This document shows, in pieces, positions 1 to 64,000 of a stretch of 64,000 bases of DNA. The translations under genes were made by a program, and so were the position numbers. Within the stretch, counting starts at the first letter, position 1, and the number at the start of each line of letters is the position of its first letter. Source of the stretch: Pseudomonas profundi (GTDB lineage: Bacteria > Pseudomonadota > Gammaproteobacteria > Pseudomonadales > Pseudomonadaceae). Under the pieces are notes generated by a model. The model saw only the letters and a program-made list of their open reading frames with translations, searched no databases and was not told where the DNA came from. The stretch lies in assembly GCF_008638305.1 (NCBI RefSeq), contig NZ_VTPZ01000001.1, forward strand, positions 558,001 through 622,000, given 5' to 3'.

Positions 1-26
1 CAGGCGCGGTTTTTTTTGGTTGATGC

Positions 27-1478
27 TCAGTGCTGAGCTATGTCCTCCTCTCCAGACTCCCAGCCGCCACCCAGCGCGACAAACAATGCAACCTGCGCGG
101 TCGCCAGTGCGGTACGCCCGTGCAGATACTGTTGCCTGGCTTGCAGCGCGCCCCGCTGGGCCTCCAGCACCTCAAAGAGATTGGCCTCACCAAGGCGATA
201 GCTGGTGCGTGCCAGCTGATAGGCACGCTCAGAATGATCACGGGCACGTTCCAGCGCGGCGTGCCGGCGCTCTTGGCCCTCAATCGCCGCCAGACTACGT
301 TCTACATCTTCCAGGGCTTGCGTCAGTGCCTGTTCAAAGCCGACATAGGCTGTCTCGCCCTCGATGTCCGCCAGGTCAATAGCCGCGCCACGGCGACCAA
401 AATCCAACAGCGGCAGGCCGAACATTGCGCCGAGGCGGGCAAAATTCGACGCCGATGAAAAATCATTATTCAGCGCCAGACCGGAACGGCCCATCGCGGC
501 CTGCAACGTCAGGGTGGGAAACAGATCACGGCGGGCGGCCAGCGACTGCAGCGCAGCGCTATCCAGTTGCGCCGCGGCAGCCACGATGTCAGGCCGGCGG
601 CGTAACAGGTCCACCGGCTGGCCCGGCGCAATGGCATCGCCGGCCAGCGGAACGGCCGTGACGGCTACGGTATCCAGCTCACGCCCGGTGGAACCGGGCG
701 GCTCAGCCAGCAACGTATCCAGCGCCAGCAATGCTTCGGCCAGGTTGATGTCCAGCTCACCCAGGTCGGCCTGCAAGGCGGCACGTTCGGCGGCGGCGCT
801 TTCCACGTCCAGGCGGTTGACCTCCCCTGCCTCGAACAGCAGTCCAGCGATGCGTTCAAGTTCCTGTGCCACTTCTATACCTTCACGCAGCAGCCCTTGC
901 TGCGCTTGCAGTGCGCGGATCTGGACATAACCCTGCGCAGCGTTCGATGCGACGGCAATGCGCGCTGCGATGGCCTCGGCCTGCGCCGAACGCACCATCT
1001 GCCGCGCGCCCTCGGTGCGGGCGCGGGTGGCACCGAACAGATCAACCTCCCAACTGGCCTCCACCGCCAGCTCCCACATATCGAAGCGAATGGTGTCGTC
1101 CAGGCCGTACTCCGCCAGCGGGCTGTCCGACTCCTGTTCGTTACCAACCCATTGACGGCTGGCCGATCCAGGCAGATCAATACTGGGGAACAGCTCCGCC
1201 CGGGACAACCTCAATTGGCTGCGCGCGCCGTTGACGCGCAACATGGCGAGGCGCACGTCATGGCTCTGCTGCATCGCCCGGTGCACCAGGTCCGTCAACA
1301 TCGGATCATCGAATGCCTGCCACCACAGCGCCAGTGTCTGGGCATCGGCCGGCTGCGCCTGGGACGTACCGAACCAGCTGTCAGGCACCTGCGGCGCGGG
1401 GTGCTCCGGCACGCTGGAACAGCCGCCGAGCATTACCGCGAACAGGGCAAGGGAGCACTTGAACGGAGCGCCGGTCAT
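27..1478 (-). CDS. RND efflux outer membrane factor lipoprotein (NodT/OprM family)
   Basis: Outer membrane channel subunit of a tripartite efflux pump, 483 aa. It opens with a lipoprotein signal peptide ending in the lipobox LGGCSS, so it is probably lipidated and outer-membrane anchored. Two repeats typical of the TolC/NodT fold follow, with conserved signatures WWQAFDDPML near the N-terminus, the VDLLRRRPDI segment in the middle and YRLGEANLFEVLEAQR near the end. An in-frame start 45 bases upstream is open, but the chosen ATG has a strong GGAGGAGG site and overlaps the pump stop codon as ATGA, indicating translational coupling. It is the last gene of the adaptor-pump-channel operon. Substrate cannot be read from sequence. 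Confidence 0.93.
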   Translation of the reverse strand: MTGAPFKCSLALFAVMLGGCSSVPEHPAPQVPDSWFGTSQAQPADAQTLALWWQAFDDPMLTDLVHRAMQQSHDVRLAMLRVNGARSQLRLSRAELFPSIDLPGSASRQWVGNEQESDSPLAEYGLDDTIRFDMWELAVEASWEVDLFGATRARTEGARQMVRSAQAEAIAARIAVASNAAQGYVQIRALQAQQGLLREGIEVAQELERIAGLLFEAGEVNRLDVESAAAERAALQADLGELDINLAEALLALDTLLAEPPGSTGRELDTVAVTAVPLAGDAIAPGQPVDLLRRRPDIVAAAAQLDSAALQSLAARRDLFPTLTLQAAMGRSGLALNNDFSSASNFARLGAMFGLPLLDFGRRGAAIDLADIEGETAYVGFEQALTQALEDVERSLAAIEGQERRHAALERARDHSERAYQLARTSYRLGEANLFEVLEAQRGALQARQQYLHGRTALATAQVALFVALGGGWESGEEDIAQH

Positions 1479-4400
1479 TGCACCTCCTCCTGCCTGACTC
1501 GCATGAACAGCAAGTACAGACACGGCACGGCCAACAGGATAAGCAGGGTCGCAAAGGCGAGCCCACCCATGATGGTCACTGCCATGTTGGTGAAGAAGGG
1601 ATCGAACAGCAGCGGCACCATGCCCGCGACGGTGGTACCCGCCGCCATGGTGACCGGGCGCAGACGCGAAGCCGATGCCTCGATAATCGCCGTGAGGCGT
1701 GGTATCTCTTGCCGCACCTGGCGGTCGATCTCATCGACCAGCACCACAGCATTCTTGATCAGCATACCGGTCAAGCTGAGCAGCCCGAGCAAGGCCATGA
1801 AATCGAAGGGTCGGCCAGTAATCAGCAAGCCGAAGGTCACGCCACAGATCGCCATCGGCACCACCAGCCAGATCATCAGCGGCTGACGCACCCTGGCGAA
1901 CAACACCACCGTTACCAGCATCATTGCCAGGTAGGGCAAGGCCAGTGTACTGGCCAGGGCCTCCTGGGAATCGGAGGACTGTTCATAATCGCCGCCCCAC
2001 TCCATGGAATAATTCAGCGGCAGCTCCATGGACTCGATGAGCGGTCGGATGCGGCTATGGGCTGCGTTGGTGTTTTCCCCATCGCGGGGCTCGGCACGTA
2101 TGGCGATGGTGCGCTCTCTGTCGAAGCGGCGGATCACGGTATCCAGACTGTTCACCGTGACGCCGTCGGCAACCTGCGCCAGCGGCACGTAGGTGTTGAT
2201 CGCCGGACTCCAGATCAAGCGCTGCAACAGGTCGTCAGCACTGACCTGGTCCTCTTCGGTAGCACGCAGCAGGATCGGAATCAGCTCATCCCTTTCGCGG
2301 AAAACACCGACCTGAGCACCTTCACTGGCAGCGGCCAGGGACCGCGCAACGGCCTGCTGAGTGAGCCCCGCATCGGCCAGGCGATCCAGCGCCAGTTGCG
2401 GCTGCAACACCACCACTGGCGCGCGCCAGTCATCCCGAATATTGAATACATGTCCCTCTTGCTGCAGGCGCCGTTGCCCCTCGGCAGACAATGCTCGCAA
2501 CACGCTGATGTCCGGGCCGCTGATGCGCGCCTCGAGCTTGGCCTCGGCATTGGGGCCAAACAGAAAGCGCGCCGCATGCACGTCAGCATCCGGATAGCGG
2601 GTCGGCAATTCCTGGTTTATCTCCCGAACCAGGCCATCGATCAGCTCCGCATCTTCGGTGCGCACCAGAAAATGCATGAATGACGGATTGGGCTGCTCTG
2701 GCATGTAGGTCAGCATGAAGCGCGAGGCGCCAGCGCCGACATAGGTCGACACGTCCGTAACCCCGTCACGCTGCGCAAGATAACCGGAAACATCCTCAGC
2801 GTGGCGGCTGGTATCCTGAATATGCGTGCCCTGCGGCAGGAAGATATTGACGTAGAATAACGGTGTACTGGATGCCGGAAAGAAACTCTGCTCCACCCGG
2901 CTGAAGCCCAGCACACTGGCCACCGTGAGCACTACCAGCACGCTTACGGTGATCCAGGGGTGCAACAGCACGCGGCCAACAATCTTGCGAAAGCGCTCAT
3001 AGACCGGGCCCGAATAGGGTTCGTCAGTGTTCTGTTCGCCCTGCTGCTCGTCCTTGCCCGCCCGGGCCGCCTTGCTCTCAAGCAGATAATGACCAAACAG
3101 CGGTACCGCCAGCAATGCCAGCAGCCAGCTCAACAGCAACGACACGGCGATGACAAAGAACAGCGAGAACAGAAACTCACCGGTCACGTCCTGCGACAGA
3201 CCGATGCCGGCAAAGGCCAGAATTCCGATAATGGTGGCCCCGAGCAGCGACCACTGAGTTTGCCGCAGCGTTTTCTGCGCCGCTTCGAGAATGCTCAAGC
3301 CACGGCGCTGCTGGATCAGCATTCCGTCACAGACCACCACGGCGTTGTCGACCAGCATACCCATGGCGATGATCAGCGCGCCCAGGGAGATCCGCTCCAG
3401 CTCGATACCCGCCAGCCACATCAGCAGCAGCGTACCCAGCACTGTCAAAAACAACACAATGCCGATGATCGCCCCGGCGCGCAGTCCCATCGCGATACAC
3501 AACACCGCCACGACGATGGCAACGGACATGAACACGTTCAGCGCGAAGCTATTGACCGACTCATTGACTATCTGGTGCTGCTCGTAGAGTGGATGAAGCT
3601 CGGCGCCCAGCGGCATCAAATGCCTCACATCCGCTAGTGCGCTTTCGACGGATTCGCCTACCTCGACGATATTGCTCCCCGAAACCCCGCTGACGCCCAG
3701 CGTCAGCGCAGGCTGCCCATTGTGACGAATGATCTGTGTGGGGCGATCCTGGTAATCGCGGCGAACCTCGGCGACCGATCCCAGGGGCAGGCTCTGCGTG
3801 CCCTGCCCGACCGGTATCGCGCGCAATGTCTCGACGGAATCGAAGGCGCCGGTCGGGCGAATACGCACAAACAGCTCGCCGCTGTGCACGCCACCCGCGT
3901 CGACCACCGCATCGGCATCGCTCAGGGCCGCCATGATCTCCTCCGGCGACAGCCGCAGGGCAGCCAGACGCGCCTGATCGACCTCGACCAGTATCCGTTC
4001 CTCCTGAACGCCTGATATCTCGACCTTGCCGACACCCTCTGCGCTAACCAACTTTCGCCGCAGCTCCTTGGCCAGCTCGTGAAGCTCCTTCAGCGTCATG
4101 CCTTCGCCGGTCAGCGCATAGAAGATTCCATACACATCACCGAAATCATCATTTACCACTGGCGGCTGGGCGTCCGGTGGCAGGTCGCCCTGGGCATCGT
4201 TGATCTTGTTGCGCAACTCGTTCCAGACCTGCTGCAGGGCATCACCGGTAAAGCGGTCCTCAATATCGACGCGAATCTCTGCCTGGTTCGCCATCGAGCG
4301 CGAGCGAATTTCCTTTATCTGGGTCATCTGCTGGATCGCGCTTTCCAGCGGTTCGGTGACTTCCTGCTCGACTTCCAGCGCCGTGGCGCCGGGATACTGC

Positions 4401-4546
4401 ACATTGACGATGGCCTGCTTGATGGTGAATTCAGGATCTTCCAGGCGACCGATTTCGAAGAAAGCGATGGTCCCACCGACCAGCAAAATCAGTAGCAGCA
4501 ACCAGGTATTCACAGGTTTGAAAATGGCGTAACGGGCAAAATCCAT
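1475..4546 (-). CDS. RND efflux pump inner membrane permease (AcrB superfamily)
   Basis: Proton-driven inner membrane pump of the resistance-nodulation-division superfamily, 1023 aa, the normal length for the family. It starts with a cytoplasmic MDFARYAIFKPV and a first membrane helix, then shows the duplicated porter domains and twelve-helix layout. The fourth membrane helix reads GMLVDNAVVV, where AcrB has a D-D pair, so only one of the two canonical aspartates is present; this variant occurs in part of the superfamily. It starts 4 bases after the adaptor stop and overlaps the outer membrane factor start. Drug, solvent or other export is inferred only from family. Confidence 0.94.
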   Translation of the reverse strand: MDFARYAIFKPVNTWLLLLILLVGGTIAFFEIGRLEDPEFTIKQAIVNVQYPGATALEVEQEVTEPLESAIQQMTQIKEIRSRSMANQAEIRVDIEDRFTGDALQQVWNELRNKINDAQGDLPPDAQPPVVNDDFGDVYGIFYALTGEGMTLKELHELAKELRRKLVSAEGVGKVEISGVQEERILVEVDQARLAALRLSPEEIMAALSDADAVVDAGGVHSGELFVRIRPTGAFDSVETLRAIPVGQGTQSLPLGSVAEVRRDYQDRPTQIIRHNGQPALTLGVSGVSGSNIVEVGESVESALADVRHLMPLGAELHPLYEQHQIVNESVNSFALNVFMSVAIVVAVLCIAMGLRAGAIIGIVLFLTVLGTLLLMWLAGIELERISLGALIIAMGMLVDNAVVVCDGMLIQQRRGLSILEAAQKTLRQTQWSLLGATIIGILAFAGIGLSQDVTGEFLFSLFFVIAVSLLLSWLLALLAVPLFGHYLLESKAARAGKDEQQGEQNTDEPYSGPVYERFRKIVGRVLLHPWITVSVLVVLTVASVLGFSRVEQSFFPASSTPLFYVNIFLPQGTHIQDTSRHAEDVSGYLAQRDGVTDVSTYVGAGASRFMLTYMPEQPNPSFMHFLVRTEDAELIDGLVREINQELPTRYPDADVHAARFLFGPNAEAKLEARISGPDISVLRALSAEGQRRLQQEGHVFNIRDDWRAPVVVLQPQLALDRLADAGLTQQAVARSLAAASEGAQVGVFRERDELIPILLRATEEDQVSADDLLQRLIWSPAINTYVPLAQVADGVTVNSLDTVIRRFDRERTIAIRAEPRDGENTNAAHSRIRPLIESMELPLNYSMEWGGDYEQSSDSQEALASTLALPYLAMMLVTVVLFARVRQPLMIWLVVPMAICGVTFGLLITGRPFDFMALLGLLSLTGMLIKNAVVLVDEIDRQVRQEIPRLTAIIEASASRLRPVTMAAGTTVAGMVPLLFDPFFTNMAVTIMGGLAFATLLILLAVPCLYLLFMRVRQEEVQ

Positions 4547-4550
4547 CAGT

Positions 4551-5633
4551 TCAATCCCGCTGCTGCGCTTTGATCGTCTGACCTTCGAACAGCTTGCTGC
4601 CCCCGGCGACTATTATCTGGCTACCCGCTTCGAAGTCACCGGCCACCAGCGCATGACTGCCATCGATACGCTGCAAGGTCAGATCTTTGCGCACCGTCTG
4701 GCCGTCGACCGCCAGCCACACGAAATGCTCGTTTTCAGGCGTCGTCTGCAAGGCGGACAAGGGTATGCGGAAGCCGCTGGAAGTGACATCGGCAATGGGC
4801 GCCGGTAACTCTATGGCCACGCGCATGGCCATGCCAGGCAGCAAGTTGAAATCTTCGGGGGGCGCCCCGCGCAGGGTCAGCCGGTAGGTACGGGCCCCCT
4901 CGCGTGGCTGGGTGCTGTGTTCCTTGTATTTCAGGGGCAGACTCACGTCAGCGATCACCAGCTGGCCCTGCGCCTGCAGATCAGGCCCCAGGGGAAGGCT
5001 GAGCGCCGCCCGCTCGGGCAGATCGACACCCACCTCCACATACTGATTATCCTGAATCTGCAGGATCGGCGTGCCATTACTCACGACCATATCCGGCTCC
5101 GCCATGCGTTCGGCGACCACACCGTCAAAGGGCGCGTTGAGTGTGCTGTGGGCGATATTTCGCAGCGCGCTGTCACGTGCAACCTGGGCCGAGATCAGTT
5201 CGGCCTCCAGCGGCTCGATCGCCGCAGGGGACAAAATACCTTCGGCGAGCAGGCTGCGCTTGCGCGTCAGGTCCGCCTGTAGTTGCCGGTGTTGCGCTTC
5301 GGCCTCGCGCAATTGCAGCTCGTAATCCGTAGCATCCAGCTTCGCCAACGGCTGACCCCGGGTTACCCGGGCGCCCTCGTCAACCAGTATCTGTTCAATT
5401 CGGCCAGGCACCTGAAACGCGATCTGAGTCGTGGTAACGCTCTCCACCACACCGGGAAAACGCAGGGCTTCCGGCAAGGGCTCCGCCGCTTGCAGGCGCT
5501 CCACCAGTGCAATGCGCGGCGGCTCCGGAGCGGGCTCTTCTTCCCCCGCACAGCCAGAAACGGCTCCAAGTAAAGGTACTGACAGGGTCAGCCAGAACAG
5601 ACAGGAAAAACATGATCCAGTCGGTGGGGGCAT
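4551..5633 (-). CDS. RND efflux periplasmic adaptor (membrane fusion protein)
   Basis: Periplasmic adaptor linking pump and outer membrane channel, 360 aa from the chosen start. The N-terminus is a lipoprotein signal peptide with lipobox AVSGC. A split biotinyl-lipoyl domain (FQVPGRIEQILVDEGARV and LNAPFDGVVAERM) brackets a coiled-coil hairpin rich in E, A, Q and R, followed by beta-barrel and membrane-proximal domains (IIVAGGSKLFEGQTI at the end). The frame is open 114 bases further upstream, but the ATG at 5633 has GGAG seven bases before it and places the signal peptide at the N-terminus. It is the first gene of the operon; no TetR or MarR regulator gene lies beside it. Confidence 0.92.
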   Translation of the reverse strand: MPPPTGSCFSCLFWLTLSVPLLGAVSGCAGEEEPAPEPPRIALVERLQAAEPLPEALRFPGVVESVTTTQIAFQVPGRIEQILVDEGARVTRGQPLAKLDATDYELQLREAEAQHRQLQADLTRKRSLLAEGILSPAAIEPLEAELISAQVARDSALRNIAHSTLNAPFDGVVAERMAEPDMVVSNGTPILQIQDNQYVEVGVDLPERAALSLPLGPDLQAQGQLVIADVSLPLKYKEHSTQPREGARTYRLTLRGAPPEDFNLLPGMAMRVAIELPAPIADVTSSGFRIPLSALQTTPENEHFVWLAVDGQTVRKDLTLQRIDGSHALVAGDFEAGSQIIVAGGSKLFEGQTIKAQQRD

Positions 5634-5714
5634 TCGTGCTCCGCTCGAGTTACGGTGAATAAAACGCTCGTTTGAGTACTGAGTGCAATAGAGGGGTAAA
5701 TAGCTGCGCGAGTT

Positions 5715-5752
5715 CAAAAAAAAAGCCGTTGCGATCAAAGAAGGCAACGGCT
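5715..5752 (-). terminator. Rho-independent terminator of the chemoreceptor gene
   Basis: On the minus strand a 9-bp perfect stem (AGCCGTTGC with GCAACGGCT, 11-base loop) is followed by a run of nine T. It lies 20 bases after the chemoreceptor stop and separates it from the RND operon. Confidence 0.9.
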
Positions 5753-5773
5753 GGGTACGAAACGAGCCCGAAG

Positions 5774-7399
5774 CTAGATGGTAAAACGCGTTACCAGATC
5801 ATTCAGCTCCACGGCCAGGCGGGAAAGCTCCCGACTGGAACAGCTGGTCTGTTCGGCACCCGCGGCTGATTGTGTTGAAAGGTCGCGGATATTCTCCAGG
5901 TTACGATCCACCTCACGCGCCACTTGCGCCTGCTCCTCCGCTGCGCTGGCAATCACCAGGTTGCGCTCGTTGATTTCGTTGATGGCGGCGGTGATTCGAT
6001 TAAGCGCCTCGCCAGCTGATTCTGCCTGGCCCAAGGTATTGGTAGCCATGGTATTGCTGATCTGCATCGCTTCAACCGCACGTTCAGTGCCCTGCTGAAT
6101 AGTGCCTATCATATCTTCGATCTCCGCCGTGGACTGTTGCGTGCGGTGCGCCAGAGCCCGCACCTCATCAGCCACCACGGCAAACCCACGCCCATGTTCA
6201 CCTGCGCGCGCGGCCTCGATGGCAGCATTCAACGCCAGAAGGTTGGTCTGTTCCGCCACGGCGCGAATCACCTCCAGCACACGGCTGATGTTCTGCGCCT
6301 TTTCGGCCAGCTCCTGCACTTCCTTGGAGGTGGTCCGAATGGAACCGGAGAGTTTGTCGATGCTGGTGACAGTGTATATCACCTGCTGCTGCCCTTCCGA
6401 GGCGACGGTCGCGGTTGCCTGGGACTGCTCCGAAGTCGAAACAGCATTACCTGCGACCTCATCCACGGCGGCGCTCATCTCATTGACAGCGGTAGCTGCC
6501 TGCTGGATCTCATCGTTTTGCCGCTGCAGACCGCGAGTGGAGTCCTCGGTTACGGCATTCAGCTCTTCAGCCGCAGAAGCCAACTGGGTCGACGAGTTGG
6601 CAATACCCCGGATGGTATCGCGCAGCTGCGACTGCATCGCAGATAGTGCCATCAGCAATCGTGCCGGCTCGTCCTTGCCTTCAACCTTGAAATTATGGGT
6701 CAGGTTACCGGTGGCGATGACTTCGCTGATTTGCACCGCCTGACGAATAGGCGAGACGATACTGCGCGCGGTCAACCATGCCAGCAACAGGGTCAACGCA
6801 GCAGCAGCGGCTATGAAGATCATGACCTGACGGAAGCTTTGTTCGTAGGTTTCCAGGGATGCCTCGGCCGCCTTCCCTGCACCCTGGAGAAGCAGTTGCT
6901 CCAGATCAATCAGCTCCTTCGTTGCCAAGCTAGCCAGATCGTTGAGGCTGTCGCGAACCATTTGGATTGCCTGATCTTTCTGCCCCTGCGCTATGAGTTT
7001 CATCGTCTGTTCGTGCTGGCGCATGTAGACTCGGCGCTGCGCCAGATAATCGTCGAATGCCTGCTGTAACGCTGGCTCGGTGATCAACGCTGCATAGGCC
7101 TGCTCAGACTCCCTGAGGCTCGTTCCAAGCTGATCCATCTCGCTGTGCAGCTGCTGAAGCTCCGCCCGGTCCTCAGCCAGCAGTATCCGCAGAGTAAATA
7201 CCCGGAAGCGCAGAAAATCCTGGCTGAAAGCGCCGAGCTGCTGCAGACCCGGCATCCAGACATGCTCCACCTCCGATGCCTCTTTACGCATATCGTCCAT
7301 GCTTTTCATGCCGAGCAATCCGAGCAGCAGGACAATCACCGCAATGGCCCCAAACGCGCCGGCGAGCCTGGCAGCGATGGGCAAGTTTCTCAAATTCAT
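5774..7399 (-). CDS. Methyl-accepting chemotaxis protein
   Basis: Transmembrane chemoreceptor, 541 aa. TM1 is at about residues 9-31, a periplasmic helical domain of about 150 residues (four-helix-bundle type) follows, TM2 is near 185-205, and then a HAMP domain and a cytoplasmic signalling domain. The hairpin tip is canonical, with [19 protein letters not shown] then [15 protein letters not shown]. The start at 7399 puts TM1 directly at the N-terminus; an upstream in-frame start would add an unlikely 21-residue extension. There is no CheR-docking pentapeptide at the C-terminus. The ligand is unknown. It lies downstream of the CBS/small-ORF pair on the same strand after a 220-base gap and probably has its own promoter. 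Confidence 0.95.
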
Positions 7400-7619
7400 G
7401 TATGGGTACGCCTGAGTAGTGAACAATTCAACTGCGCTTTGGCAGAAGGCGGGACTGCGCACTATGGGTGGTGCCAGATACTTGGGCTATCGGCAACGAG
7501 GAGGAAACATTTGGCGTTCACTGACGAACGGTTGGCGTCAAGAAAGGAGATACGACCGGCTAACCAGGCAAGGGAGACCCTGCCTGCTGAGCTTTTGCCA
7601 ATAACGCCCGGTTATCGGG

Positions 7620-7820
7620 TCAGACAGGATCCAGCGGCTCGATTGGTTCGCAGCGCAATGAAACGGCTGCGGAGAAGTCAGTTCCTGACTCCTCGTTCAG
7701 ACTCTCCGGATCGAAACGCGCCAGACAGCCTTCCCCGATCACGGGCGGCAAGGACGCTGCGCCGCGCGCAAGGGGGCCAGGATCGTCCTCGTTGTCATGC
7801 TGCGCTACAGGTTCGCTCAT
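7620..7820 (-). CDS. Small unknown protein translationally coupled to the CBS protein gene
   Basis: 66-residue acidic, proline-rich ORF. Its ATG overlaps the stop of the upstream CBS-domain gene as ATGA, the same coupling seen at real gene junctions elsewhere in this window. There are no membrane segments or recognised motifs. I do not recognise it; the coupled start is the main argument that it is real. Confidence 0.5.
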   Translation of the reverse strand: MSEPVAQHDNEDDPGPLARGAASLPPVIGEGCLARFDPESLNEESGTDFSAAVSLRCEPIEPLDPV

Positions 7821-8227
7821 TTTGGCGAGCCGTGGTCATTGAAGTGCTGGACTGCCCGCAAAATATCGCGCCGGCTGATCTGCCCTACCAGAACGCCATC
7901 TTCCAATACCGGTAGCCGACGCCTGCCCTGCCTGATGAAGTATTCGGCAGCCTTGACGATGTCTTCGTCGGCGTCGATGGTGTCGGCCTGCGACATCACC
8001 GATTCCACAGTCCCGCTCTCTTCTTCAAAATAACTGCCGGTGAAAATTCCTTTCAGGCAATCCGCCTCCGACAACATACCGACCAGGCGCCTTGATCCAT
8101 CAACTACCGGTGCACCTGAAATCCTGTTCGACAGCAATATATTGATTGCCTTGGCCAGATCTGTATGAGGCGAAAGACAGATCAGGTCGGTGGACATATA
8201 GTCGCGGACTTTGACTATTTTGAGCAC
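7817..8227 (-). CDS. CBS-domain pair protein
   Basis: 136-aa protein made almost entirely of two CBS domains, which together form a Bateman module that usually binds adenosyl ligands. The first begins VKVRDYMSTDLICL and contains RISGAPVVDGSRRLVGMLSE; the second contains RRRLPVLEDGVLVGQISRRD. I chose the GTG at 8227, preceded by GGAAG at 6 bases, because the product then starts LKIVKVRDYM like relatives; a GTG five codons earlier is possible. No catalytic domain is attached, so a sensory or regulatory role is likely but the partner is unknown. It lies 47 bases after purU on the same strand. Confidence 0.85.
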   Translation of the reverse strand: MLKIVKVRDYMSTDLICLSPHTDLAKAINILLSNRISGAPVVDGSRRLVGMLSEADCLKGIFTGSYFEEESGTVESVMSQADTIDADEDIVKAAEYFIRQGRRRLPVLEDGVLVGQISRRDILRAVQHFNDHGSPK

Positions 8228-8274
8228 GGCATCTTCCTTCACTGACGGTGGGCTGGACCATACAAAGACACACC

Positions 8275-9126
8275 TTAGTTGAAAACGACGGTCTTATTAT
8301 CATGGACCAGAACCCGGTCCTCCAAGTGATAGCGCAAACCTCGCGAAAGTACCATCTTTTCGACGTCTTTCCCGAGACGAACCATGTCTTCGGCATTCAA
8401 GCGATGACTGATTCGCACCACATCCTGCTCGATGATCGGACCCGCATCGAGCTCCTCGGTAACATAATGACATGTCGCCCCGATCAGCTTGACGCCCCGC
8501 TGGGCAGCCTGGTGATAGGGCCGGGCACCGACAAATGAAGGCAGAAAACTGTGGTGTATGTTGATGACCTTGTTGGCGTACCGGCTACATAGCTCAGGCG
8601 GCAATATCTGCATGTAGCGCGCCAACACAATACAATCAGCCTGCTGCTCGTCGATCAAACGCGTCACTTCGGCAAACGCTTCGGCTTTATGATCCGGTTT
8701 TACCGGAACATGATGAAAGGGTATGCCATGCCATTCGACCATACTGCGCAGATCATCGTGATTGGAAATAACGCTGGTTATATCGCAATCGAGTTCGCCA
8801 CTGTGCCAGCGGTGCAACAGATCGAACAGGCAGTGCGATTGCCTGCTCGCCATCAGCACGACCTTTTTGCGCTGCGCAGAGTCACTCACCCGCCAGTCCA
8901 TTGAATACTCGGCAGCAATTGGCGCAAACACGGTACGCAGGCCATCGACATCAAAAGGTAGCGAATCGGCCCGTATTTCGTGACGCATGAAGAACCAATT
9001 GGAGAGATTATCCGAATGGTGGTTGGCTTCTGTTATCCAGCCATTATAAGTCGCCAGGACATTACTGACTTTGGCGACTATACCCACACGATCAGGACAG
9101 GCTATAACCAGACGAAAAGTACGCAT
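8275..9126 (-). CDS. purU: Formyltetrahydrofolate deformylase
   Basis: Hydrolyses 10-formyl-THF to formate and THF, balancing the one-carbon pool. 283 aa, the usual length. An N-terminal ACT domain (RLVIACPDRVGIVAKVSNVL, residues 4-75) precedes a formyltransferase-fold domain with the active-site segment INIHHSFLPSF, where Asn and His are catalytic, and GATCHYVTEELDAGPII with the catalytic Asp. The ATG has GGAG eight bases upstream. It is divergent from mvaT, the arrangement I remember in Pseudomonas. Confidence 0.95.
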   Translation of the reverse strand: MRTFRLVIACPDRVGIVAKVSNVLATYNGWITEANHHSDNLSNWFFMRHEIRADSLPFDVDGLRTVFAPIAAEYSMDWRVSDSAQRKKVVLMASRQSHCLFDLLHRWHSGELDCDITSVISNHDDLRSMVEWHGIPFHHVPVKPDHKAEAFAEVTRLIDEQQADCIVLARYMQILPPELCSRYANKVINIHHSFLPSFVGARPYHQAAQRGVKLIGATCHYVTEELDAGPIIEQDVVRISHRLNAEDMVRLGKDVEKMVLSRGLRYHLEDRVLVHDNKTVVFN

Positions 9127-9335
9127 TCATTGATCTCCAATACTGCTGGCAGAAGCAGCGGCTAAAGTGGGGCATTCTACCCGCTGCGTTCTCCGATTGC
9201 AGCCGGATCAGAGACAGACGGCAAAAAGAAACGTGATTATTTACATATTGCGATCATCAAGTTGTTGTATGGCCAGAGTTCTTAACTTACTATTTCGGGG
9301 TCGAATACATCTTCTACCGTTATAAGGTACAACTT

Positions 9336-9713
9336 ATGTCCATGCTTCAAGAATATCGCCAGCTCGAAGAGACCATCCGTGAACTTTCCGAGCGCCTGCA
9401 GTCACTGTCCAACGACGACAAACTGAAGAAAGAACTCGAATTCGAAGAAAAACTTCGTGCATTGATGGATCAGCACGGCAAGACGCCCAAGCAAGTAGTC
9501 GCCCTTCTCGATCCTGATAACAAGGGCTCAGCTCAAACCAAAAACGCAAGGTCCTCGGCGCCCGTCAAGCGCGCTCGCAAAGTTAAGCAGTACAAAAACC
9601 CGCACAACGGTGAAACCATCGAGACAAAGGGCGGCAATCACAAGACGTTGAAAGCCTGGAAAGAACAGTACGGCTCAGACACTGTTGAATCCTGGATGAC
9701 TATCCTCGGCTAA
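9336..9713 (+). CDS. mvaT: MvaT-family H-NS-like nucleoid protein
   Basis: Xenogeneic silencer and nucleoid-structuring protein, 125 aa. An N-terminal coiled coil (about residues 1-60, MLQEYRQLEETIRELSERLQ) serves for oligomerisation. A basic linker leads to the C-terminal AT-rich DNA-binding domain (KQYKNPHNGETIETKGGNHK, then LKAWKEQYGSDTVESWM), whose KGGN loop is the minor-groove reader in this family. The gene is monocistronic, with a hairpin terminator 18 bases after the stop. The purU and sbcB neighbours match the mvaT locus in Pseudomonas. MvaT and MvaU cannot be separated strictly by sequence alone. Confidence 0.93.
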   Translation: MSMLQEYRQLEETIRELSERLQSLSNDDKLKKELEFEEKLRALMDQHGKTPKQVVALLDPDNKGSAQTKNARSSAPVKRARKVKQYKNPHNGETIETKGGNHKTLKAWKEQYGSDTVESWMTILG

Positions 9714-9730
9714 TAGCCAGGCGTCCGCAA

Positions 9731-9758
9731 AACCCGCCACTCCCGGCGGGTTTTTTAT
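9731..9758. terminator. Terminator between mvaT and sbcB
   Basis: Perfect 8-bp stem AACCCGCC/GGCGGGTT with a 6-base loop, followed by T residues on the plus strand and a shorter T run on the minus strand. It serves mvaT and possibly also the convergent sbcB. Confidence 0.9.
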
Positions 9759-9794
9759 TTCCGCTTGATACTGAACATCGACGTCGAATCGATA

Positions 9795-11246
9795 TTACAC
9801 CGTACTGACCCGCAGCCGCGCGCCCAAGGCTTTAGCGTACTCTTGCCAGGCCAGTAGCAGAGCCTTTTGTGTTCCCGTCTGGGTAGGGAGCAGCTCATCG
9901 ATGGTACGCAAAAACTCGGGCAGTGTTATTGAGGCCCCGGGGATAATGCCTTCAAGCCGACCCTTACAGAATCCAGACCAGTCCTTGTGAGCAGCCTCGC
10001 TCAGACTTTGCGGAAAATTCCGCGCACGGTAACGCGGCAGCATATCTACCAGCCGTTGATCCCCCAACGGCCATAGCGCAGCGTCAAGTTGTTCTCCACC
10101 CGCCTGGCGGATCATGTCCAGCTGAGCCCGGTCGGCGTCACTCATAAAGCCGCCGTATAACTGCAATTCGCAGTCATCATGGCCAGCATTATCGATCCTT
10201 CCTTGATCGTTAAACAGGCTGTGTAACTTCTTCTGACCGTCTGCCCGCCACGCTGCCAAAGTCTCTGCGCGATAACGAAACTCTGTCATATTCAGTGACA
10301 GGCGTTGGATATCTTCTTCGCGAAGTACTTTGATATCAGCCAATACCGGGCATTTATTGATATGCACCAACTTCAGGCCTGGTCGCTGCTGGCCTTCAGT
10401 CAGATCGGCTGTGCGGGTATACATCAATTCACGGAGCGTTTCTGCGTCCAGATCAATCAGCAGATCGGGGTCAGCCGCCAGGTCATACACAATCAACGCA
10501 TTGCGATTGACCGGGTGCCAGGCAAGGGGCAGGACGACTGCCAACCCGCTACGCTCCCGACCGAAGCGTCCCGATACATGCACGAGCGGGCGCACACGTT
10601 GCAAGTCGATTAATTCGCAAACTTTATGTTTGCTACGCAAATCATAGAGGTACTGGTATAAACGTGGCTGGGCTTGCCGGAGCAAGCGCGCCATGGCGAT
10701 AGTAGCGCGCACGTCCGCCAGTGCATCATGCGCCTGGCCGTGGTCAATGCCGTTGGCTCGGGTCAGCAGTTCGAGTCGCAGACTGGGAAGGCCATCCTGC
10801 TCGGGCCATACAATTCCCTCGGGCCGTAGCGCCTGAGCTGTGCGCAGTGCATCAAGCAGGTCCCAGCGACTGTTACCGCCCTGCCATTCCCGCGCATAGG
10901 GATCGTAGAAATTGCGATACAGCGTAAAGCGCGTCATCTCGTCATCGAACCGCAGACTGTTGTAACCAGCGGTACAAGTACCCGGCTCGGCCATCTGGCG
11001 ATGCAATTGCTCGATGAATTCAGCTTCCGCGAGCCCGGCTGTAGCGCGCGCGGGGCCGATACCGGTTACCAGGCAGGCCATCGGATGGGGGAGCGTATCG
11101 TCTGACAGCCGACAATCGATACAGAGGGGTTCGCCAATTTCCTCAAGGTTCTCGTCGGTGCGAATACCCGCAACTTGCAATGGCCGATCCCTGCGTGGAT
11201 CAATACCTGTCGATTCGAAATCGTACCAGAAGATGCTCTTGCCCAT
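9795..11246 (-). CDS. sbcB: Exodeoxyribonuclease I
   Basis: Single-strand-specific 3'-5' exonuclease used in recombination and mismatch repair, 483 aa, normal length. The DEDD catalytic residues are visible: WYDFESTGIDP at the N-terminus, LRFDDEMTR near residue 100, and HDALADVRAT near residue 180. An SH3-like region and a C-terminal helical domain follow. The start has GGGAAG upstream. It is convergent with mvaT across the shared terminator. Confidence 0.95.
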   Translation of the reverse strand: MGKSIFWYDFESTGIDPRRDRPLQVAGIRTDENLEEIGEPLCIDCRLSDDTLPHPMACLVTGIGPARATAGLAEAEFIEQLHRQMAEPGTCTAGYNSLRFDDEMTRFTLYRNFYDPYAREWQGGNSRWDLLDALRTAQALRPEGIVWPEQDGLPSLRLELLTRANGIDHGQAHDALADVRATIAMARLLRQAQPRLYQYLYDLRSKHKVCELIDLQRVRPLVHVSGRFGRERSGLAVVLPLAWHPVNRNALIVYDLAADPDLLIDLDAETLRELMYTRTADLTEGQQRPGLKLVHINKCPVLADIKVLREEDIQRLSLNMTEFRYRAETLAAWRADGQKKLHSLFNDQGRIDNAGHDDCELQLYGGFMSDADRAQLDMIRQAGGEQLDAALWPLGDQRLVDMLPRYRARNFPQSLSEAAHKDWSGFCKGRLEGIIPGASITLPEFLRTIDELLPTQTGTQKALLLAWQEYAKALGARLRVSTV

Positions 11247-11311
11247 GTCACTTCCCGCCGCTCAAATAATGCAGGTTAACCGAAGCGGAGTGGGCAGGCA
11301 TCAGCGCACTA

Positions 11312-11692
11312 TCAAAAGGTGAAGAATCGCTCCAGAAGATGGGCAAGTTCGCTGATGGAATGCGAGCTCGATACAATACTGAAACCCGTATCGAAATAGC
11401 CAGGAGACACATCCGATCGACACCAATGGCTCAACGCCTTGAAGTCGATGATGTCCAGACCACCCTCACCGGCTGGAAGCTTCAAACGCATCTCGTATAT
11501 CTCGTCGACCATCACCGGCAATACGCTGATCAGCATCAGTCCATTACCTGAAACGTTGCCGATCTGCCCCATCGGCTTGTCCGTGCGGGCGTTGTAGACG
11601 CAAAGATACGCTGCCAGCTGATGGCGGGCGATGTGACGCTGCTCAATAAATCCGGGCGTACCCATGCTGCCGGACAGAGGCAGAGACGGCAT
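11312..11692 (-). CDS. PilZ-domain protein
   Basis: 126-aa single-domain protein. It carries the two c-di-GMP-binding signatures of PilZ: the RHIARHQ element (RxxxR) near residue 19 and GNVSGNGL (N/DxSxxG) near residue 45, with beta-barrel strands following. It is therefore a likely c-di-GMP effector. Its ATG overlaps the stop of the upstream DUF4124 gene as TAATG, so the two are co-translated. The downstream partner is unknown; the window also encodes a diguanylate cyclase and BifA, which could set the c-di-GMP level it reads. Confidence 0.88.
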   Translation of the reverse strand: MPSLPLSGSMGTPGFIEQRHIARHQLAAYLCVYNARTDKPMGQIGNVSGNGLMLISVLPVMVDEIYEMRLKLPAGEGGLDIIDFKALSHWCRSDVSPGYFDTGFSIVSSSHSISELAHLLERFFTF

Positions 11693-12117
11693 TAACAGCG
11701 CTCCTGTAACAGGGTTTCGAGTTCGTGTTTGCGTGCCTTGATGCGACTCGGGTGGACCTCCACCTTTTTGCCATCAGCATCTTCTTCATACCAGAGTCTT
11801 CGACCTTCAAACTTGGCCAGATGGCGACGCATGCCATCACATTGTGCCTTAGCTTGTTTACGCCGCGCCACGGAACGGGCCGTTTCAACTTCACGTTCCT
11901 CGGCGCGTACATCGATGATTTTCTGGATATTTTTTTCTCTCTGCAGGACCTGCTCATCTCGCTCGATTACCTGCGGTCGAATATCCAGGAGCTCGGCATT
12001 CGCCGCTGGCCGCTCGCCGAACTGTACACGCCCTTCGGCATCAACCCATCGGTATATCTCGGCCATCCCTGGCAGTGGCAGCCAAGCCAGTAAAACCATT
12101 ATTACCCATCTAAGCAT
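11692..12117 (-). CDS. Secreted DUF4124-domain protein
   Basis: 141-aa exported protein. A signal peptide (MLRWVIMVLLAWLPLPGMA) is followed by the DUF4124 motif IYRWVDAEGRVQFGERP, then a basic, probably helical region of about 90 residues with heptad character. DUF4124 proteins are periplasmic and their function is not established. It is translationally coupled to the PilZ gene downstream. Confidence 0.87.
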   Translation of the reverse strand: MLRWVIMVLLAWLPLPGMAEIYRWVDAEGRVQFGERPAANAELLDIRPQVIERDEQVLQREKNIQKIIDVRAEEREVETARSVARRKQAKAQCDGMRRHLAKFEGRRLWYEEDADGKKVEVHPSRIKARKHELETLLQERC

Positions 12118-12325
12118 GTGGTCCGTCCTGGTCCGCTAACATCCTGAATGTTCGAGAATAATGCAGCAGTTCGCGCTGGCCAAGCATTAAGGAAGCGATG
12201 GTCGGGTGCATTCTATTATTTTTAGTAGCTCAACGACCGACCGCCCATCTTGATGCAGGTCACTTCCAAAAGCCCCATCTTGTCTTACACTCAATCACAC
12301 TTCCCCGAATCAGGAGGCAATATTG

Positions 12326-13264
12326 ATGGAATTCCGTAATGTGCTGGTGGTGATTGATCCGACCAGCGAATCAGACCAGCCTTCTCTGCGCCGCGCCGAA
12401 CAGCTGGCGGGTTTTTATCCCGACGCCACCTTTACGCTGTTCCTCTGTGACTACAACTCGGCACTGGACGGCGGCCTGCTGTTTGCCACGCCAGGGCTGG
12501 AAAAGGCGCGCGCCTCGTTACTCAAGCAACACGAGGTGTTTCTCGACAAGCTCGCCAAGCCGCTACGTGAAAAAACGTCCCGCGTGGACACCCGCGCAGT
12601 ATGGGGCAAGCGGCTTGATCGCAACATCCTGCAGGCGGTCCAGCAATCCGATGCGGATCTGGTCATCAAGACCACCCACCACCACAACCCGATCAAGAAG
12701 CTCCTGCTGACCAATACCGACTGGCAACTGATCCGCCACTGCGAGGCGCCCTTGTGGCTGGTCAAACAGGCCGACACGTTGATCGGCTCGATTTGCGCCA
12801 GCGTCGATCCATTGCATGAAGCAGATAAGCCCGCCGCCCTGGACTACAAGTTGATCGCCAATTCGGACAGTCTGGCCAAAGCGATGCGCGCGCAGATGTA
12901 TATCGCCCACTGCTTCAATCCTCTGCCCCGCACTCTGGTATTCGATGCGAGCATCATCGGCGACTATGACGCCTATGCCGGCGAGGTCCGGGAACGGCAT
13001 CAGGCTGCGTTCAGCAAGCTCGCGGATACAGCCAGCATCCCGGCGACACATAGGCAATTGCTGCAAGGGTATCCGGAGGAAGCGATTCCCGAGTTCATCG
13101 AAAAGCAGACAATCAATCTGCTGGTGATGGGCGCGGTATCACGCTCGCGTCTGGATGCTGCCTTGATCGGACACACCGCCGAACGCCTGCTCGATGAGGT
13201 GCCCTGTGATGTGCTGGTAGTTAAACCTGACGAGTTTGTCGATCCCAGCAAACCTGCGTCCTGA
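12326..13264 (+). CDS. Tandem universal stress protein (UspE-like)
   Basis: 312-aa cytoplasmic protein with two Usp domains. The second retains the nucleotide-binding pattern VMGAVSRSRLDAALIGHTAE followed by VPCDVLVVKP. The first is more degenerate (KTTHHHNPIKKLLLTNTDW). The ATG at 12326 has AGGAGG eight bases upstream; an in-frame TTG one codon earlier is less likely. It sits next to pyk as PA4328 does in P. aeruginosa by memory, except that the Entner-Doudoroff operon lies between them here. Expression under oxygen limitation or stationary phase is typical of relatives but not shown by the sequence. Confidence 0.9.
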   Translation: MEFRNVLVVIDPTSESDQPSLRRAEQLAGFYPDATFTLFLCDYNSALDGGLLFATPGLEKARASLLKQHEVFLDKLAKPLREKTSRVDTRAVWGKRLDRNILQAVQQSDADLVIKTTHHHNPIKKLLLTNTDWQLIRHCEAPLWLVKQADTLIGSICASVDPLHEADKPAALDYKLIANSDSLAKAMRAQMYIAHCFNPLPRTLVFDASIIGDYDAYAGEVRERHQAAFSKLADTASIPATHRQLLQGYPEEAIPEFIEKQTINLLVMGAVSRSRLDAALIGHTAERLLDEVPCDVLVVKPDEFVDPSKPAS

Positions 13265-13283
13265 TCACCTGCTGATTGTATCG

Positions 13284-13303
13284 CTGCCGCAAAAAGGCGG
13301 CAG
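13284..13303. terminator. Possible hairpin between convergent usp and eda
   Basis: A 7-bp stem CTGCCGC/GCGGCAG with a 6-base A-rich loop lies in the 45-base gap between two convergent genes. No clear T run follows on either strand, so terminator function is uncertain. Confidence 0.35.
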
Positions 13304-13309
13304 GCACGC

Positions 13310-13948
13310 TTAACCCACGAGCGACTGGCGGCTGAGCTCGCTGATAGTCGACCAGTCGCCCGCCTCGACGGCTTCACGAGGCGCCATCCAGCTGCCGCCC
13401 ACCGCCATGACATTATCCAGATCGATATAGTCGGCAACTTTTGCCTGAGTGATGCCACCTGTGGGGCAAAACCGCACGCCGGGGAATGGGCCGGAAAACG
13501 ACCGCAAGGCAGCGCCCCCCCCACACACCTCAGCCGGAAACAGCTTGAAGCGCCGATAGCCAAGCCGATAACCCATCATCAACTCTGACGCAGTGGCTAT
13601 GCCTGGCAGCAGAGGAACCGGACTGTCGAGCCCCAGTGTCAGTAACTCATCAGTACAGCCCGGTGTAACGATGAACCTCGCGCCAGCATCCAGAGCGGAC
13701 TGAAACTGCCGGCCATCCAGCACTGTCCCTGCCCCTACACACAATTCAGGCCGCTCACGTTGCAGAATCGCAATGGCAGCTAACCCATGCGCAGTACGCA
13801 GGGTGATTTCCAGCGTGGTGATCCCCCCCGCCAGCAAGGCGTCAGCGAGCGGGAGAATGTCAACTTCCCTGCGGATGCTCAATACAGGCAACACTCGCAC
13901 GGAGGCAAATAGGCGATCCACTTCGCGAGTATTCTCGGCAAGGCTCAT
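13310..13948 (-). CDS. eda: KDPG aldolase (Entner-Doudoroff)
   Basis: Cleaves 2-keto-3-deoxy-6-phosphogluconate to pyruvate and glyceraldehyde 3-phosphate. 212 aa. The class I aldolase residues are present: catalytic Glu and Arg in TTLEITLRTAHG near residue 47, and the Schiff-base Lys in RRFKLFPAEVCGG near residue 136; CPTGGI provides phosphate binding. The ATG has AGGACA upstream and lies 10 bases after the pgl stop, making it the last gene of edd-pgl-eda. Confidence 0.95.
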   Translation of the reverse strand: MSLAENTREVDRLFASVRVLPVLSIRREVDILPLADALLAGGITTLEITLRTAHGLAAIAILQRERPELCVGAGTVLDGRQFQSALDAGARFIVTPGCTDELLTLGLDSPVPLLPGIATASELMMGYRLGYRRFKLFPAEVCGGGAALRSFSGPFPGVRFCPTGGITQAKVADYIDLDNVMAVGGSWMAPREAVEAGDWSTISELSRQSLVG

Positions 13949-13958
13949 AAATGTCCTG

Positions 13959-14669
13959 TCAGCCCTCGGGGCTGTAATAAATGTCCATAGGCGGTTCTAG
14001 AAACGCCGCAATCGGTCGCTCCGCGGGGGATGCGGAAAAGGCTTCGGTCAGTGCTTGACGCTTCTGCGGTCCGTTGATTTGAAGCAGGCGAATCGTTGCC
14101 TGGTTCAACGCCTTGCCCGTCATGGTAATCCGCGGCAGACGCTCCTCGTTGCCCGGTATGGCGCGACAGAATACCGGAGCCTCCTCGGACACGCTCGTCT
14201 CCAGGCCATCGATGCCGGGAAACAGCGAGGCGGTATGTCCGTCAGTGCCCATACCCAGAACCAATACATCAAGCGGCAACAGTGACTGCAGGAGCGTGTC
14301 GAACTCAGCGGCGTCCTGTTCCGGACTTTGCCCGCGATACATCGGCTCCCAGCGCGCCAACTGCATTGCGTCTTTCAGACAGCGGCAAACCATCCCGCCA
14401 TTGCTGTCCGGGTGGTCTTGCGGAACCCAGCGCTCATCGGCGAGCGTTATGATGACTTTTTGCCAGTCCAGTTCCATCCGGTTGAGGCAAGCCAGCACCG
14501 GTTCAGGGCTTCGCCCGCCGGATAATGCCAGCACCGCCCGCCCGTTGCGCTCGATTGCCTCGCTTAAAGCTGTGGCGATACGCGTCGCCAAGCGCTCTGC
14601 ATGCTCGTCGATCGACTGCGCTTCATCCAGACCCAGGCCACGTTGCGGTGCCAATTGTTGCAGTGTCAT
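13959..14669 (-). CDS. pgl: 6-phosphogluconolactonase
   Basis: Hydrolyses 6-phosphogluconolactone to 6-phosphogluconate. 236 aa of the SugarP_isomerase (DevB) type with [15 protein letters not shown] near residue 45, [18 protein letters not shown] near 75, and [16 protein letters not shown] near 140. The ATG overlaps the edd stop as ATGA. The zwf gene that normally provides its substrate is not in this window. Confidence 0.94.
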
Positions 14670-16501
14670 AGACTCCTCTCCTCGTCCGCTTCACGCAGGC
14701 TTGCGGTGAAACTGCTGCCGCCCTCCTCCGCCGAACTGACAGCATGGCGCATGAATGCAAACATTTCCCGCCCCCAGCCGCGGCGAATCGGCTCGGCCTG
14801 ACTAACGGGTTGGCGGCCGGCCCAGACAGCCTCATCTACTACAACGTCCAGCGTGCCCGCGCCTGCGTCAAGGGTGACCTGATCTCCGTCGCGCAATAGA
14901 GCCAATGGGCCACCGTCGCGCGCTTCGGGACACACATGAATAACCGCGGGGACCTTGCCCGACGCACCAGACATGCGGCCGTCAGTCACCAACGCCACCT
15001 TGAAGCCCCGATCCTGCAATACGCCCAGATAGGGCGTGAGCTTGTGCAGCTCGGGCATACCATTCGCCGCCGGACCCTGAAAACGCAACACAGCGACAAG
15101 GTCGTGCTCGAGCTCATTGGCCTGAAAAGCGGCGACAAAAGCTTCCTGGCTTTCGAAGATGCGACAGGGCGCACTCACATACCAATGCTCCTCGGCGACC
15201 GCAGAGACCTTGATAACACCGCGACCAAGCCTCCCTTGTACCAACCGCAGGCCTCCATCCCTGGAAAACGGCTCGCGCCAGCCACGCAGAATACTCTGGT
15301 CCAGACTATCGGCTGGTCCGGCCCGCCAGGTCAGTTTGCCGTCGAGCAGCGCAGGCTCCTGGGTATAACGTTCGAGTCCCGGTCCCGCCACGGTCTGCAC
15401 ATCGGTGTGCAATAGTCCCGCGCCGATCAGCTGGCTGAACAGGAAAGCCGTGCCACCGGCAGCCTGGAAATGGTTGATATCAGCCTGGCCATTCGGGTAG
15501 ATCTTTGCCAGCCCGGGCACCACTTCGGACAAGCTGGCCATATCGTCCCAATTAAGCTTGAGCCCCGCCGCCTGACCGATCGCAACCAGATGCAAGGTCA
15601 GGTTGGTTGATCCGCCTGTGGCCAGCAGCATCACCACAGCATTGATCAACGCACGTTCGTCAACAATGGAAGCCAGCGCCCCTTCCCCGCTGCGCGCCAG
15701 GCGCGCGGCCTGTTCTGCTGCATACACAGTGAGCGCGTCGCGCAAAGGCGTGCCCGGATTAACAAAGGAGGCGCCAGGCAATTGCAGCCCCATCGCTTCC
15801 AGCAACATCTGATTGGTATTGGCAGTGCCGTAAAAGGTACAGGTGCCCGGCGAATGGTAAGACTGCGTTTCGGCTTCCAGCAGCTCTTCCCGGCCGATCA
15901 GCCCTTCGGCGTAGCGCTGACGCACCGCGGCCTTTTCCTTGTTGGGCAGCCCGGAGGGCATAGGGCCGGCCGGAACGAACAGAATCGGCAAATGCCCAAA
16001 GCGCAGCGCCCCCATCAATAGACCAGGAACGATCTTGTCGCAGATGCCCAGACACAAGCCGCCGTCGAACATGTTGTGTGACAGCGCGACGGTCGTCGCC
16101 ATGGCAATCACATCCCGGCTGTGCAGCGACAGCTCCATCCCGGGCTCGCCCTGGGTAACGCCATCACACATCGCCGGCACACCGCCGGCAACCTGACCGG
16201 TCGCACCAAAGGCGCGCAATGCCTCACGCAACAATGACGGATAGGTCTCATAGGGCTGGTGCGCCGACAGCATGTCGTTATAGGCGGTAACGATGCCAAC
16301 ATTGACCTCGTCCATCATCCGCAACCGGTCCTTGTCGGAAGAGGAACAGGCAGCCATACCATGGGCCAGATTGCCACACGACAGGTGCCGCCGGCCGCGC
16401 GGCAATGCGGCTGCATCAGCCATCTGCTGCAGATAGCCCTGGCGCGATTGCCGGCTGCGTTCGCGCAGGCGCTCGGTCACTTCGATAACACGTGGGTGCA
16501 T
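14666..16501 (-). CDS. edd: Phosphogluconate dehydratase
   Basis: Dehydrates 6-phosphogluconate to KDPG, the committing step of the Entner-Doudoroff pathway. 611 aa, typical for Edd (IlvD/Edd superfamily). Fe-S ligands are recognisable in [16 protein letters not shown] and in [28 protein letters not shown] is the C-terminal family signature. The start has GGGGAGG. First gene of the operon and divergent from pyk across a 264-base gap, so the two probably respond to related sugar signals. I searched that gap for a HexR-like palindrome and did not find one. Confidence 0.95.
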
Positions 16502-16765
16502 CTGCCCTCCCCTTCGCAGTGCGCTTCTTTAGTATCATAGCGCTCTATAACGCTCTGGACCGCGCACACTGACTAGACTATAGCTTCGATTAGTTCGCCA
16601 ATTTACCGCCATTGTAAGCCTCCGGGCAGCGGGCCAGTGATAATTCATCCGGGGTGAAACGCATGAATGCCACATCATGATGCTTTACTCCTCAAATCCG
16701 ATTACAACACTGCCTGTCGGGTAACGGCCCATAAAGCGCCTCCATATCTTCATAGGAAACCAAAC

Positions 16766-18217
16766 ATGAGTATTCGCCGTACCAAGATCGTCGCAACCCT
16801 GGGTCCTGCCAGTAGCACAGCTGAGTGCATCGCTGCGTTAATTGACGCGGGAATGAATGTCGCACGCATGAACTTCTCCCACGGCACTGCAGATGAGCAT
16901 CGCCAGCGAGCGCGTCTGGTACGGGAGATGGCTGCCCAGAAAGGCCTGCACGTTGCGCTGATGGGCGACCTGCAGGGCCCGAAAATCCGCATCGCGCGCT
17001 TCGTCGATGGCAAGATCCACCTCGCCATAGGCGATAAATTCCGCCTGAGCACCTCGCATCCACTGGACGATGGTACGTCCGAGGTCGTCGGCATTGACTA
17101 CCCACAGCTGGTTGAAGACTGTCGCACAGGCGATGAGCTACTGCTGGATGATGGTCGCGTGGTATTGCATGTGGACCAGGTAACGACAGACGAGGTCCGC
17201 TGTACAGTCACCGCTGGCGGCCCGCTCTCCAACCACAAGGGTATCAATCGACGCGGGGGCGGTTTATCGGCTGCAGCCCTGACCGACAAGGACCGCAACG
17301 ACATCCTCATCGCGTCCGAACTGGAAATGGAATACGTGGCGGTATCCTTCCCACGCGACGCCGCCGATATGCATCTGGCGCGCCGCCTGCTGAAGGAGGC
17401 AGGCTCTTCTGCCTGGCTGATCGCCAAGATCGAGCGCGCCGAAGCGGTAGCCGATGAAGCAGCATTGGATGGCTTGATCGAAGCCAGTGACGGCGTGATG
17501 GTTGCACGCGGCGATCTGGGTGTAGAAATCGGCGATGCCGAACTGGTCGGCATTCAGAAAACCATCATCAGTCGCGCCCGCCGCCAGAACAAGGTGGTGA
17601 TCACTGCGACCCAGATGATGGAATCGATGATCAGCAGCCCGCTGCCGACACGTGCAGAGGTGTCCGACGTAGCCAACGCTGCCCTCGACTACACCGACGC
17701 CGTGATGCTCTCCGCCGAGTCCGCTGCCGGCAGCTTTCCGATCGAAGCCGTTCAGGCTATGGCAAGGGTATGCGTCGGCGCCGAAAAGCACCCCACCAGC
17801 CAGTCATCCAGTCACCGCCTGCACCAGAGCTTCGAACGCTGTGACGAGACCATTGCGCTGGCTGCGATGTATGCGGGCAACCACTTCCCTGGCGTCACCG
17901 CCATCATCAGCCTGACCGAGAGTGGCCACACACCACTGATCATGTCGCGTATCCGCTCGCATCTGCCGATCTTCGCGCTGTCGCCTAACGCCCAAACGCT
18001 GGGCAAGGTCGCCATGTTCCGCGGCGTGCAGAGCATCGAATTCAACCCGCTATCCATGGATTCACGCGAAGTGAACCAGGCCGCCGTCGACAAATTACTG
18101 TCCCTCGGACACGTCCAACAGGGCGACTGGGTGATTCTCACCAAAGGCGACGTTTATAACTCGGAGGGCGGGACCAATTCGTTGAAGTTGCTGCATGTTG
18201 GGGAATCATTGGTGTAA
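16766..18217 (+). CDS. pyk: Pyruvate kinase
   Basis: Converts phosphoenolpyruvate and ADP to pyruvate and ATP. 483 aa from the chosen ATG, which has AGGAAA eight bases upstream and begins MSIRRTKIVATLGPASS, the family N-terminus. Substrate and metal motifs include ARMNFSHG, the lysine region SAWLIAKIERAEAV, and VMVARGDLGVEIG followed by ITATQMMESMI. Length and position beside usp and the fumarase suggest the PykA type (PA4329 by memory). The longer open frame upstream overlaps the promoter region and is rejected. Confidence 0.95.
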   Translation: MSIRRTKIVATLGPASSTAECIAALIDAGMNVARMNFSHGTADEHRQRARLVREMAAQKGLHVALMGDLQGPKIRIARFVDGKIHLAIGDKFRLSTSHPLDDGTSEVVGIDYPQLVEDCRTGDELLLDDGRVVLHVDQVTTDEVRCTVTAGGPLSNHKGINRRGGGLSAAALTDKDRNDILIASELEMEYVAVSFPRDAADMHLARRLLKEAGSSAWLIAKIERAEAVADEAALDGLIEASDGVMVARGDLGVEIGDAELVGIQKTIISRARRQNKVVITATQMMESMISSPLPTRAEVSDVANAALDYTDAVMLSAESAAGSFPIEAVQAMARVCVGAEKHPTSQSSSHRLHQSFERCDETIALAAMYAGNHFPGVTAIISLTESGHTPLIMSRIRSHLPIFALSPNAQTLGKVAMFRGVQSIEFNPLSMDSREVNQAAVDKLLSLGHVQQGDWVILTKGDVYNSEGGTNSLKLLHVGESLV

Positions 18218-18345
18218 CGCAGCGGGTCTGAATTCGCGAGCCAATCCAGCCTGGGAGCGTAGCGCGACTGCGCTACGCGACGATTTGACTGGCTGACCAG
18301 CGTTCATTGGGATGCGATTGGGATCAGCTACCGCGAGGCGACAGC

Positions 18346-18490
18346 GGTTTTAAATCTCTATCTCACGCCGATGCTCATCGAGTCCGCCGACTGTCAGGTT
18401 GGCGCAAGTGTCGAAAACAGGGATGTTTTCGTCAAGCCCCCAGGGACGGGTTCACGGCGTCTTGCGCAAGCCTGGCAGCCGGCGGGCGAC
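18346..18490. repeat. Dispersed repeat A, copy 1
   Basis: About 145 bases shared with three other places in the window. The core holds the palindrome GAAAACA-GGGA-TGTTTTC at 18413-18430 and an outer inverted repeat GCGCAAG (18402-18408) with CTTGCGC (18461-18467). Within about 90 core bases it differs from copy 2 at very few positions. Confidence 0.85.
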
Positions 18491-18566
18491 CGGCTCCGGT
18501 CATGTCGACCGTAGCAACCACTCGCTCGCAAAACCATCTCAAGCAGTTCGTTGGGCTGGCTTCCGG

Positions 18567-18721
18567 AGTCAGCTGTCGCGAGGCGGCAGCGCTGCGCCGA
18601 CACGCTGCAAATACGTCCCTGTAAGCTCGTCGATGACATCCCTGTCATCGGACGGTCGGCTCAGCCCTGTCGCCTCGCTTCGCATAAATATTGGAGTTGC
18701 CTGATAGGATACGCCGGCCCC
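18567..18721. repeat. Dispersed repeat B, copy 1
   Basis: Contains an imperfect GCTGTCGCGAGGCGGCAGC palindrome, then TACGTCCCTGTA and the perfect palindrome GATGACA-TCCC-TGTCATC at 18632-18649. It matches 44823-44980 closely over more than 100 bases. Confidence 0.85.
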
Positions 18722-18865
18722 GGTTTTAATCTCTCCATCACACCGATGCGCGACCAAGCCCGCTGGCTGTCAGGGTGGCGCAAGTGTCGAAAACAGGGAT
18801 GTTTTCGTCAAGCCCCCAGGGACGGGTTCACGGCGTCTTGCGCAAGCCTGATAGCTGGTGGGCGA
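18722..18865. repeat. Dispersed repeat A, copy 2
   Basis: Same orientation as copy 1 and almost identical through the GAAAACA-GGGA-TGTTTTC palindrome and the stretch ending CACGGCGTCTTGCGCAAGCC. It lies 376 bases downstream of copy 1, with element B between. Confidence 0.85.
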
Positions 18866-18928
18866 CCTGCACCGGCAAATCGCCGCCGGGGGAATCATTC
18901 CTTGATCCGCTAGTTGGAAACGAAAAAC

Positions 18929-18964
18929 AAATCCCCCCTAGCCCCCCTTTTTCAAAGAGGGGGA
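18929..18964. repeat. C-rich/G-rich repeat C, copy 1
   Basis: Runs AATCCCCC and CCCCCCTTTTT followed by AAAGAGGGGGA can fold into a stem. A similar sequence follows the A-B-A array at 45154-45185. Confidence 0.6.
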
Positions 18965-19065
18965 TGGACTTGTGCTGCGTCTGATCTGTGCGTATTTGAG
19001 TACATGGCTGCTGCGAGCCGCGCGCTTCTGATAACCCGGCCGCTAATGCCCTGACAAGCAAGCCA

Positions 19066-19103
19066 AACAAAAAGCCCCGAGACGCTGGCGCGCTCGGGGC
19101 TTT
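19066..19103 (-). terminator. Terminator of the fumarase gene
   Basis: Minus strand: 11-bp stem AAAGCCCCGAG/CTCGGGGCTTT with an 11-base loop, followed by T residues, 24 bases after the fumarase stop. Confidence 0.9.
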
Positions 19104-19126
19104 CAGTACAGCAAACAAACCGGAAC

Positions 19127-20647
19127 TTAGATCTCTACCGCCAAGCTATCAGCGATCTTCTTCTGCCAGATCGCCGGACCGGTGATGTGTACTGACTCAC
19201 CGTTGGTATCGACTGCTACTGTCACCGGCATGTCCTTGACTTCGAACTCGTAGATCGCCTCCATGCCCATTTCCGGAAAGGCCAAGACTTCGGCTTTCTT
19301 GATCGCCTGGGCAACCAGATAAGCCGCGCCGCCGACTGCCATCAGATACACCGCCTTGTGATCCTTGATAGCCTCGATCGCAATCGGACCACGCTCGGAT
19401 TTACCGATCATGCCCAGCAAGCCAGTCTGCTCCAGGATCTGACGGGTGAACTTGTCCATGCGTGTAGCGGTAGTCGGGCCGGCCGGTCCGACGACTTCTT
19501 CACGCACAGGGTCCACCGGTCCGACGTAATAGATGAAGCGCCCTTTCAGATCGACCGGCAGCTGTTCACCGTTATTGAGCATCTCGACCATACGCTTGTG
19601 AGCAGCGTCGCGGCCGGTAAGCATCTTGCCGGACAGCAGAACAGTCTCGCCGGTTTTCCAGGTCAGCACGTCTTCCGGCGTCAGGGTATCCAGATTGACC
19701 CGGCGCACGCCGGTGCCGACTTCCCAGGTGATGTCCGGATACGCATCCATCGGAGGCGGCGTCAGCTCGGCCGCACCGCTGCCATCCAACACAAAGTGTG
19801 CGTGACGGGTCGCTGCACAGTTCGGAATCATGCATACCGGCAGACTGGCTGCGTGGGTCGGATAATCCATGATCTTGATATCGAGAACCGTGGTCAGACC
19901 ACCGAGACCCTGGGCACCAATGCCCAGTGCGTTGACCTTGTCCATGATCTCCAGGCGCAGCTCTTCGACCCGGTTCTGCGGACCGCGGGCACGCAACTCA
20001 TGGATATCGATGGGATCCATCAGGGATTCCTTGGCCATTACCGCAGCCTTTTCTGCGGTACCGCCAATACCGATCCCGAGCATGCCCGGCGGACACCAGC
20101 CTGCGCCCATGGTCGGTACGGTTTTAACTACCCAGTCGACGATCGAATCGGACGGGTTGAGCATGACCATCTTCGACTTGTTTTCCGAGCCGCCGCCCTT
20201 GGCCGCAACGTGGAACTCAACTGTGTCGCCGGGCACCATCTGGTAATGAATCACCGCAGGTGTGTTATCCCGGGTGTTGGTGCGCTTGCCGGCGGGATCA
20301 GCCAGAATCGATGCACGCAGCACGTTCTCGGGCAGATTGTAGGCCTGACGCACGCCCTCGTTGATCATGTCATCGAGGCTCATGGTGGCACCGTCCCAAC
20401 GTACATTCATGCCGATCTTGACGAAGACCGTGACGATGCCGGTGTCCTGACAGATCGGACGATGGCCTGTAGCGCACATACGGGAGTTGATCAGGATCTG
20501 GGCCATGGCATCACGCGCGGCCGGGGACTCCTCCCGCAAGTAGGCCTCATGCACGGCCTGGATGAAATCCACGGGGTGGTAGTAGGAGATATATTGCAGC
20601 GCGTCAGCCACGCTTTGAATCAGATCATCTTGCTTGATTACGGCCAT
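19127..20647 (-). CDS. Class I fumarate hydratase (4Fe-4S)
   Basis: Interconverts fumarate and malate in the TCA cycle. 506 aa, the length of the single-chain oxygen-sensitive FumA/FumB type. The three cluster cysteines are visible: ICQDTG (Cys66), GWCPPGMLGIGIGG (about residue 185) and MIPNCAATRH (about 281). Domains run fumarase alpha (1-280) and beta (about 290-500, with VGPAGPTTATRMDKF). GAGGAG precedes the ATG at about 10 bases. It is divergent from the GGDEF gene, as in the Pseudomonas PA4332-PA4333 arrangement I remember. Confidence 0.95.
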   Translation of the reverse strand: MAVIKQDDLIQSVADALQYISYYHPVDFIQAVHEAYLREESPAARDAMAQILINSRMCATGHRPICQDTGIVTVFVKIGMNVRWDGATMSLDDMINEGVRQAYNLPENVLRASILADPAGKRTNTRDNTPAVIHYQMVPGDTVEFHVAAKGGGSENKSKMVMLNPSDSIVDWVVKTVPTMGAGWCPPGMLGIGIGGTAEKAAVMAKESLMDPIDIHELRARGPQNRVEELRLEIMDKVNALGIGAQGLGGLTTVLDIKIMDYPTHAASLPVCMIPNCAATRHAHFVLDGSGAAELTPPPMDAYPDITWEVGTGVRRVNLDTLTPEDVLTWKTGETVLLSGKMLTGRDAAHKRMVEMLNNGEQLPVDLKGRFIYYVGPVDPVREEVVGPAGPTTATRMDKFTRQILEQTGLLGMIGKSERGPIAIEAIKDHKAVYLMAVGGAAYLVAQAIKKAEVLAFPEMGMEAIYEFEVKDMPVTVAVDTNGESVHITGPAIWQKKIADSLAVEI

Positions 20648-20906
20648 GCTCGGACAGGCTCCTCTATTGGCTGCTGGCTCGGCGCTGACCTACGGAGAGG
20701 GCAGGACTGCCAGATTCTCGGACAAAGCGGCGGCGGGGGCGAAAGGCCCTTGCCTGAAAAGAGGCACGCAGTATACCTGAGCAGCGCACCCGCGGCAGAG
20801 GTCTTGTAATGGTTGCCCCGGGAATGAGACAAAAGGCTATGCAAAGCCAACCTGGAGCGCTAAATTGGCGCCAATAGGCCATCACATAAAAAAGGACAGG
20901 CTTGCC

Positions 20907-22037
20907 GTGACCGGAACGGATTCCGCAGACAGAGAAGCCAAAGCCCAAGCGCTGCGTCTACAGCGCTTCTATCTGGCGCAGACCAACTATCTCATCGCTT
21001 ACGTACTGGTTGTCGTCGCCTGGCTTTCCGGTGAGTACACCGGTAACAGCGTGACATTCGTCAGCCATTTCGTGGTCGCCATTGCTATTCAGGCCTGCTT
21101 TTTGTTCCTTCTAAGAAGCGGTTTCAACAAGCACTTTAAGGACCCGAGCCTGGCGGGTATCCAGATAGTCACTGGCACGGTGCTGGTGACTTACTTGATG
21201 ATCTTTCTCGGCGACTTGCGCGGCAGCATGCTCATGCTATACCCGATGGGCCTGATATTCGGCATCTTCCAACTGAGCCCACGCGCCTATCTTCTGCATT
21301 CCATTTTCGCCCTCTGTTGCTACGCTGCAGTGATTGGAGTGGAATTCCATTTCCATCTATCCGAACGCGATCTGACACTCCAGTTGATCGAGTGGGCGGC
21401 GCTCGCATGCTTCCTTGGCTGGCTTTGTGTATTCGCAGGATACGTTCGTAAGCTCAAAGAGCAGTTGCAACATCGCCACAGTACACTAAGGCTCCATCAG
21501 GAAACTCTGAAGGGGATGATGGGTCAACTTCAGGACCTGGCCGCCACTGACAGCCTGACCGGCCTGGCCAATCGGCGACACTTCATCGACGAGTCCCGGC
21601 GACGCATCCAGTTGCTGGGACCGGGCAAAACCCTGGGGATTGCTCTGGTGGACCTGGATCATTTCAAGCGCATCAATGACAACTATGGCCATGCTGCGGG
21701 CGATGAAGTGCTCCTGGGATTTGCCCGGGTAGCTGCGGAGAACCTGCGTGGCGGTGATCTGGTTGCCCGATTCGGTGGCGAGGAGTTCGTTCTGCTTCTG
21801 AATAACAGCGACATGGTCAGTTTGCAGCACTGTCTGGACCGCATCCGTAATGCCTTTTCCCGAACCGAGTTCCCCTGCTTGCCTGAAGGTACCTTCTGCA
21901 CGCTATCGGCCGGTTTGACCCTGATACACCCCGGCGATGAGCTGGATGCCTGTATAAGCGAGGCGGACCAGGCGCTGTACCACGCCAAAAATACCGGCCG
22001 CAACCGGTGCGAAGTCTTCGACCCGGCTCATGCCTGA
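20907..22037 (+). CDS. Membrane diguanylate cyclase (GGDEF; SadC-like position)
   Basis: Makes c-di-GMP from GTP. 376 aa from a GTG start with AGGACAGG upstream; an earlier in-frame TTG is open but has no ribosome site. The N-terminal ~190 residues hold about six hydrophobic helices (YLIAYVLVVVAWLSG and others), followed by a short coiled coil and a GGDEF domain with DSLTGLANRRHF. The active site is GGEEF, and the allosteric I-site RGGD sits five residues before it, so product inhibition is expected. The gene overlaps the next by 8 bases. By synteny it corresponds to P. aeruginosa SadC, although shorter than I remember, so I leave the symbol open. Confidence 0.9.
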   Translation: MTGTDSADREAKAQALRLQRFYLAQTNYLIAYVLVVVAWLSGEYTGNSVTFVSHFVVAIAIQACFLFLLRSGFNKHFKDPSLAGIQIVTGTVLVTYLMIFLGDLRGSMLMLYPMGLIFGIFQLSPRAYLLHSIFALCCYAAVIGVEFHFHLSERDLTLQLIEWAALACFLGWLCVFAGYVRKLKEQLQHRHSTLRLHQETLKGMMGQLQDLAATDSLTGLANRRHFIDESRRRIQLLGPGKTLGIALVDLDHFKRINDNYGHAAGDEVLLGFARVAAENLRGGDLVARFGGEEFVLLLNNSDMVSLQHCLDRIRNAFSRTEFPCLPEGTFCTLSAGLTLIHPGDELDACISEADQALYHAKNTGRNRCEVFDPAHA

Positions 22038-22956
22038 ACTAAGGCTGGGCAACCTGACCCTGCATGCCGGGCATGGCGAAAACCTGCTCGACAAGCTGCT
22101 TGCCGAAGGCCAGACCGTACCCTGGTCATGTCGCGGCGGGTATTGCCATACCTGTCTGATTCAGGCCCAACCAGGTCAGGCGCCGGCTGAAGCGTGCCAT
22201 ACGCTCACAGCAGAACAACGCGAGGCTGGCTGGCTGCTTAGCTGCCAGTGTCCGGTTGTGCACGATATGGACCTGCGGTTGCACGACCCGACGTGCGATG
22301 ACCTTGGCGCCGACGTCGTCTCCGTCGTGCAGGTTGATGACGTCCTGATACTCCGCATCGCACCTGAACGACCTTTGCGGTTTCTGCCGGGGCAACATCT
22401 TACCCTGTGGCTCAATTCTCAGCTCGGCCGGCCCTATTCGATTGCCAGCCTGCCGGGCGAACCCTGGCTGGAGTTTCATATCCGCCTGCATGCTTCGGGT
22501 ACATTCAGCCGCGCCGCAGCAGACCTCAAGGTTGACGACAGGCTGTTCCTCGGCGCCGCGACGGGCACATTGCAATACGATGCAGACTGGCAGGATCGAC
22601 CGCTTCTGTTGTTGGCTGCAGGCACCGGGCTGGCACCGCTTCAGGCGATTCTGCGGCATGCTCTGGAGCGGGGACATGCAGCGCCAATCGAATTATGGCA
22701 CTGGTCAACAGGCGACTGCTATATCGCCAAACGCCTTGAAGAACTTGCCGACCGGCACCCCTTATTGACCATCAGACTCCAGCGTCGAGCCAGCGTAGCC
22801 GACGACATCAGGCAGCTGCGTATTGCCTCGCGCAGGACCATGGCGCTAATCTGCGGCGACCCAGGTTTTGTCGAGCAGCTACGTAAACCGCTGTTTTTTG
22901 CCGGTTTGCCCGGCCGCCAAGTGCTCGATGAAGCCTTTCACAGTCGCCCTCAATAA
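22030..22956 (+). CDS. 2Fe-2S ferredoxin/FAD reductase fusion
   Basis: 308-aa electron-transfer flavoprotein. The N-terminus is a plant-type ferredoxin domain with ligands in WSCRGGYCHTC and a further Cys in LLSCQCP. A ferredoxin-reductase FAD domain follows (GRPYSIASLPGEP is the RxYS flavin motif near residue 138), and then an NAD(P)-binding domain (LLLLAAGTGLAPLQAIL near 195, ICGDPGFVEQL near 275). It resembles reductase components of oxygenases, but no oxygenase gene is adjacent. It overlaps the GGDEF gene and precedes the crotonase by 17 bases. Confidence 0.9.
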   Translation: MPELRLGNLTLHAGHGENLLDKLLAEGQTVPWSCRGGYCHTCLIQAQPGQAPAEACHTLTAEQREAGWLLSCQCPVVHDMDLRLHDPTCDDLGADVVSVVQVDDVLILRIAPERPLRFLPGQHLTLWLNSQLGRPYSIASLPGEPWLEFHIRLHASGTFSRAAADLKVDDRLFLGAATGTLQYDADWQDRPLLLLAAGTGLAPLQAILRHALERGHAAPIELWHWSTGDCYIAKRLEELADRHPLLTIRLQRRASVADDIRQLRIASRRTMALICGDPGFVEQLRKPLFFAGLPGRQVLDEAFHSRPQ

Positions 22957-22973
22957 CACGCCAAGGAGCCAAC

Positions 22974-23744
22974 GTGACTGACCAGCTGCTCATCGACCAT
23001 AGTGATGCGGTACTGACCATCACCATGAACCGCCCCGAGAAAAAGAACGCACTCAGTCGTGAAATGTACGCCGGTATGGCCGAGGCCATTCGCGAGGCAC
23101 AGGATGACAGCAGCTTGCGCGCCGTGATCATTCAGGGCAGCGAAGAATGCTTCACCAGTGGCAATGACATCAGCGACTTTGTGAACGTAGCACCGGGAGG
23201 CAAAGGCAGCCCGGTATATGACTTTCTCAAGACCATCTGCAATGCGGATAAACCCCTGATCGCTGCGGTGAACGGCCCCGCCGTCGGCATTGGCACGACC
23301 ATGCTGCTGCATTGCGATATGGTATACGTTGCTGACGACGCGATGCTGACGATGCCCTTCGTTAATCTGGGGCTCTGTCCTGAAGCGGCCTCGAGCTTTC
23401 TCCTTCCCCGCCTGATCGGGCACCTGCGCGCTGCGGAAATGCTATTGCTCGGGCAGGCGATCACTGGCCAGCGTGCTGCTGATATGGGATTGGCTAACTA
23501 TGCGTTTGGCACCGGTGCTGATGTACTGGACGCAGCCCGCACCGCCGCACTGCGCATCGCCGATTTGCCGCCAGGATCAGTGCGCCTGACCAAACAGCTG
23601 CTCAAGCAGGGTATCAGGGAAACTGCCTGTGAAATCATGGACAAGGAAGGCGAGCATTTCGCCAGCCTGCTCCAGGGGCCCGAAGCCCGGGAAGCCTTGT
23701 CGGCCTTTCTCGAGAAGCGCAAGCCGACCTACCCGGTCGCCTAG
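22974..23744 (+). CDS. Enoyl-CoA hydratase/isomerase family protein
   Basis: 256-aa crotonase-fold enzyme acting on acyl-CoA thioesters. It shows the oxyanion-hole segment FTSGNDISDF near residue 61, GPAVGIGTTMLLHCDMVY near 100, and NLGLCPEAASSFLLPRLIG near 130 with one catalytic Glu. Having Glu at only the second position suggests an isomerase-type reaction as readily as hydration. GTG start with AAGGAG seven bases upstream. Likely co-transcribed with the GGDEF and reductase genes. Confidence 0.9.
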   Translation: MTDQLLIDHSDAVLTITMNRPEKKNALSREMYAGMAEAIREAQDDSSLRAVIIQGSEECFTSGNDISDFVNVAPGGKGSPVYDFLKTICNADKPLIAAVNGPAVGIGTTMLLHCDMVYVADDAMLTMPFVNLGLCPEAASSFLLPRLIGHLRAAEMLLLGQAITGQRAADMGLANYAFGTGADVLDAARTAALRIADLPPGSVRLTKQLLKQGIRETACEIMDKEGEHFASLLQGPEAREALSAFLEKRKPTYPVA

Positions 23745-23784
23745 TCTGGCATCCCCTGCAGCCCGCTACGACGGGCTGCCTTGC

Positions 23785-24942
23785 TCAACCTTTGATGCTG
23801 AACCAGAGCATGATCGCGCGGTTGATCGATCCCCAGAGAAAGATCTTCATCCTGTGCAACCGCGGCAAATCGCGCCATTGCTCCCGCGTCCATTCCCGGC
23901 TCATGGCAAAATCCGTCTCGAAGCTTTGAGTGATCGCGCGGTTCAGCCCTGAATCGACCAGATTCAGGTTAGCCTCCAGATTCCAGTGCAGCGTCCAGTG
24001 ATCAAAATTACATGAGCCGAGGCTGGCCCAGTCATCCACCAGCACGGTTTTAAGATGCAGAAAACGCGGTTGATATTCGTAGATGCGAATGCCGGATTTG
24101 AGTAGCTTCTGGTAAAACCGCTGCCCTGCATAACGGATCGCAGGATGGTCGTGCATACCACCACCCAATAACAAGCGTACGTCAACTCCCCGCCGCGCTG
24201 CTCGCATCAGCGCCCGACGGACTCGCCAACTCGGAAGAAAATAAGGCGTTGCCAGCCAGACAAGCCTGCGCGAACGGGAAATGGTCGCGAATAACGCCTG
24301 AACCGTCTCGCGATGTTCCTGCGAATCGGTGTAGGACAGTCTGGCATAGCCATCACCCGATGCTGGCGCTGGGGGCACCGATACCCGCTGACGGCGTGGC
24401 GGCAACAGTCTTAACCGCTTGGCTGACGCGGTCCATTGACGCTCGAACAGATCGAGGCAATCGGCAACCACCGGGCCTCGCACTATCAACATCTGCTCAT
24501 GCCATTGGGAGTAGCCCTTTTCGCCAGGCTGACAGAATTCATCGGTAAATCCCGTGCCCCCGATGAATAGCTGCTGCTCATCGATAATCAGCAGCTTGCG
24601 ATGATCGCGGTGAAAGTTGCCCTTGCCGCCGAACAGACTGATCGGGTTATAGAAGCGCAGCGCAACACCACCGGCCAACAACCGTTCACGGTCCTCGTCA
24701 TGCATGCCATGGCTGCCCAGGCCATCGAGCAGACAACGCACTTTAACGCCCCGCGCTACTGCATCGATCAGAGTCTCGGTAACGCGGCTGCTACTTTCAC
24801 CGGAACTGACCAGATACAGCTCGATATCAATGGCGTGGCGAGCGAGCTGCATAGCTTCAATGATGCGTGGAAAAAACACCTCGCCATCTATCAGCAACTC
24901 GAACTGGTTATTTTGCCTCCAGGGGTAAATCGGTGCGGGCAT
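23785..24942 (-). CDS. Cardiolipin synthase B-like phospholipase D
   Basis: 385-aa enzyme with two HKD motifs: HRDHRKLLIIDEQQLFIGG near residue 113 and HLKTVLVDDWASLGSCNFD near 305. Each has the HxKxxxxD pattern followed by the G/S-N-F/D tail. It lacks the N-terminal membrane helices of ClsA and has the length of ClsB, so phosphatidyl transfer for cardiolipin synthesis at the inner membrane is probable. AAGGGAG precedes the ATG. It lies 16 bases after the MBL-fold gene in an apparent four-gene minus-strand operon. Confidence 0.88.
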   Translation of the reverse strand: MPAPIYPWRQNNQFELLIDGEVFFPRIIEAMQLARHAIDIELYLVSSGESSSRVTETLIDAVARGVKVRCLLDGLGSHGMHDEDRERLLAGGVALRFYNPISLFGGKGNFHRDHRKLLIIDEQQLFIGGTGFTDEFCQPGEKGYSQWHEQMLIVRGPVVADCLDLFERQWTASAKRLRLLPPRRQRVSVPPAPASGDGYARLSYTDSQEHRETVQALFATISRSRRLVWLATPYFLPSWRVRRALMRAARRGVDVRLLLGGGMHDHPAIRYAGQRFYQKLLKSGIRIYEYQPRFLHLKTVLVDDWASLGSCNFDHWTLHWNLEANLNLVDSGLNRAITQSFETDFAMSREWTREQWRDLPRLHRMKIFLWGSINRAIMLWFSIKG

Positions 24943-24958
24943 GGTGCTCCCTTGGCCG

Positions 24959-25732
24959 TTACGGAATGCGATAGTCCTCCTGATCGAGCAGATCCAGACC
25001 GCATTGCAGCTGGCTGATCCAATCGAGAAACGCCTTGATCATAGCAGGTCCGACAAAGGGTCGGCCGTGCTGCGGAACGATCATTTCAGGCTGTAGCGAG
25101 CGGATCATGTTGGCCCACAAACGGCACGCCTTGTTGCCAGCCATATAACGTCGATGGAAGCCTTCCATACTCGACACATGCGCGAGGAAGTCGCTCACCG
25201 GCTCGGCGTCATCCAGCATAGAAGCGCCCATGTCGCCAGAGAAGAGTATCCTGCTGACCGGATCAAAGAACTGCAGGTTGCCCACCGAGTGCAGGAAGTG
25301 CGCCGGCAATGCCTTGATCCCGGTTTTGCCGAGCGGGATGGTCTGCCCCCGATCAGGCACCGCAATCATCCGTTCGGTAGTGCTCATTCCCTGGCTCTTG
25401 CTCAGATAGGCAGCAGAGAGATGTGGCAGAAAACGCGCCCACAGTTTTGAGCAGACAACCTTGCAACCGGTATGCAGGAACCACTTGTCCAACGAGGCGA
25501 TGATGTCTGGGTCCTGATGGGAGGCGAAGACATAGGTCAGATCGGCAATGGCGATGTGCTCGCTCACGGCCAGGGCCAGCGGCATATAGGTCAGATCGCC
25601 ACCGGGGTCGAGCAGCGCATGCTGGTCGTGATCAATAATCAGAAACTGGTTGGACTGCAGGCCATCCCCTGTCACCAATTGATCGAAGCACAAAACCTTA
25701 TGGGGTCCATTGTCGAACAACACTCTGGCCAT
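24959..25732 (-). CDS. MBL-fold protein of the oxygen-binding diiron type
   Basis: 257 aa. Metal ligands of the flavodiiron-like metallo-beta-lactamase fold are visible: FASHQDPDIIASL (H-x-D-x-D pattern in place of HxHxDH), LPAHFLHSVGN, LFSGDMGAS and VPQHGRPF. In this family the diiron centre binds or reduces O2, but there is no flavodoxin domain here, so an O2/NO sensor or reductase needing a partner is possible. The open frame extends 57 bases upstream; the ATG at 25732 gives the family-like start MARVLFDNGPHKV. Confidence 0.82.
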   Translation of the reverse strand: MARVLFDNGPHKVLCFDQLVTGDGLQSNQFLIIDHDQHALLDPGGDLTYMPLALAVSEHIAIADLTYVFASHQDPDIIASLDKWFLHTGCKVVCSKLWARFLPHLSAAYLSKSQGMSTTERMIAVPDRGQTIPLGKTGIKALPAHFLHSVGNLQFFDPVSRILFSGDMGASMLDDAEPVSDFLAHVSSMEGFHRRYMAGNKACRLWANMIRSLQPEMIVPQHGRPFVGPAMIKAFLDWISQLQCGLDLLDQEDYRIP

Positions 25733-25843
25733 AGCATTCCCTTTCTCCAGTTGAATACGCGCTGCACACGGAGAATCCTCAGTTGTCACCGTGGCGGCGG
25801 CATTCGTTATAGAGCAAAGCGGGAAAGAGCGTGCTGATCTGAA

Positions 25844-26443
25844 TCAACGGGAGCTACCAAGAAATGTCGCCTTCGCGCGGGCAAATTCGATGACTTCTGG
25901 CATGAACGAGAGGAAATCTTCCTCGAAAGCGCTGTATTCGGCTTCCAGCTCGGCTACGCCGCCGGGCAAGGTTGTTGCTCGGGTGAATCGCCGGGAGATG
26001 TTGTTCACCGCCTGATGCAGGCTGGCCAGCTCGGCATAGCTGGTCAGCCAATCCTGCTGCGCCATGCGCTGGATGATTGGCCAGGCCGACTGAGGAATCG
26101 CCGCGCGCTGAGCGAGCCGCACGGCATACATGTCCTGGGTGAAATGTTCTATGGAGCGATCGCTGTAGCGATGCCAGTGCGCAGCGAGCAGATGATCATA
26201 GAACATGTCGACCATGATCCCGGCAAAGCGCCGCCGCGTTGCGCTGACACGTTGTTTGCTCCGGATCACCATCGGGTGCGCATCGGTGAAACTATCGATA
26301 CGCCGATGCAACCAGACGCCCTGTTTTACCTGTTCAGGCAGCTGCATCGAAACCAGTGGGCCTTTGACGAAGTCGCCAAGCAGACTGCCCAGCGCCAGCT
26401 GTGGCTGTTGCGGGCCGAGGAACAGGTGCGCCAGAAAATTCAT
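25844..26443 (-). CDS. acpH: Acyl carrier protein phosphodiesterase
   Basis: Removes the 4'-phosphopantetheine group from holo-ACP. 199 aa, typical length. It starts MNFLAHLFLG and carries the HD-like metal-binding pattern of the family: LGDFVKG, WLHRRIDSFTDAHP and VDMFYDHLLAAHW. Its ATG overlaps the upstream coiled-coil gene stop as TGATG. Confidence 0.9.
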   Translation of the reverse strand: MNFLAHLFLGPQQPQLALGSLLGDFVKGPLVSMQLPEQVKQGVWLHRRIDSFTDAHPMVIRSKQRVSATRRRFAGIMVDMFYDHLLAAHWHRYSDRSIEHFTQDMYAVRLAQRAAIPQSAWPIIQRMAQQDWLTSYAELASLHQAVNNISRRFTRATTLPGGVAELEAEYSAFEEDFLSFMPEVIEFARAKATFLGSSR

Positions 26444-27336
26444 CAGGGCTGTCCGGCACTCTCGTTCATCGCTCGCAGCTGAGTCTGCAGACGGGTCAGC
26501 GCGCGATTGGTCTGCAATCGGAAGCTATCGATCGACTGGATCTCTTCGGCCACCAACGACATGCGCTCTTCCAGCTGCCTGCGCAATGCCGCGATTTCAG
26601 CATCCACATCCAGCGTCGATACCTGCTCGTTCAATGTGGCCAGCGTCCGTTGCTGCGTGGCAAGCTGCTGCGCCTGCTGATCAAGTTGCGCTTCAAGCGG
26701 AGCGAGCTGTTCCAATCCTTCGCTCAGTGCCATGACCTGAGCATTGAGCAAGCTCAACTGACCGGCCAGCGCGCTGGCATTCTCATCGTAGGCATCCAGA
26801 CGGCCAGTCAAGGCTGCGGTCTGATTGATTACCTCGTCAAGGCGTTGCTGCTGCTTTGAGCCGTGCTCCTTGAGCGTGGTCCCGCCCTGCTCTACCTGCT
26901 CCAGCAATTGGCCCTGGCTTCCCACCACTTCGGATAATTGATCGATTCGTCGATCCAGCGCGTCCAGCTCACTCAGGCTGGACTCGGTCGCGGTGACCTT
27001 GCCGGTAATGTCCTCGATCTGTCCGGCTGCATCTTCGCTGATACGCGCAAAGCTGTTCTGCGTGGCCACCAGTTGTTGCTGCAAACGCGTCTGTTGCTGA
27101 TGGCTCCAGTATCCGAAACCGATAAGCGACAACGCCAACGCGGCGCACAGAGCCCATAGCCCACCGGTCCCACGCTGGGCTGGCTCAGGGCGTACCGGCG
27201 CCCGTACGCCTGCCTCGGGCATATCGTCATGCCGGGATGGGGAAATGTATGCACGCTCATCCTCGGTCGCGCGAATACCTGATAGCTCATCGGACTGATC
27301 GTCCGTGAAATCATCAGGCATATCTTGTTTTCTCAT
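26443..27336 (-). CDS. Membrane-anchored coiled-coil protein, function unknown
   Basis: 297 aa. An acidic cytoplasmic N-terminus of about 58 residues is followed by one membrane helix (GLWALCAALALSLIGFGYW, about 59-77) and about 210 residues of almost uninterrupted coiled coil rich in Q, L, E and T. That gives a single-pass protein with a long, probably periplasmic rod. No enzymatic motif is visible. GAGGAT precedes the ATG. It is translationally coupled to acpH; the topology suggests a scaffold or structural role, but this is inference. Confidence 0.8.
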   Translation of the reverse strand: MRKQDMPDDFTDDQSDELSGIRATEDERAYISPSRHDDMPEAGVRAPVRPEPAQRGTGGLWALCAALALSLIGFGYWSHQQQTRLQQQLVATQNSFARISEDAAGQIEDITGKVTATESSLSELDALDRRIDQLSEVVGSQGQLLEQVEQGGTTLKEHGSKQQQRLDEVINQTAALTGRLDAYDENASALAGQLSLLNAQVMALSEGLEQLAPLEAQLDQQAQQLATQQRTLATLNEQVSTLDVDAEIAALRRQLEERMSLVAEEIQSIDSFRLQTNRALTRLQTQLRAMNESAGQP

Positions 27337-27571
27337 CTCGATCCTCGTAACCGAAGCGCATCGTCATGCCCATGCAATAGATCCTGCGTATTGTGCGTGC
27401 TCCGCCAGTGCATGACTAGGGTCTGTTGCCGTTTCATCAAGGCCGCGACGGAAGTCCGTCTGGTGCGGGACAAGGCGCCCCAGGGTCTGACTTCTTTGCG
27501 ATCTCGTCCTGGCGCTGGTGGCCCGGCCGGCCAGGCAGTACTCTGACGCAAATACTTCAAGAGGGTCAGCG

Positions 27572-28627
27572 ATGCATCAGTGGATGATTTATGGTGCCAA
27601 TGGCTATGCCGGACGCCTGCTAGCCAGGGAGGCTGTACAACAGGGCCTGCAACCGATACTCGCCGGACGCAAACGCCGAGAGATTGAAACGCTTGCCACT
27701 GAGCTGGGGCTCAAGCATCGCATATTCAGACTGGACGATAGTGCAGCTGCTCAGGAAGCGCTCAGAGATATAGCCGTAGTCGCCCACTGCGCAGGCCCGT
27801 TTTCTGCAACCAGTCGCCCCATGATCGAGGCCTGTCTGGCCAGCCAGACACACTACCTGGACATCACTGGCGAGATCGATGTTTTCGTCGCGGCGCATGC
27901 ACGCAATGCCGAAGCCCAGGCTGCCGGCATCGTATTGTGCCCTGGTGTCGGGTTTGATGTGATTCCCACCGATTGCCTTGCTGCCTGCCTCAAGGAAGCG
28001 CTGCCTGATGCCGATCGCCTGGCATTGGGGTTTGACTCACGCAGCGGATTCTCCCCCGGCACCGCCAAAACGTCAGTCGAAGGGCTCAAGCATGGCGGCA
28101 AGGTACGGATTGATGATGAGATACGAACGGTCCCGCTGGTTTACCAGAGCCGGGAAATAGATTTCGGTAACGGCACCAAGTATGCGGTAACCATTCCCTG
28201 GGGCGACGTGGCAACGGCCTGGTTCACCACTGGCATCGATAACATTGAAATCTTCGTCCCCATGGCTCCTAGTGCCGCCCTGCGTCTTCGCCGGCTCGAC
28301 TGGCTACGGCCGCTGCTGGCGCTGCCTCCGGTACAAGCCTTGCTCAAGTATCTGGCCGGCAGGCGAATAAGTGGGCCGGACTCTGACCAGCGCCGTGATG
28401 CGCCGACATACGTCTGGGGCGAGGCGCAAAACCCTGCGGGGAAAAAGGTGGTGGCGCGCGTCCGGACTGCCAACGGCTATGAGGTGACAGTATATGGAAC
28501 ATTGCTCGCAGTGCGTCATATGCTCGCTGGCAAAGACATTATCCCCGGCTACTACACGCCTGCGCGGCTGCTGGGCGAGCGCTGTGTAGAACAGCTGCCG
28601 GGCTCTGGCACGATCGAAATCAGCTAG
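27572..28627 (+). CDS. Saccharopine-dehydrogenase-like NAD(P)-binding oxidoreductase
   Basis: 351 aa from the ATG at 27572, with GAGGGT upstream. The N-terminal Rossmann fold begins WMIYGANGYAGRLLAREA (GxxGxxG) and continues with a saccharopine dehydrogenase-type domain (VVAHCAGPFSATSRPMIEACL, then LDITGEIDVF). This family includes trans-acting enoyl reductases and lipid-modifying reductases; true saccharopine dehydrogenase activity is unlikely. The open frame upstream of the ATG lacks a ribosome site. Its last 8 bases overlap the end of convergent argP. Confidence 0.85.
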   Translation: MHQWMIYGANGYAGRLLAREAVQQGLQPILAGRKRREIETLATELGLKHRIFRLDDSAAAQEALRDIAVVAHCAGPFSATSRPMIEACLASQTHYLDITGEIDVFVAAHARNAEAQAAGIVLCPGVGFDVIPTDCLAACLKEALPDADRLALGFDSRSGFSPGTAKTSVEGLKHGGKVRIDDEIRTVPLVYQSREIDFGNGTKYAVTIPWGDVATAWFTTGIDNIEIFVPMAPSAALRLRRLDWLRPLLALPPVQALLKYLAGRRISGPDSDQRRDAPTYVWGEAQNPAGKKVVARVRTANGYEVTVYGTLLAVRHMLAGKDIIPGYYTPARLLGERCVEQLPGSGTIEIS

Positions 28628-29519
28628 GGTCAACTGCCGCCAGCCAGCGGGGGGCCTCGCGCACCAGCTGGTTGGTCAGTGATTCCAGCAGGCGCCCACC
28701 GTGGCGCCAATGATGCCAGTACAAGGGCACATCTACTGCCTCTCCTGGCGCCAGCTCCCGCAACACACCATCGTCCAGCTCCTGGCTGATCTGCAGTGCG
28801 GGCACCATGCCCCAGCCAAGGCCCGAAACGAGCATTCTTACAAAGCCCTCCGAAGAGGGGCATAGGTGATAAGGAAACTCGCCCGCCAACCCTTGCTCGC
28901 TGACAAACCGGTGCTGCAACTGGTCATCCTGACCGAACACAATCGCCGGCGCTGTCGCTACTGATTCAGCATCCAGCCCCCGAGGAAAATGCCGGCTGAT
29001 AAAGCCAGGACAGGCTACCGCCAGATAGCGCATATGCCCCAACAATACCGAGCGAGCCCCTGCTACGGGTTCAGCCGATGCGCACAGGCAACCTGCCACC
29101 TCACCGGCACGCATGCGCCGCAATCCAACATCCTGATCGTCGACTAACAGATCGAGCAGTAACCTTTCGCTTGCGCACAGTTCGGCAACCGCCGCTGACC
29201 ACCATGTGGCCAGACTATCGGCGTTCAGCGCAATGCGTAACCGCGCGGGCGAATCGTCTGATCCGGCGATAGGAAGATCCTCCTGCAGATCCCGTTCAAG
29301 CAAGCGTACCTGCTGCACATGGTTGAGCAGGCGCTGGCCCGCTGACGTCGGTCGGGGCGGCGTCGCCCGCTGCAACACCGGCGCGCCAGCCCGCGCTTCC
29401 AGCAATTTGATCCGCTGTGACACCGCCGACTGCGATAGCCCGAGTGCGTGCGCTGCACGTTCAAAGCCCCCGCATTCGACAACCGCGGCCAGCGCGATGA
29501 GCAGCTTGTAGTCGAGCAT
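28620..29519 (-). CDS. argP: LysR-type regulator ArgP
   Basis: 299-aa LysR-family regulator. The N-terminal winged helix-turn-helix (LDYKLLIALAAVVECGGFER, then GLSQSAVSQRIKLLE) is followed by a substrate-binding domain. The start LDYKLL and QSAVSQRIKLLE wording match ArgP/IciA. It is divergent from an argO-type exporter gene 94 bases away, the classic regulator-target pair responding to arginine and lysine, and the operator should lie in 29520-29613. Confidence 0.92.
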   Translation of the reverse strand: MLDYKLLIALAAVVECGGFERAAHALGLSQSAVSQRIKLLEARAGAPVLQRATPPRPTSAGQRLLNHVQQVRLLERDLQEDLPIAGSDDSPARLRIALNADSLATWWSAAVAELCASERLLLDLLVDDQDVGLRRMRAGEVAGCLCASAEPVAGARSVLLGHMRYLAVACPGFISRHFPRGLDAESVATAPAIVFGQDDQLQHRFVSEQGLAGEFPYHLCPSSEGFVRMLVSGLGWGMVPALQISQELDDGVLRELAPGEAVDVPLYWHHWRHGGRLLESLTNQLVREAPRWLAAVDPS

Positions 29520-29613
29520 CAGTTTTCCTTATGGGCTATGAGGAATATCTGTTTCACTTATACCCTGCGATTACGCACGCTGTCAGCTTCACATCCGTGC
29601 AGACTGATATCCG

Positions 29614-30222
29614 ATGTTTTATCTGAGCAATTTCATCAATGGGCTCTTCACTGCCGCAGGCCTGATCATGGCGATTGGCGCGCAAAACGCGTTCGTACTG
29701 GGCCAGGCGCTGCGCCGCGAGCACCATCTCGGCGCTGCACTGGTATGCATGCTGTGTGATGCGCTACTGATCACGGCAGGAACCTTCGGCCTCGCCTCGC
29801 TGCTGGATCGCCACGTTCTACTGCTGGAGCTCACCCGCTGGGGCGGGGTTCTGTTCCTGGTCTGTTATGCGCTGCTCGCCCTCAAACGTGCCTGCAGCGT
29901 GCAGACGCTGGATGCGGCCGAGCGGGCACCGCGCTCGCGCCGCGCCGTCGTGGTGGCAACGTTGGCGGTAACTTTGCTCAATCCGCATGTCTATATCGAT
30001 ACGCTGGTGTTGATCGGCTCTATTGGTGCTCAGCAACGCATACCCGAACTGTTTGTACTGGGCGCGGTCAGTGCCTCTGTGCTGTGGTTCAGTGGCCTGG
30101 CTCTCGGTGCGGCACGGTTGGCACCGGTACTATCCCGCCCAGCGACCTGGCGCTTTATCGACGCAGGCGTGGCCGCCATGATGTTGGCCGTCGCCTGGTC
30201 ACTTGCCAGCTCAGCGCCATAG
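29614..30222 (+). CDS. argO: LysE/ArgO family amino acid exporter
   Basis: 202-aa inner membrane protein with about six hydrophobic helices. It starts MFYLSNFINGLFTAAGLIMA and has the family signature IGAQNAFVLGQALRREH near residue 22, and NPHVYIDTLVLIG near 130. It exports arginine or lysine in characterised relatives. The ribosome site is weak. Divergent ArgP is its likely activator; sodB lies downstream with its own leader. Confidence 0.92.
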   Translation: MFYLSNFINGLFTAAGLIMAIGAQNAFVLGQALRREHHLGAALVCMLCDALLITAGTFGLASLLDRHVLLLELTRWGGVLFLVCYALLALKRACSVQTLDAAERAPRSRRAVVVATLAVTLLNPHVYIDTLVLIGSIGAQQRIPELFVLGAVSASVLWFSGLALGAARLAPVLSRPATWRFIDAGVAAMMLAVAWSLASSAP

Positions 30223-30413
30223 GCGTGCTATAACCACACGCTTGTTACGTAGATAGGCCAGGCCCCAACTGCTATGATCTTGCCTTGCCGATTGACATGA
30301 CGGGCAGCGCCCAGTTTAAAAAGAGGTGCTCGAAGCAGACTGCAGACCTGTCCAGCAGCCTGCTGTATCGAAAGATTCCGTTCCGAACCTGAACCTGAAG
30401 ATGGAGAGAAACC

Positions 30414-30995
30414 ATGGCTTTTGAATTACCACCGCTACCCTACGAAAAGAACGCTCTCGAGCCGCACATGTCGGCCGAGACCCTGGAATTTCACCACGAC
30501 AAGCACCACAACACCTACGTAACCAACCTGAACAACCTGGTTCCGGGCACAGAGTTTGAAGGCAAGGACCTGGAAACCATCATCAAGACGTCCAGCGGCG
30601 GCATCTTCAACAACGCTGCCCAGGTCTGGAACCACACCTTCTTCTGGAACTGCTTGAGCCCGAACGGCGGCGGCGAGCCTACCGGCGAACTGGCCGAAGC
30701 CATCAACAAGGCGTTCGGTTCCTTCGACAAGTTCAAGGAAGAATTCAGCAAGGCATCGGTCACCACTTTCGGTTCCGGCTGGGGCTGGCTGGTGAAGAAA
30801 GCCGATGGTTCGCTGGCGATCGTAAGCACCAGTAACGCCAACAACCCCATGACAGAAGGCGCTACGCCGTTGCTGACATGCGACGTCTGGGAACACGCCT
30901 ACTACATCGATTACCGTAACGCCCGTCCGAAATTTGTCGAAGCGTTCTGGAACATCGTGAACTGGGATTTTGTCGCGAAGAACTTCGCTGGCTGA
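30414..30995 (+). CDS. sodB: Iron superoxide dismutase
   Basis: Dismutates superoxide in the cytoplasm. 193 aa, standard for Fe-SOD. Metal ligands are in [13 protein letters not shown] (His27 region), [11 protein letters not shown] (His74 region), and the [13 protein letters not shown] motif (Asp and His near 157-161). Gln in the [13 protein letters not shown] segment is typical of Fe rather than Mn enzymes. Terminator 16 bases after the stop. Position between argO and bifA matches P. aeruginosa. Confidence 0.96.
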
Positions 30996-31010
30996 TTTCG
31001 GTTTAGCACT

Positions 31011-31045
31011 GAACGAACCCCGCTTCTGGCGGGGTTCGTCGGTTT
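31011..31045 (+). terminator. sodB terminator
   Basis: Nine-base stem GAACCCCGC/GCGGGGTTC with a short loop, followed by CGTCGGTTTT. Confidence 0.85.
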
Positions 31046-31168
31046 TATGACATCGTAATATGACTTTACTTTGACACCAGCCATTCGATTGCCAATACTT
31101 GTGTCCTGACCAGCCCAGCCAGTCGCGACTGTCTCAGGCTGATACGCTTCGCCCGTAGTCAATCATGG

Positions 31169-33244
31169 ATGAAAACAGTGAAACTGGAGCGACGAAACAG
31201 CCTCTCCGTCAAGCTATTTCAGCAAGTCCTGTTGTGGGCGCTTATCGTAGGGATCCTTCTGAGCGGCGCTCAGATTGTTCATGACCTGCGACTCGAACGC
31301 CGCTTCATCGACCATACCGCTGAACAGATTCTCGCCATGTCGCGTGACCCCGCGACGCAGGCGGTGTACAGCTTCGATCGTGCTATGGCGTCCCAGGTCG
31401 TCGAAGGTCTCTTCGAGCATAAGGCCGTGCGCTTTGTATCGATTGGCGATCCCAGAGAAGATTTTCTGGCCACTCGCGAAGAACCCCTCGCCGACCTGCC
31501 CTACCGGGGACTTACAGACCGGCTGCTGGGCGCCGACCGGCAATATGCGATCGAACTCCGGGGACGCCAGCCTGCGCAGGAATATTACGGCGAACTGCGG
31601 TTGACCCTGGACACCGCCCCGTATGGACAGGACTTCCTGCAACGTTCGCTGATTGTCTTTATCTCGGGAATACTGCGCGCGCTGACCATGGCGTTAGTCC
31701 TGTATCTGCTGTATCACATTTTGCTGACCCGCCCCCTGTCACGCATTCTCCGCAATATTTCCCATATCAATCCCGATCAGCCCGGGCGGATGCTGATCCC
31801 TGTGCTCCCCGGCCATGAAAAGAATGAACTTGGACTCTGGATAAACAAAGCCAATCAATTGCTTGAGTCCATAGAGCGCAACAGCAACCAACGGCAGGAA
31901 GCAGAAGCCAACCTGCTACACATGGCCAATCACGACAACCTGACCGGCCTGCCCAACCGCAGCATGCTGCAGGATCAGCTCACCAGAATGCTGGCCGATG
32001 CCGGACGCCTGCAAAAAGGTGTTGCGGTCCTGTGCTGCGGGCTGGATGACTTCAAGGAAATCAACGAGCAATTTACCTATCAATCCGGGGATACGCTTCT
32101 GGTGACGGTAGCCGACCGGCTTCGTGCCAACAGTAGCCGGCTGGGTAGCCTGGCCAGACTCGGCGGTGACCAGTTTGCAATGGTGCAGACCGGTATCAGC
32201 GAACCCTATGAAGCAGCCGAGCTGGCGCAAACTATCCTCGACGATCTCAGCCGACCCTTCGTGCTCGGTATCCATACTGTCCGCCTCCGGGCAACGATCG
32301 GCATTTCCCTCTTCCCGGATGACGGTGCCGATGCCGAGACGATATTGCAAAAGGCCGAGCAGACCATGATGCTCGCCAAGGCCCGCTCACGTAGCCGTTA
32401 CCAGTTCTATATCGCCAGCCTCGACGCCGAAATGCGCGTGCGCCGTGAGCTGGAGAAGGATCTGCGCGGCGCGCTTGAACGGCAGGAATTTCATCTTGTC
32501 TATCAACCCCAGGTCAGTTTCGACCACCGTCGAGCGGTGGGTGTTGAGGCCTTGCTGCGCTGGCAGCATCCCGATCGGGGCCTTGTGCCGCCAGACCTGT
32601 TCATACCTCTGGCTGAGCAAAACGGTTCGATCAACGCTATTGGCGAATGGGTGCTCGAGCAGGCCTGCCAGCAGCTGCACGAATGGCATCTTGCAGGCTT
32701 CACTGAGCTGCGAATGGCGGTAAACCTTTCGACCGTTCAACTGCATCATAGCGAGCTGGCCGGCAAGGTTGCCGATCTGATGCAACGCTATGAGCTGCCG
32801 CCGCTGAGTCTGGAACTGGAAGTTACTGAAACGGGCCTGATGGACGATATTGCCGCTGCGGCAGGCCATCTGAATAATCTGAAGAAAGCCGGCGTGCTGA
32901 TCGCTATCGATGACTTCGGCACCGGGTATTCATCACTCAGCTATCTACGCGGGCTGCCGCTGGACAAGATCAAGATCGACAAAAGCTTCGTGCAGGACGT
33001 ATTGCTTAACGAAGACGACGCCACTATCGTCCGCGCCATCATTCAGCTGGGTCGCAGCCTTAATATGCAAGTCATTGCCGAAGGCGTCGAAACGCTGGAA
33101 CAACAGATATATGTGGTCAACCAGGGCTGCAATGAGGGCCAGGGATACTTTTACAGCCGTCCACTACCGGCCTGTGCCGTGGCGGATTGGCTACACCGCT
33201 ACAATACCAGGCCACTGACTTCCCCAGCGGGCTTGCATAGCTGA
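31169..33244 (+). CDS. bifA: Membrane GGDQF-EAL c-di-GMP phosphodiesterase BifA
   Basis: 691-aa inner membrane protein. TM1 (about 14-36), a periplasmic region (to about 165) and TM2 (about 168-195) precede a GGDEF domain (about 240-410) whose active site reads GGDQF, the hallmark of BifA, and so is probably not a cyclase. The EAL domain (about 425-680) is intact: VEALLRWQHP, EVTETGLM, and IAIDDFGTGYSSLSYLRG, so it should hydrolyse c-di-GMP. A periplasmic sensor region flanked by helices suggests input from the envelope. The start is uncertain: the ATG at 31169 has a weak ribosome site and a GTG four codons on is possible. Synteny with argP-argO-sodB supports BifA. Confidence 0.93.
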   Translation: MKTVKLERRNSLSVKLFQQVLLWALIVGILLSGAQIVHDLRLERRFIDHTAEQILAMSRDPATQAVYSFDRAMASQVVEGLFEHKAVRFVSIGDPREDFLATREEPLADLPYRGLTDRLLGADRQYAIELRGRQPAQEYYGELRLTLDTAPYGQDFLQRSLIVFISGILRALTMALVLYLLYHILLTRPLSRILRNISHINPDQPGRMLIPVLPGHEKNELGLWINKANQLLESIERNSNQRQEAEANLLHMANHDNLTGLPNRSMLQDQLTRMLADAGRLQKGVAVLCCGLDDFKEINEQFTYQSGDTLLVTVADRLRANSSRLGSLARLGGDQFAMVQTGISEPYEAAELAQTILDDLSRPFVLGIHTVRLRATIGISLFPDDGADAETILQKAEQTMMLAKARSRSRYQFYIASLDAEMRVRRELEKDLRGALERQEFHLVYQPQVSFDHRRAVGVEALLRWQHPDRGLVPPDLFIPLAEQNGSINAIGEWVLEQACQQLHEWHLAGFTELRMAVNLSTVQLHHSELAGKVADLMQRYELPPLSLELEVTETGLMDDIAAAAGHLNNLKKAGVLIAIDDFGTGYSSLSYLRGLPLDKIKIDKSFVQDVLLNEDDATIVRAIIQLGRSLNMQVIAEGVETLEQQIYVVNQGCNEGQGYFYSRPLPACAVADWLHRYNTRPLTSPAGLHS

Positions 33245-33510
33245 GCGCGGCGCGCGCATCGCCAACCGGCGACCGTCGATGCCGGCTCTCCGGCGTCTTC
33301 CTGGTTGTAACAGGCAACGCGGGCATTAACTCCCAGCGGCTTTGGCTAATCCGACGAGTGAGACGAACGGACAGACCCATCGATTTGGCTCATCGTTTAA
33401 CGACCGCTGCCGACCGTCTTGCCTTCTGATGCGGCTGGAACCCACCCGGAAAAGCCCACTCTACAACTAGAACCACAAACAGAACGCATGACACATCTGA
33501 GGAGACGTCC

Positions 33511-34989
33511 ATGGCCAAGCTCTCTGGAGCAGCCGGTTGCTGCTGGATCGCTGATGCCCCTACCGGGGACTTCCCACAACTTACCGCTAGCACCGATTGT
33601 GATGTAGTGATTGTCGGCGCCGGCATTGTTGGCCTGACCGCAGCAATGACGCTGTGCGAAGCGGGAAAGTCCGTCGTGGTAATGGAGGCGCGGCAAGTTG
33701 GCCATCAGGTGACCGGACGCTCCACGGCCAAGATCACTGCGCAGCACGCCCTGATCTACCGCCACCTGATCGACACTTTTGGCGAGGATCTGGCTCAGGC
33801 CTATGCAGATGCCAATCGCGAGGCGATGGAGCGCATCGGAACCTGGATCACCGATCTGGGTATCGATTGCGATTACGAAACACGTTCAGCCTACGCCTAC
33901 AGCTGCGACGAGGCAGGCCGGCCCGCCATTGAACGAGAGGCCGATGCCGCGCGCAGCCTGGGCTTTGATGCACGGGTGATAGATGAAGCACCCCTGCCCT
34001 TCGCGACCAGCGCAGCGCTGGAGTTTCCTGGGCAGGCGCAGTTCAATCCGGCCCGTTATCTCATTGGCCTGGCTGCTGCGGTACAGGAGCGCGGCGGACG
34101 TATTCACGAACATACCCGCGCCACCAGTTTCGATCACGACGGGCGCTGGCAGATCGGCTTCGAGGGCTGTTCAGTGACTGCGGATCAGGTGATTATCGCC
34201 ACCCACATGCCCGTGGAGACGCCTGTCGATCTGGTGTCACCGACCCAGCCCCGCTGCCACGTCGCCATGGCTTTTCGACCAAAAGACGGTACCTCCCCGA
34301 TTGAGGGTATGTTCATTGCCACTGAAGAACCTACTCATTCGATTCGCATGGGCCAGGACGCCGAAGGGCCGCTTGTCGTGGTGCTCGGACCGCGTTTCAA
34401 CACTGGGCAGGATAGCGACGTGGCGCAGCGCTTTTCCGAGCTTGAAGACTGGGCTCGTAATCAGCTGCCCGTGGGTGAGGCGGTATGGCGCTGGTGCAAT
34501 GAAGACTACGACACCCCGGATCGCCTGGCCTATGTCGGCGAAGCAGACCCGGAGAAAGCCCCCGGCTTGTATATCGCAACCGGTTTCAACGCCTGGGGTA
34601 TCAGCAATGGCACCGCCGCAGGATTAGGTATTGCCCGGCAGATCACCACCGGTAGCTGGCCCTGGGGCACGCTCTTCGACCCGGCCCGTCCCAAGCCCGA
34701 TGACTACAACCAGAGCACGGATAGCCAGTCACAGGTCGAGGAGCTCGACTCGATTGGGCCTGGCCAAGGCGGCGTGATTACCCGGGGCGAGGAAAAAATT
34801 GCTGTGTGGCGTGACGACAGCGGCACCCTGCATGGCCTGTCTGCTACCTGCACCCACATGGGCTGTACAGTGACCTGGAATAACGCTGACCGAACCTGGG
34901 ATTGTCCTTGTCACGGCTCGGTTTTCGGCAAGAATGGCGAAGTAATTCATGGCCCCGCCATGCAGAAGTTGGCGCCCAAATCGGTCTGA
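33511..34989 (+). CDS. FAD-dependent oxidoreductase with C-terminal Rieske domain
   Basis: 492 aa. The N-terminal FAD-binding domain of the DAO/DadA type has VVIVGAGIVGLTAAMTLCEAG at about residues 31-51 and TGFNAWGISNGTAAG near 370, which closes the flavin site. The last ~90 residues form a Rieske [2Fe-2S] domain with ligands in CTHMGC and CPCHGS. A GAGGAG site precedes the ATG. Amine or amino-acid oxidation feeding electrons into the cluster is plausible; the substrate is unknown. It stands alone between bifA and a REP-rich gap. Confidence 0.88.
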   Translation: MAKLSGAAGCCWIADAPTGDFPQLTASTDCDVVIVGAGIVGLTAAMTLCEAGKSVVVMEARQVGHQVTGRSTAKITAQHALIYRHLIDTFGEDLAQAYADANREAMERIGTWITDLGIDCDYETRSAYAYSCDEAGRPAIEREADAARSLGFDARVIDEAPLPFATSAALEFPGQAQFNPARYLIGLAAAVQERGGRIHEHTRATSFDHDGRWQIGFEGCSVTADQVIIATHMPVETPVDLVSPTQPRCHVAMAFRPKDGTSPIEGMFIATEEPTHSIRMGQDAEGPLVVVLGPRFNTGQDSDVAQRFSELEDWARNQLPVGEAVWRWCNEDYDTPDRLAYVGEADPEKAPGLYIATGFNAWGISNGTAAGLGIARQITTGSWPWGTLFDPARPKPDDYNQSTDSQSQVEELDSIGPGQGGVITRGEEKIAVWRDDSGTLHGLSATCTHMGCTVTWNNADRTWDCPCHGSVFGKNGEVIHGPAMQKLAPKSV

Positions 34990-35375
34990 CGCCGGGCTAC
35001 CACAGAACAACACCGGTGGCGGACTTGATAGATTTACTGGCCGGCGGCGGTGTTGGTCGAGATGGAACTCGACCCTACATAAACCGCGGCTTTATTCGGA
35101 CAATGTGCCTGTCGGTGAGCGCTTATGGTCGAGCTGGTGATCGACCTTCCCGGGAAATCGGAGTTATCACAAAATATCGGAGCGGCCTGCGGAAGCCATC
35201 GCGGCGACAGTTCGCCGTCCCGATCGCCGCTCCCACAAAAGCCCGGCCAGCAGCACCAACCGGTAGGAGTGTCGCCCTCGGCACGACGCTGACCGCCAGG
35301 CCAGCCAATACAGAAAACACAAATCCGTGAGTGGCCTTCGGAGACCGTCGCGGAAATAACCCCAGAGCCAACACT
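34990..35375. repeat. REP-like hairpin cluster between the FAD-Rieske gene and rpoS
   Basis: No gene here. Several REP-type palindromes can be read: GGTCGAG/CTCGACC at 35055-35074, GGTCGA/TCGACC at 35127-35146, and a GC-rich element at about 35180-35240 that includes CCATCGCGGCGACAGTTCGC and ends CGCCGCTCCCAC, resembling common Pseudomonas REP sequences. They lie between the 3' ends of convergent genes. Confidence 0.7.
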
Positions 35376-35410
35376 AAAAAGCCCCGCACGGAACCAACCG
35401 GGCGGGGCTT
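35376..35410 (-). terminator. rpoS terminator
   Basis: Minus strand: stem AAGCCCCGC/GCGGGGCTT with a 14-base loop, followed by TTTTTAG, 18 bases after the rpoS stop. Confidence 0.9.
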
Positions 35411-35428
35411 GGACTTCTCAAACAGAAG

Positions 35429-36442
35429 CTACTGAAACAGCGATTCGCCGGTCAGACCGTGCTGCTCAAGAATATCCCGTAGCCGCTTGAGCGCTTCGAC
35501 CTGGATCTGGCGCACCCGCTCGCGGGTAAGGCCAATTTCACGACCGACCTCCTCCAGCGTGCTGCTCTCGTGACCACGCAAACCGAAGCGCCGGGCCACG
35601 ACCTCGCGCTGCTTCTCGCTCAGCTCGCCAAGCCAATGGTCGATACTGGCGTTCAGATCGTCCCCTTGCAGGAGTTCGCAGGGGTCGGTCGCCTGTTCAT
35701 CGGTCAGTGTATCGAGCAGTGTTTTGTCCGAATCCGGCCCGAGTGACATATCCACCGAGGCGACCCGCTCATTCAACCCGAGCATGCGCTTTACATCAGC
35801 AACCGGCTTGTCGAGCAGATTGGCGATTTCTTCAGGGGAGGGCTCGTGATCAAGCTTCTGCGTCAGCTCACGCGCGGCGCGCAGATAGATGTTGAGCTCC
35901 TTGACCACATGAATCGGCAAGCGGATGGTCCGCGTCTGGTTCATGATGGCGCGCTCAATCGTCTGGCGGATCCACCAGGTCGCGTAGGTCGAAAAACGGA
36001 AGCCGCGCTCCGGATCAAACTTCTCGACAGCCCGTATCAGCCCCAGATTGCCCTCTTCAATCAGATCCAGCAGGCTCAGGCCGCGATTGACGTAGCGACG
36101 GGCAATCTTCACCACCAGACGCAGATTGCTTTCGATCATGCGTTTCCGGCCCGCTGCGTCGCCTTTCTGCGCCAGGCGCGCAAAATGGACTTCTTCTTCA
36201 GGAGTCAGGAGGGGCGAGAAGCCAATCTCGTTGAGATACAGCTGGGTGGCATCAAGCTGTTTGGTGAATTCAAAGGAGTTTTCGCGACGGTGCGTGCGCG
36301 GAGAGGAAGCTCTGTTCAGTTCTGCCGGGTTCAACTCGGCTGGTGTGTCCATGTTGAGCTCCTCCACGTCCTTCGGTTCCCGCTCAAGCAGAGCGAGTTC
36401 GTCAGTCAGGGTTTGTACGGGCTCATTATTATTCACTGCCAT
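35429..36442 (-). CDS. rpoS: RNA polymerase sigma factor RpoS
   Basis: Stationary-phase and general stress sigma factor, 337 aa. Region 1.2/2 includes [19 protein letters not shown] and the -10 recognition helix [19 protein letters not shown] followed by [14 protein letters not shown]. Region 3 follows, and region 4 has the -35 recognition helix [20 protein letters not shown]. It lies downstream of nlpD, as in other gammaproteobacteria, where the main rpoS promoter usually lies inside nlpD; the 174-base gap may hold a regulatory leader. The ectoine and superoxide genes in the window are plausible regulon members. Confidence 0.97.
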
Positions 36443-36616
36443 TTTCTCTGCCCCATATCAATCAAAGTACGTCCGGATAGATGGAAAATGGCTTCAAGGC
36501 CGCCCGTCCCATCTCTCACTGTAATTGACCGGCCAAGCCCCCGCTTGTTCCGGTCACGCACCATTGTTTTGCAGAATGCTCACCCTCCATGACAAACACA
36601 TTACAGCCGGACCTCC

Positions 36617-37540
36617 CTAACGCTTGGGCAAATAGCTCAAAGGGTCCACCGGCTTGCCTTGACGTCGTATCTCGAAATGCAGCTTGACCCTGTCGGTACC
36701 GCTGTTGCCCATTTCTGCGATAGTCTGCCCGGCCTTGACCTGATCGCCTTCTTTCACCAGCAACCGACTGTTGTGGGCATAAGCGCTCAGGTAGGTCTGA
36801 TCATGCTTGATGATAATCATGTCGCCGTACCCGATCAGTCCACGCCCGGCATACACCACAGCCCCATGAGCGGCTGCTTTGACAGGCTGTCCCATTTCAC
36901 CGGCGATATCAATTCCTTTATTCAAACTCCCGTTTGACTGGAATCGTGAGATCAACGGTCCCTCAGAGGGCCAATTCCAGCCATCGACATTGGCCGGCAC
37001 CTTGGCTACCGGAGCCGGGGTAGCGGGCTTGGCGCTGGGGGTCGGTTTTGCCGCCGGGGTACTGGGTCTGGAGGTGACAGCCGGCGGCGCCGTGCGAGGA
37101 ATGGCGCGCGGCGCTGTTGCAGGCGGAGTCGGGCTTGGCTTGGAGGCTACGGTGCCAGCCGGTCGCACGGTGGTGCGCAAACCAATGGTTTCGGTGGTGC
37201 GAGGCTTGGTGGGTGATGCTGCGTATGACTGAGAAGGCCCGACGCGCAGACGCTGACCCGGATAGATAGTGAAGGGCTGGCGCAGACCATTGGCAGCAGC
37301 GACTGACTTCCAGTCCTTGCCGTACCGGAAGGCAATCTGATAGAGAGTTTCACCACGGCTGACGGTATGCAGCCCGGACGCCGGCGCTGGCTCGGCACGC
37401 TGACCGCCGCGACTACGATCGTCGATAGGCACCATACCGGCAGGCCCTGCGCAGGCGGTGAGCAGGCTGACAGCCAGTATCAGGAAAGCCCGCTTGAAAT
37501 TGGTTAGTACCAGATGCCTGTCGAACACACTTCGCCCCAT
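36617..37540 (-). CDS. nlpD: NlpD-like murein hydrolase activator lipoprotein
   Basis: 307 aa from the ATG at 37540. Signal peptide with lipobox LLTACAG; a LysM domain (HTVSRGETLYQIAFRYGKDW, then NGLRQPFTIYPGQRLRV) at about 55-100 for peptidoglycan binding; a long Pro/Ala/Thr linker (about 105-190); and an M23/LytM domain at the end. In that domain the zinc ligand positions are altered: NKGIDIAG replaces HxGxDxA, and KLHFEIR replaces HxHFE, so it should be an activator of amidases rather than an enzyme. A longer frame is open upstream. It lies 41 bases after the DUF368 gene. Confidence 0.92.
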   Translation of the reverse strand: MGRSVFDRHLVLTNFKRAFLILAVSLLTACAGPAGMVPIDDRSRGGQRAEPAPASGLHTVSRGETLYQIAFRYGKDWKSVAAANGLRQPFTIYPGQRLRVGPSQSYAASPTKPRTTETIGLRTTVRPAGTVASKPSPTPPATAPRAIPRTAPPAVTSRPSTPAAKPTPSAKPATPAPVAKVPANVDGWNWPSEGPLISRFQSNGSLNKGIDIAGEMGQPVKAAAHGAVVYAGRGLIGYGDMIIIKHDQTYLSAYAHNSRLLVKEGDQVKAGQTIAEMGNSGTDRVKLHFEIRRQGKPVDPLSYLPKR

Positions 37541-37581
37541 GCTCAGAAGTCGTGAAAATAATAACGGGTGAAGCGACTGGC

Positions 37582-38520
37582 TCAGGTTCGCCCTCCCCAC
37601 CACTCGAGTGCCGACACTAATAGCATGCCAAGGAGCATTAACGCCAACGCTACCAGCCAGTATGAAGGCTCCCCGGTCAGCGCCTGATAATGCGCCGGAG
37701 TGATATTGCTCTGCAGTAAAGGCTCCAACTCGCCGCCGCTGTTTTCACGCCAGCTGAGTGTTTCCTTCCATGGCCAGACCTTGTTCAGCGAGCCAACCAT
37801 CAACCCGGTCAGGAACGCCAGCGTAACATGACGCAGGTTATTCAGAAGCCACTGCAACAGCCTGGAAAAACTGAGCAAACCGGCGAGACAGCCACATCCG
37901 AACACGGCGATGAAGACCAGATCCATCGACCGCACCGCATCCAGCACCGGAGCATACAGGCCCAGCAGCAACAGAATGAAACTTCCGGATATGCCTGGCA
38001 GTATCATCGCGCAGATCGCAATGGAAGCTGCGATAAACACCATGGGCAAGGTCACCGGCAATTGCAGTGGTACAGCGACGGTTATCAGGTAAGCAAATGC
38101 GGCACCGACCAGCGCAGCGGACAACGTGGCAGTATTCCAGCGAGGGATCTGGCGACCGATGACGAGCACCGAGATAAGTATCAAGCCGAAGAAGAACGAC
38201 CACAGATGAACAGGATAGGCTTCAAGCAAAAAGCTGATCAGCTTTGCCAGGCTGAGGATACTGGTGAGTACTCCCGCAAGCAGCGTTACCAGAAAGCCAC
38301 CATCCACCGATTGCCAGGTCTCTCTTACCCGCCCTTTCAGCAGCCAGCCAAGCTTAGTCGGACTGCACGCAGCAATCGCGCCGACGAGTCGATCGTAGAT
38401 GCCGGTAATAAAGGCGATGGTTCCGCCGGAAACGCCTGGCACCACATCCGCGGCACCCATTGCCATGCCCTTGAAAAAAACCGATAGGTACTGCACAAGC
38501 CCCAGGGGTAATGCCTTCAA
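37582..38520 (-). CDS. DUF368 membrane protein (PopT-type undecaprenyl phosphate translocase family)
   Basis: 312-aa polytopic inner membrane protein with about eight or nine helices. The diagnostic motif [20 protein letters not shown] lies at the N-terminus and is echoed by [20 protein letters not shown] in the second half, reflecting an internal repeat. Members of DUF368 (PopT) have been shown to recycle undecaprenyl phosphate across the membrane. The start codon is TTG, overlapping the pcm stop as TTGA, with AGGAG about 11 bases upstream. It lies inside the pcm-nlpD-rpoS block, linking it to envelope genes. Confidence 0.87.
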
Positions 38521-39191
38521 GAAGTGATAGCTCCTGCCAATAGCGGTACAAAACGTACCGGTTCGACCTGATGTCTGATGAACTGTTCCCCTTCACGGAT
38601 AACCAGGGTCAGATGCTGTTCCTTTTCGCCGACCGGAATGACCATGCGGCCTCCGTCAGCCAGCTGACTGAGCAACTCGGTGGGGACTTCCGCCGGTGCT
38701 GCGGTCACCAGAATCGCATCATAGGGGCCGTACTGGGGCCAGCCCCAATTGCCGTCGGCATGGCGAAACACAACATTCCGGATGTTGATTTCGCGCAGTA
38801 CCGCCTTGGCGCGTTCCTGCAGCGGCATGATGCGTTCGACACTGAAAATCCGTTCCACAACCTGAGCCAGAATGGCGGTCTGGTAACCCGAGCCGGTACC
38901 CACTTCCAGCACCTTGTCCAGCGGTCCGCCACCCAGCAACAGCTCAGTCATGCGCGCGACTATGTAGGGCTGCGACAATGTCTGGTTGTGCCCAATGGGC
39001 AGCGCAGTATCTTCATAAGCACGGTGCGACAGAGCTTCATCAACGAACAGGTGCCGGGGCGTGCGACGTATCGCCTCGAGCACCTGCAGGTTCTGGATCC
39101 CTTCCTCGAATAACCGTTCCAGCAGACGTTCCCGGGTGCGTTGGGAGGTCATGCCAATTCCATGTTTGTAGATGTCTTCGCGCGCTGCCAT
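38517..39191 (-). CDS. pcm: Protein-L-isoaspartate O-methyltransferase
   Basis: Repairs isoaspartyl damage using S-adenosylmethionine. 224 aa from the ATG at 39191, which overlaps the surE stop as TAATG; earlier in-frame starts exist but lie inside surE. Motif I for SAM binding is [17 protein letters not shown], and [15 protein letters not shown] is the substrate-side signature. Confidence 0.95.
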
Positions 39192-39940
39192 TAACCAAGA
39201 TTCTCCAGCCACTGCCCAAGGTGATCAAACACCTCGTAGTGGGTTTTATCGACGCGCAGGGGTGTAACCGATACATACCCCTGCATGACTGCGTGGAAAT
39301 CGGTGCCCTCGCCACCATCCTCGGCATCGCCGGCGACCGATATCCAGTAACCTTCCTTGCCTCGCGGATCGACCCATCTGACCGGTGTAGCGGCCCGCGA
39401 ACGATGACCCAGCCGGGTCAGGCGAATGCCTTTGATCTGCTCAAGCGGCAAATTCGGAATGTTCACGCTGAGTACCGTTCGCGGCGGCAACTCCAGCTTG
39501 TCGTGGGCCTCGACCATGCGCCTGGCGATGGTCGCGGCTGCCGGAAGGTTATCCGGCTGGCGGCCCACCAACGAAAACGCCATGGCTGTATGCGGCAGGA
39601 AGCGCCCTTCCAGCGCCGCAGCCACGGTGCCCGAATAGAGGACATCATCGCCCAGATTGGCCCCCAGATTGATACCCGCGACGACCATATCGACCGTCCC
39701 CTGATATAGCGCATTGATCCCCAGATGCACACAATCAGTAGGCGTTCCGTTGAGACCAACAAAGCCATTATCGAGGGTGAAGGGGCGCAACGGTTTGTCC
39801 AGGCTCAGCGAACTGCTGGCCCCGCTGCGGTCTTCGTGGGGTGCCACCACCACGCAATCGGCATAATCATTCAACGCTTCGTACAAGGCTGTCAGACCCG
39901 GTGCCAGCACGCCATCGTCATTGGCAATCAGAATACGCAT
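39191..39940 (-). CDS. surE: 5'/3'-nucleotidase SurE
   Basis: Metal-dependent nucleoside monophosphatase of stationary-phase survival, 249 aa. It begins [16 protein letters not shown] with the metal-binding Asp-Asp pair; [20 protein letters not shown] provides the remaining ligands. It overlaps truD as TGATG and pcm as TAATG. Confidence 0.96.
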
Positions 39941-41004
39941 CAGGTTTCGCTTTCCAGTCCGCCGCCCGGCTCTTCGGCCAGTCGTACCAGCTCGCGGATT
40001 ACCGCTGTCGCGAAACAGCCGGTCGGCAGGGTGAATTCAAGTTCCAGACAATCCGGTGACGGATAATGCCACGTCAACGCCTTCAAAGGGAGACGCAGAA
40101 TACGCCTGGATTGCTCAAGATCGGCAGAAATCAACCAGGTTGCCAACTGCGGCTCACCCTCGACCTCCGCTTTTTCCATATCCAATATCGCGCCTTCAAC
40201 CGCTGGCTCACCCTTACCCCATAACGGACCAGTGGGATGCACATCCAGCGCAGCAAGACGCGGGTCATTATCTTCCAGTCTGCTTGCCGGGAACTGACTA
40301 CGGCTATCGGTGAATGCCAGACAATCGCCCGGCAAAACACGATCCCAGGTTTCGTCAGTGACACGGCGTGCAAGCACGCGATTGAATAGCAGGCTGCGCG
40401 CAGTGGATAGCAGGCGCGAGCGCGTTCCGCGTGCCGGCGGTAATCCGCCGCGCTCGGCCCAGCGACGCGCATCGAACAGATTACTGCCATCGCGCCCGAA
40501 TCGCTGAGGCCCGAAATAATTGGGCACACCGCGCTCGGCAATTTTCCGCAGGCAATCATCCAGCAAACGGCTGTCGGCCTGTAGCCCTGTCAGACGAATA
40601 GCAAAATGATTGGCCCGGTGTGCTCCGCGTTGCAGCTTGCGGCGATGGCGACGGCTTTCGATACAGATAAGGTCGTCATTCCACAGCGCTGAGAAATCAG
40701 GATCGGCCTGCCCCGGCAACTGCATACTGAACCACTGCCGGGTGATGGCCTTGCGGTCCTTTAGTCCCGCGTAGCTTACGTCCTTAAGCTTCAACCCCGC
40801 AGCCCGGGCCAATAGCCGTGCGACCTCCTCGGTATTCAGGTTGCGTTTCTCGATCAACAACCAGAGATGCTCGCCGGCCCCTTCCAGCTCCAGGTCCAGT
40901 ATTTCGGTAACGCGGAAATCTTCTGGCGTGGCTTTCAATACCGCACTACCGAACGGCCCACCCCAGGTTAGCGGCCCGAGCAGCTCGCCTTCAGACGCAC
41001 TCAC
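39940..41004 (-). CDS. truD: tRNA pseudouridine(13) synthase
   Basis: Converts U13 of tRNA-Glu to pseudouridine. 354 aa. The catalytic Asp is in [17 protein letters not shown] near residue 80; [19 protein letters not shown] and [13 protein letters not shown] follow in the TruD-specific order. The start codon is GTG and overlaps the ispF stop as GTGA. Confidence 0.96.
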
Positions 41005-41474
41005 AAGGTGACCAGCAGCGCGACCGCATGCACCGCTATACCTTCCTCGCGCCCGACAAAACCGAGTCGTTCGGTTGTAGTGGCCTTGATATTGACCTGG
41101 TCAGGATCGATCGCCAGGTCAGAGGCAATCGCTTGACGCATGGCCTCGATATGCGGCGACATCTTTGGTGCCTGGGCGATGATGGTGGCGTCGATATTGC
41201 CCACCTTCCAGCCTTTTATACCGATCAGATCCAGGGTATGACGCAGCAGCTTACGACTGTCCGCACCCTTGTATTGCGGGTCAGTATCGGGAAAATGCCG
41301 ACCGATATCGCCGAGCGCCGCAGCGCCGAGCAGCGCATCCATCAACGCATGCAACACCACATCCCCGTCGGAATGCGCCAGAAGTCCCTGCGAGTGAGGG
41401 ATTCGCACGCCTCCGAGCGTGATGAAGTTGCCCTCAACGAAACGGTGAACGTCGTAACCATGACCAATGCGCAT
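41001..41474 (-). CDS. ispF: 2-C-methyl-D-erythritol 2,4-cyclodiphosphate synthase
   Basis: MEP isoprenoid pathway enzyme, 157 aa. Zinc ligands are in [12 protein letters not shown] and [38 protein letters not shown] binds the substrate. GAGAGG precedes the ATG. First gene visible in the seven-gene minus-strand block that ends with rpoS; ispD is not in the adjacent position here. Confidence 0.97.
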
Positions 41475-41569
41475 GCCAGACCTCTCGGCTGAATAATCGA
41501 GGTGCTGATCTTACAGCCTGAGGGCTTAGCCTAGAAGGCACGACCCGACGCAGGGTCACCTGTCAGAAC

Positions 41570-42421
41570 TCAGCTTTGCAGTGCAACCGCGTGATGACGC
41601 AGGTGATCATCAATAAAGCTGGCGATGAAGTAATAGCTATGGTCATAGCCTGGCTGACGGCGCAGCGTCAGGGGATGGCCAGCTGCAGCAGCCGCTGCTT
41701 CCAAGGCCTGGGGCTTTAATTGCTCGTCCAGAAAGTTGTCTGCTTCGCCCTGATCAATCAGTAGTGGCAGTCGCTCCTGTGCACCAGCAATCAGCTCGCA
41801 GGTGTCCCACTGCTCCCACTGCGCACGATCACTGCCCAAATAGCCACCGAAGGCTTTCTGCCCCCACGGACAATCAACCGGATTGACGATCGGCGCAAAG
41901 GCCGAGACCGACTGATAACGCCCCGGGTTCTTTAACGCACATATCAATGCACCATGCCCGCCCATGGAATGACCGCTGATGCTGCGCCGCTCTGAAACCG
42001 GCAGACTGGCCTCGACCAACGCAGGCAGTTCGGCGGTTACATAGTCGTACATCCGATAATGGGCCGCCCAGGGCTGCTGGGTGGCGTTGATATAAAAGCC
42101 AGCGCCGAGCCCGAAATCGTAGGCGCCGTCGGGATCGTCCGCAACGCCCTCGCCACGCGGACTGGTATCCGGAGCGACGATCACCAGCCCCAGCTCGGCG
42201 GCGAGCTTCAATGCTCCCGCTTTCTGCATGAAATTCTCATCGGTACAGGTCAATCCGGAGAGCCAGTACAGCACCGGCAACGATGCGTCCTGCTCGGCCT
42301 GCGGCGGCAGGAAGACCGCGAAAACCATATCGCAATCAAGCACCCTGGACCGGTGCCGGTAGCGTTTGTGCCAGCCGCCAAAGCATTTGGTGGCCGAAAT
42401 CTGCTCAAGTGAAGTGTGCAT
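41570..42421 (-). CDS. fghA: S-formylglutathione hydrolase
   Basis: Hydrolyses S-formylglutathione to formate and glutathione, the second step of formaldehyde detoxification. 283 aa. The esterase-D-type catalytic Ser is in [16 protein letters not shown] near residue 149; Asp and His follow in the C-terminal part ([27 protein letters not shown]). The start [20 protein letters not shown] matches the family; an ATG two codons upstream and a longer open frame exist. It lies 91 bases after adhC on the same strand. Confidence 0.93.
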
Positions 42422-42512
42422 AATCATCCAATCCGGTTGAGGGGAGCTGTGCCTGGAAAAATAGCGGCCCGGTTGAAACGAGCCGCAGCAGAAAGCCATA
42501 AACCTTACGGTG

Positions 42513-43685
<1,173 letters not shown>

Positions 43686-43783
43686 TCAACAGCCAGGATT
43701 GCCCGCCGGACCTTTACCAGACTCGCCCGGGTATCGACCGCAGCGGTCCTGTTCATCTCGACGCCACCCCAATTCCAGACACA

Positions 43784-43812
43784 AAAAAGGGGCCGCGAGG
43801 GCCCCTTTTTGA
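43784..43812. terminator. Bidirectional terminator between DUF4168 gene and adhC
   Basis: Perfect 11-bp stem AAAAAGGGGCC/GGCCCCTTTTT with a 5-base loop. The minus-strand reading terminates the DUF4168 gene 17 bases after its stop. Confidence 0.9.
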
Positions 43813-43828
43813 TACTACCGTGCAACGA

Positions 43829-44251
43829 TCAGTTCATGCTCTGAACGCGCTGCTGCAGCTCGGGATCGCTCTGCATGCGAGTGGCGATCTCGTTGTACTT
43901 CGGAATTTCCAATCCTTCGCTCTGGACAGCTTCAACCATCTTTTCCTGAGCTTCCATTTGCAGCGACTGGGCTTCTTCCTGGTTTTCTGCCTGGCTCAAG
44001 CGCTGGGAGAAATCATCACGGATTTCGCCAACAGCGGAATCAGCTTCTGCAAACTTCTGCAGATCTTCCTCGGAAATCTCTGTTTGTGCACCGCCCATCT
44101 GGCCTGCAGGCGCGCCTTGCTGAGCGCCTTGCTGAGCACCCTGGGTGGCGCCCTGAGGCGTGCCGCCAGTGGCTTGGGCAAATGCTGCCGGAGCAGTAGC
44201 GCCGAGAGCGGCAAGAGCGACAGCTGCGGTAAGTGTTTTCAATGTATTCAT
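43829..44251 (-). CDS. Secreted DUF4168-domain protein
   Basis: 140-aa exported protein. A signal peptide (MNTLKTLTAAVALAALGATA, cleaved after AFA) leads to a short Q/G/A-rich segment with repeated GAQQ units, then a helical DUF4168 domain (ISEEDLQKFAEADSAVGEIR to the end), which is present in many proteobacterial periplasmic proteins without a known function. AGGAG precedes the ATG. The signal peptide is nearly the same as those of the genes at 45331 and 46095, so the three look like paralogs at their N-termini. Confidence 0.88.
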   Translation of the reverse strand: MNTLKTLTAAVALAALGATAPAAFAQATGGTPQGATQGAQQGAQQGAPAGQMGGAQTEISEEDLQKFAEADSAVGEIRDDFSQRLSQAENQEEAQSLQMEAQEKMVEAVQSEGLEIPKYNEIATRMQSDPELQQRVQSMN

Positions 44252-44597
44252 ATATGAATCTCCTGGTTGGTTAGTTATCTGTGTTGTTACAACTAACGTG
44301 CCAGGACAGACAATATAAACTTAACCATATGTTTTATATAGATATTTATATAAACCAGGTGCCGAACGACGCGGCCCGGAAAGCCCATGAAACCAACTAT
44401 AAACGTATATTTATTACACATGGGTAATATAGATCCGTTCAGAATGAATACAACGGCGTAGATGACCAGACTGACAATTGCCGCCGGGTGCAATCGTACC
44501 AAGGGGCCCTTTTGGCTCGTATCCGAGGTCAGCTGCCGAGAGGCGGCAGGGCTGCGTATGAACATGAGAGCTGCGTGATAGCAAAACCCAAACACCT

Positions 44598-44740
44598 TTT
44601 TCAATCTCCGCCTCACCTGGACACCCGTTCAAGCCCGCCGACTGTCGGGGTGGAGCAAGTGTTGAAAACAGGGATGTTTTCACCAAGCCCCCATGGATGG
44701 GTTCACGGCGTCTTGCGTAATCCTGACAGACGACGGGCGA
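44598..44740. repeat. Dispersed repeat A, copy 3
   Basis: Same orientation and layout as the copies near 18.4 and 18.8 kb, with the perfect GAAAACA-GGGA-TGTTTTC palindrome at 44664-44681, and base changes such as GGAGCAAG for GGCGCAAG. It shares CATGGATGGGTTCACGGCGT with copy 4. Confidence 0.85.
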
Positions 44741-44822
44741 TCTGCTCCGACCATATCGGCAGCGACATTCACGTGATCCAACGACAGATCAAACAATACA
44801 CACTTACTCTGGTGGTGCTCCG

Positions 44823-44980
44823 CAGTCAGCTGCCGCGAGCCGGCAGGGCCGCGCCGACACGCTGCAAGTACATCCCTGTAAGCTCGTCGATGACATCCCT
44901 GTCATCGCACGGTCGGCTCAACCCTGTCGTCTCGCTGCGTATAAGGGCCGAGTTGCCGGAAAGCTAAAGCCGGAGCGGCT
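44823..44980. repeat. Dispersed repeat B, copy 2
   Basis: Contains CTGCCGCGAGCCGGCAG, TACATCCCTGTA and the perfect palindrome GATGACA-TCCC-TGTCATC, in the same order and spacing as copy 1 at 18567-18721. Confidence 0.85.
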
Positions 44981-45120
44981 TAATCTCCTTGCCACACCGA
45001 TGCCCGATCAAGCCCGCTGGCTGTCAGGGTGGAGCAAGTGTTGAAAACAGGGATGTTTTCACCAACCCCCCATGGATGGGTTCACGGCGTCTTGCGGAGT
45101 CCTGATAGCCAGCGGGCGAT
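44981..45120. repeat. Dispersed repeat A, copy 4
   Basis: Follows B2 directly as copy 2 follows B1. Its flanks match copy 2 too: CACACCGATGC and CAAGCCCGCTGGCTGTCAGG occur in both. Confidence 0.85.
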
Positions 45121-45153
45121 AGGCTTCAGTCCGGCCGAGCGGATTGAAACGAG

Positions 45154-45185
45154 CAATCCCCCTTCGCCTCCCTTCCAAGGGGATC
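45154..45185. repeat. C-rich/G-rich repeat C, copy 2
   Basis: AATCCCCCTTCGCCTCCCTT followed by CCAAGGGGAT, at the same relative position after repeat A as copy 1 at 18929. Confidence 0.55.
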
Positions 45186-45267
45186 GATTTGCGTTTTCGA
45201 ATGGTCTTGGTGCTTCAGGCGTATATAGACGCGCGACCAAGGCTCCAGCTTCATTAGACACCGCGCA

Positions 45268-45296
45268 ACCAAAAAAGGGGCCTTACGGCCCCTTTG
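45268..45296 (-). terminator. Terminator of the secreted-protein gene at 45331
   Basis: Minus strand: 9-bp stem AAAGGGGCC/GGCCCCTTT with a TTAC-type loop, then TTTTTTGG, 35 bases after the stop. Confidence 0.88.
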
Positions 45297-45330
45297 TCTT
45301 GTGACCGGCTTTTCCGGTCCGCAAGCCAGA

Positions 45331-45867
45331 TCAGTTACTGTCGTCGATGTCCCGCTGGCTGCGTTCGATCTCGTTTGGCGTACCGGTAACACCGGGGCGA
45401 TCAGCAGTGCGTGCAGGATCGGACATGCCGCCCTGGTCCTTCGCGCTATGGCCAGGCGCGCTCAGGGTATCCGAGTCGCGATTGCTGTTATTGGCGTTGC
45501 TACCAGTGCTACCAGTGCTGCCCTGACCAGCGGAGCTGCTGTTATCGCGTGACTTGTCATTGCCACTACTACCTGAGCTTTTTTCTTCGCCCTCAACGCG
45601 CTTTTCTGTTCTCTCGTAATCCATGCCATGGCCACCTTCGGCCTCACGGCCGGTTGCACCGTGCTGCATGGTATTGCCTTGTCCGGTCGCCTGACCGGTA
45701 TCGCCGGTCGCGCCCTTACCGGTCATGCTATGTCCTTCGGTGCCGAGGTTGGTGTCAGGACCCGGATCGGTGCCCTGTGCAGCCGGGCTCTGGGCCAACG
45801 CTGCGGTGCCAACAAAGCTTAGTGACGCGAAAGCGACTGCCGTGGTGAGTTGTTTGAGTGCATTCAT
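45331..45867 (-). CDS. Secreted low-complexity hydrophilic protein
   Basis: 178 aa from the ATG at 45867, which has AGGAGAGAC upstream. Signal peptide (MNALKQLTTAVAFASLSFVG, cleaved after ALA). The mature part is Gly, Ser, Asn, Asp, Thr and Gln rich and apparently disordered, with no recognised domain. The open frame runs 207 bases further upstream but lacks a ribosome site. Composition resembles desiccation- or osmotic-stress hydrophilins, but no function is established. Confidence 0.75.
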   Translation of the reverse strand: MNALKQLTTAVAFASLSFVGTAALAQSPAAQGTDPGPDTNLGTEGHSMTGKGATGDTGQATGQGNTMQHGATGREAEGGHGMDYERTEKRVEGEEKSSGSSGNDKSRDNSSSAGQGSTGSTGSNANNSNRDSDTLSAPGHSAKDQGGMSDPARTADRPGVTGTPNEIERSQRDIDDSN

Positions 45868-46094
45868 TCTTGTCTCTCCTGGGTTGTCAGCCTTGCTGGC
45901 CTCACTTGCGACTCGACTATATGAGTCCGTGCAGTCCGTGATCTGCAGCCTGAATAACGACCAGGCGCTGGACCAGTACGGCTGAAAATATGTTCCAAGT
46001 CCCGTGGGTTCATTAATCGCACCGCAATCAAGCGGAACGAAAGGCCAGGGACAGGTTAAAGCTTTCAGGTGCATGGCCGGTCTAGGGGAGCGAC

Positions 46095-46610
46095 CTACTG
46101 AGCAGTACCACCCGTGCCGCTACCTGTGCCGCCACCGGTGCCTGTGCCGGAGCCCGTCGCTCCGCCGGTGGTCCCGCCGCCTGTAGTACCGTCGGTCGAA
46201 CCCCCTGTGCTGCCTTCAGCGGTACCGCTTGCGCCGCCCATATTGGTTCTACCCTCGCCGGGATTCGTGCTGGGAGAGCCGTTCAGGCCACGGTGAGGGG
46301 TGCTTTCCTGAGCGCCATTGACGCCGCGATGCGGAGTGGTCTCGTCCCCCGGGGTGGCAGGAGTAGCGGGCGTGGCAGGCATATTCGATGTGCCCGTGCC
46401 AGTCGTCCCGGTTCCTGTTGTGCCCGTCCCCGTTGTACCTGAACCTGTCGTGCCCGTTGCACTGCCCGCAGCCGACCCCGACGAGGTGCCTTGTGTAGTG
46501 GGCGCACCGTGCTGGTTATATGAGGCATCGTCATCAGCCAGAACGGTCGGAGCGGCAAAGCCCAAAGTGGCAAACGCGACCGCAGTGGTGAGGCTTTTTA
46601 TCGTGTTCAT
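46095..46610 (-). CDS. Secreted Gly/Thr-repeat protein
   Basis: 171 aa from the ATG at 46610, which has AAGGAGAT eight bases upstream. Signal peptide (MNTIKSLTTAVAFATLGFAA, cleaved near VLA). It contains pentapeptide TTGTG repeats (about residues 52-72), two HRG(V/L)NG-type units (TPHRGVNGAQES and TPHRGLNGSPS), and a C-terminal Gly/Thr/Ser-rich tail. It is probably disordered in the periplasm or outside the cell. Its signal peptide is paralogous to those of the genes at 45331 and 43829. The frame continues upstream without a ribosome site. Confidence 0.75.
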   Translation of the reverse strand: MNTIKSLTTAVAFATLGFAAPTVLADDDASYNQHGAPTTQGTSSGSAAGSATGTTGSGTTGTGTTGTGTTGTGTSNMPATPATPATPGDETTPHRGVNGAQESTPHRGLNGSPSTNPGEGRTNMGGASGTAEGSTGGSTDGTTGGGTTGGATGSGTGTGGGTGSGTGGTAQ

Positions 46611-46752
46611 GCATTGATCTCCTTCATTGTGTGATGGAAAGCATGAAGCGCGTCTCACGACGCGCCTTAACAATGTGATACCGATAACGCTTAGAAGTGC
46701 CATCGAATTGCCGACTCACCTGAGTTTCCAGCTTCCCAGGGCGCGCTTTGTG

Positions 46753-46760
46753 TATAGAAT
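46753..46760 (+). promoter_or_regulatory. Possible -10 element just before the kinase start
   Basis: TATAGAAT, within the near-palindrome GTATAGAATATATAC, ends 6 bases before the kinase ATG. If it is a -10 element, transcription would begin at or within a few bases of the start codon, which would explain the missing ribosome site. No convincing -35 is visible. Confidence 0.35.
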
Positions 46761-46766
46761 ATATAC

Positions 46767-48282
46767 ATGAGCAATGATTACCCAACTCGTACAAGTCGGG
46801 CGCGCCTGAAGCGCGCCTGGACCCGCATCAGCGGTCTGCAGCAGACCTTGCTGCTGTTCGTGGTGCTACCGTTGATGCTTCTCACAGCGCTGGGCATTCG
46901 GATCGGGCTGGAACAGGCCAACCAGTTCCAGGAACGGCGACTGAAGAATGATCTGGAGCTGATCGGTCGCGCAATCAGTATTCCGGTGGGCGGTGCGCTC
47001 AGCGAGGGCGACCAACAGGCAATCGAGCTGGCGCTGGGTTCGGTATTCGTTCTCGGAGAGGTATATGGCGCCTCGGTGTTCGACGTTAACGGCGTACGGC
47101 TTGCCTCGGCTGGCATCACCGAGAGCGATCTCAGCGGCACCACCATTCCGACCGAGATCGTGGCGACGGGCGAAGGCCAGGAAGGCTATAGCCGGGTCGC
47201 CGGTCGCAATCTTTTTTCACACTTTTTGCCACTGTTCGACAGCGCCGGCCAGATCCAGGGGCTGATTCAGATCACCCGTCTGGCCAGTGATTTCCATCGG
47301 GCGTTGCAACAGATCACCGTGATTGCCTGGGCCATATGGGGATTGCTCAGCCTGACCATTCTGATGGCCGTCCTGCTCGGTCACTATGGCGGCGTAGGCC
47401 GCTACGTGGATAAATTGCTGGAACATATGCAACGTGTGGCCGGCGGTGACCATTCCCATCGGGTCGCGCTTGAGGGCCCCAAGGAAGTGGCGGCGCTGGC
47501 CGAAGGTCTCAACCAGATGCTTGACAGTATCGAGCAGGCCAACCGCGAGGTGGAAAGCCATCGTCAGGCAGAAACCGCACTGCTTGCGCGACTGAAGGAC
47601 AACGAGAAAATGGCCGCCATCGGCAGTATGGCGCGTGGTATCGCCCATGAACTCGGCGCGCCGCTCAGTGTGATTGATGGCCGCGCGCGTCGACTGGAAC
47701 GCTCCGCAGCACTGGACGACCAGCAGCGACGGCAACTGTCGGCCATCCGCACCCAGGTTGCCCGCCTCACGCGCACGGTAAAACAGTTGCTGGATTATTG
47801 CCGTCCCACCGCCCCGCAACCCCGCCCGCTTTCACCACAGATCCTGCTGCAGACGGTCATTGAAGCCATCGCGCCGGAGATCGAAGCGGCCGGCAAGCGG
47901 CTCAGGATTGATATGCCGTCCATGCTGCCGGAGCTCACCGGGGATGCGGGTCGGCTGGAGTTAGCACTGCTTAATCTGTTACGTAATGCGCTACAGGCAG
48001 CCCGGAACAATATCGACATAGCGCTGGTAACCGATGGCGCCCGGCTCGACATCCGCATCGCGGACGATGGTGCAGGCCTTCCGGATCATCCCACCGACAA
48101 ACTGCTGGAGCCCTTCTTCACCACCAAGTCGCCAGGCGAAGGGACCGGACTCGGACTGGCAATTGTGCAGTCCGTCGCAGACGAACACGACGGCGCGCTA
48201 TCGCTTGAGCCGGGCCAGAACGGAGGCTGCGTAGCCATTCTGCAGCTGCCGCTCACTCAGCGCTCCGCAGAGGACATAATCC

Positions 48283-48293
<11 letters not shown>
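46767..48293 (+). CDS. Membrane sensor histidine kinase
   Basis: 508 aa. TM1 (about 24-48), an extracytoplasmic sensor region (about 49-180), TM2 (about 184-206), HAMP (about 207-260), dimerisation/phosphoacceptor domain with H-box IAHELGAPLSVIDGRARRLE near residue 295, and an ATPase domain with N box LLNLLRNALQAARN and G boxes DDGAGLP and GEGTGLGLAI. The ATG lacks a Shine-Dalgarno sequence; a TATAGAAT hexamer-like element sits 7 bases before it. It overlaps the regulator gene by 11 bases, forming an NtrB/NtrC-type pair. Confidence 0.93.
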
Positions 48294-49662
<1,369 letters not shown>

Positions 49663-49767
49663 CCAGAGCCTGTTGCCGGCTTTACAAAGTCTTTACCTTG
49701 CCGGCGTTCTGCTTGACGAACGCCTCTGTACACTCTGCAGCATCTGCCCAACCCCGGAACCCTTCGC

Positions 49768-50952
49768 ATGAAAGCTGGCCCCACTCGCCGTTCGAGCCGC
49801 CAACCATGGATGATCATCGTCGCCCTGTTGATAGCCGCCGCCCTCGCCTGGTTTTTCTGGTTCGCACCGGATAACCGTACCCCTGAGTTCACCAGCACAA
49901 CAGTTGGCCGCGGAAATATCGAAGACAGCATCACTGCCTTGGGCACCCTCGAGCCGCTCAATTATGTTGATGTCGGCACCCAGGTGTCCGGCCAGCTACT
50001 GGAATTGCACGTGGAGCTTGGCGACCAGGTCGAGGAAGGCCAGTTACTCGCCGAAATCGACCCGACGGTATATCTCGCCCGAGTGGAAGCCAGCGAAGCG
50101 CAGCTGGCCAACCTGCGCGCACAACTGGCGGACCGGGAATCGCAGCAAACCCTCGCCCGACTGCAGGCCGAGCGCCAGCGCAACTTGATGAAAGTTGACG
50201 CCACCAGCAAGGAATCACTGGAAGTCGCCGAAGCCGAGTTGCGATCGGCAAGCGCTCAAATTGAGGCGATCAAGGCGCAGATACGCCAGACCGAGTCCGC
50301 ACTCAAGGGTGATCAGGCCGACCTCAATTACACGCGCATCTATGCACCTATGGCAGGCACCGTGGTTCAGCAGCTGGCCAATCAGGGGCAAACGCTCAAC
50401 GCCAACCAGACCGCCCCGATCGTGGTCCAGATTGCCGACCTGGATACCATGACCGTGCGTACCCAGGTATCCGAAGCGGACATCAGCAAGCTTGAAGTCG
50501 GTATGCATGCGTATTTTTCAACACTGGGCCAGCCAGACCGGCGCTGGGAAGGCACGCTACGGCAAATCCTGCCAACCCCTGAAGTAATCAATAACGTGGT
50601 GCTGTTCAACGCCCTGTTCGACGTACCCAACCCCGACCGCGAGTTGCTGCCGCAGATGAGTGCGCAGGTGTATTTCGTACGCGCCTCGGCCGAGGATGTG
50701 TTGACCCTGCCGGTCTCTGCGCTGCGGCAAACCAGCTCCGACACGGGCAACCCAGGCGCACCCGGGCGACCCTATGAGGTGAAGGTGGTTGACGCACAGG
50801 GCCGACCGCAGCCGCGCAATATCCGTGTGGGCATTCGCAACCGCGTCATGGCGCAGGTGCTGGATGGGCTGGCAGTAGGCGATGAGGTCGTTACCGGCGG
50901 CCTGCAGCCCGTGCCTGAAACCAGTCAGCCACGTGGCGGACGGTTCCGCTGA
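49768..50952 (+). CDS. macA: MacA-type periplasmic adaptor
   Basis: 394 aa. N-terminal membrane anchor ([21 protein letters not shown], about 13-33), lipoyl halves ([20 protein letters not shown] and [19 protein letters not shown]) around a long coiled-coil hairpin, then beta-barrel and membrane-proximal domains. MacA stimulates the MacB ATPase and links it to an outer membrane channel. It ends in TGATG overlap with macB, and its C-terminus is basic (QPRGGRFR). Confidence 0.93.
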
Positions 50953-52916
50953 TGGCCGACCCCTTGATTCGCCTGGAACAGCTGACCAGAACCTACCGCA
51001 ACGGCGAGTTGGCGACCACCGTGTTGCACGGCGTTTCGCTGGATATCGAAGAAGGCGAGTTTGTCGCCATCATGGGCGCGTCGGGTTCCGGCAAGTCCAC
51101 GCTGATGCACTTGCTCGGTTGCCTCGATAAACCCACCAGCGGACGCTACCTGTTCGCCGGTGAAGACATCGCGCAGCTCGACCGAGACGCCCTGGCCAGC
51201 CTGCGGCGCAAGACCTTCGGTTTCATATTTCAGAGCTATCACCTGATTGCCTCGGCCACGGCGACCGAGAACGTGGAGGTGCCAGCGATCTATGCCGGCA
51301 TGCCGCGCGACGTGCGCCATGCCCGCGCCGAACAGCTGCTGGCCGAACTGGGTTTGGGCGAGCGCCTCGGCAACCGACCCAATCAGCTTTCAGGCGGGCA
51401 GCAACAACGGGTGTCGATTGCCCGCGCCCTGATGAACGACGCTCGGGTCATCCTGGCTGACGAGCCCACCGGCGCACTGGATAGTCAAAGTGGCAAGGAC
51501 GTACTGGCGCTGCTCAAACAGCTGCATGAACGCGGCAAGACGGTGATCGTGATCACCCACGATCGCGAAGTAGCCAGCCATGCCGACCGACTCATAGAGA
51601 TTCGCGACGGCCATATCCTGAGCGACAGCGGTAAGGCTGATACCGGGCAATCACCGAGCGGGACAGCCGAGTCTGTTGCAACTGACGATGACGTCGATAC
51701 CACCCGCCGCGCTGCGCTGGCCGATACTGGCGAGGCGGTGCGCATGGCGTTGCGTGCATTGCAGGCCAACCTGTTTCGTACTGTGCTGACCTTGCTGGGG
51801 ATCGTCATTGGCGTAGCTTCGGTCGTGGTGATGCTGGCCGTCGGTAACGGCGCGCGCCAGGAAGTGCTCGATCGCATCAGCTCAATGGGAACCAATCTGC
51901 TGCTGGTGCGCCCCGGCGCGCCCAACACTCGCCGCTCGGCGGACGGTCAGACCAGCACGCTGATGCCCGCCGATGCCGAACTGACAGCGCAGCTGGATAA
52001 CGTTGTGGTCGCGGTGCCTGAGATGAATGGCCGCGCCACGGCGCGCGCGGGCAACAATGACTATCAGACGCAGATAACCGCCACCAGTCCGGATCTGCCC
52101 ATGGCGCGGGATTGGGGCGTGAGCAGCGGCGTGTTCATCAACGAAGAAGATAACCAGCGTTACGCCGCCGTCGCCGTGCTCGGCAAGACCGTCGTAACCA
52201 ACCTGTTCGGCGCCGACGGCGATCCCATCGGAGAGTACATCCTGATCAACAACGTGCCGTTCCAGGTCATTGGTGTAATGGCAGAACGCGGCGCGGCGCC
52301 GTGGGGCGCGGATCAGGATGATGTGGTTTTCGTACCGCTGAATACCGGCAGCCTGAGGCTGATCGGCCAGCGCCACCTCAATTCGATCACCATCATGATG
52401 GATGATCTGGCCCAGGCCGAACTGACCCAGGAAGCGGCCCGCCAGGTCATTTTGCAGGCCCACGGCGAAGTAGAGGATTTCCAGATCCGCAACATGGCCT
52501 CGTTGCTGGAGAACGTCGCCGAAACGCAGAATACCTTCACCATCCTGCTCGGCTCTATTGCTGCGGTATCGCTGTTGGTGGGCGGTATCGGGGTGATGAA
52601 TATCATGCTGGTGAACGTTACCGAGCGCACCCGGGAGATCGGCATCCGCATGGCCACCGGTGCGCGCACGCGGCACATCCTGCAGCAGTTTATCGTCGAG
52701 GCGCTGGTGGTATCGGCTATCGGTGGCGCGCTGGGTGTGATCGGCGGGCTGGCTTTCGCCGCAGGGCTGCAGGCGCTGGGAACGGCCATACAGTTCACCA
52801 CCGGCCCGGTGGTACTGGCCTTCGCCTGCGCCTTCGCCACCGGCCTGATTTTCGGTTACATGCCCGCGCACAAAGCCGCGCATCTCGATCCAGTGGTGGC
52901 CCTCAGTGCAGACTAG
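50952..52916 (+). CDS. macB: MacB-type ABC transporter
   Basis: 654 aa. The N-terminal ATPase domain (1-230) has Walker [17 protein letters not shown], signature [15 protein letters not shown] and Walker [15 protein letters not shown] linker leads to TM1 (about 275-298), a large periplasmic domain (about 300-525), and three C-terminal helices with the FtsX/MacB signature [20 protein letters not shown]. Mechanotransmission ABC systems of this type export macrolides, heme, toxins or lipopeptides; the substrate cannot be read here. Confidence 0.94.
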
Positions 52917-54303
52917 ATTTTTCGCTCCGATTATTCTGTCGGCGGCGCTCGCCGGCTGCAGTCTCAACACGCCGATCCCGGAAGCCGGGGTCTCGGTTCC
53001 GTCGGGATGGAACAGCGCCCCCTCCCACAGCACCTGGCCGGCTGATGACTGGTGGCAGCGTTACGAGTCCGCGCCACTTGAACAACTGATGCAACGTGCC
53101 CGTGCCGGCAATCTGGATCTTGCCAGCGCTGCCAGCCGCTTGTTACAGGCCGATGCACAACTGCGCCAGAGCGGCGCCGCCCTGCTTCCACAGCTGGGCG
53201 CCGGGCTCTCAGCCAACCGCAGCGACACCCTGCGCAGCGACGAGAATGGCGACACCGGCCGCGACTTGTATAGCGCCACGCTGAATGCCAGCTATGAAAT
53301 CGACTTTTGGGGACGCAACCGCGCCCTGGTCGACTCCGCCCAGGCCAGTCTGCAGGCCAGCCGTTTTGACAGGGACACCCTCGCGTTGAGTATTGATGCC
53401 AGCGTAGCCAGCACCTGGTTTCAGTTGCTGGAAAATCAACGTCGTCTGATGCTGGCGCGCGACAGCCTGGACATCGCAGAACGTGTATTGGAACTGGTCG
53501 AGGCACGCTATCGCTATGGCGCAGCGGACAGCCTGGAAGTCAGCCAGCAGCGTACGCTGGTCGCCCAGCTTCAGGCCTCACTACCGGATCTGGAACAGTC
53601 CGGCCTGCAACTGAGTAACAGCCTCGCTCTGCTGCTCGGAGCCAGCCCGAACGCAGCATTGCCGACGCCCGGCTCTCTGGAACAGATTGAACCGCCAGAA
53701 ATTGGCGCAGGTTTGCCCATTGAATTGTTGACCAGACGTCCCGACATCCGCGCCAGCGAAGCGCGTCTGGTCGCTGCCAACGCGGATCTGACCGCCGCGC
53801 GGGCCGCCCTGCTGCCGGGCATCCAGTTAACCGGCCAGTTTGGCGCGCAGAGCCTGGCGCTATCCGGCCTGCTGAGCAACCCGGCAAGCGCCTGGAGCCT
53901 GGCCGCCGGACTTACCCAGCCGATTTTTCAGGGCGGACGTTTGCGCGCGCAGATCGATCTGAGCGAAGCGCGGCAGGAAGAACTGCTGATCGATTACCGG
54001 CGCACCCTGCTCTCCGCGCTGGGCGACGTGGATACCGCTCTGGGCGCAGTTCAGCAAGCACGCATCCGCCACAGCTACCTGCAACAGGCAAACGATGAGG
54101 CCGAGCTGGCGTTCAATCTGGCCGAAACGCGCTACCGCGCCGGGGCCATCACGCTGCAAACCTTGCTGGACACACAGCGCACCTGGTACCAGAGCCAGGA
54201 CAATCTGGTCCAACAGCGCTCTAGCTGGCTGCAGGCGACCGTAGATCTGTACCGCGCGCTGGGTGGCGGTTGGTCGGAGGGAGCGGTAAGCTACGCGCCT
54301 TGA
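52906..54303 (+). CDS. Outer membrane factor lipoprotein of the MacAB system
   Basis: 465 aa, GTG start overlapping macB by 11 bases. Signal peptide with lipobox LAGCS; NodT-type OMF with [19 protein letters not shown], the central [19 protein letters not shown], and [20 protein letters not shown] near the end. It completes the tripartite MacAB complex. It is only distantly related to the OMF at the left end of the window. Confidence 0.92.
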
Positions 54304-54320
54304 TTTCCGGAGGAGCAATA

Positions 54321-54761
54321 GTGGCAACGACCCTGCGCCTGGCGACGCTGAATGATAGCCAGTTCCAGCTGCACGAGCAGGAACTGACGCAGGTCTGTGC
54401 CCAACTGACGCGTCTGGATGCTCTGTGCAAAAGCCTCGGGGTGATCCCGCTCAGCCAGTTCGTCGACGTCACCGCGCTGGAATTCCGCGAGGCGGCTGAG
54501 CTGCTCGGTGGCCAGGCCCCGGCACGCGTCGAGCCTGATCCGCTCACCGGACTCCCCTACGGTCTCGAAGACATGAGCTGGAGCCCCATCACAGCGGGCA
54601 TGACCAGCATCGAAGCTCTGACTGGACACCTGCAACGCAATCGACCGCGTGAATTGCCCGGTGCCGACATCCCCGCACTTTCGGCTGAGCTTCGCTATTG
54701 CGAGCAGGTACTGGCACCACTGGAACCCGAGGGTGGTCAGTTTCATCTGGCCGCAGATTGA
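54321..54761 (+). CDS. Unknown protein downstream of the MacAB outer membrane factor
   Basis: 146 aa, soluble, acidic, no signal peptide. GTG start with GGAGGAG at 6 bases, 17 bases after the OMF stop, so it is likely in the same transcript. It is predicted mainly helical; the segment DPLTGLPYGLEDMSWSPITA near residue 77 is the most distinctive. I do not recognise a family with confidence. Confidence 0.72.
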   Translation: MATTLRLATLNDSQFQLHEQELTQVCAQLTRLDALCKSLGVIPLSQFVDVTALEFREAAELLGGQAPARVEPDPLTGLPYGLEDMSWSPITAGMTSIEALTGHLQRNRPRELPGADIPALSAELRYCEQVLAPLEPEGGQFHLAAD

Positions 54762-54862
54762 AGAGCGCGCAGCGCCGCTGACGTCTCTTGAAATACATGC
54801 GAGGTCCAATTCTCCCCGCTAACGGCCTAAGCTACTGGTTCTGAAATCGCACCAGGTTAGCT

Positions 54863-55528
54863 ATGAACGACCTCGCCCGCATCGTCTATGTCAGCCGTGC
54901 CACCTTCACGGCCAGCTCTGACGCGGTCAGGCCTGAAAAAGACGGGTCTGGCAGCGTCGCCGCAGACGCGATCGCGCTCGACAGCCATGTTGCGGAGATT
55001 CTGCGAACGTCACGCGCCGCCAACCTGCGCGACGGCCTGGTGGGAATGCTGTATTACCGTGACGGGTGTTTCATGCAGTGCATCGAAGGCGAGCGGCGCA
55101 AGGTTCACAAGCTGTACCGCAGATTACTGAAAGACCGTCGCCATCGGGATCTCAAGCTTCTGGTCAGCGAGCCCGTTGACCGTCTGGCTTTTCCCGAATG
55201 GCCGATGAAATTCGTACCCGATGATAATTACATGCAAGCGCTGCTGACCGAGCATGGATTCGAGCAATTCGATCCCTATCGCTTTGATCACTTTCTTGTC
55301 GAGCGCGTATTGGAGCTGATGCAGGGACTGGCAGACCCCACGATGAACGAGCCTGCTGCCGCACCCTCCCTGCCCGCCCGCGACACTGATTCACCCCGCC
55401 AGCATCCAACGCCCGCGACAGCCGACGATGCCGCCAGGCTTCGCCGTGATCGCATGGCAATGGGCATCAGCCTGCTCGCACTGGGCGTCAGCCTGGCCAA
55501 TCTCGCCTACGTCATTGCCAAGGTCTGA
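54863..55528 (+). CDS. BLUF blue-light receptor with C-terminal membrane helix
   Basis: 221 aa. BLUF domain in residues 1-125: flavin-contacting Tyr9 (IVYVSRA), Asn54 (SRAANLRDGLVGMLYYRDG), Gln72 (FMQCIEGE) and Trp113 (FPEWPMKF) are all present, so photochemistry is expected. About 22 extra residues (about 17-38) separate the first strand from the first helix compared with the usual domain. A Pro/Ala-rich linker (about 155-185) leads to one hydrophobic helix (MGISLLALGVSLANLAYVIA) at the very C-terminus, implying membrane attachment. No output enzyme is fused; it may act through a partner. Confidence 0.9.
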   Translation: MNDLARIVYVSRATFTASSDAVRPEKDGSGSVAADAIALDSHVAEILRTSRAANLRDGLVGMLYYRDGCFMQCIEGERRKVHKLYRRLLKDRRHRDLKLLVSEPVDRLAFPEWPMKFVPDDNYMQALLTEHGFEQFDPYRFDHFLVERVLELMQGLADPTMNEPAAAPSLPARDTDSPRQHPTPATADDAARLRRDRMAMGISLLALGVSLANLAYVIAKV

Positions 55529-55641
55529 GCCATTCAGCGTAGCTGATGCGCCGATCATCATCTGATGAATATCAGCAGCACCCAATCCCAGGCTTTGCCA
55601 TAGTACTTGCCCCACACTGGTGGTTACCGAACGGAGCAGGC

Positions 55642-56616
55642 ATGGCCAACATCGAACAACGTATCCTCGAGGTTAACGGCATTGAGCTCAGTGTCCATAT
55701 CGCCGGGCCGGCGGACGGCCAGCCGGTGTGGCTGCTGCATGGTTTCCCTGAGTGCTGGTATTCCTGGCGGCATCAGATCGACATGTTGGCTGCAGAAGGT
55801 TACCGCGTTCATGCGCCGGAGATGCGCGGCTATGGTCGCAGCAGCGCCCCCGACGCACCGGAGCAATACGACATTATCACCCTGTGCGGTGACATCCAGG
55901 CTGCGATGGATCTACTTGGGCTGGATAAGGTAGCCATGGTCGGGCACGACTGGGGCGCCCTGGTGGCCTGGCATCTCGCGCTGCTTGAACCCACACGGAT
56001 CCAGGCGCTGTGCTGTATGTCGGTGCCCTTCGCTGGCCGACCCAGAATGCCAGCCATTCACAAGATGCGTGAACTTTTCGCGGACCGCTTCCATTACATC
56101 GTCTACTTTCAGGAAATCGGGCCGGCTGAACGGGAGCTGGAGGCGGATATTGCCCGCACGCTGCGCCTGGTCATGCACGGTCTGTCCAGCAACACCACAG
56201 CACCTGGTGAAGGGCTGATACAGAACAAGCCGGCCGGCTCCGGCTGGCTCGAAGGCCTGCAGGATCCGGGTGAGCCGCCAGCCTGGTGCCCGCCGGACGC
56301 TTTCGCGGTCTATCTGGACAGTTACCAGCGCAGCGGATTCCACGGCCCACTCAACTGGTATCGCAACTTCGAACGCAGCTGGGAACGCACCGAACATCTG
56401 GCAGGCAAGACGGTGGATCAACCCACGCTGTTCCTCATCGGCGACCGCGATCAGGTCGGACAGCTCGAAGCGCACACCATCAAGCGAATGCCGTCCGTTG
56501 TGCCGAAGGTGGAGCAACATGTCATTCCCGACTGCGGTCACTGGATCCAGGCGGAGAAACCCGAACCGGTAAACCAACTGTTGCTCAGCTTCCTGCAGAA
56601 GTATTTTTCCGCCTGA
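55642..56616 (+). CDS. Alpha/beta hydrolase, epoxide-hydrolase type
   Basis: 324 aa from the ATG at 55642 (GGAG upstream). The oxyanion motif HGFPECWYSWRHQ near residue 35, and nucleophile Asp in GHDWGALVAWHLAL near 104, are those of epoxide hydrolases and haloalkane dehalogenases; the C-terminal Asp and His are in GDRDQVGQLEAH and DCGHWIQAEKP. Tyr residues in the cap (HYIVYFQEIG; NWYRNF) favour epoxide hydrolysis. An upstream in-frame start is open but unlikely. Confidence 0.87.
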   Translation: MANIEQRILEVNGIELSVHIAGPADGQPVWLLHGFPECWYSWRHQIDMLAAEGYRVHAPEMRGYGRSSAPDAPEQYDIITLCGDIQAAMDLLGLDKVAMVGHDWGALVAWHLALLEPTRIQALCCMSVPFAGRPRMPAIHKMRELFADRFHYIVYFQEIGPAERELEADIARTLRLVMHGLSSNTTAPGEGLIQNKPAGSGWLEGLQDPGEPPAWCPPDAFAVYLDSYQRSGFHGPLNWYRNFERSWERTEHLAGKTVDQPTLFLIGDRDQVGQLEAHTIKRMPSVVPKVEQHVIPDCGHWIQAEKPEPVNQLLLSFLQKYFSA

Positions 56617-56648
56617 CGGCAGCTGCAGTGCCGCTGCGCGGGCTGGCC

Positions 56649-56682
56649 AGCGGCGCGTCCAGGCTGTAAAGTACGCGCCGCT
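56649..56682. terminator. Strong hairpin between the hydrolase gene and yhhQ
   Basis: Perfect 10-bp stem AGCGGCGCGT/ACGCGCCGCT with a 14-base loop, 32 bases after the hydrolase stop. No T run follows, so it may be an mRNA 3'-end stabiliser or a factor-dependent terminator. It sits 15 bases before the riboswitch. Confidence 0.45.
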
Positions 56683-56695
56683 GCCAATCCCGGCA

Positions 56696-56730
56696 GCATG
56701 GGTTCCCTAACCCCATCAACTAAAAAGGTC
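56696..56730 (+). promoter_or_regulatory. preQ1-I riboswitch controlling yhhQ
   Basis: The sequence fits the class I preQ1 aptamer. P1 is ATGGG (56698-56702) with CCCAT (56712-56716); loop TTCCCTAAC; then an A-rich tail CAACTAAAAAGG. The GGTTC...ACCCC...AACTAAA pattern matches the class consensus I remember. CCT in the loop (56706-56708) can pair with AGG (56726-56728) to close the pseudoknot. That AGG is the Shine-Dalgarno of yhhQ, whose ATG follows 7 bases later, so preQ1 binding should block translation. Confidence 0.85.
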
Positions 56731-56735
56731 TCTGC

Positions 56736-57389
56736 ATGCACAACCTGTCGTTGCCGCGTCGTCGCGGCGTTCTCGCCATTCTTATCGCGTTCCACATTCT
56801 CATCATCATCGCCAGTAACTATCTGGTGCAGTTGCCGATGAGTATTTTCGGCTGGCAAACCACCTGGGGTGCATTCAGCTTCCCGTTCATTTTCCTGGCG
56901 ACTGATTTGACCGTTCGCTTACTCGGCAAGACGCCGGCGCGTCAGGTCATCTCCCGCGTCATGCTTCCAGCGCTGGTGGCTTCCTACGTGGTATCGGTGC
57001 TGTTCCAGGAGGGTGCTTTCCGCGGCCTGGGATCTCTGACCGAGTTCAATGAATTCGTGCTGCGCATCTCGCTCGCCAGCTTCGTTGCCTACGTCCTGGG
57101 CCAGTTCCTGGATATCCAGGTCTTCGACAGGCTGCGTCGCTTGCCGCAATGGTGGGTCGCGCCGAGCCTGTCTACAGTATTCGGCAACTTGCTGGACACC
57201 TATGCGTTCTTCTCGGTCGCTTTCTGGCAGAGCAGCAACGCCTTCATGGCTGAACACTGGCTGGAAATCGCCACCGTGGACTATGTGATCAAGCTGCTCG
57301 TCAGTCTGGTGCTGTTCGTGCCGCTCTACGGTTTGCTGCTCAAAGGCATCATGCGCATGATCGCAGGAAACAAGCCCGCCACGGCGTGA
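56736..57389 (+). CDS. yhhQ: Queuosine precursor transporter (YhhQ family)
   Basis: 217-aa inner membrane protein with about six helices that imports preQ0/preQ1 for queuosine tRNA modification. Family motifs include ASNYLVQLP near the first helix, FPFIFLATDLTVRLLGK near residue 50, and PSLSTVFGNLLDTYAFFSVAFW near 145. Its ribosome site is embedded in the preQ1-I riboswitch immediately upstream, which independently supports the assignment. Confidence 0.94.
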   Translation: MHNLSLPRRRGVLAILIAFHILIIIASNYLVQLPMSIFGWQTTWGAFSFPFIFLATDLTVRLLGKTPARQVISRVMLPALVASYVVSVLFQEGAFRGLGSLTEFNEFVLRISLASFVAYVLGQFLDIQVFDRLRRLPQWWVAPSLSTVFGNLLDTYAFFSVAFWQSSNAFMAEHWLEIATVDYVIKLLVSLVLFVPLYGLLLKGIMRMIAGNKPATA

Positions 57390-61041
<3,652 letters not shown>

Positions 61042-61395
61042 CGAGCATACCTCTACAAGTTGGGAAATCTGCGCATAGGATAAAGCAAATGCGTCATAGC
61101 TGCGCCGCTAGAACAGCCCCCAGATCTCCTGACCAATCTTTTTTCCACCTCCACATCCCGCGCTTGGGCCAACGGTCTGAACCCGGGGAACCGGCTCACC
61201 CCTTATCGCTCTAAACACCGCTAATTTACTCGGACGCAGCCGTTTCAAGCACAGTCGGATGACATAAATATTTAACAGCTATAAATATTCAAATTCGATG
61301 TATCAGGCCTGTAAGTGGCGCGAATGTTGGGTTGAGATAAATTTTTCGATGTGTTTTTATAGAAAAAGAATTCAATCGTAAATAAAGGCAAGCCT
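61042..61395. promoter_or_regulatory. Divergent speA/ectA regulatory region
   Basis: 354 bases without a gene. The half next to ectA (about 61260-61395) is AT-rich in contrast to its surroundings. TTGAGA at 61332-61337 and TATAGA at 61358-61363 resemble -35 and -10 elements, but the 20-base spacing is too wide for a normal sigma-70 promoter; non-optimal spacing is common at osmoregulated promoters. No clear operator was identified. Confidence 0.45.
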
Positions 61396-61902
61396 TTGAC
61401 CCCGACACCCTTTACGCTTCGCCGCCCGGACGATACGGACGGTTTTGCAGTTAACAGCCTAGTAGAACGTTGCAAGCCACTGGACACTAACTCTGTCTAT
61501 TGCAACCTCCTCCAGTGCAGCGATTTCGCCGACACGTCCATCGCCGCCGAGAATGCACAGGGAGAGCTGGTCGGTTTCATCTCCGGTTATCGCCCCCCGT
61601 CCCGCCCCGACACCCTGTTTATCTGGCAGGTCGCTGTAGACAGCAGCACACGGGGACAGGGCCTTGCACTGAAAATGCTGATGGGCTTGATCGAACGCGT
61701 CGCCCCCGAAGGCGTGCACTGGCTGGAAACCACCATCTCGCCTGGCAACGACGCCTCGGAAGCACTCTTCAAGAAGGCGTTCAGACAGCTCGGCGTCGAA
61801 TACAGCACCCGCGTGGTCTTCAGCCGCGCCACCCATTTCAATGGCCTGCATGATGACGAAGTGCTTTATCGCGCCGGCCCGTTCAACTTTCAAATTGCCT
61901 AA
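61396..61902 (+). CDS. ectA: L-2,4-diaminobutyrate N-acetyltransferase
   Basis: GNAT enzyme forming N-gamma-acetyl-diaminobutyrate, the second step of ectoine synthesis. 168 aa. It has the family segment [40 protein letters not shown], and the acetyl-CoA loop RGQGLALKML. The start is TTG with AAAGG at 7 bases; it is the first usable start codon after an upstream in-frame stop at 61360. Confidence 0.95.
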   Translation: MTPTPFTLRRPDDTDGFAVNSLVERCKPLDTNSVYCNLLQCSDFADTSIAAENAQGELVGFISGYRPPSRPDTLFIWQVAVDSSTRGQGLALKMLMGLIERVAPEGVHWLETTISPGNDASEALFKKAFRQLGVEYSTRVVFSRATHFNGLHDDEVLYRAGPFNFQIA

Positions 61903-61920
61903 AAAGCTCCAGGAGCCAAC

Positions 61921-63207
61921 ATGAAAAACTTCGAACAGTTCGAAAAACATGAGTCCGGAATCCGCAGCTACTGCCGTTCATTCCCCGTCGTATTCAATCA
62001 GGCACGGGGCGCAGAGCTCTTCACCCGTGACGGCAAGGCCTACATCGACTTCCTCGCCGGCGCAGGTACCCTCAATTACGGGCACAACAACCCCGTATTG
62101 AAGAAAGCACTCATCGAATATCTGGAAGCTGACGGCCTGACCCACGGTCTGGATATGTATACCGAAGCCAAGGAACGTTTCCTCGAAACCTTCCACCGCG
62201 TCATCCTTGAGCCGCGCGGCATGGGCGATTTCGTTGTGCAGTTCAGCGGCCCTACCGGTTCCAACTCGGTTGAAGCCGCCCTGAAACTGGCGCGCAAGGT
62301 CACTGGCCGCAAAAACGTCATCAGCTTCACCAATGGTTTCCATGGCTGCACCATCGGTGCCCTGGCTGCCACTGGTAATGGTCACCACCGGGGCGCCGCC
62401 GGCGTACCGCTGACCGATGTCAGCCGCATGCCGTATGCCAACTATTTTGGCGACAAGGTCAACACCGTTTCCATGATGGACAAGCTGTTGAGCGACCCGA
62501 GCAGCGGCGTCGACAAGCCTGCTGCAGTGATCGTCGAAGTCGTCCAGGGCGAAGGCGGTCTGAACGCTGCTTCCGCCGAGTGGATGCGCAAACTCGAGAA
62601 GCTGTGCCGCAAACATGAAATGCTGCTGATCGTTGATGACATCCAGGCGGGTTGCGGCCGCACCGGTACCTTCTTCAGCTTTGAAGAGATGGGTATCAAG
62701 CCGGACATTATTACGCTGTCCAAGTCACTCAGCGGTTACGGCCTCCCCTTCGCAGTAGTCGTCATGCGTCGTGAGCTGGACCAGTGGGAGCCGGGCGAGC
62801 ACAACGGCACGTTCCGCGGCAACAACCACGCCTTCGTCACTGCTGCCGCTGCCTTCGAGCATTTCTGGACCACCGATGAATTTGCCAAGAGCGTTCAGGC
62901 CAAGGGCAAGATCATCAAGGAGCGCATGCAGAAGATCGTGCGCAAGCATGGCCCCGACTCACTGTTCGTCAAGGGTCGCGGCATGATGCTCGGCATCAGC
63001 TGCCCCGACGGTGAAACCGCTGCAGCGGTATGCCGTGAAGCCTTTGAGCACGGTCTGGTGATCGAAACCAGTGGTAATCATAGCCAGGTCGTCAAGTGCC
63101 TGTGCCCGCTGGTCATCACCGAAGAGCAGATCGACAAGGCCATGACTATTCTGGATGCGGCATTCGCTACCGTATTCAGCGAACAAGTTGAAACTCAAGC
63201 ATCCTGA
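61921..63207 (+). CDS. ectB: Diaminobutyrate-2-oxoglutarate transaminase
   Basis: Makes diaminobutyrate from aspartate semialdehyde, the first committed step of ectoine synthesis. 428 aa, class III PLP aminotransferase. [20 protein letters not shown] near residue 238 holds the PLP-binding Asp, and [20 protein letters not shown] near 265 holds the Schiff-base Lys. AGGAG precedes the ATG, 18 bases after ectA. Confidence 0.97.
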
Positions 63208-63218
63208 GGAAACACCGA

Positions 63219-63620
63219 ATGATCGTACGTCAGCTGAAAGATTGTGAGAATTCCGAGCGCAAGGTCGTCACCGAGACCTGGGACAGCACCCGGATGATTC
63301 TCAAGGAAGACAAGATGGGTTTCTCTTTCAACATCACCACCATCTATGCCAACACCGAGACTCATATCTGGTATCAGAACCATCTTGAGTCGGTGTACTG
63401 CATGAGCGGAAACGGCGAAATTGAAACTTTGTCCGATGGCAAGGTCTACCCCATCGAGCCAGGTACGCTTTACATCCTGGACCAGCACGATGAGCACATG
63501 CTACGAGGCGGCACCGAGGACATGAAAATGGCCTGCGTGTTCAACCCGCCGCTAAGTGGCAAGGAAGTACATGACGAGAACGGCGTTTACCCGGCCGACA
63601 TAGAGGAAAACGCCCCTTAA
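63219..63620 (+). CDS. ectC: Ectoine synthase
   Basis: Cyclises N-gamma-acetyl-diaminobutyrate to ectoine. 133 aa cupin, the family length. It shows [20 protein letters not shown] and [17 protein letters not shown], which carry metal and substrate ligands, and [15 protein letters not shown] near the C-terminus. GAGGAAA precedes the ATG, 11 bases after ectB. Confidence 0.97.
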
Positions 63621-63639
63621 AAATCGAATAGGAGGACCA

Positions 63640-64000
63640 ATGTTCGCTGATTTGTATCCATCACGTGAGCACGATCAACCCAGCTGGCACGAACGGCTAG
63701 ACCCGGTACTCTACCGGCGCGACCTGCACAATGCGCCGATCAGTGCCGAACAGATGGCCAGCTTTGAGCGCGATGGTTATTTGGTATTACCGGAAGTATT
63801 CAGCGCCCGTGAAGTTGAAGTATTCAAGCGGGAGCTGTACCGGATCAGTCAGACACAGGAAGTCCTTGATTCGCCTGCAGCCATACAGGAACCGGACAGC
63901 GGCGCACTGCGCTCGCTGTTCGCGATCCACCGGAGCAATCCGTTGTTTTCCCGGGTAGCGCAGGACGAGCGGATTGCTGGTATTGCCCGCTTCATACTCG
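63640..64000 (+). CDS. ectD: Ectoine 5-hydroxylase, N-terminal part (runs off the window)
   Basis: Fe(II)/2-oxoglutarate dioxygenase converting ectoine to 5-hydroxyectoine. The first 120 codons are visible. They begin MFADLYPSREHDQPSWHERL and include FERDGYLVLPEVFS and LRSLFAIHRSNPLFSRVA, which match EctD; the iron-binding HxD...H lies beyond the window. AGGAGG precedes the ATG, 19 bases after ectC, so ectABCD is one operon. Confidence 0.93.
   Translation, partial: MFADLYPSREHDQPSWHERLDPVLYRRDLHNAPISAEQMASFERDGYLVLPEVFSAREVEVFKRELYRISQTQEVLDSPAAIQEPDSGALRSLFAIHRSNPLFSRVAQDERIAGIARFIL

Follow-up and report, generated by a model that had tools for sequence, protein, structure and literature searches.

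The window, a 64,000-nucleotide stretch of the Pseudomonas profundi genome, carries a short structured element in the leader of yhhQ, which encodes a 217-aa transporter of 7-cyano- and 7-aminomethyl-7-deazaguanine (preQ0/preQ1). The YhhQ reading frame matches NF008406 at 337.6 bits (cut-off 252) and PF02592 at 117.3 bits, in agreement with the original prediction that a queuosine precursor importer lies downstream of the element; the nearest named relative is Pseudomonas saliphila (96%). As profile matches for QueC, QueF, and Tgt are all over cut-off in the host genome, the organism can probably make and use preQ1, with YhhQ adding salvage. Two genes upstream of yhhQ, a protein with a BLUF blue-light sensor domain (PF04940) is encoded at 54863-55528. 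Further downstream, the 3′ ends of ligB (NF005987, forward strand, to 59177) and speA (TIGR01273, reverse strand, 59122-61041) overlap tail to tail by 56 nt (59122-59177). The features of the leader are collected in Table 1.

Table 1. Features of the yhhQ leader and gene (window coordinates).
Feature	Position	Strand	Basis
-10-like hexamer TAAAGT; predicted transcript start near 56679	56667-56672	+	by eye, inference
P0 hairpin GCUGCC-AAUCCC-GGCAGC	56680-56697	+	predicted fold (pair probability 1.0); related leaders have other stems, also paired
P1 5′ strand AUGGG	56698-56702	+	sequence; pair counts in alignment
Loop UUCCCUAAC, 9 nt	56703-56711	+	sequence; features as published in PMC10622847 and PMC11625349
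UU motif, in loop	56703-56704	+	sequence
Anti-Shine-Dalgarno CCU, in loop	56706-56708	+	sequence
Specificity cytosine C56711, in loop	56711	+	by homology to E. coli
P1 3′ strand CCCAU	56712-56716	+	sequence; pair counts in alignment
L3: linker CAACU and A tract AAAAA	56717-56726	+	linker variable, A tract kept in relatives
A tract AAAAA	56722-56726	+	sequence
Shine-Dalgarno AAGG	56725-56728	+	A56726-G56728 can pair with CCU 56706-56708 (putative P2, after the published description of the E. coli structure)
yhhQ, preQ0/preQ1 transporter, 217 aa	56736-57389	+	PF02592, NF008406

Sequence and class of the leader element

The element is a 31-nt stem-loop on the forward strand (56698-56728) whose pseudoknot partner lies in its own tail. 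It reads AUGGG, UUCCCUAAC, CCCAU, CAACU, AAAAA, and GG, and is followed by 7 nt up to the ATG at 56736. The original prediction had described an ATGGG/CCCAT stem, a 9-base loop, and an AAAAAGG tail 7 bases before yhhQ, and all of these counts are right on the sequence. The complementarity that it proposed between the loop CCT and the Shine-Dalgarno AGG is likewise present (56706-56708 and 56726-56728).

Type III preQ1 riboswitches of class I have been described from E. coli yhhQ, with reports of a cocrystal structure and of GFPuv repression that depends on preQ1 (PMC10622847). As published, their features are a short pyrimidine-rich loop, a UU that follows the 5′ P1 strand, and an AC that precedes the 3′ P1 strand and whose C reads preQ1, then a variable linker, four to five A residues, and an AAGG Shine-Dalgarno sequence engaged in P2; they occur almost exclusively in Pseudomonadota, on yhhQ (PMC10622847, PMC11625349). 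In the window, the AUGGG/CCCAU stem encloses the pyrimidine-rich loop UUCCCUAAC, U56703-U56704 follow the 5′ strand, and A56710-C56711 precede the 3′ strand. The tail AAAAAGG (56722-56728) combines the A tract with the Shine-Dalgarno sequence, the AGG of which is complementary to the loop CCU, and the gene downstream is a pseudomonadotal yhhQ with an NF008406 match above cut-off. P1 also covaries among relatives, with mixed results for measures beyond the covariation score. By sequence and by homology, the element is very probably a type III member of the class I preQ1 riboswitches and would repress yhhQ translation, ligand binding being attributed to it from its homologue. The original prediction of a class I preQ1 riboswitch with a pseudoknot formed through the yhhQ Shine-Dalgarno sequence is thus supported by the type III features, and the subtype can now be named.

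The E. coli MG1655 yhhQ leader contains GGGTTCCCTCACCCC, the linker GGTTAATC, and AAAAAGG, and corresponds to the RNA studied in PMC10622847 (linker there GGUUAAUC). Both elements share the gene, the position, the GGG/CCC core of P1, the loop sequence UUCCCUNAC, the AC site, the A5 tract, and AAGG. The single loop difference is A56709 in the window for C in E. coli. The window linker CAACU has 5 nt whereas that of E. coli, GGUUAAUC, has 8 nt by the count given in PMC10622847, and in the window P1 is abutted by a 6-bp hairpin. Among other preQ1 systems, the class I type II riboswitch (Tte) likewise forms an H-type pseudoknot with AC before the 3′ P1 strand, but its loop is larger than that of E. 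coli, and published accounts assign the UU motif to types I and III. The class II riboswitch (RF01054, an HLout pseudoknot) is a different aptamer that is found on queT and is limited to Bacillota (PMC11625349). A likeness to it is seen only in nine genomes of the window's genus, which have an extra helix between P1 and the Shine-Dalgarno strand; the window element lacks this insert. The accessible parts of PMC3766115 and PMC9495176 do not name yhhQ.

For class I preQ1 riboswitches, PMC11625349 cites the Rfam family RF00522, and a search with it had been suggested as a check on the original prediction. No Rfam family reached its gathering score anywhere in the window, and RF00522 (gathering score 39 bits) had no hit even at E<=10 when 201 bases spanning the element were searched, which places the element below threshold. 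The E. coli yhhQ leader, an RNA with reported preQ1 binding, was likewise missed at E<=10, and none of three further genomes whose yhhQ leaders carry the element had an RF00522 match over cut-off. The model thus recognises neither the window element nor the E. coli type III element; as this test is blind here, the miss is no refutation, and Rfam was dropped as an arbiter on account of the missed known positive. Elsewhere in the host genome, two weak RF00522 matches were found (best 17.1 bits), and among 14 control genomes the model was over cut-off in one, which the search does not name.

Conservation and distribution of the element

The presence of the stem and tail in related yhhQ leaders, named as a test by the original prediction, was borne out in 104 of 109 fetched loci, where the element lies upstream of YhhQ (103 by script and one, L110, by eye). 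These 109, fetched with the YhhQ protein, comprise 79 distinct loci of 84 confirmed and 30 loci of 39 matching genomes; at least two of the 104 are repeats (by length and coordinates, L084 and L085 duplicate the L003 and L004 contigs). The five loci without the element (L077-L081) belong to distant relatives with 29-33% identity. The sequence pattern GGGTTCCCTNNCCCC..AAAAGG has a single match in the 4.2-Mb genome, and its reversed control has none. In the window's genus, the pattern is present in 32 of 37 genomes, and the remaining five coincide with the five that lack a YhhQ match. In the family it was found in 163 of 298 genomes, against two for the reversed control; among the family matches listed, with downstream genes covered for the genus comparison, no target other than yhhQ emerged. 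At the level of the class, single matches are weak evidence, because the pattern was found in nine and the reversed control in six of 369 genomes; seven of the nine, including the window and six inspected visually, are followed by a YhhQ-like frame. The other two (L120 and L121), considered as possible cases of another target gene, have no such frame downstream and look like chance. A phage-borne copy was also considered; the single exact match among viral contigs falls within a 764-aa reading frame and was taken as chance.

Several variants of the element occur. In two Comamonas loci (L051, 1438-1470; L052, 1411-1440), the loop is UUCCCUCGC followed by CCCC, so that a G takes the place of the conserved A ahead of the specificity C and one extra C is present. 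In Denitrificimonas caeni (L049, 1466-1494) and a gammaproteobacterial MAG (L020, 1466-1494), P1 has one G fewer (by script, AUGG/CCAU around a loop of 10 nt), and the L3 stretches are some of the shortest in the set. Among the family matches listed, genomes of one genus share the 3′ part of this element, CCCCATTCAAAAAGG.

For the analysis of covariation, 45 hand-picked cores of 70 distinct ones were aligned with that of E. coli, giving 46 sequences from gamma- and betaproteobacteria. Eleven cores with a long L3 and fourteen others were left out, and two sequences (L059 and L060) were entered cut at the nearer AAAGG. None of the 46 elements departs from the loop UUCCCU or the specificity C. 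P1 shows compensatory changes, with mixed controls. Changes on both sides were seen at four of the six pairs, and 80.4% of P1 cells pair, compared with 75.4 +/- 1.1 in shuffles and 29-57% when the strands are slid (42-48% for slides +1 to +3). At 0.116, the covariation score is higher than in any of the 500 shuffles and than in five of six slides, the exception being slide +3 at 0.162. Slides +1 to +3 also beat the structure on some change counts, and the number of further pair types is no better than in shuffles (76 of 500 as high). The outermost of the six pairs is unpaired in 36 of the 46 sequences. P2 hardly varies and so gains no support from covariation.

Accessory hairpins

In the window, P0 abuts P1 with no spacer. 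It would begin at the predicted transcript start, behind the -10-like hexamer, the place of which is taken by TATAGT or TAGAAT in many related leaders; a strict promoter scan gave no hit. Related pseudomonad leaders carry other stems at the position of P0, such as GCUUUC/GAAAGC, GCCGUC/GACGGC, and GUCGCC/GGCGAC. A stem of at least six pairs ending within 3 nt of P1 was found in 36 of 93 distinct leaders; control positions gave 4.3 on average and 8 at most. Perfect 6-bp stems formed from a leader's own arms numbered 26 of 68, against 7.1 +/- 2.2 with swapped arms (0 of 2000 shuffles as high), and the mean fold energy was -9.84 against -7.79 +/- 0.22 (0 of 400), although all of these discovery figures are inflated by the relatedness of the leaders. 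For a held-out set, the script matched 29 of 30 loci (L124-L153), from which 13 distinct leaders remained after repeats and already-used sequences were dropped. In these 13 leaders, P0 support is weak: the total number of pairs was 64 against 59.8 +/- 1.9 (54 of 2000 swaps as high), fold-based swaps were as good in 110 and 21 of 400, and perfect 6-bp stems were not enriched (one against a mean of 1.3; 1592 of 2000 swaps as high). Outside the pseudomonads, there is no support for counting P0 among the general parts of the riboswitch. By script, no hairpin abuts P1 in Serratia or Osedax-symbiont leaders, and the Providencia hairpin (L063 and L064) lies 10 nt from P1.

A second type of hairpin is inserted into L3 in nine genomes of the window's genus (G002, G006, G010, G013, G017, G022, G032, G033, and G034), the cores of which measure 61-65 nt compared with 32 in the window. 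The insert folds as a hairpin with compensated stems, including CGGACC/GGUCCG, CGGGCC/GGCUCG, and CGAGUC/GACUCG, and gives these loci (L086-L092, L094, and L095) an HLout-like topology. An L3 hairpin different from that of these loci is also present in Osedax-symbiont and Oceanospirillaceae leaders (L058-L060), whereas the window element has none. The riboswitch itself is of an already described kind; only the accessory hairpins may be new, and that P0 and the L3 hairpin are undescribed in the literature is not a firm claim. A tentative reading, somewhat on the doubtful side, is that the pseudomonad type III element might be more than a bare aptamer of 30-36 nt. In such a design, a 5′ P0 of variable sequence but kept pairing would abut and stack on P1 and would tune folding or protect the mRNA; one branch of the genus would in addition have an L3 hairpin that turns the H-type class I aptamer into an HLout-like one.

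Proposed control of yhhQ and alternative explanations

On the model of the E. coli homologue, from which we infer the ligand, the pseudoknot geometry, and the direction of control, abundant preQ1 would bind between P1 and P2, paired to C56711. In the bound state, CCU 56706-56708 would pair with the AGG of A56726-G56728, closing an H-type pseudoknot and hiding the ribosome-binding site. At low preQ1, opening of the pseudoknot would allow the YhhQ importer to be made. Folding of 56679-56735 predicts that, without ligand, the RNA is partly in a shifted hairpin, GGGUU/AACCC (-16.8 kcal/mol), in place of the native P1 register (-16.4 kcal/mol), which is thus 0.4 kcal/mol from the minimum and has P1 pair probabilities of 0.29-0.47. 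With the specificity C paired and the Shine-Dalgarno sequence free, this shifted hairpin may represent the ON state. A 51-nt piece that cut P0 in half folds no better than its own shuffles (z 0.40), and single-sequence folding is not decisive as a test of the element.

With ligand binding at this locus taken over from E. coli, the stem-loop could in principle be kept only as a hairpin at the ribosome-binding site or for mRNA stability, causing constitutive partial occlusion with no ligand. The predicted ligand-free fold, which leaves the Shine-Dalgarno sequence free, has been counted in favor of this explanation. It is nevertheless very improbable, since a plain hairpin has no need of UUCCCU and a specificity C that are invariant in 46 elements, and the E. 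coli homologue binds preQ1 with a KD of 57.9 nM (PMC10622847). That same RNA bears on whether preQ0 could be the main ligand, as might be supposed from the reported preference of YhhQ for importing preQ0 over preQ1 (PMC10622847). However, the affinity of the E. coli RNA for preQ0 is reported to be approximately 138-fold lower (PMC10622847), and the window loop is one position off that of E. coli (A for C at 56709), which makes sensing of mainly preQ0 exceedingly unlikely.

The P0 region could also be viewed as a DNA palindrome serving as a repressor operator instead of an RNA structure, given that it is palindromic and lies just downstream of the -10-like hexamer. An operator would be expected to keep its own sequence, but the stem varies while its pairing is kept, with 14 different 3′ arms among the 26 perfect stems; there is thus hardly any likelihood that P0 is an operator.

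With the element read as a type III riboswitch, a queuosine-salvage switch is now placed in a pseudomonad genome. Type III switches are probably under-annotated, because RF00522 misses those of the window and of E. coli and passes its cut-off in none of the three further carrier genomes. The accessory hairpins are naturally occurring variants in which the tolerance of a minimal pseudoknot for a coaxial neighbor and for insertions into L3 could be studied.
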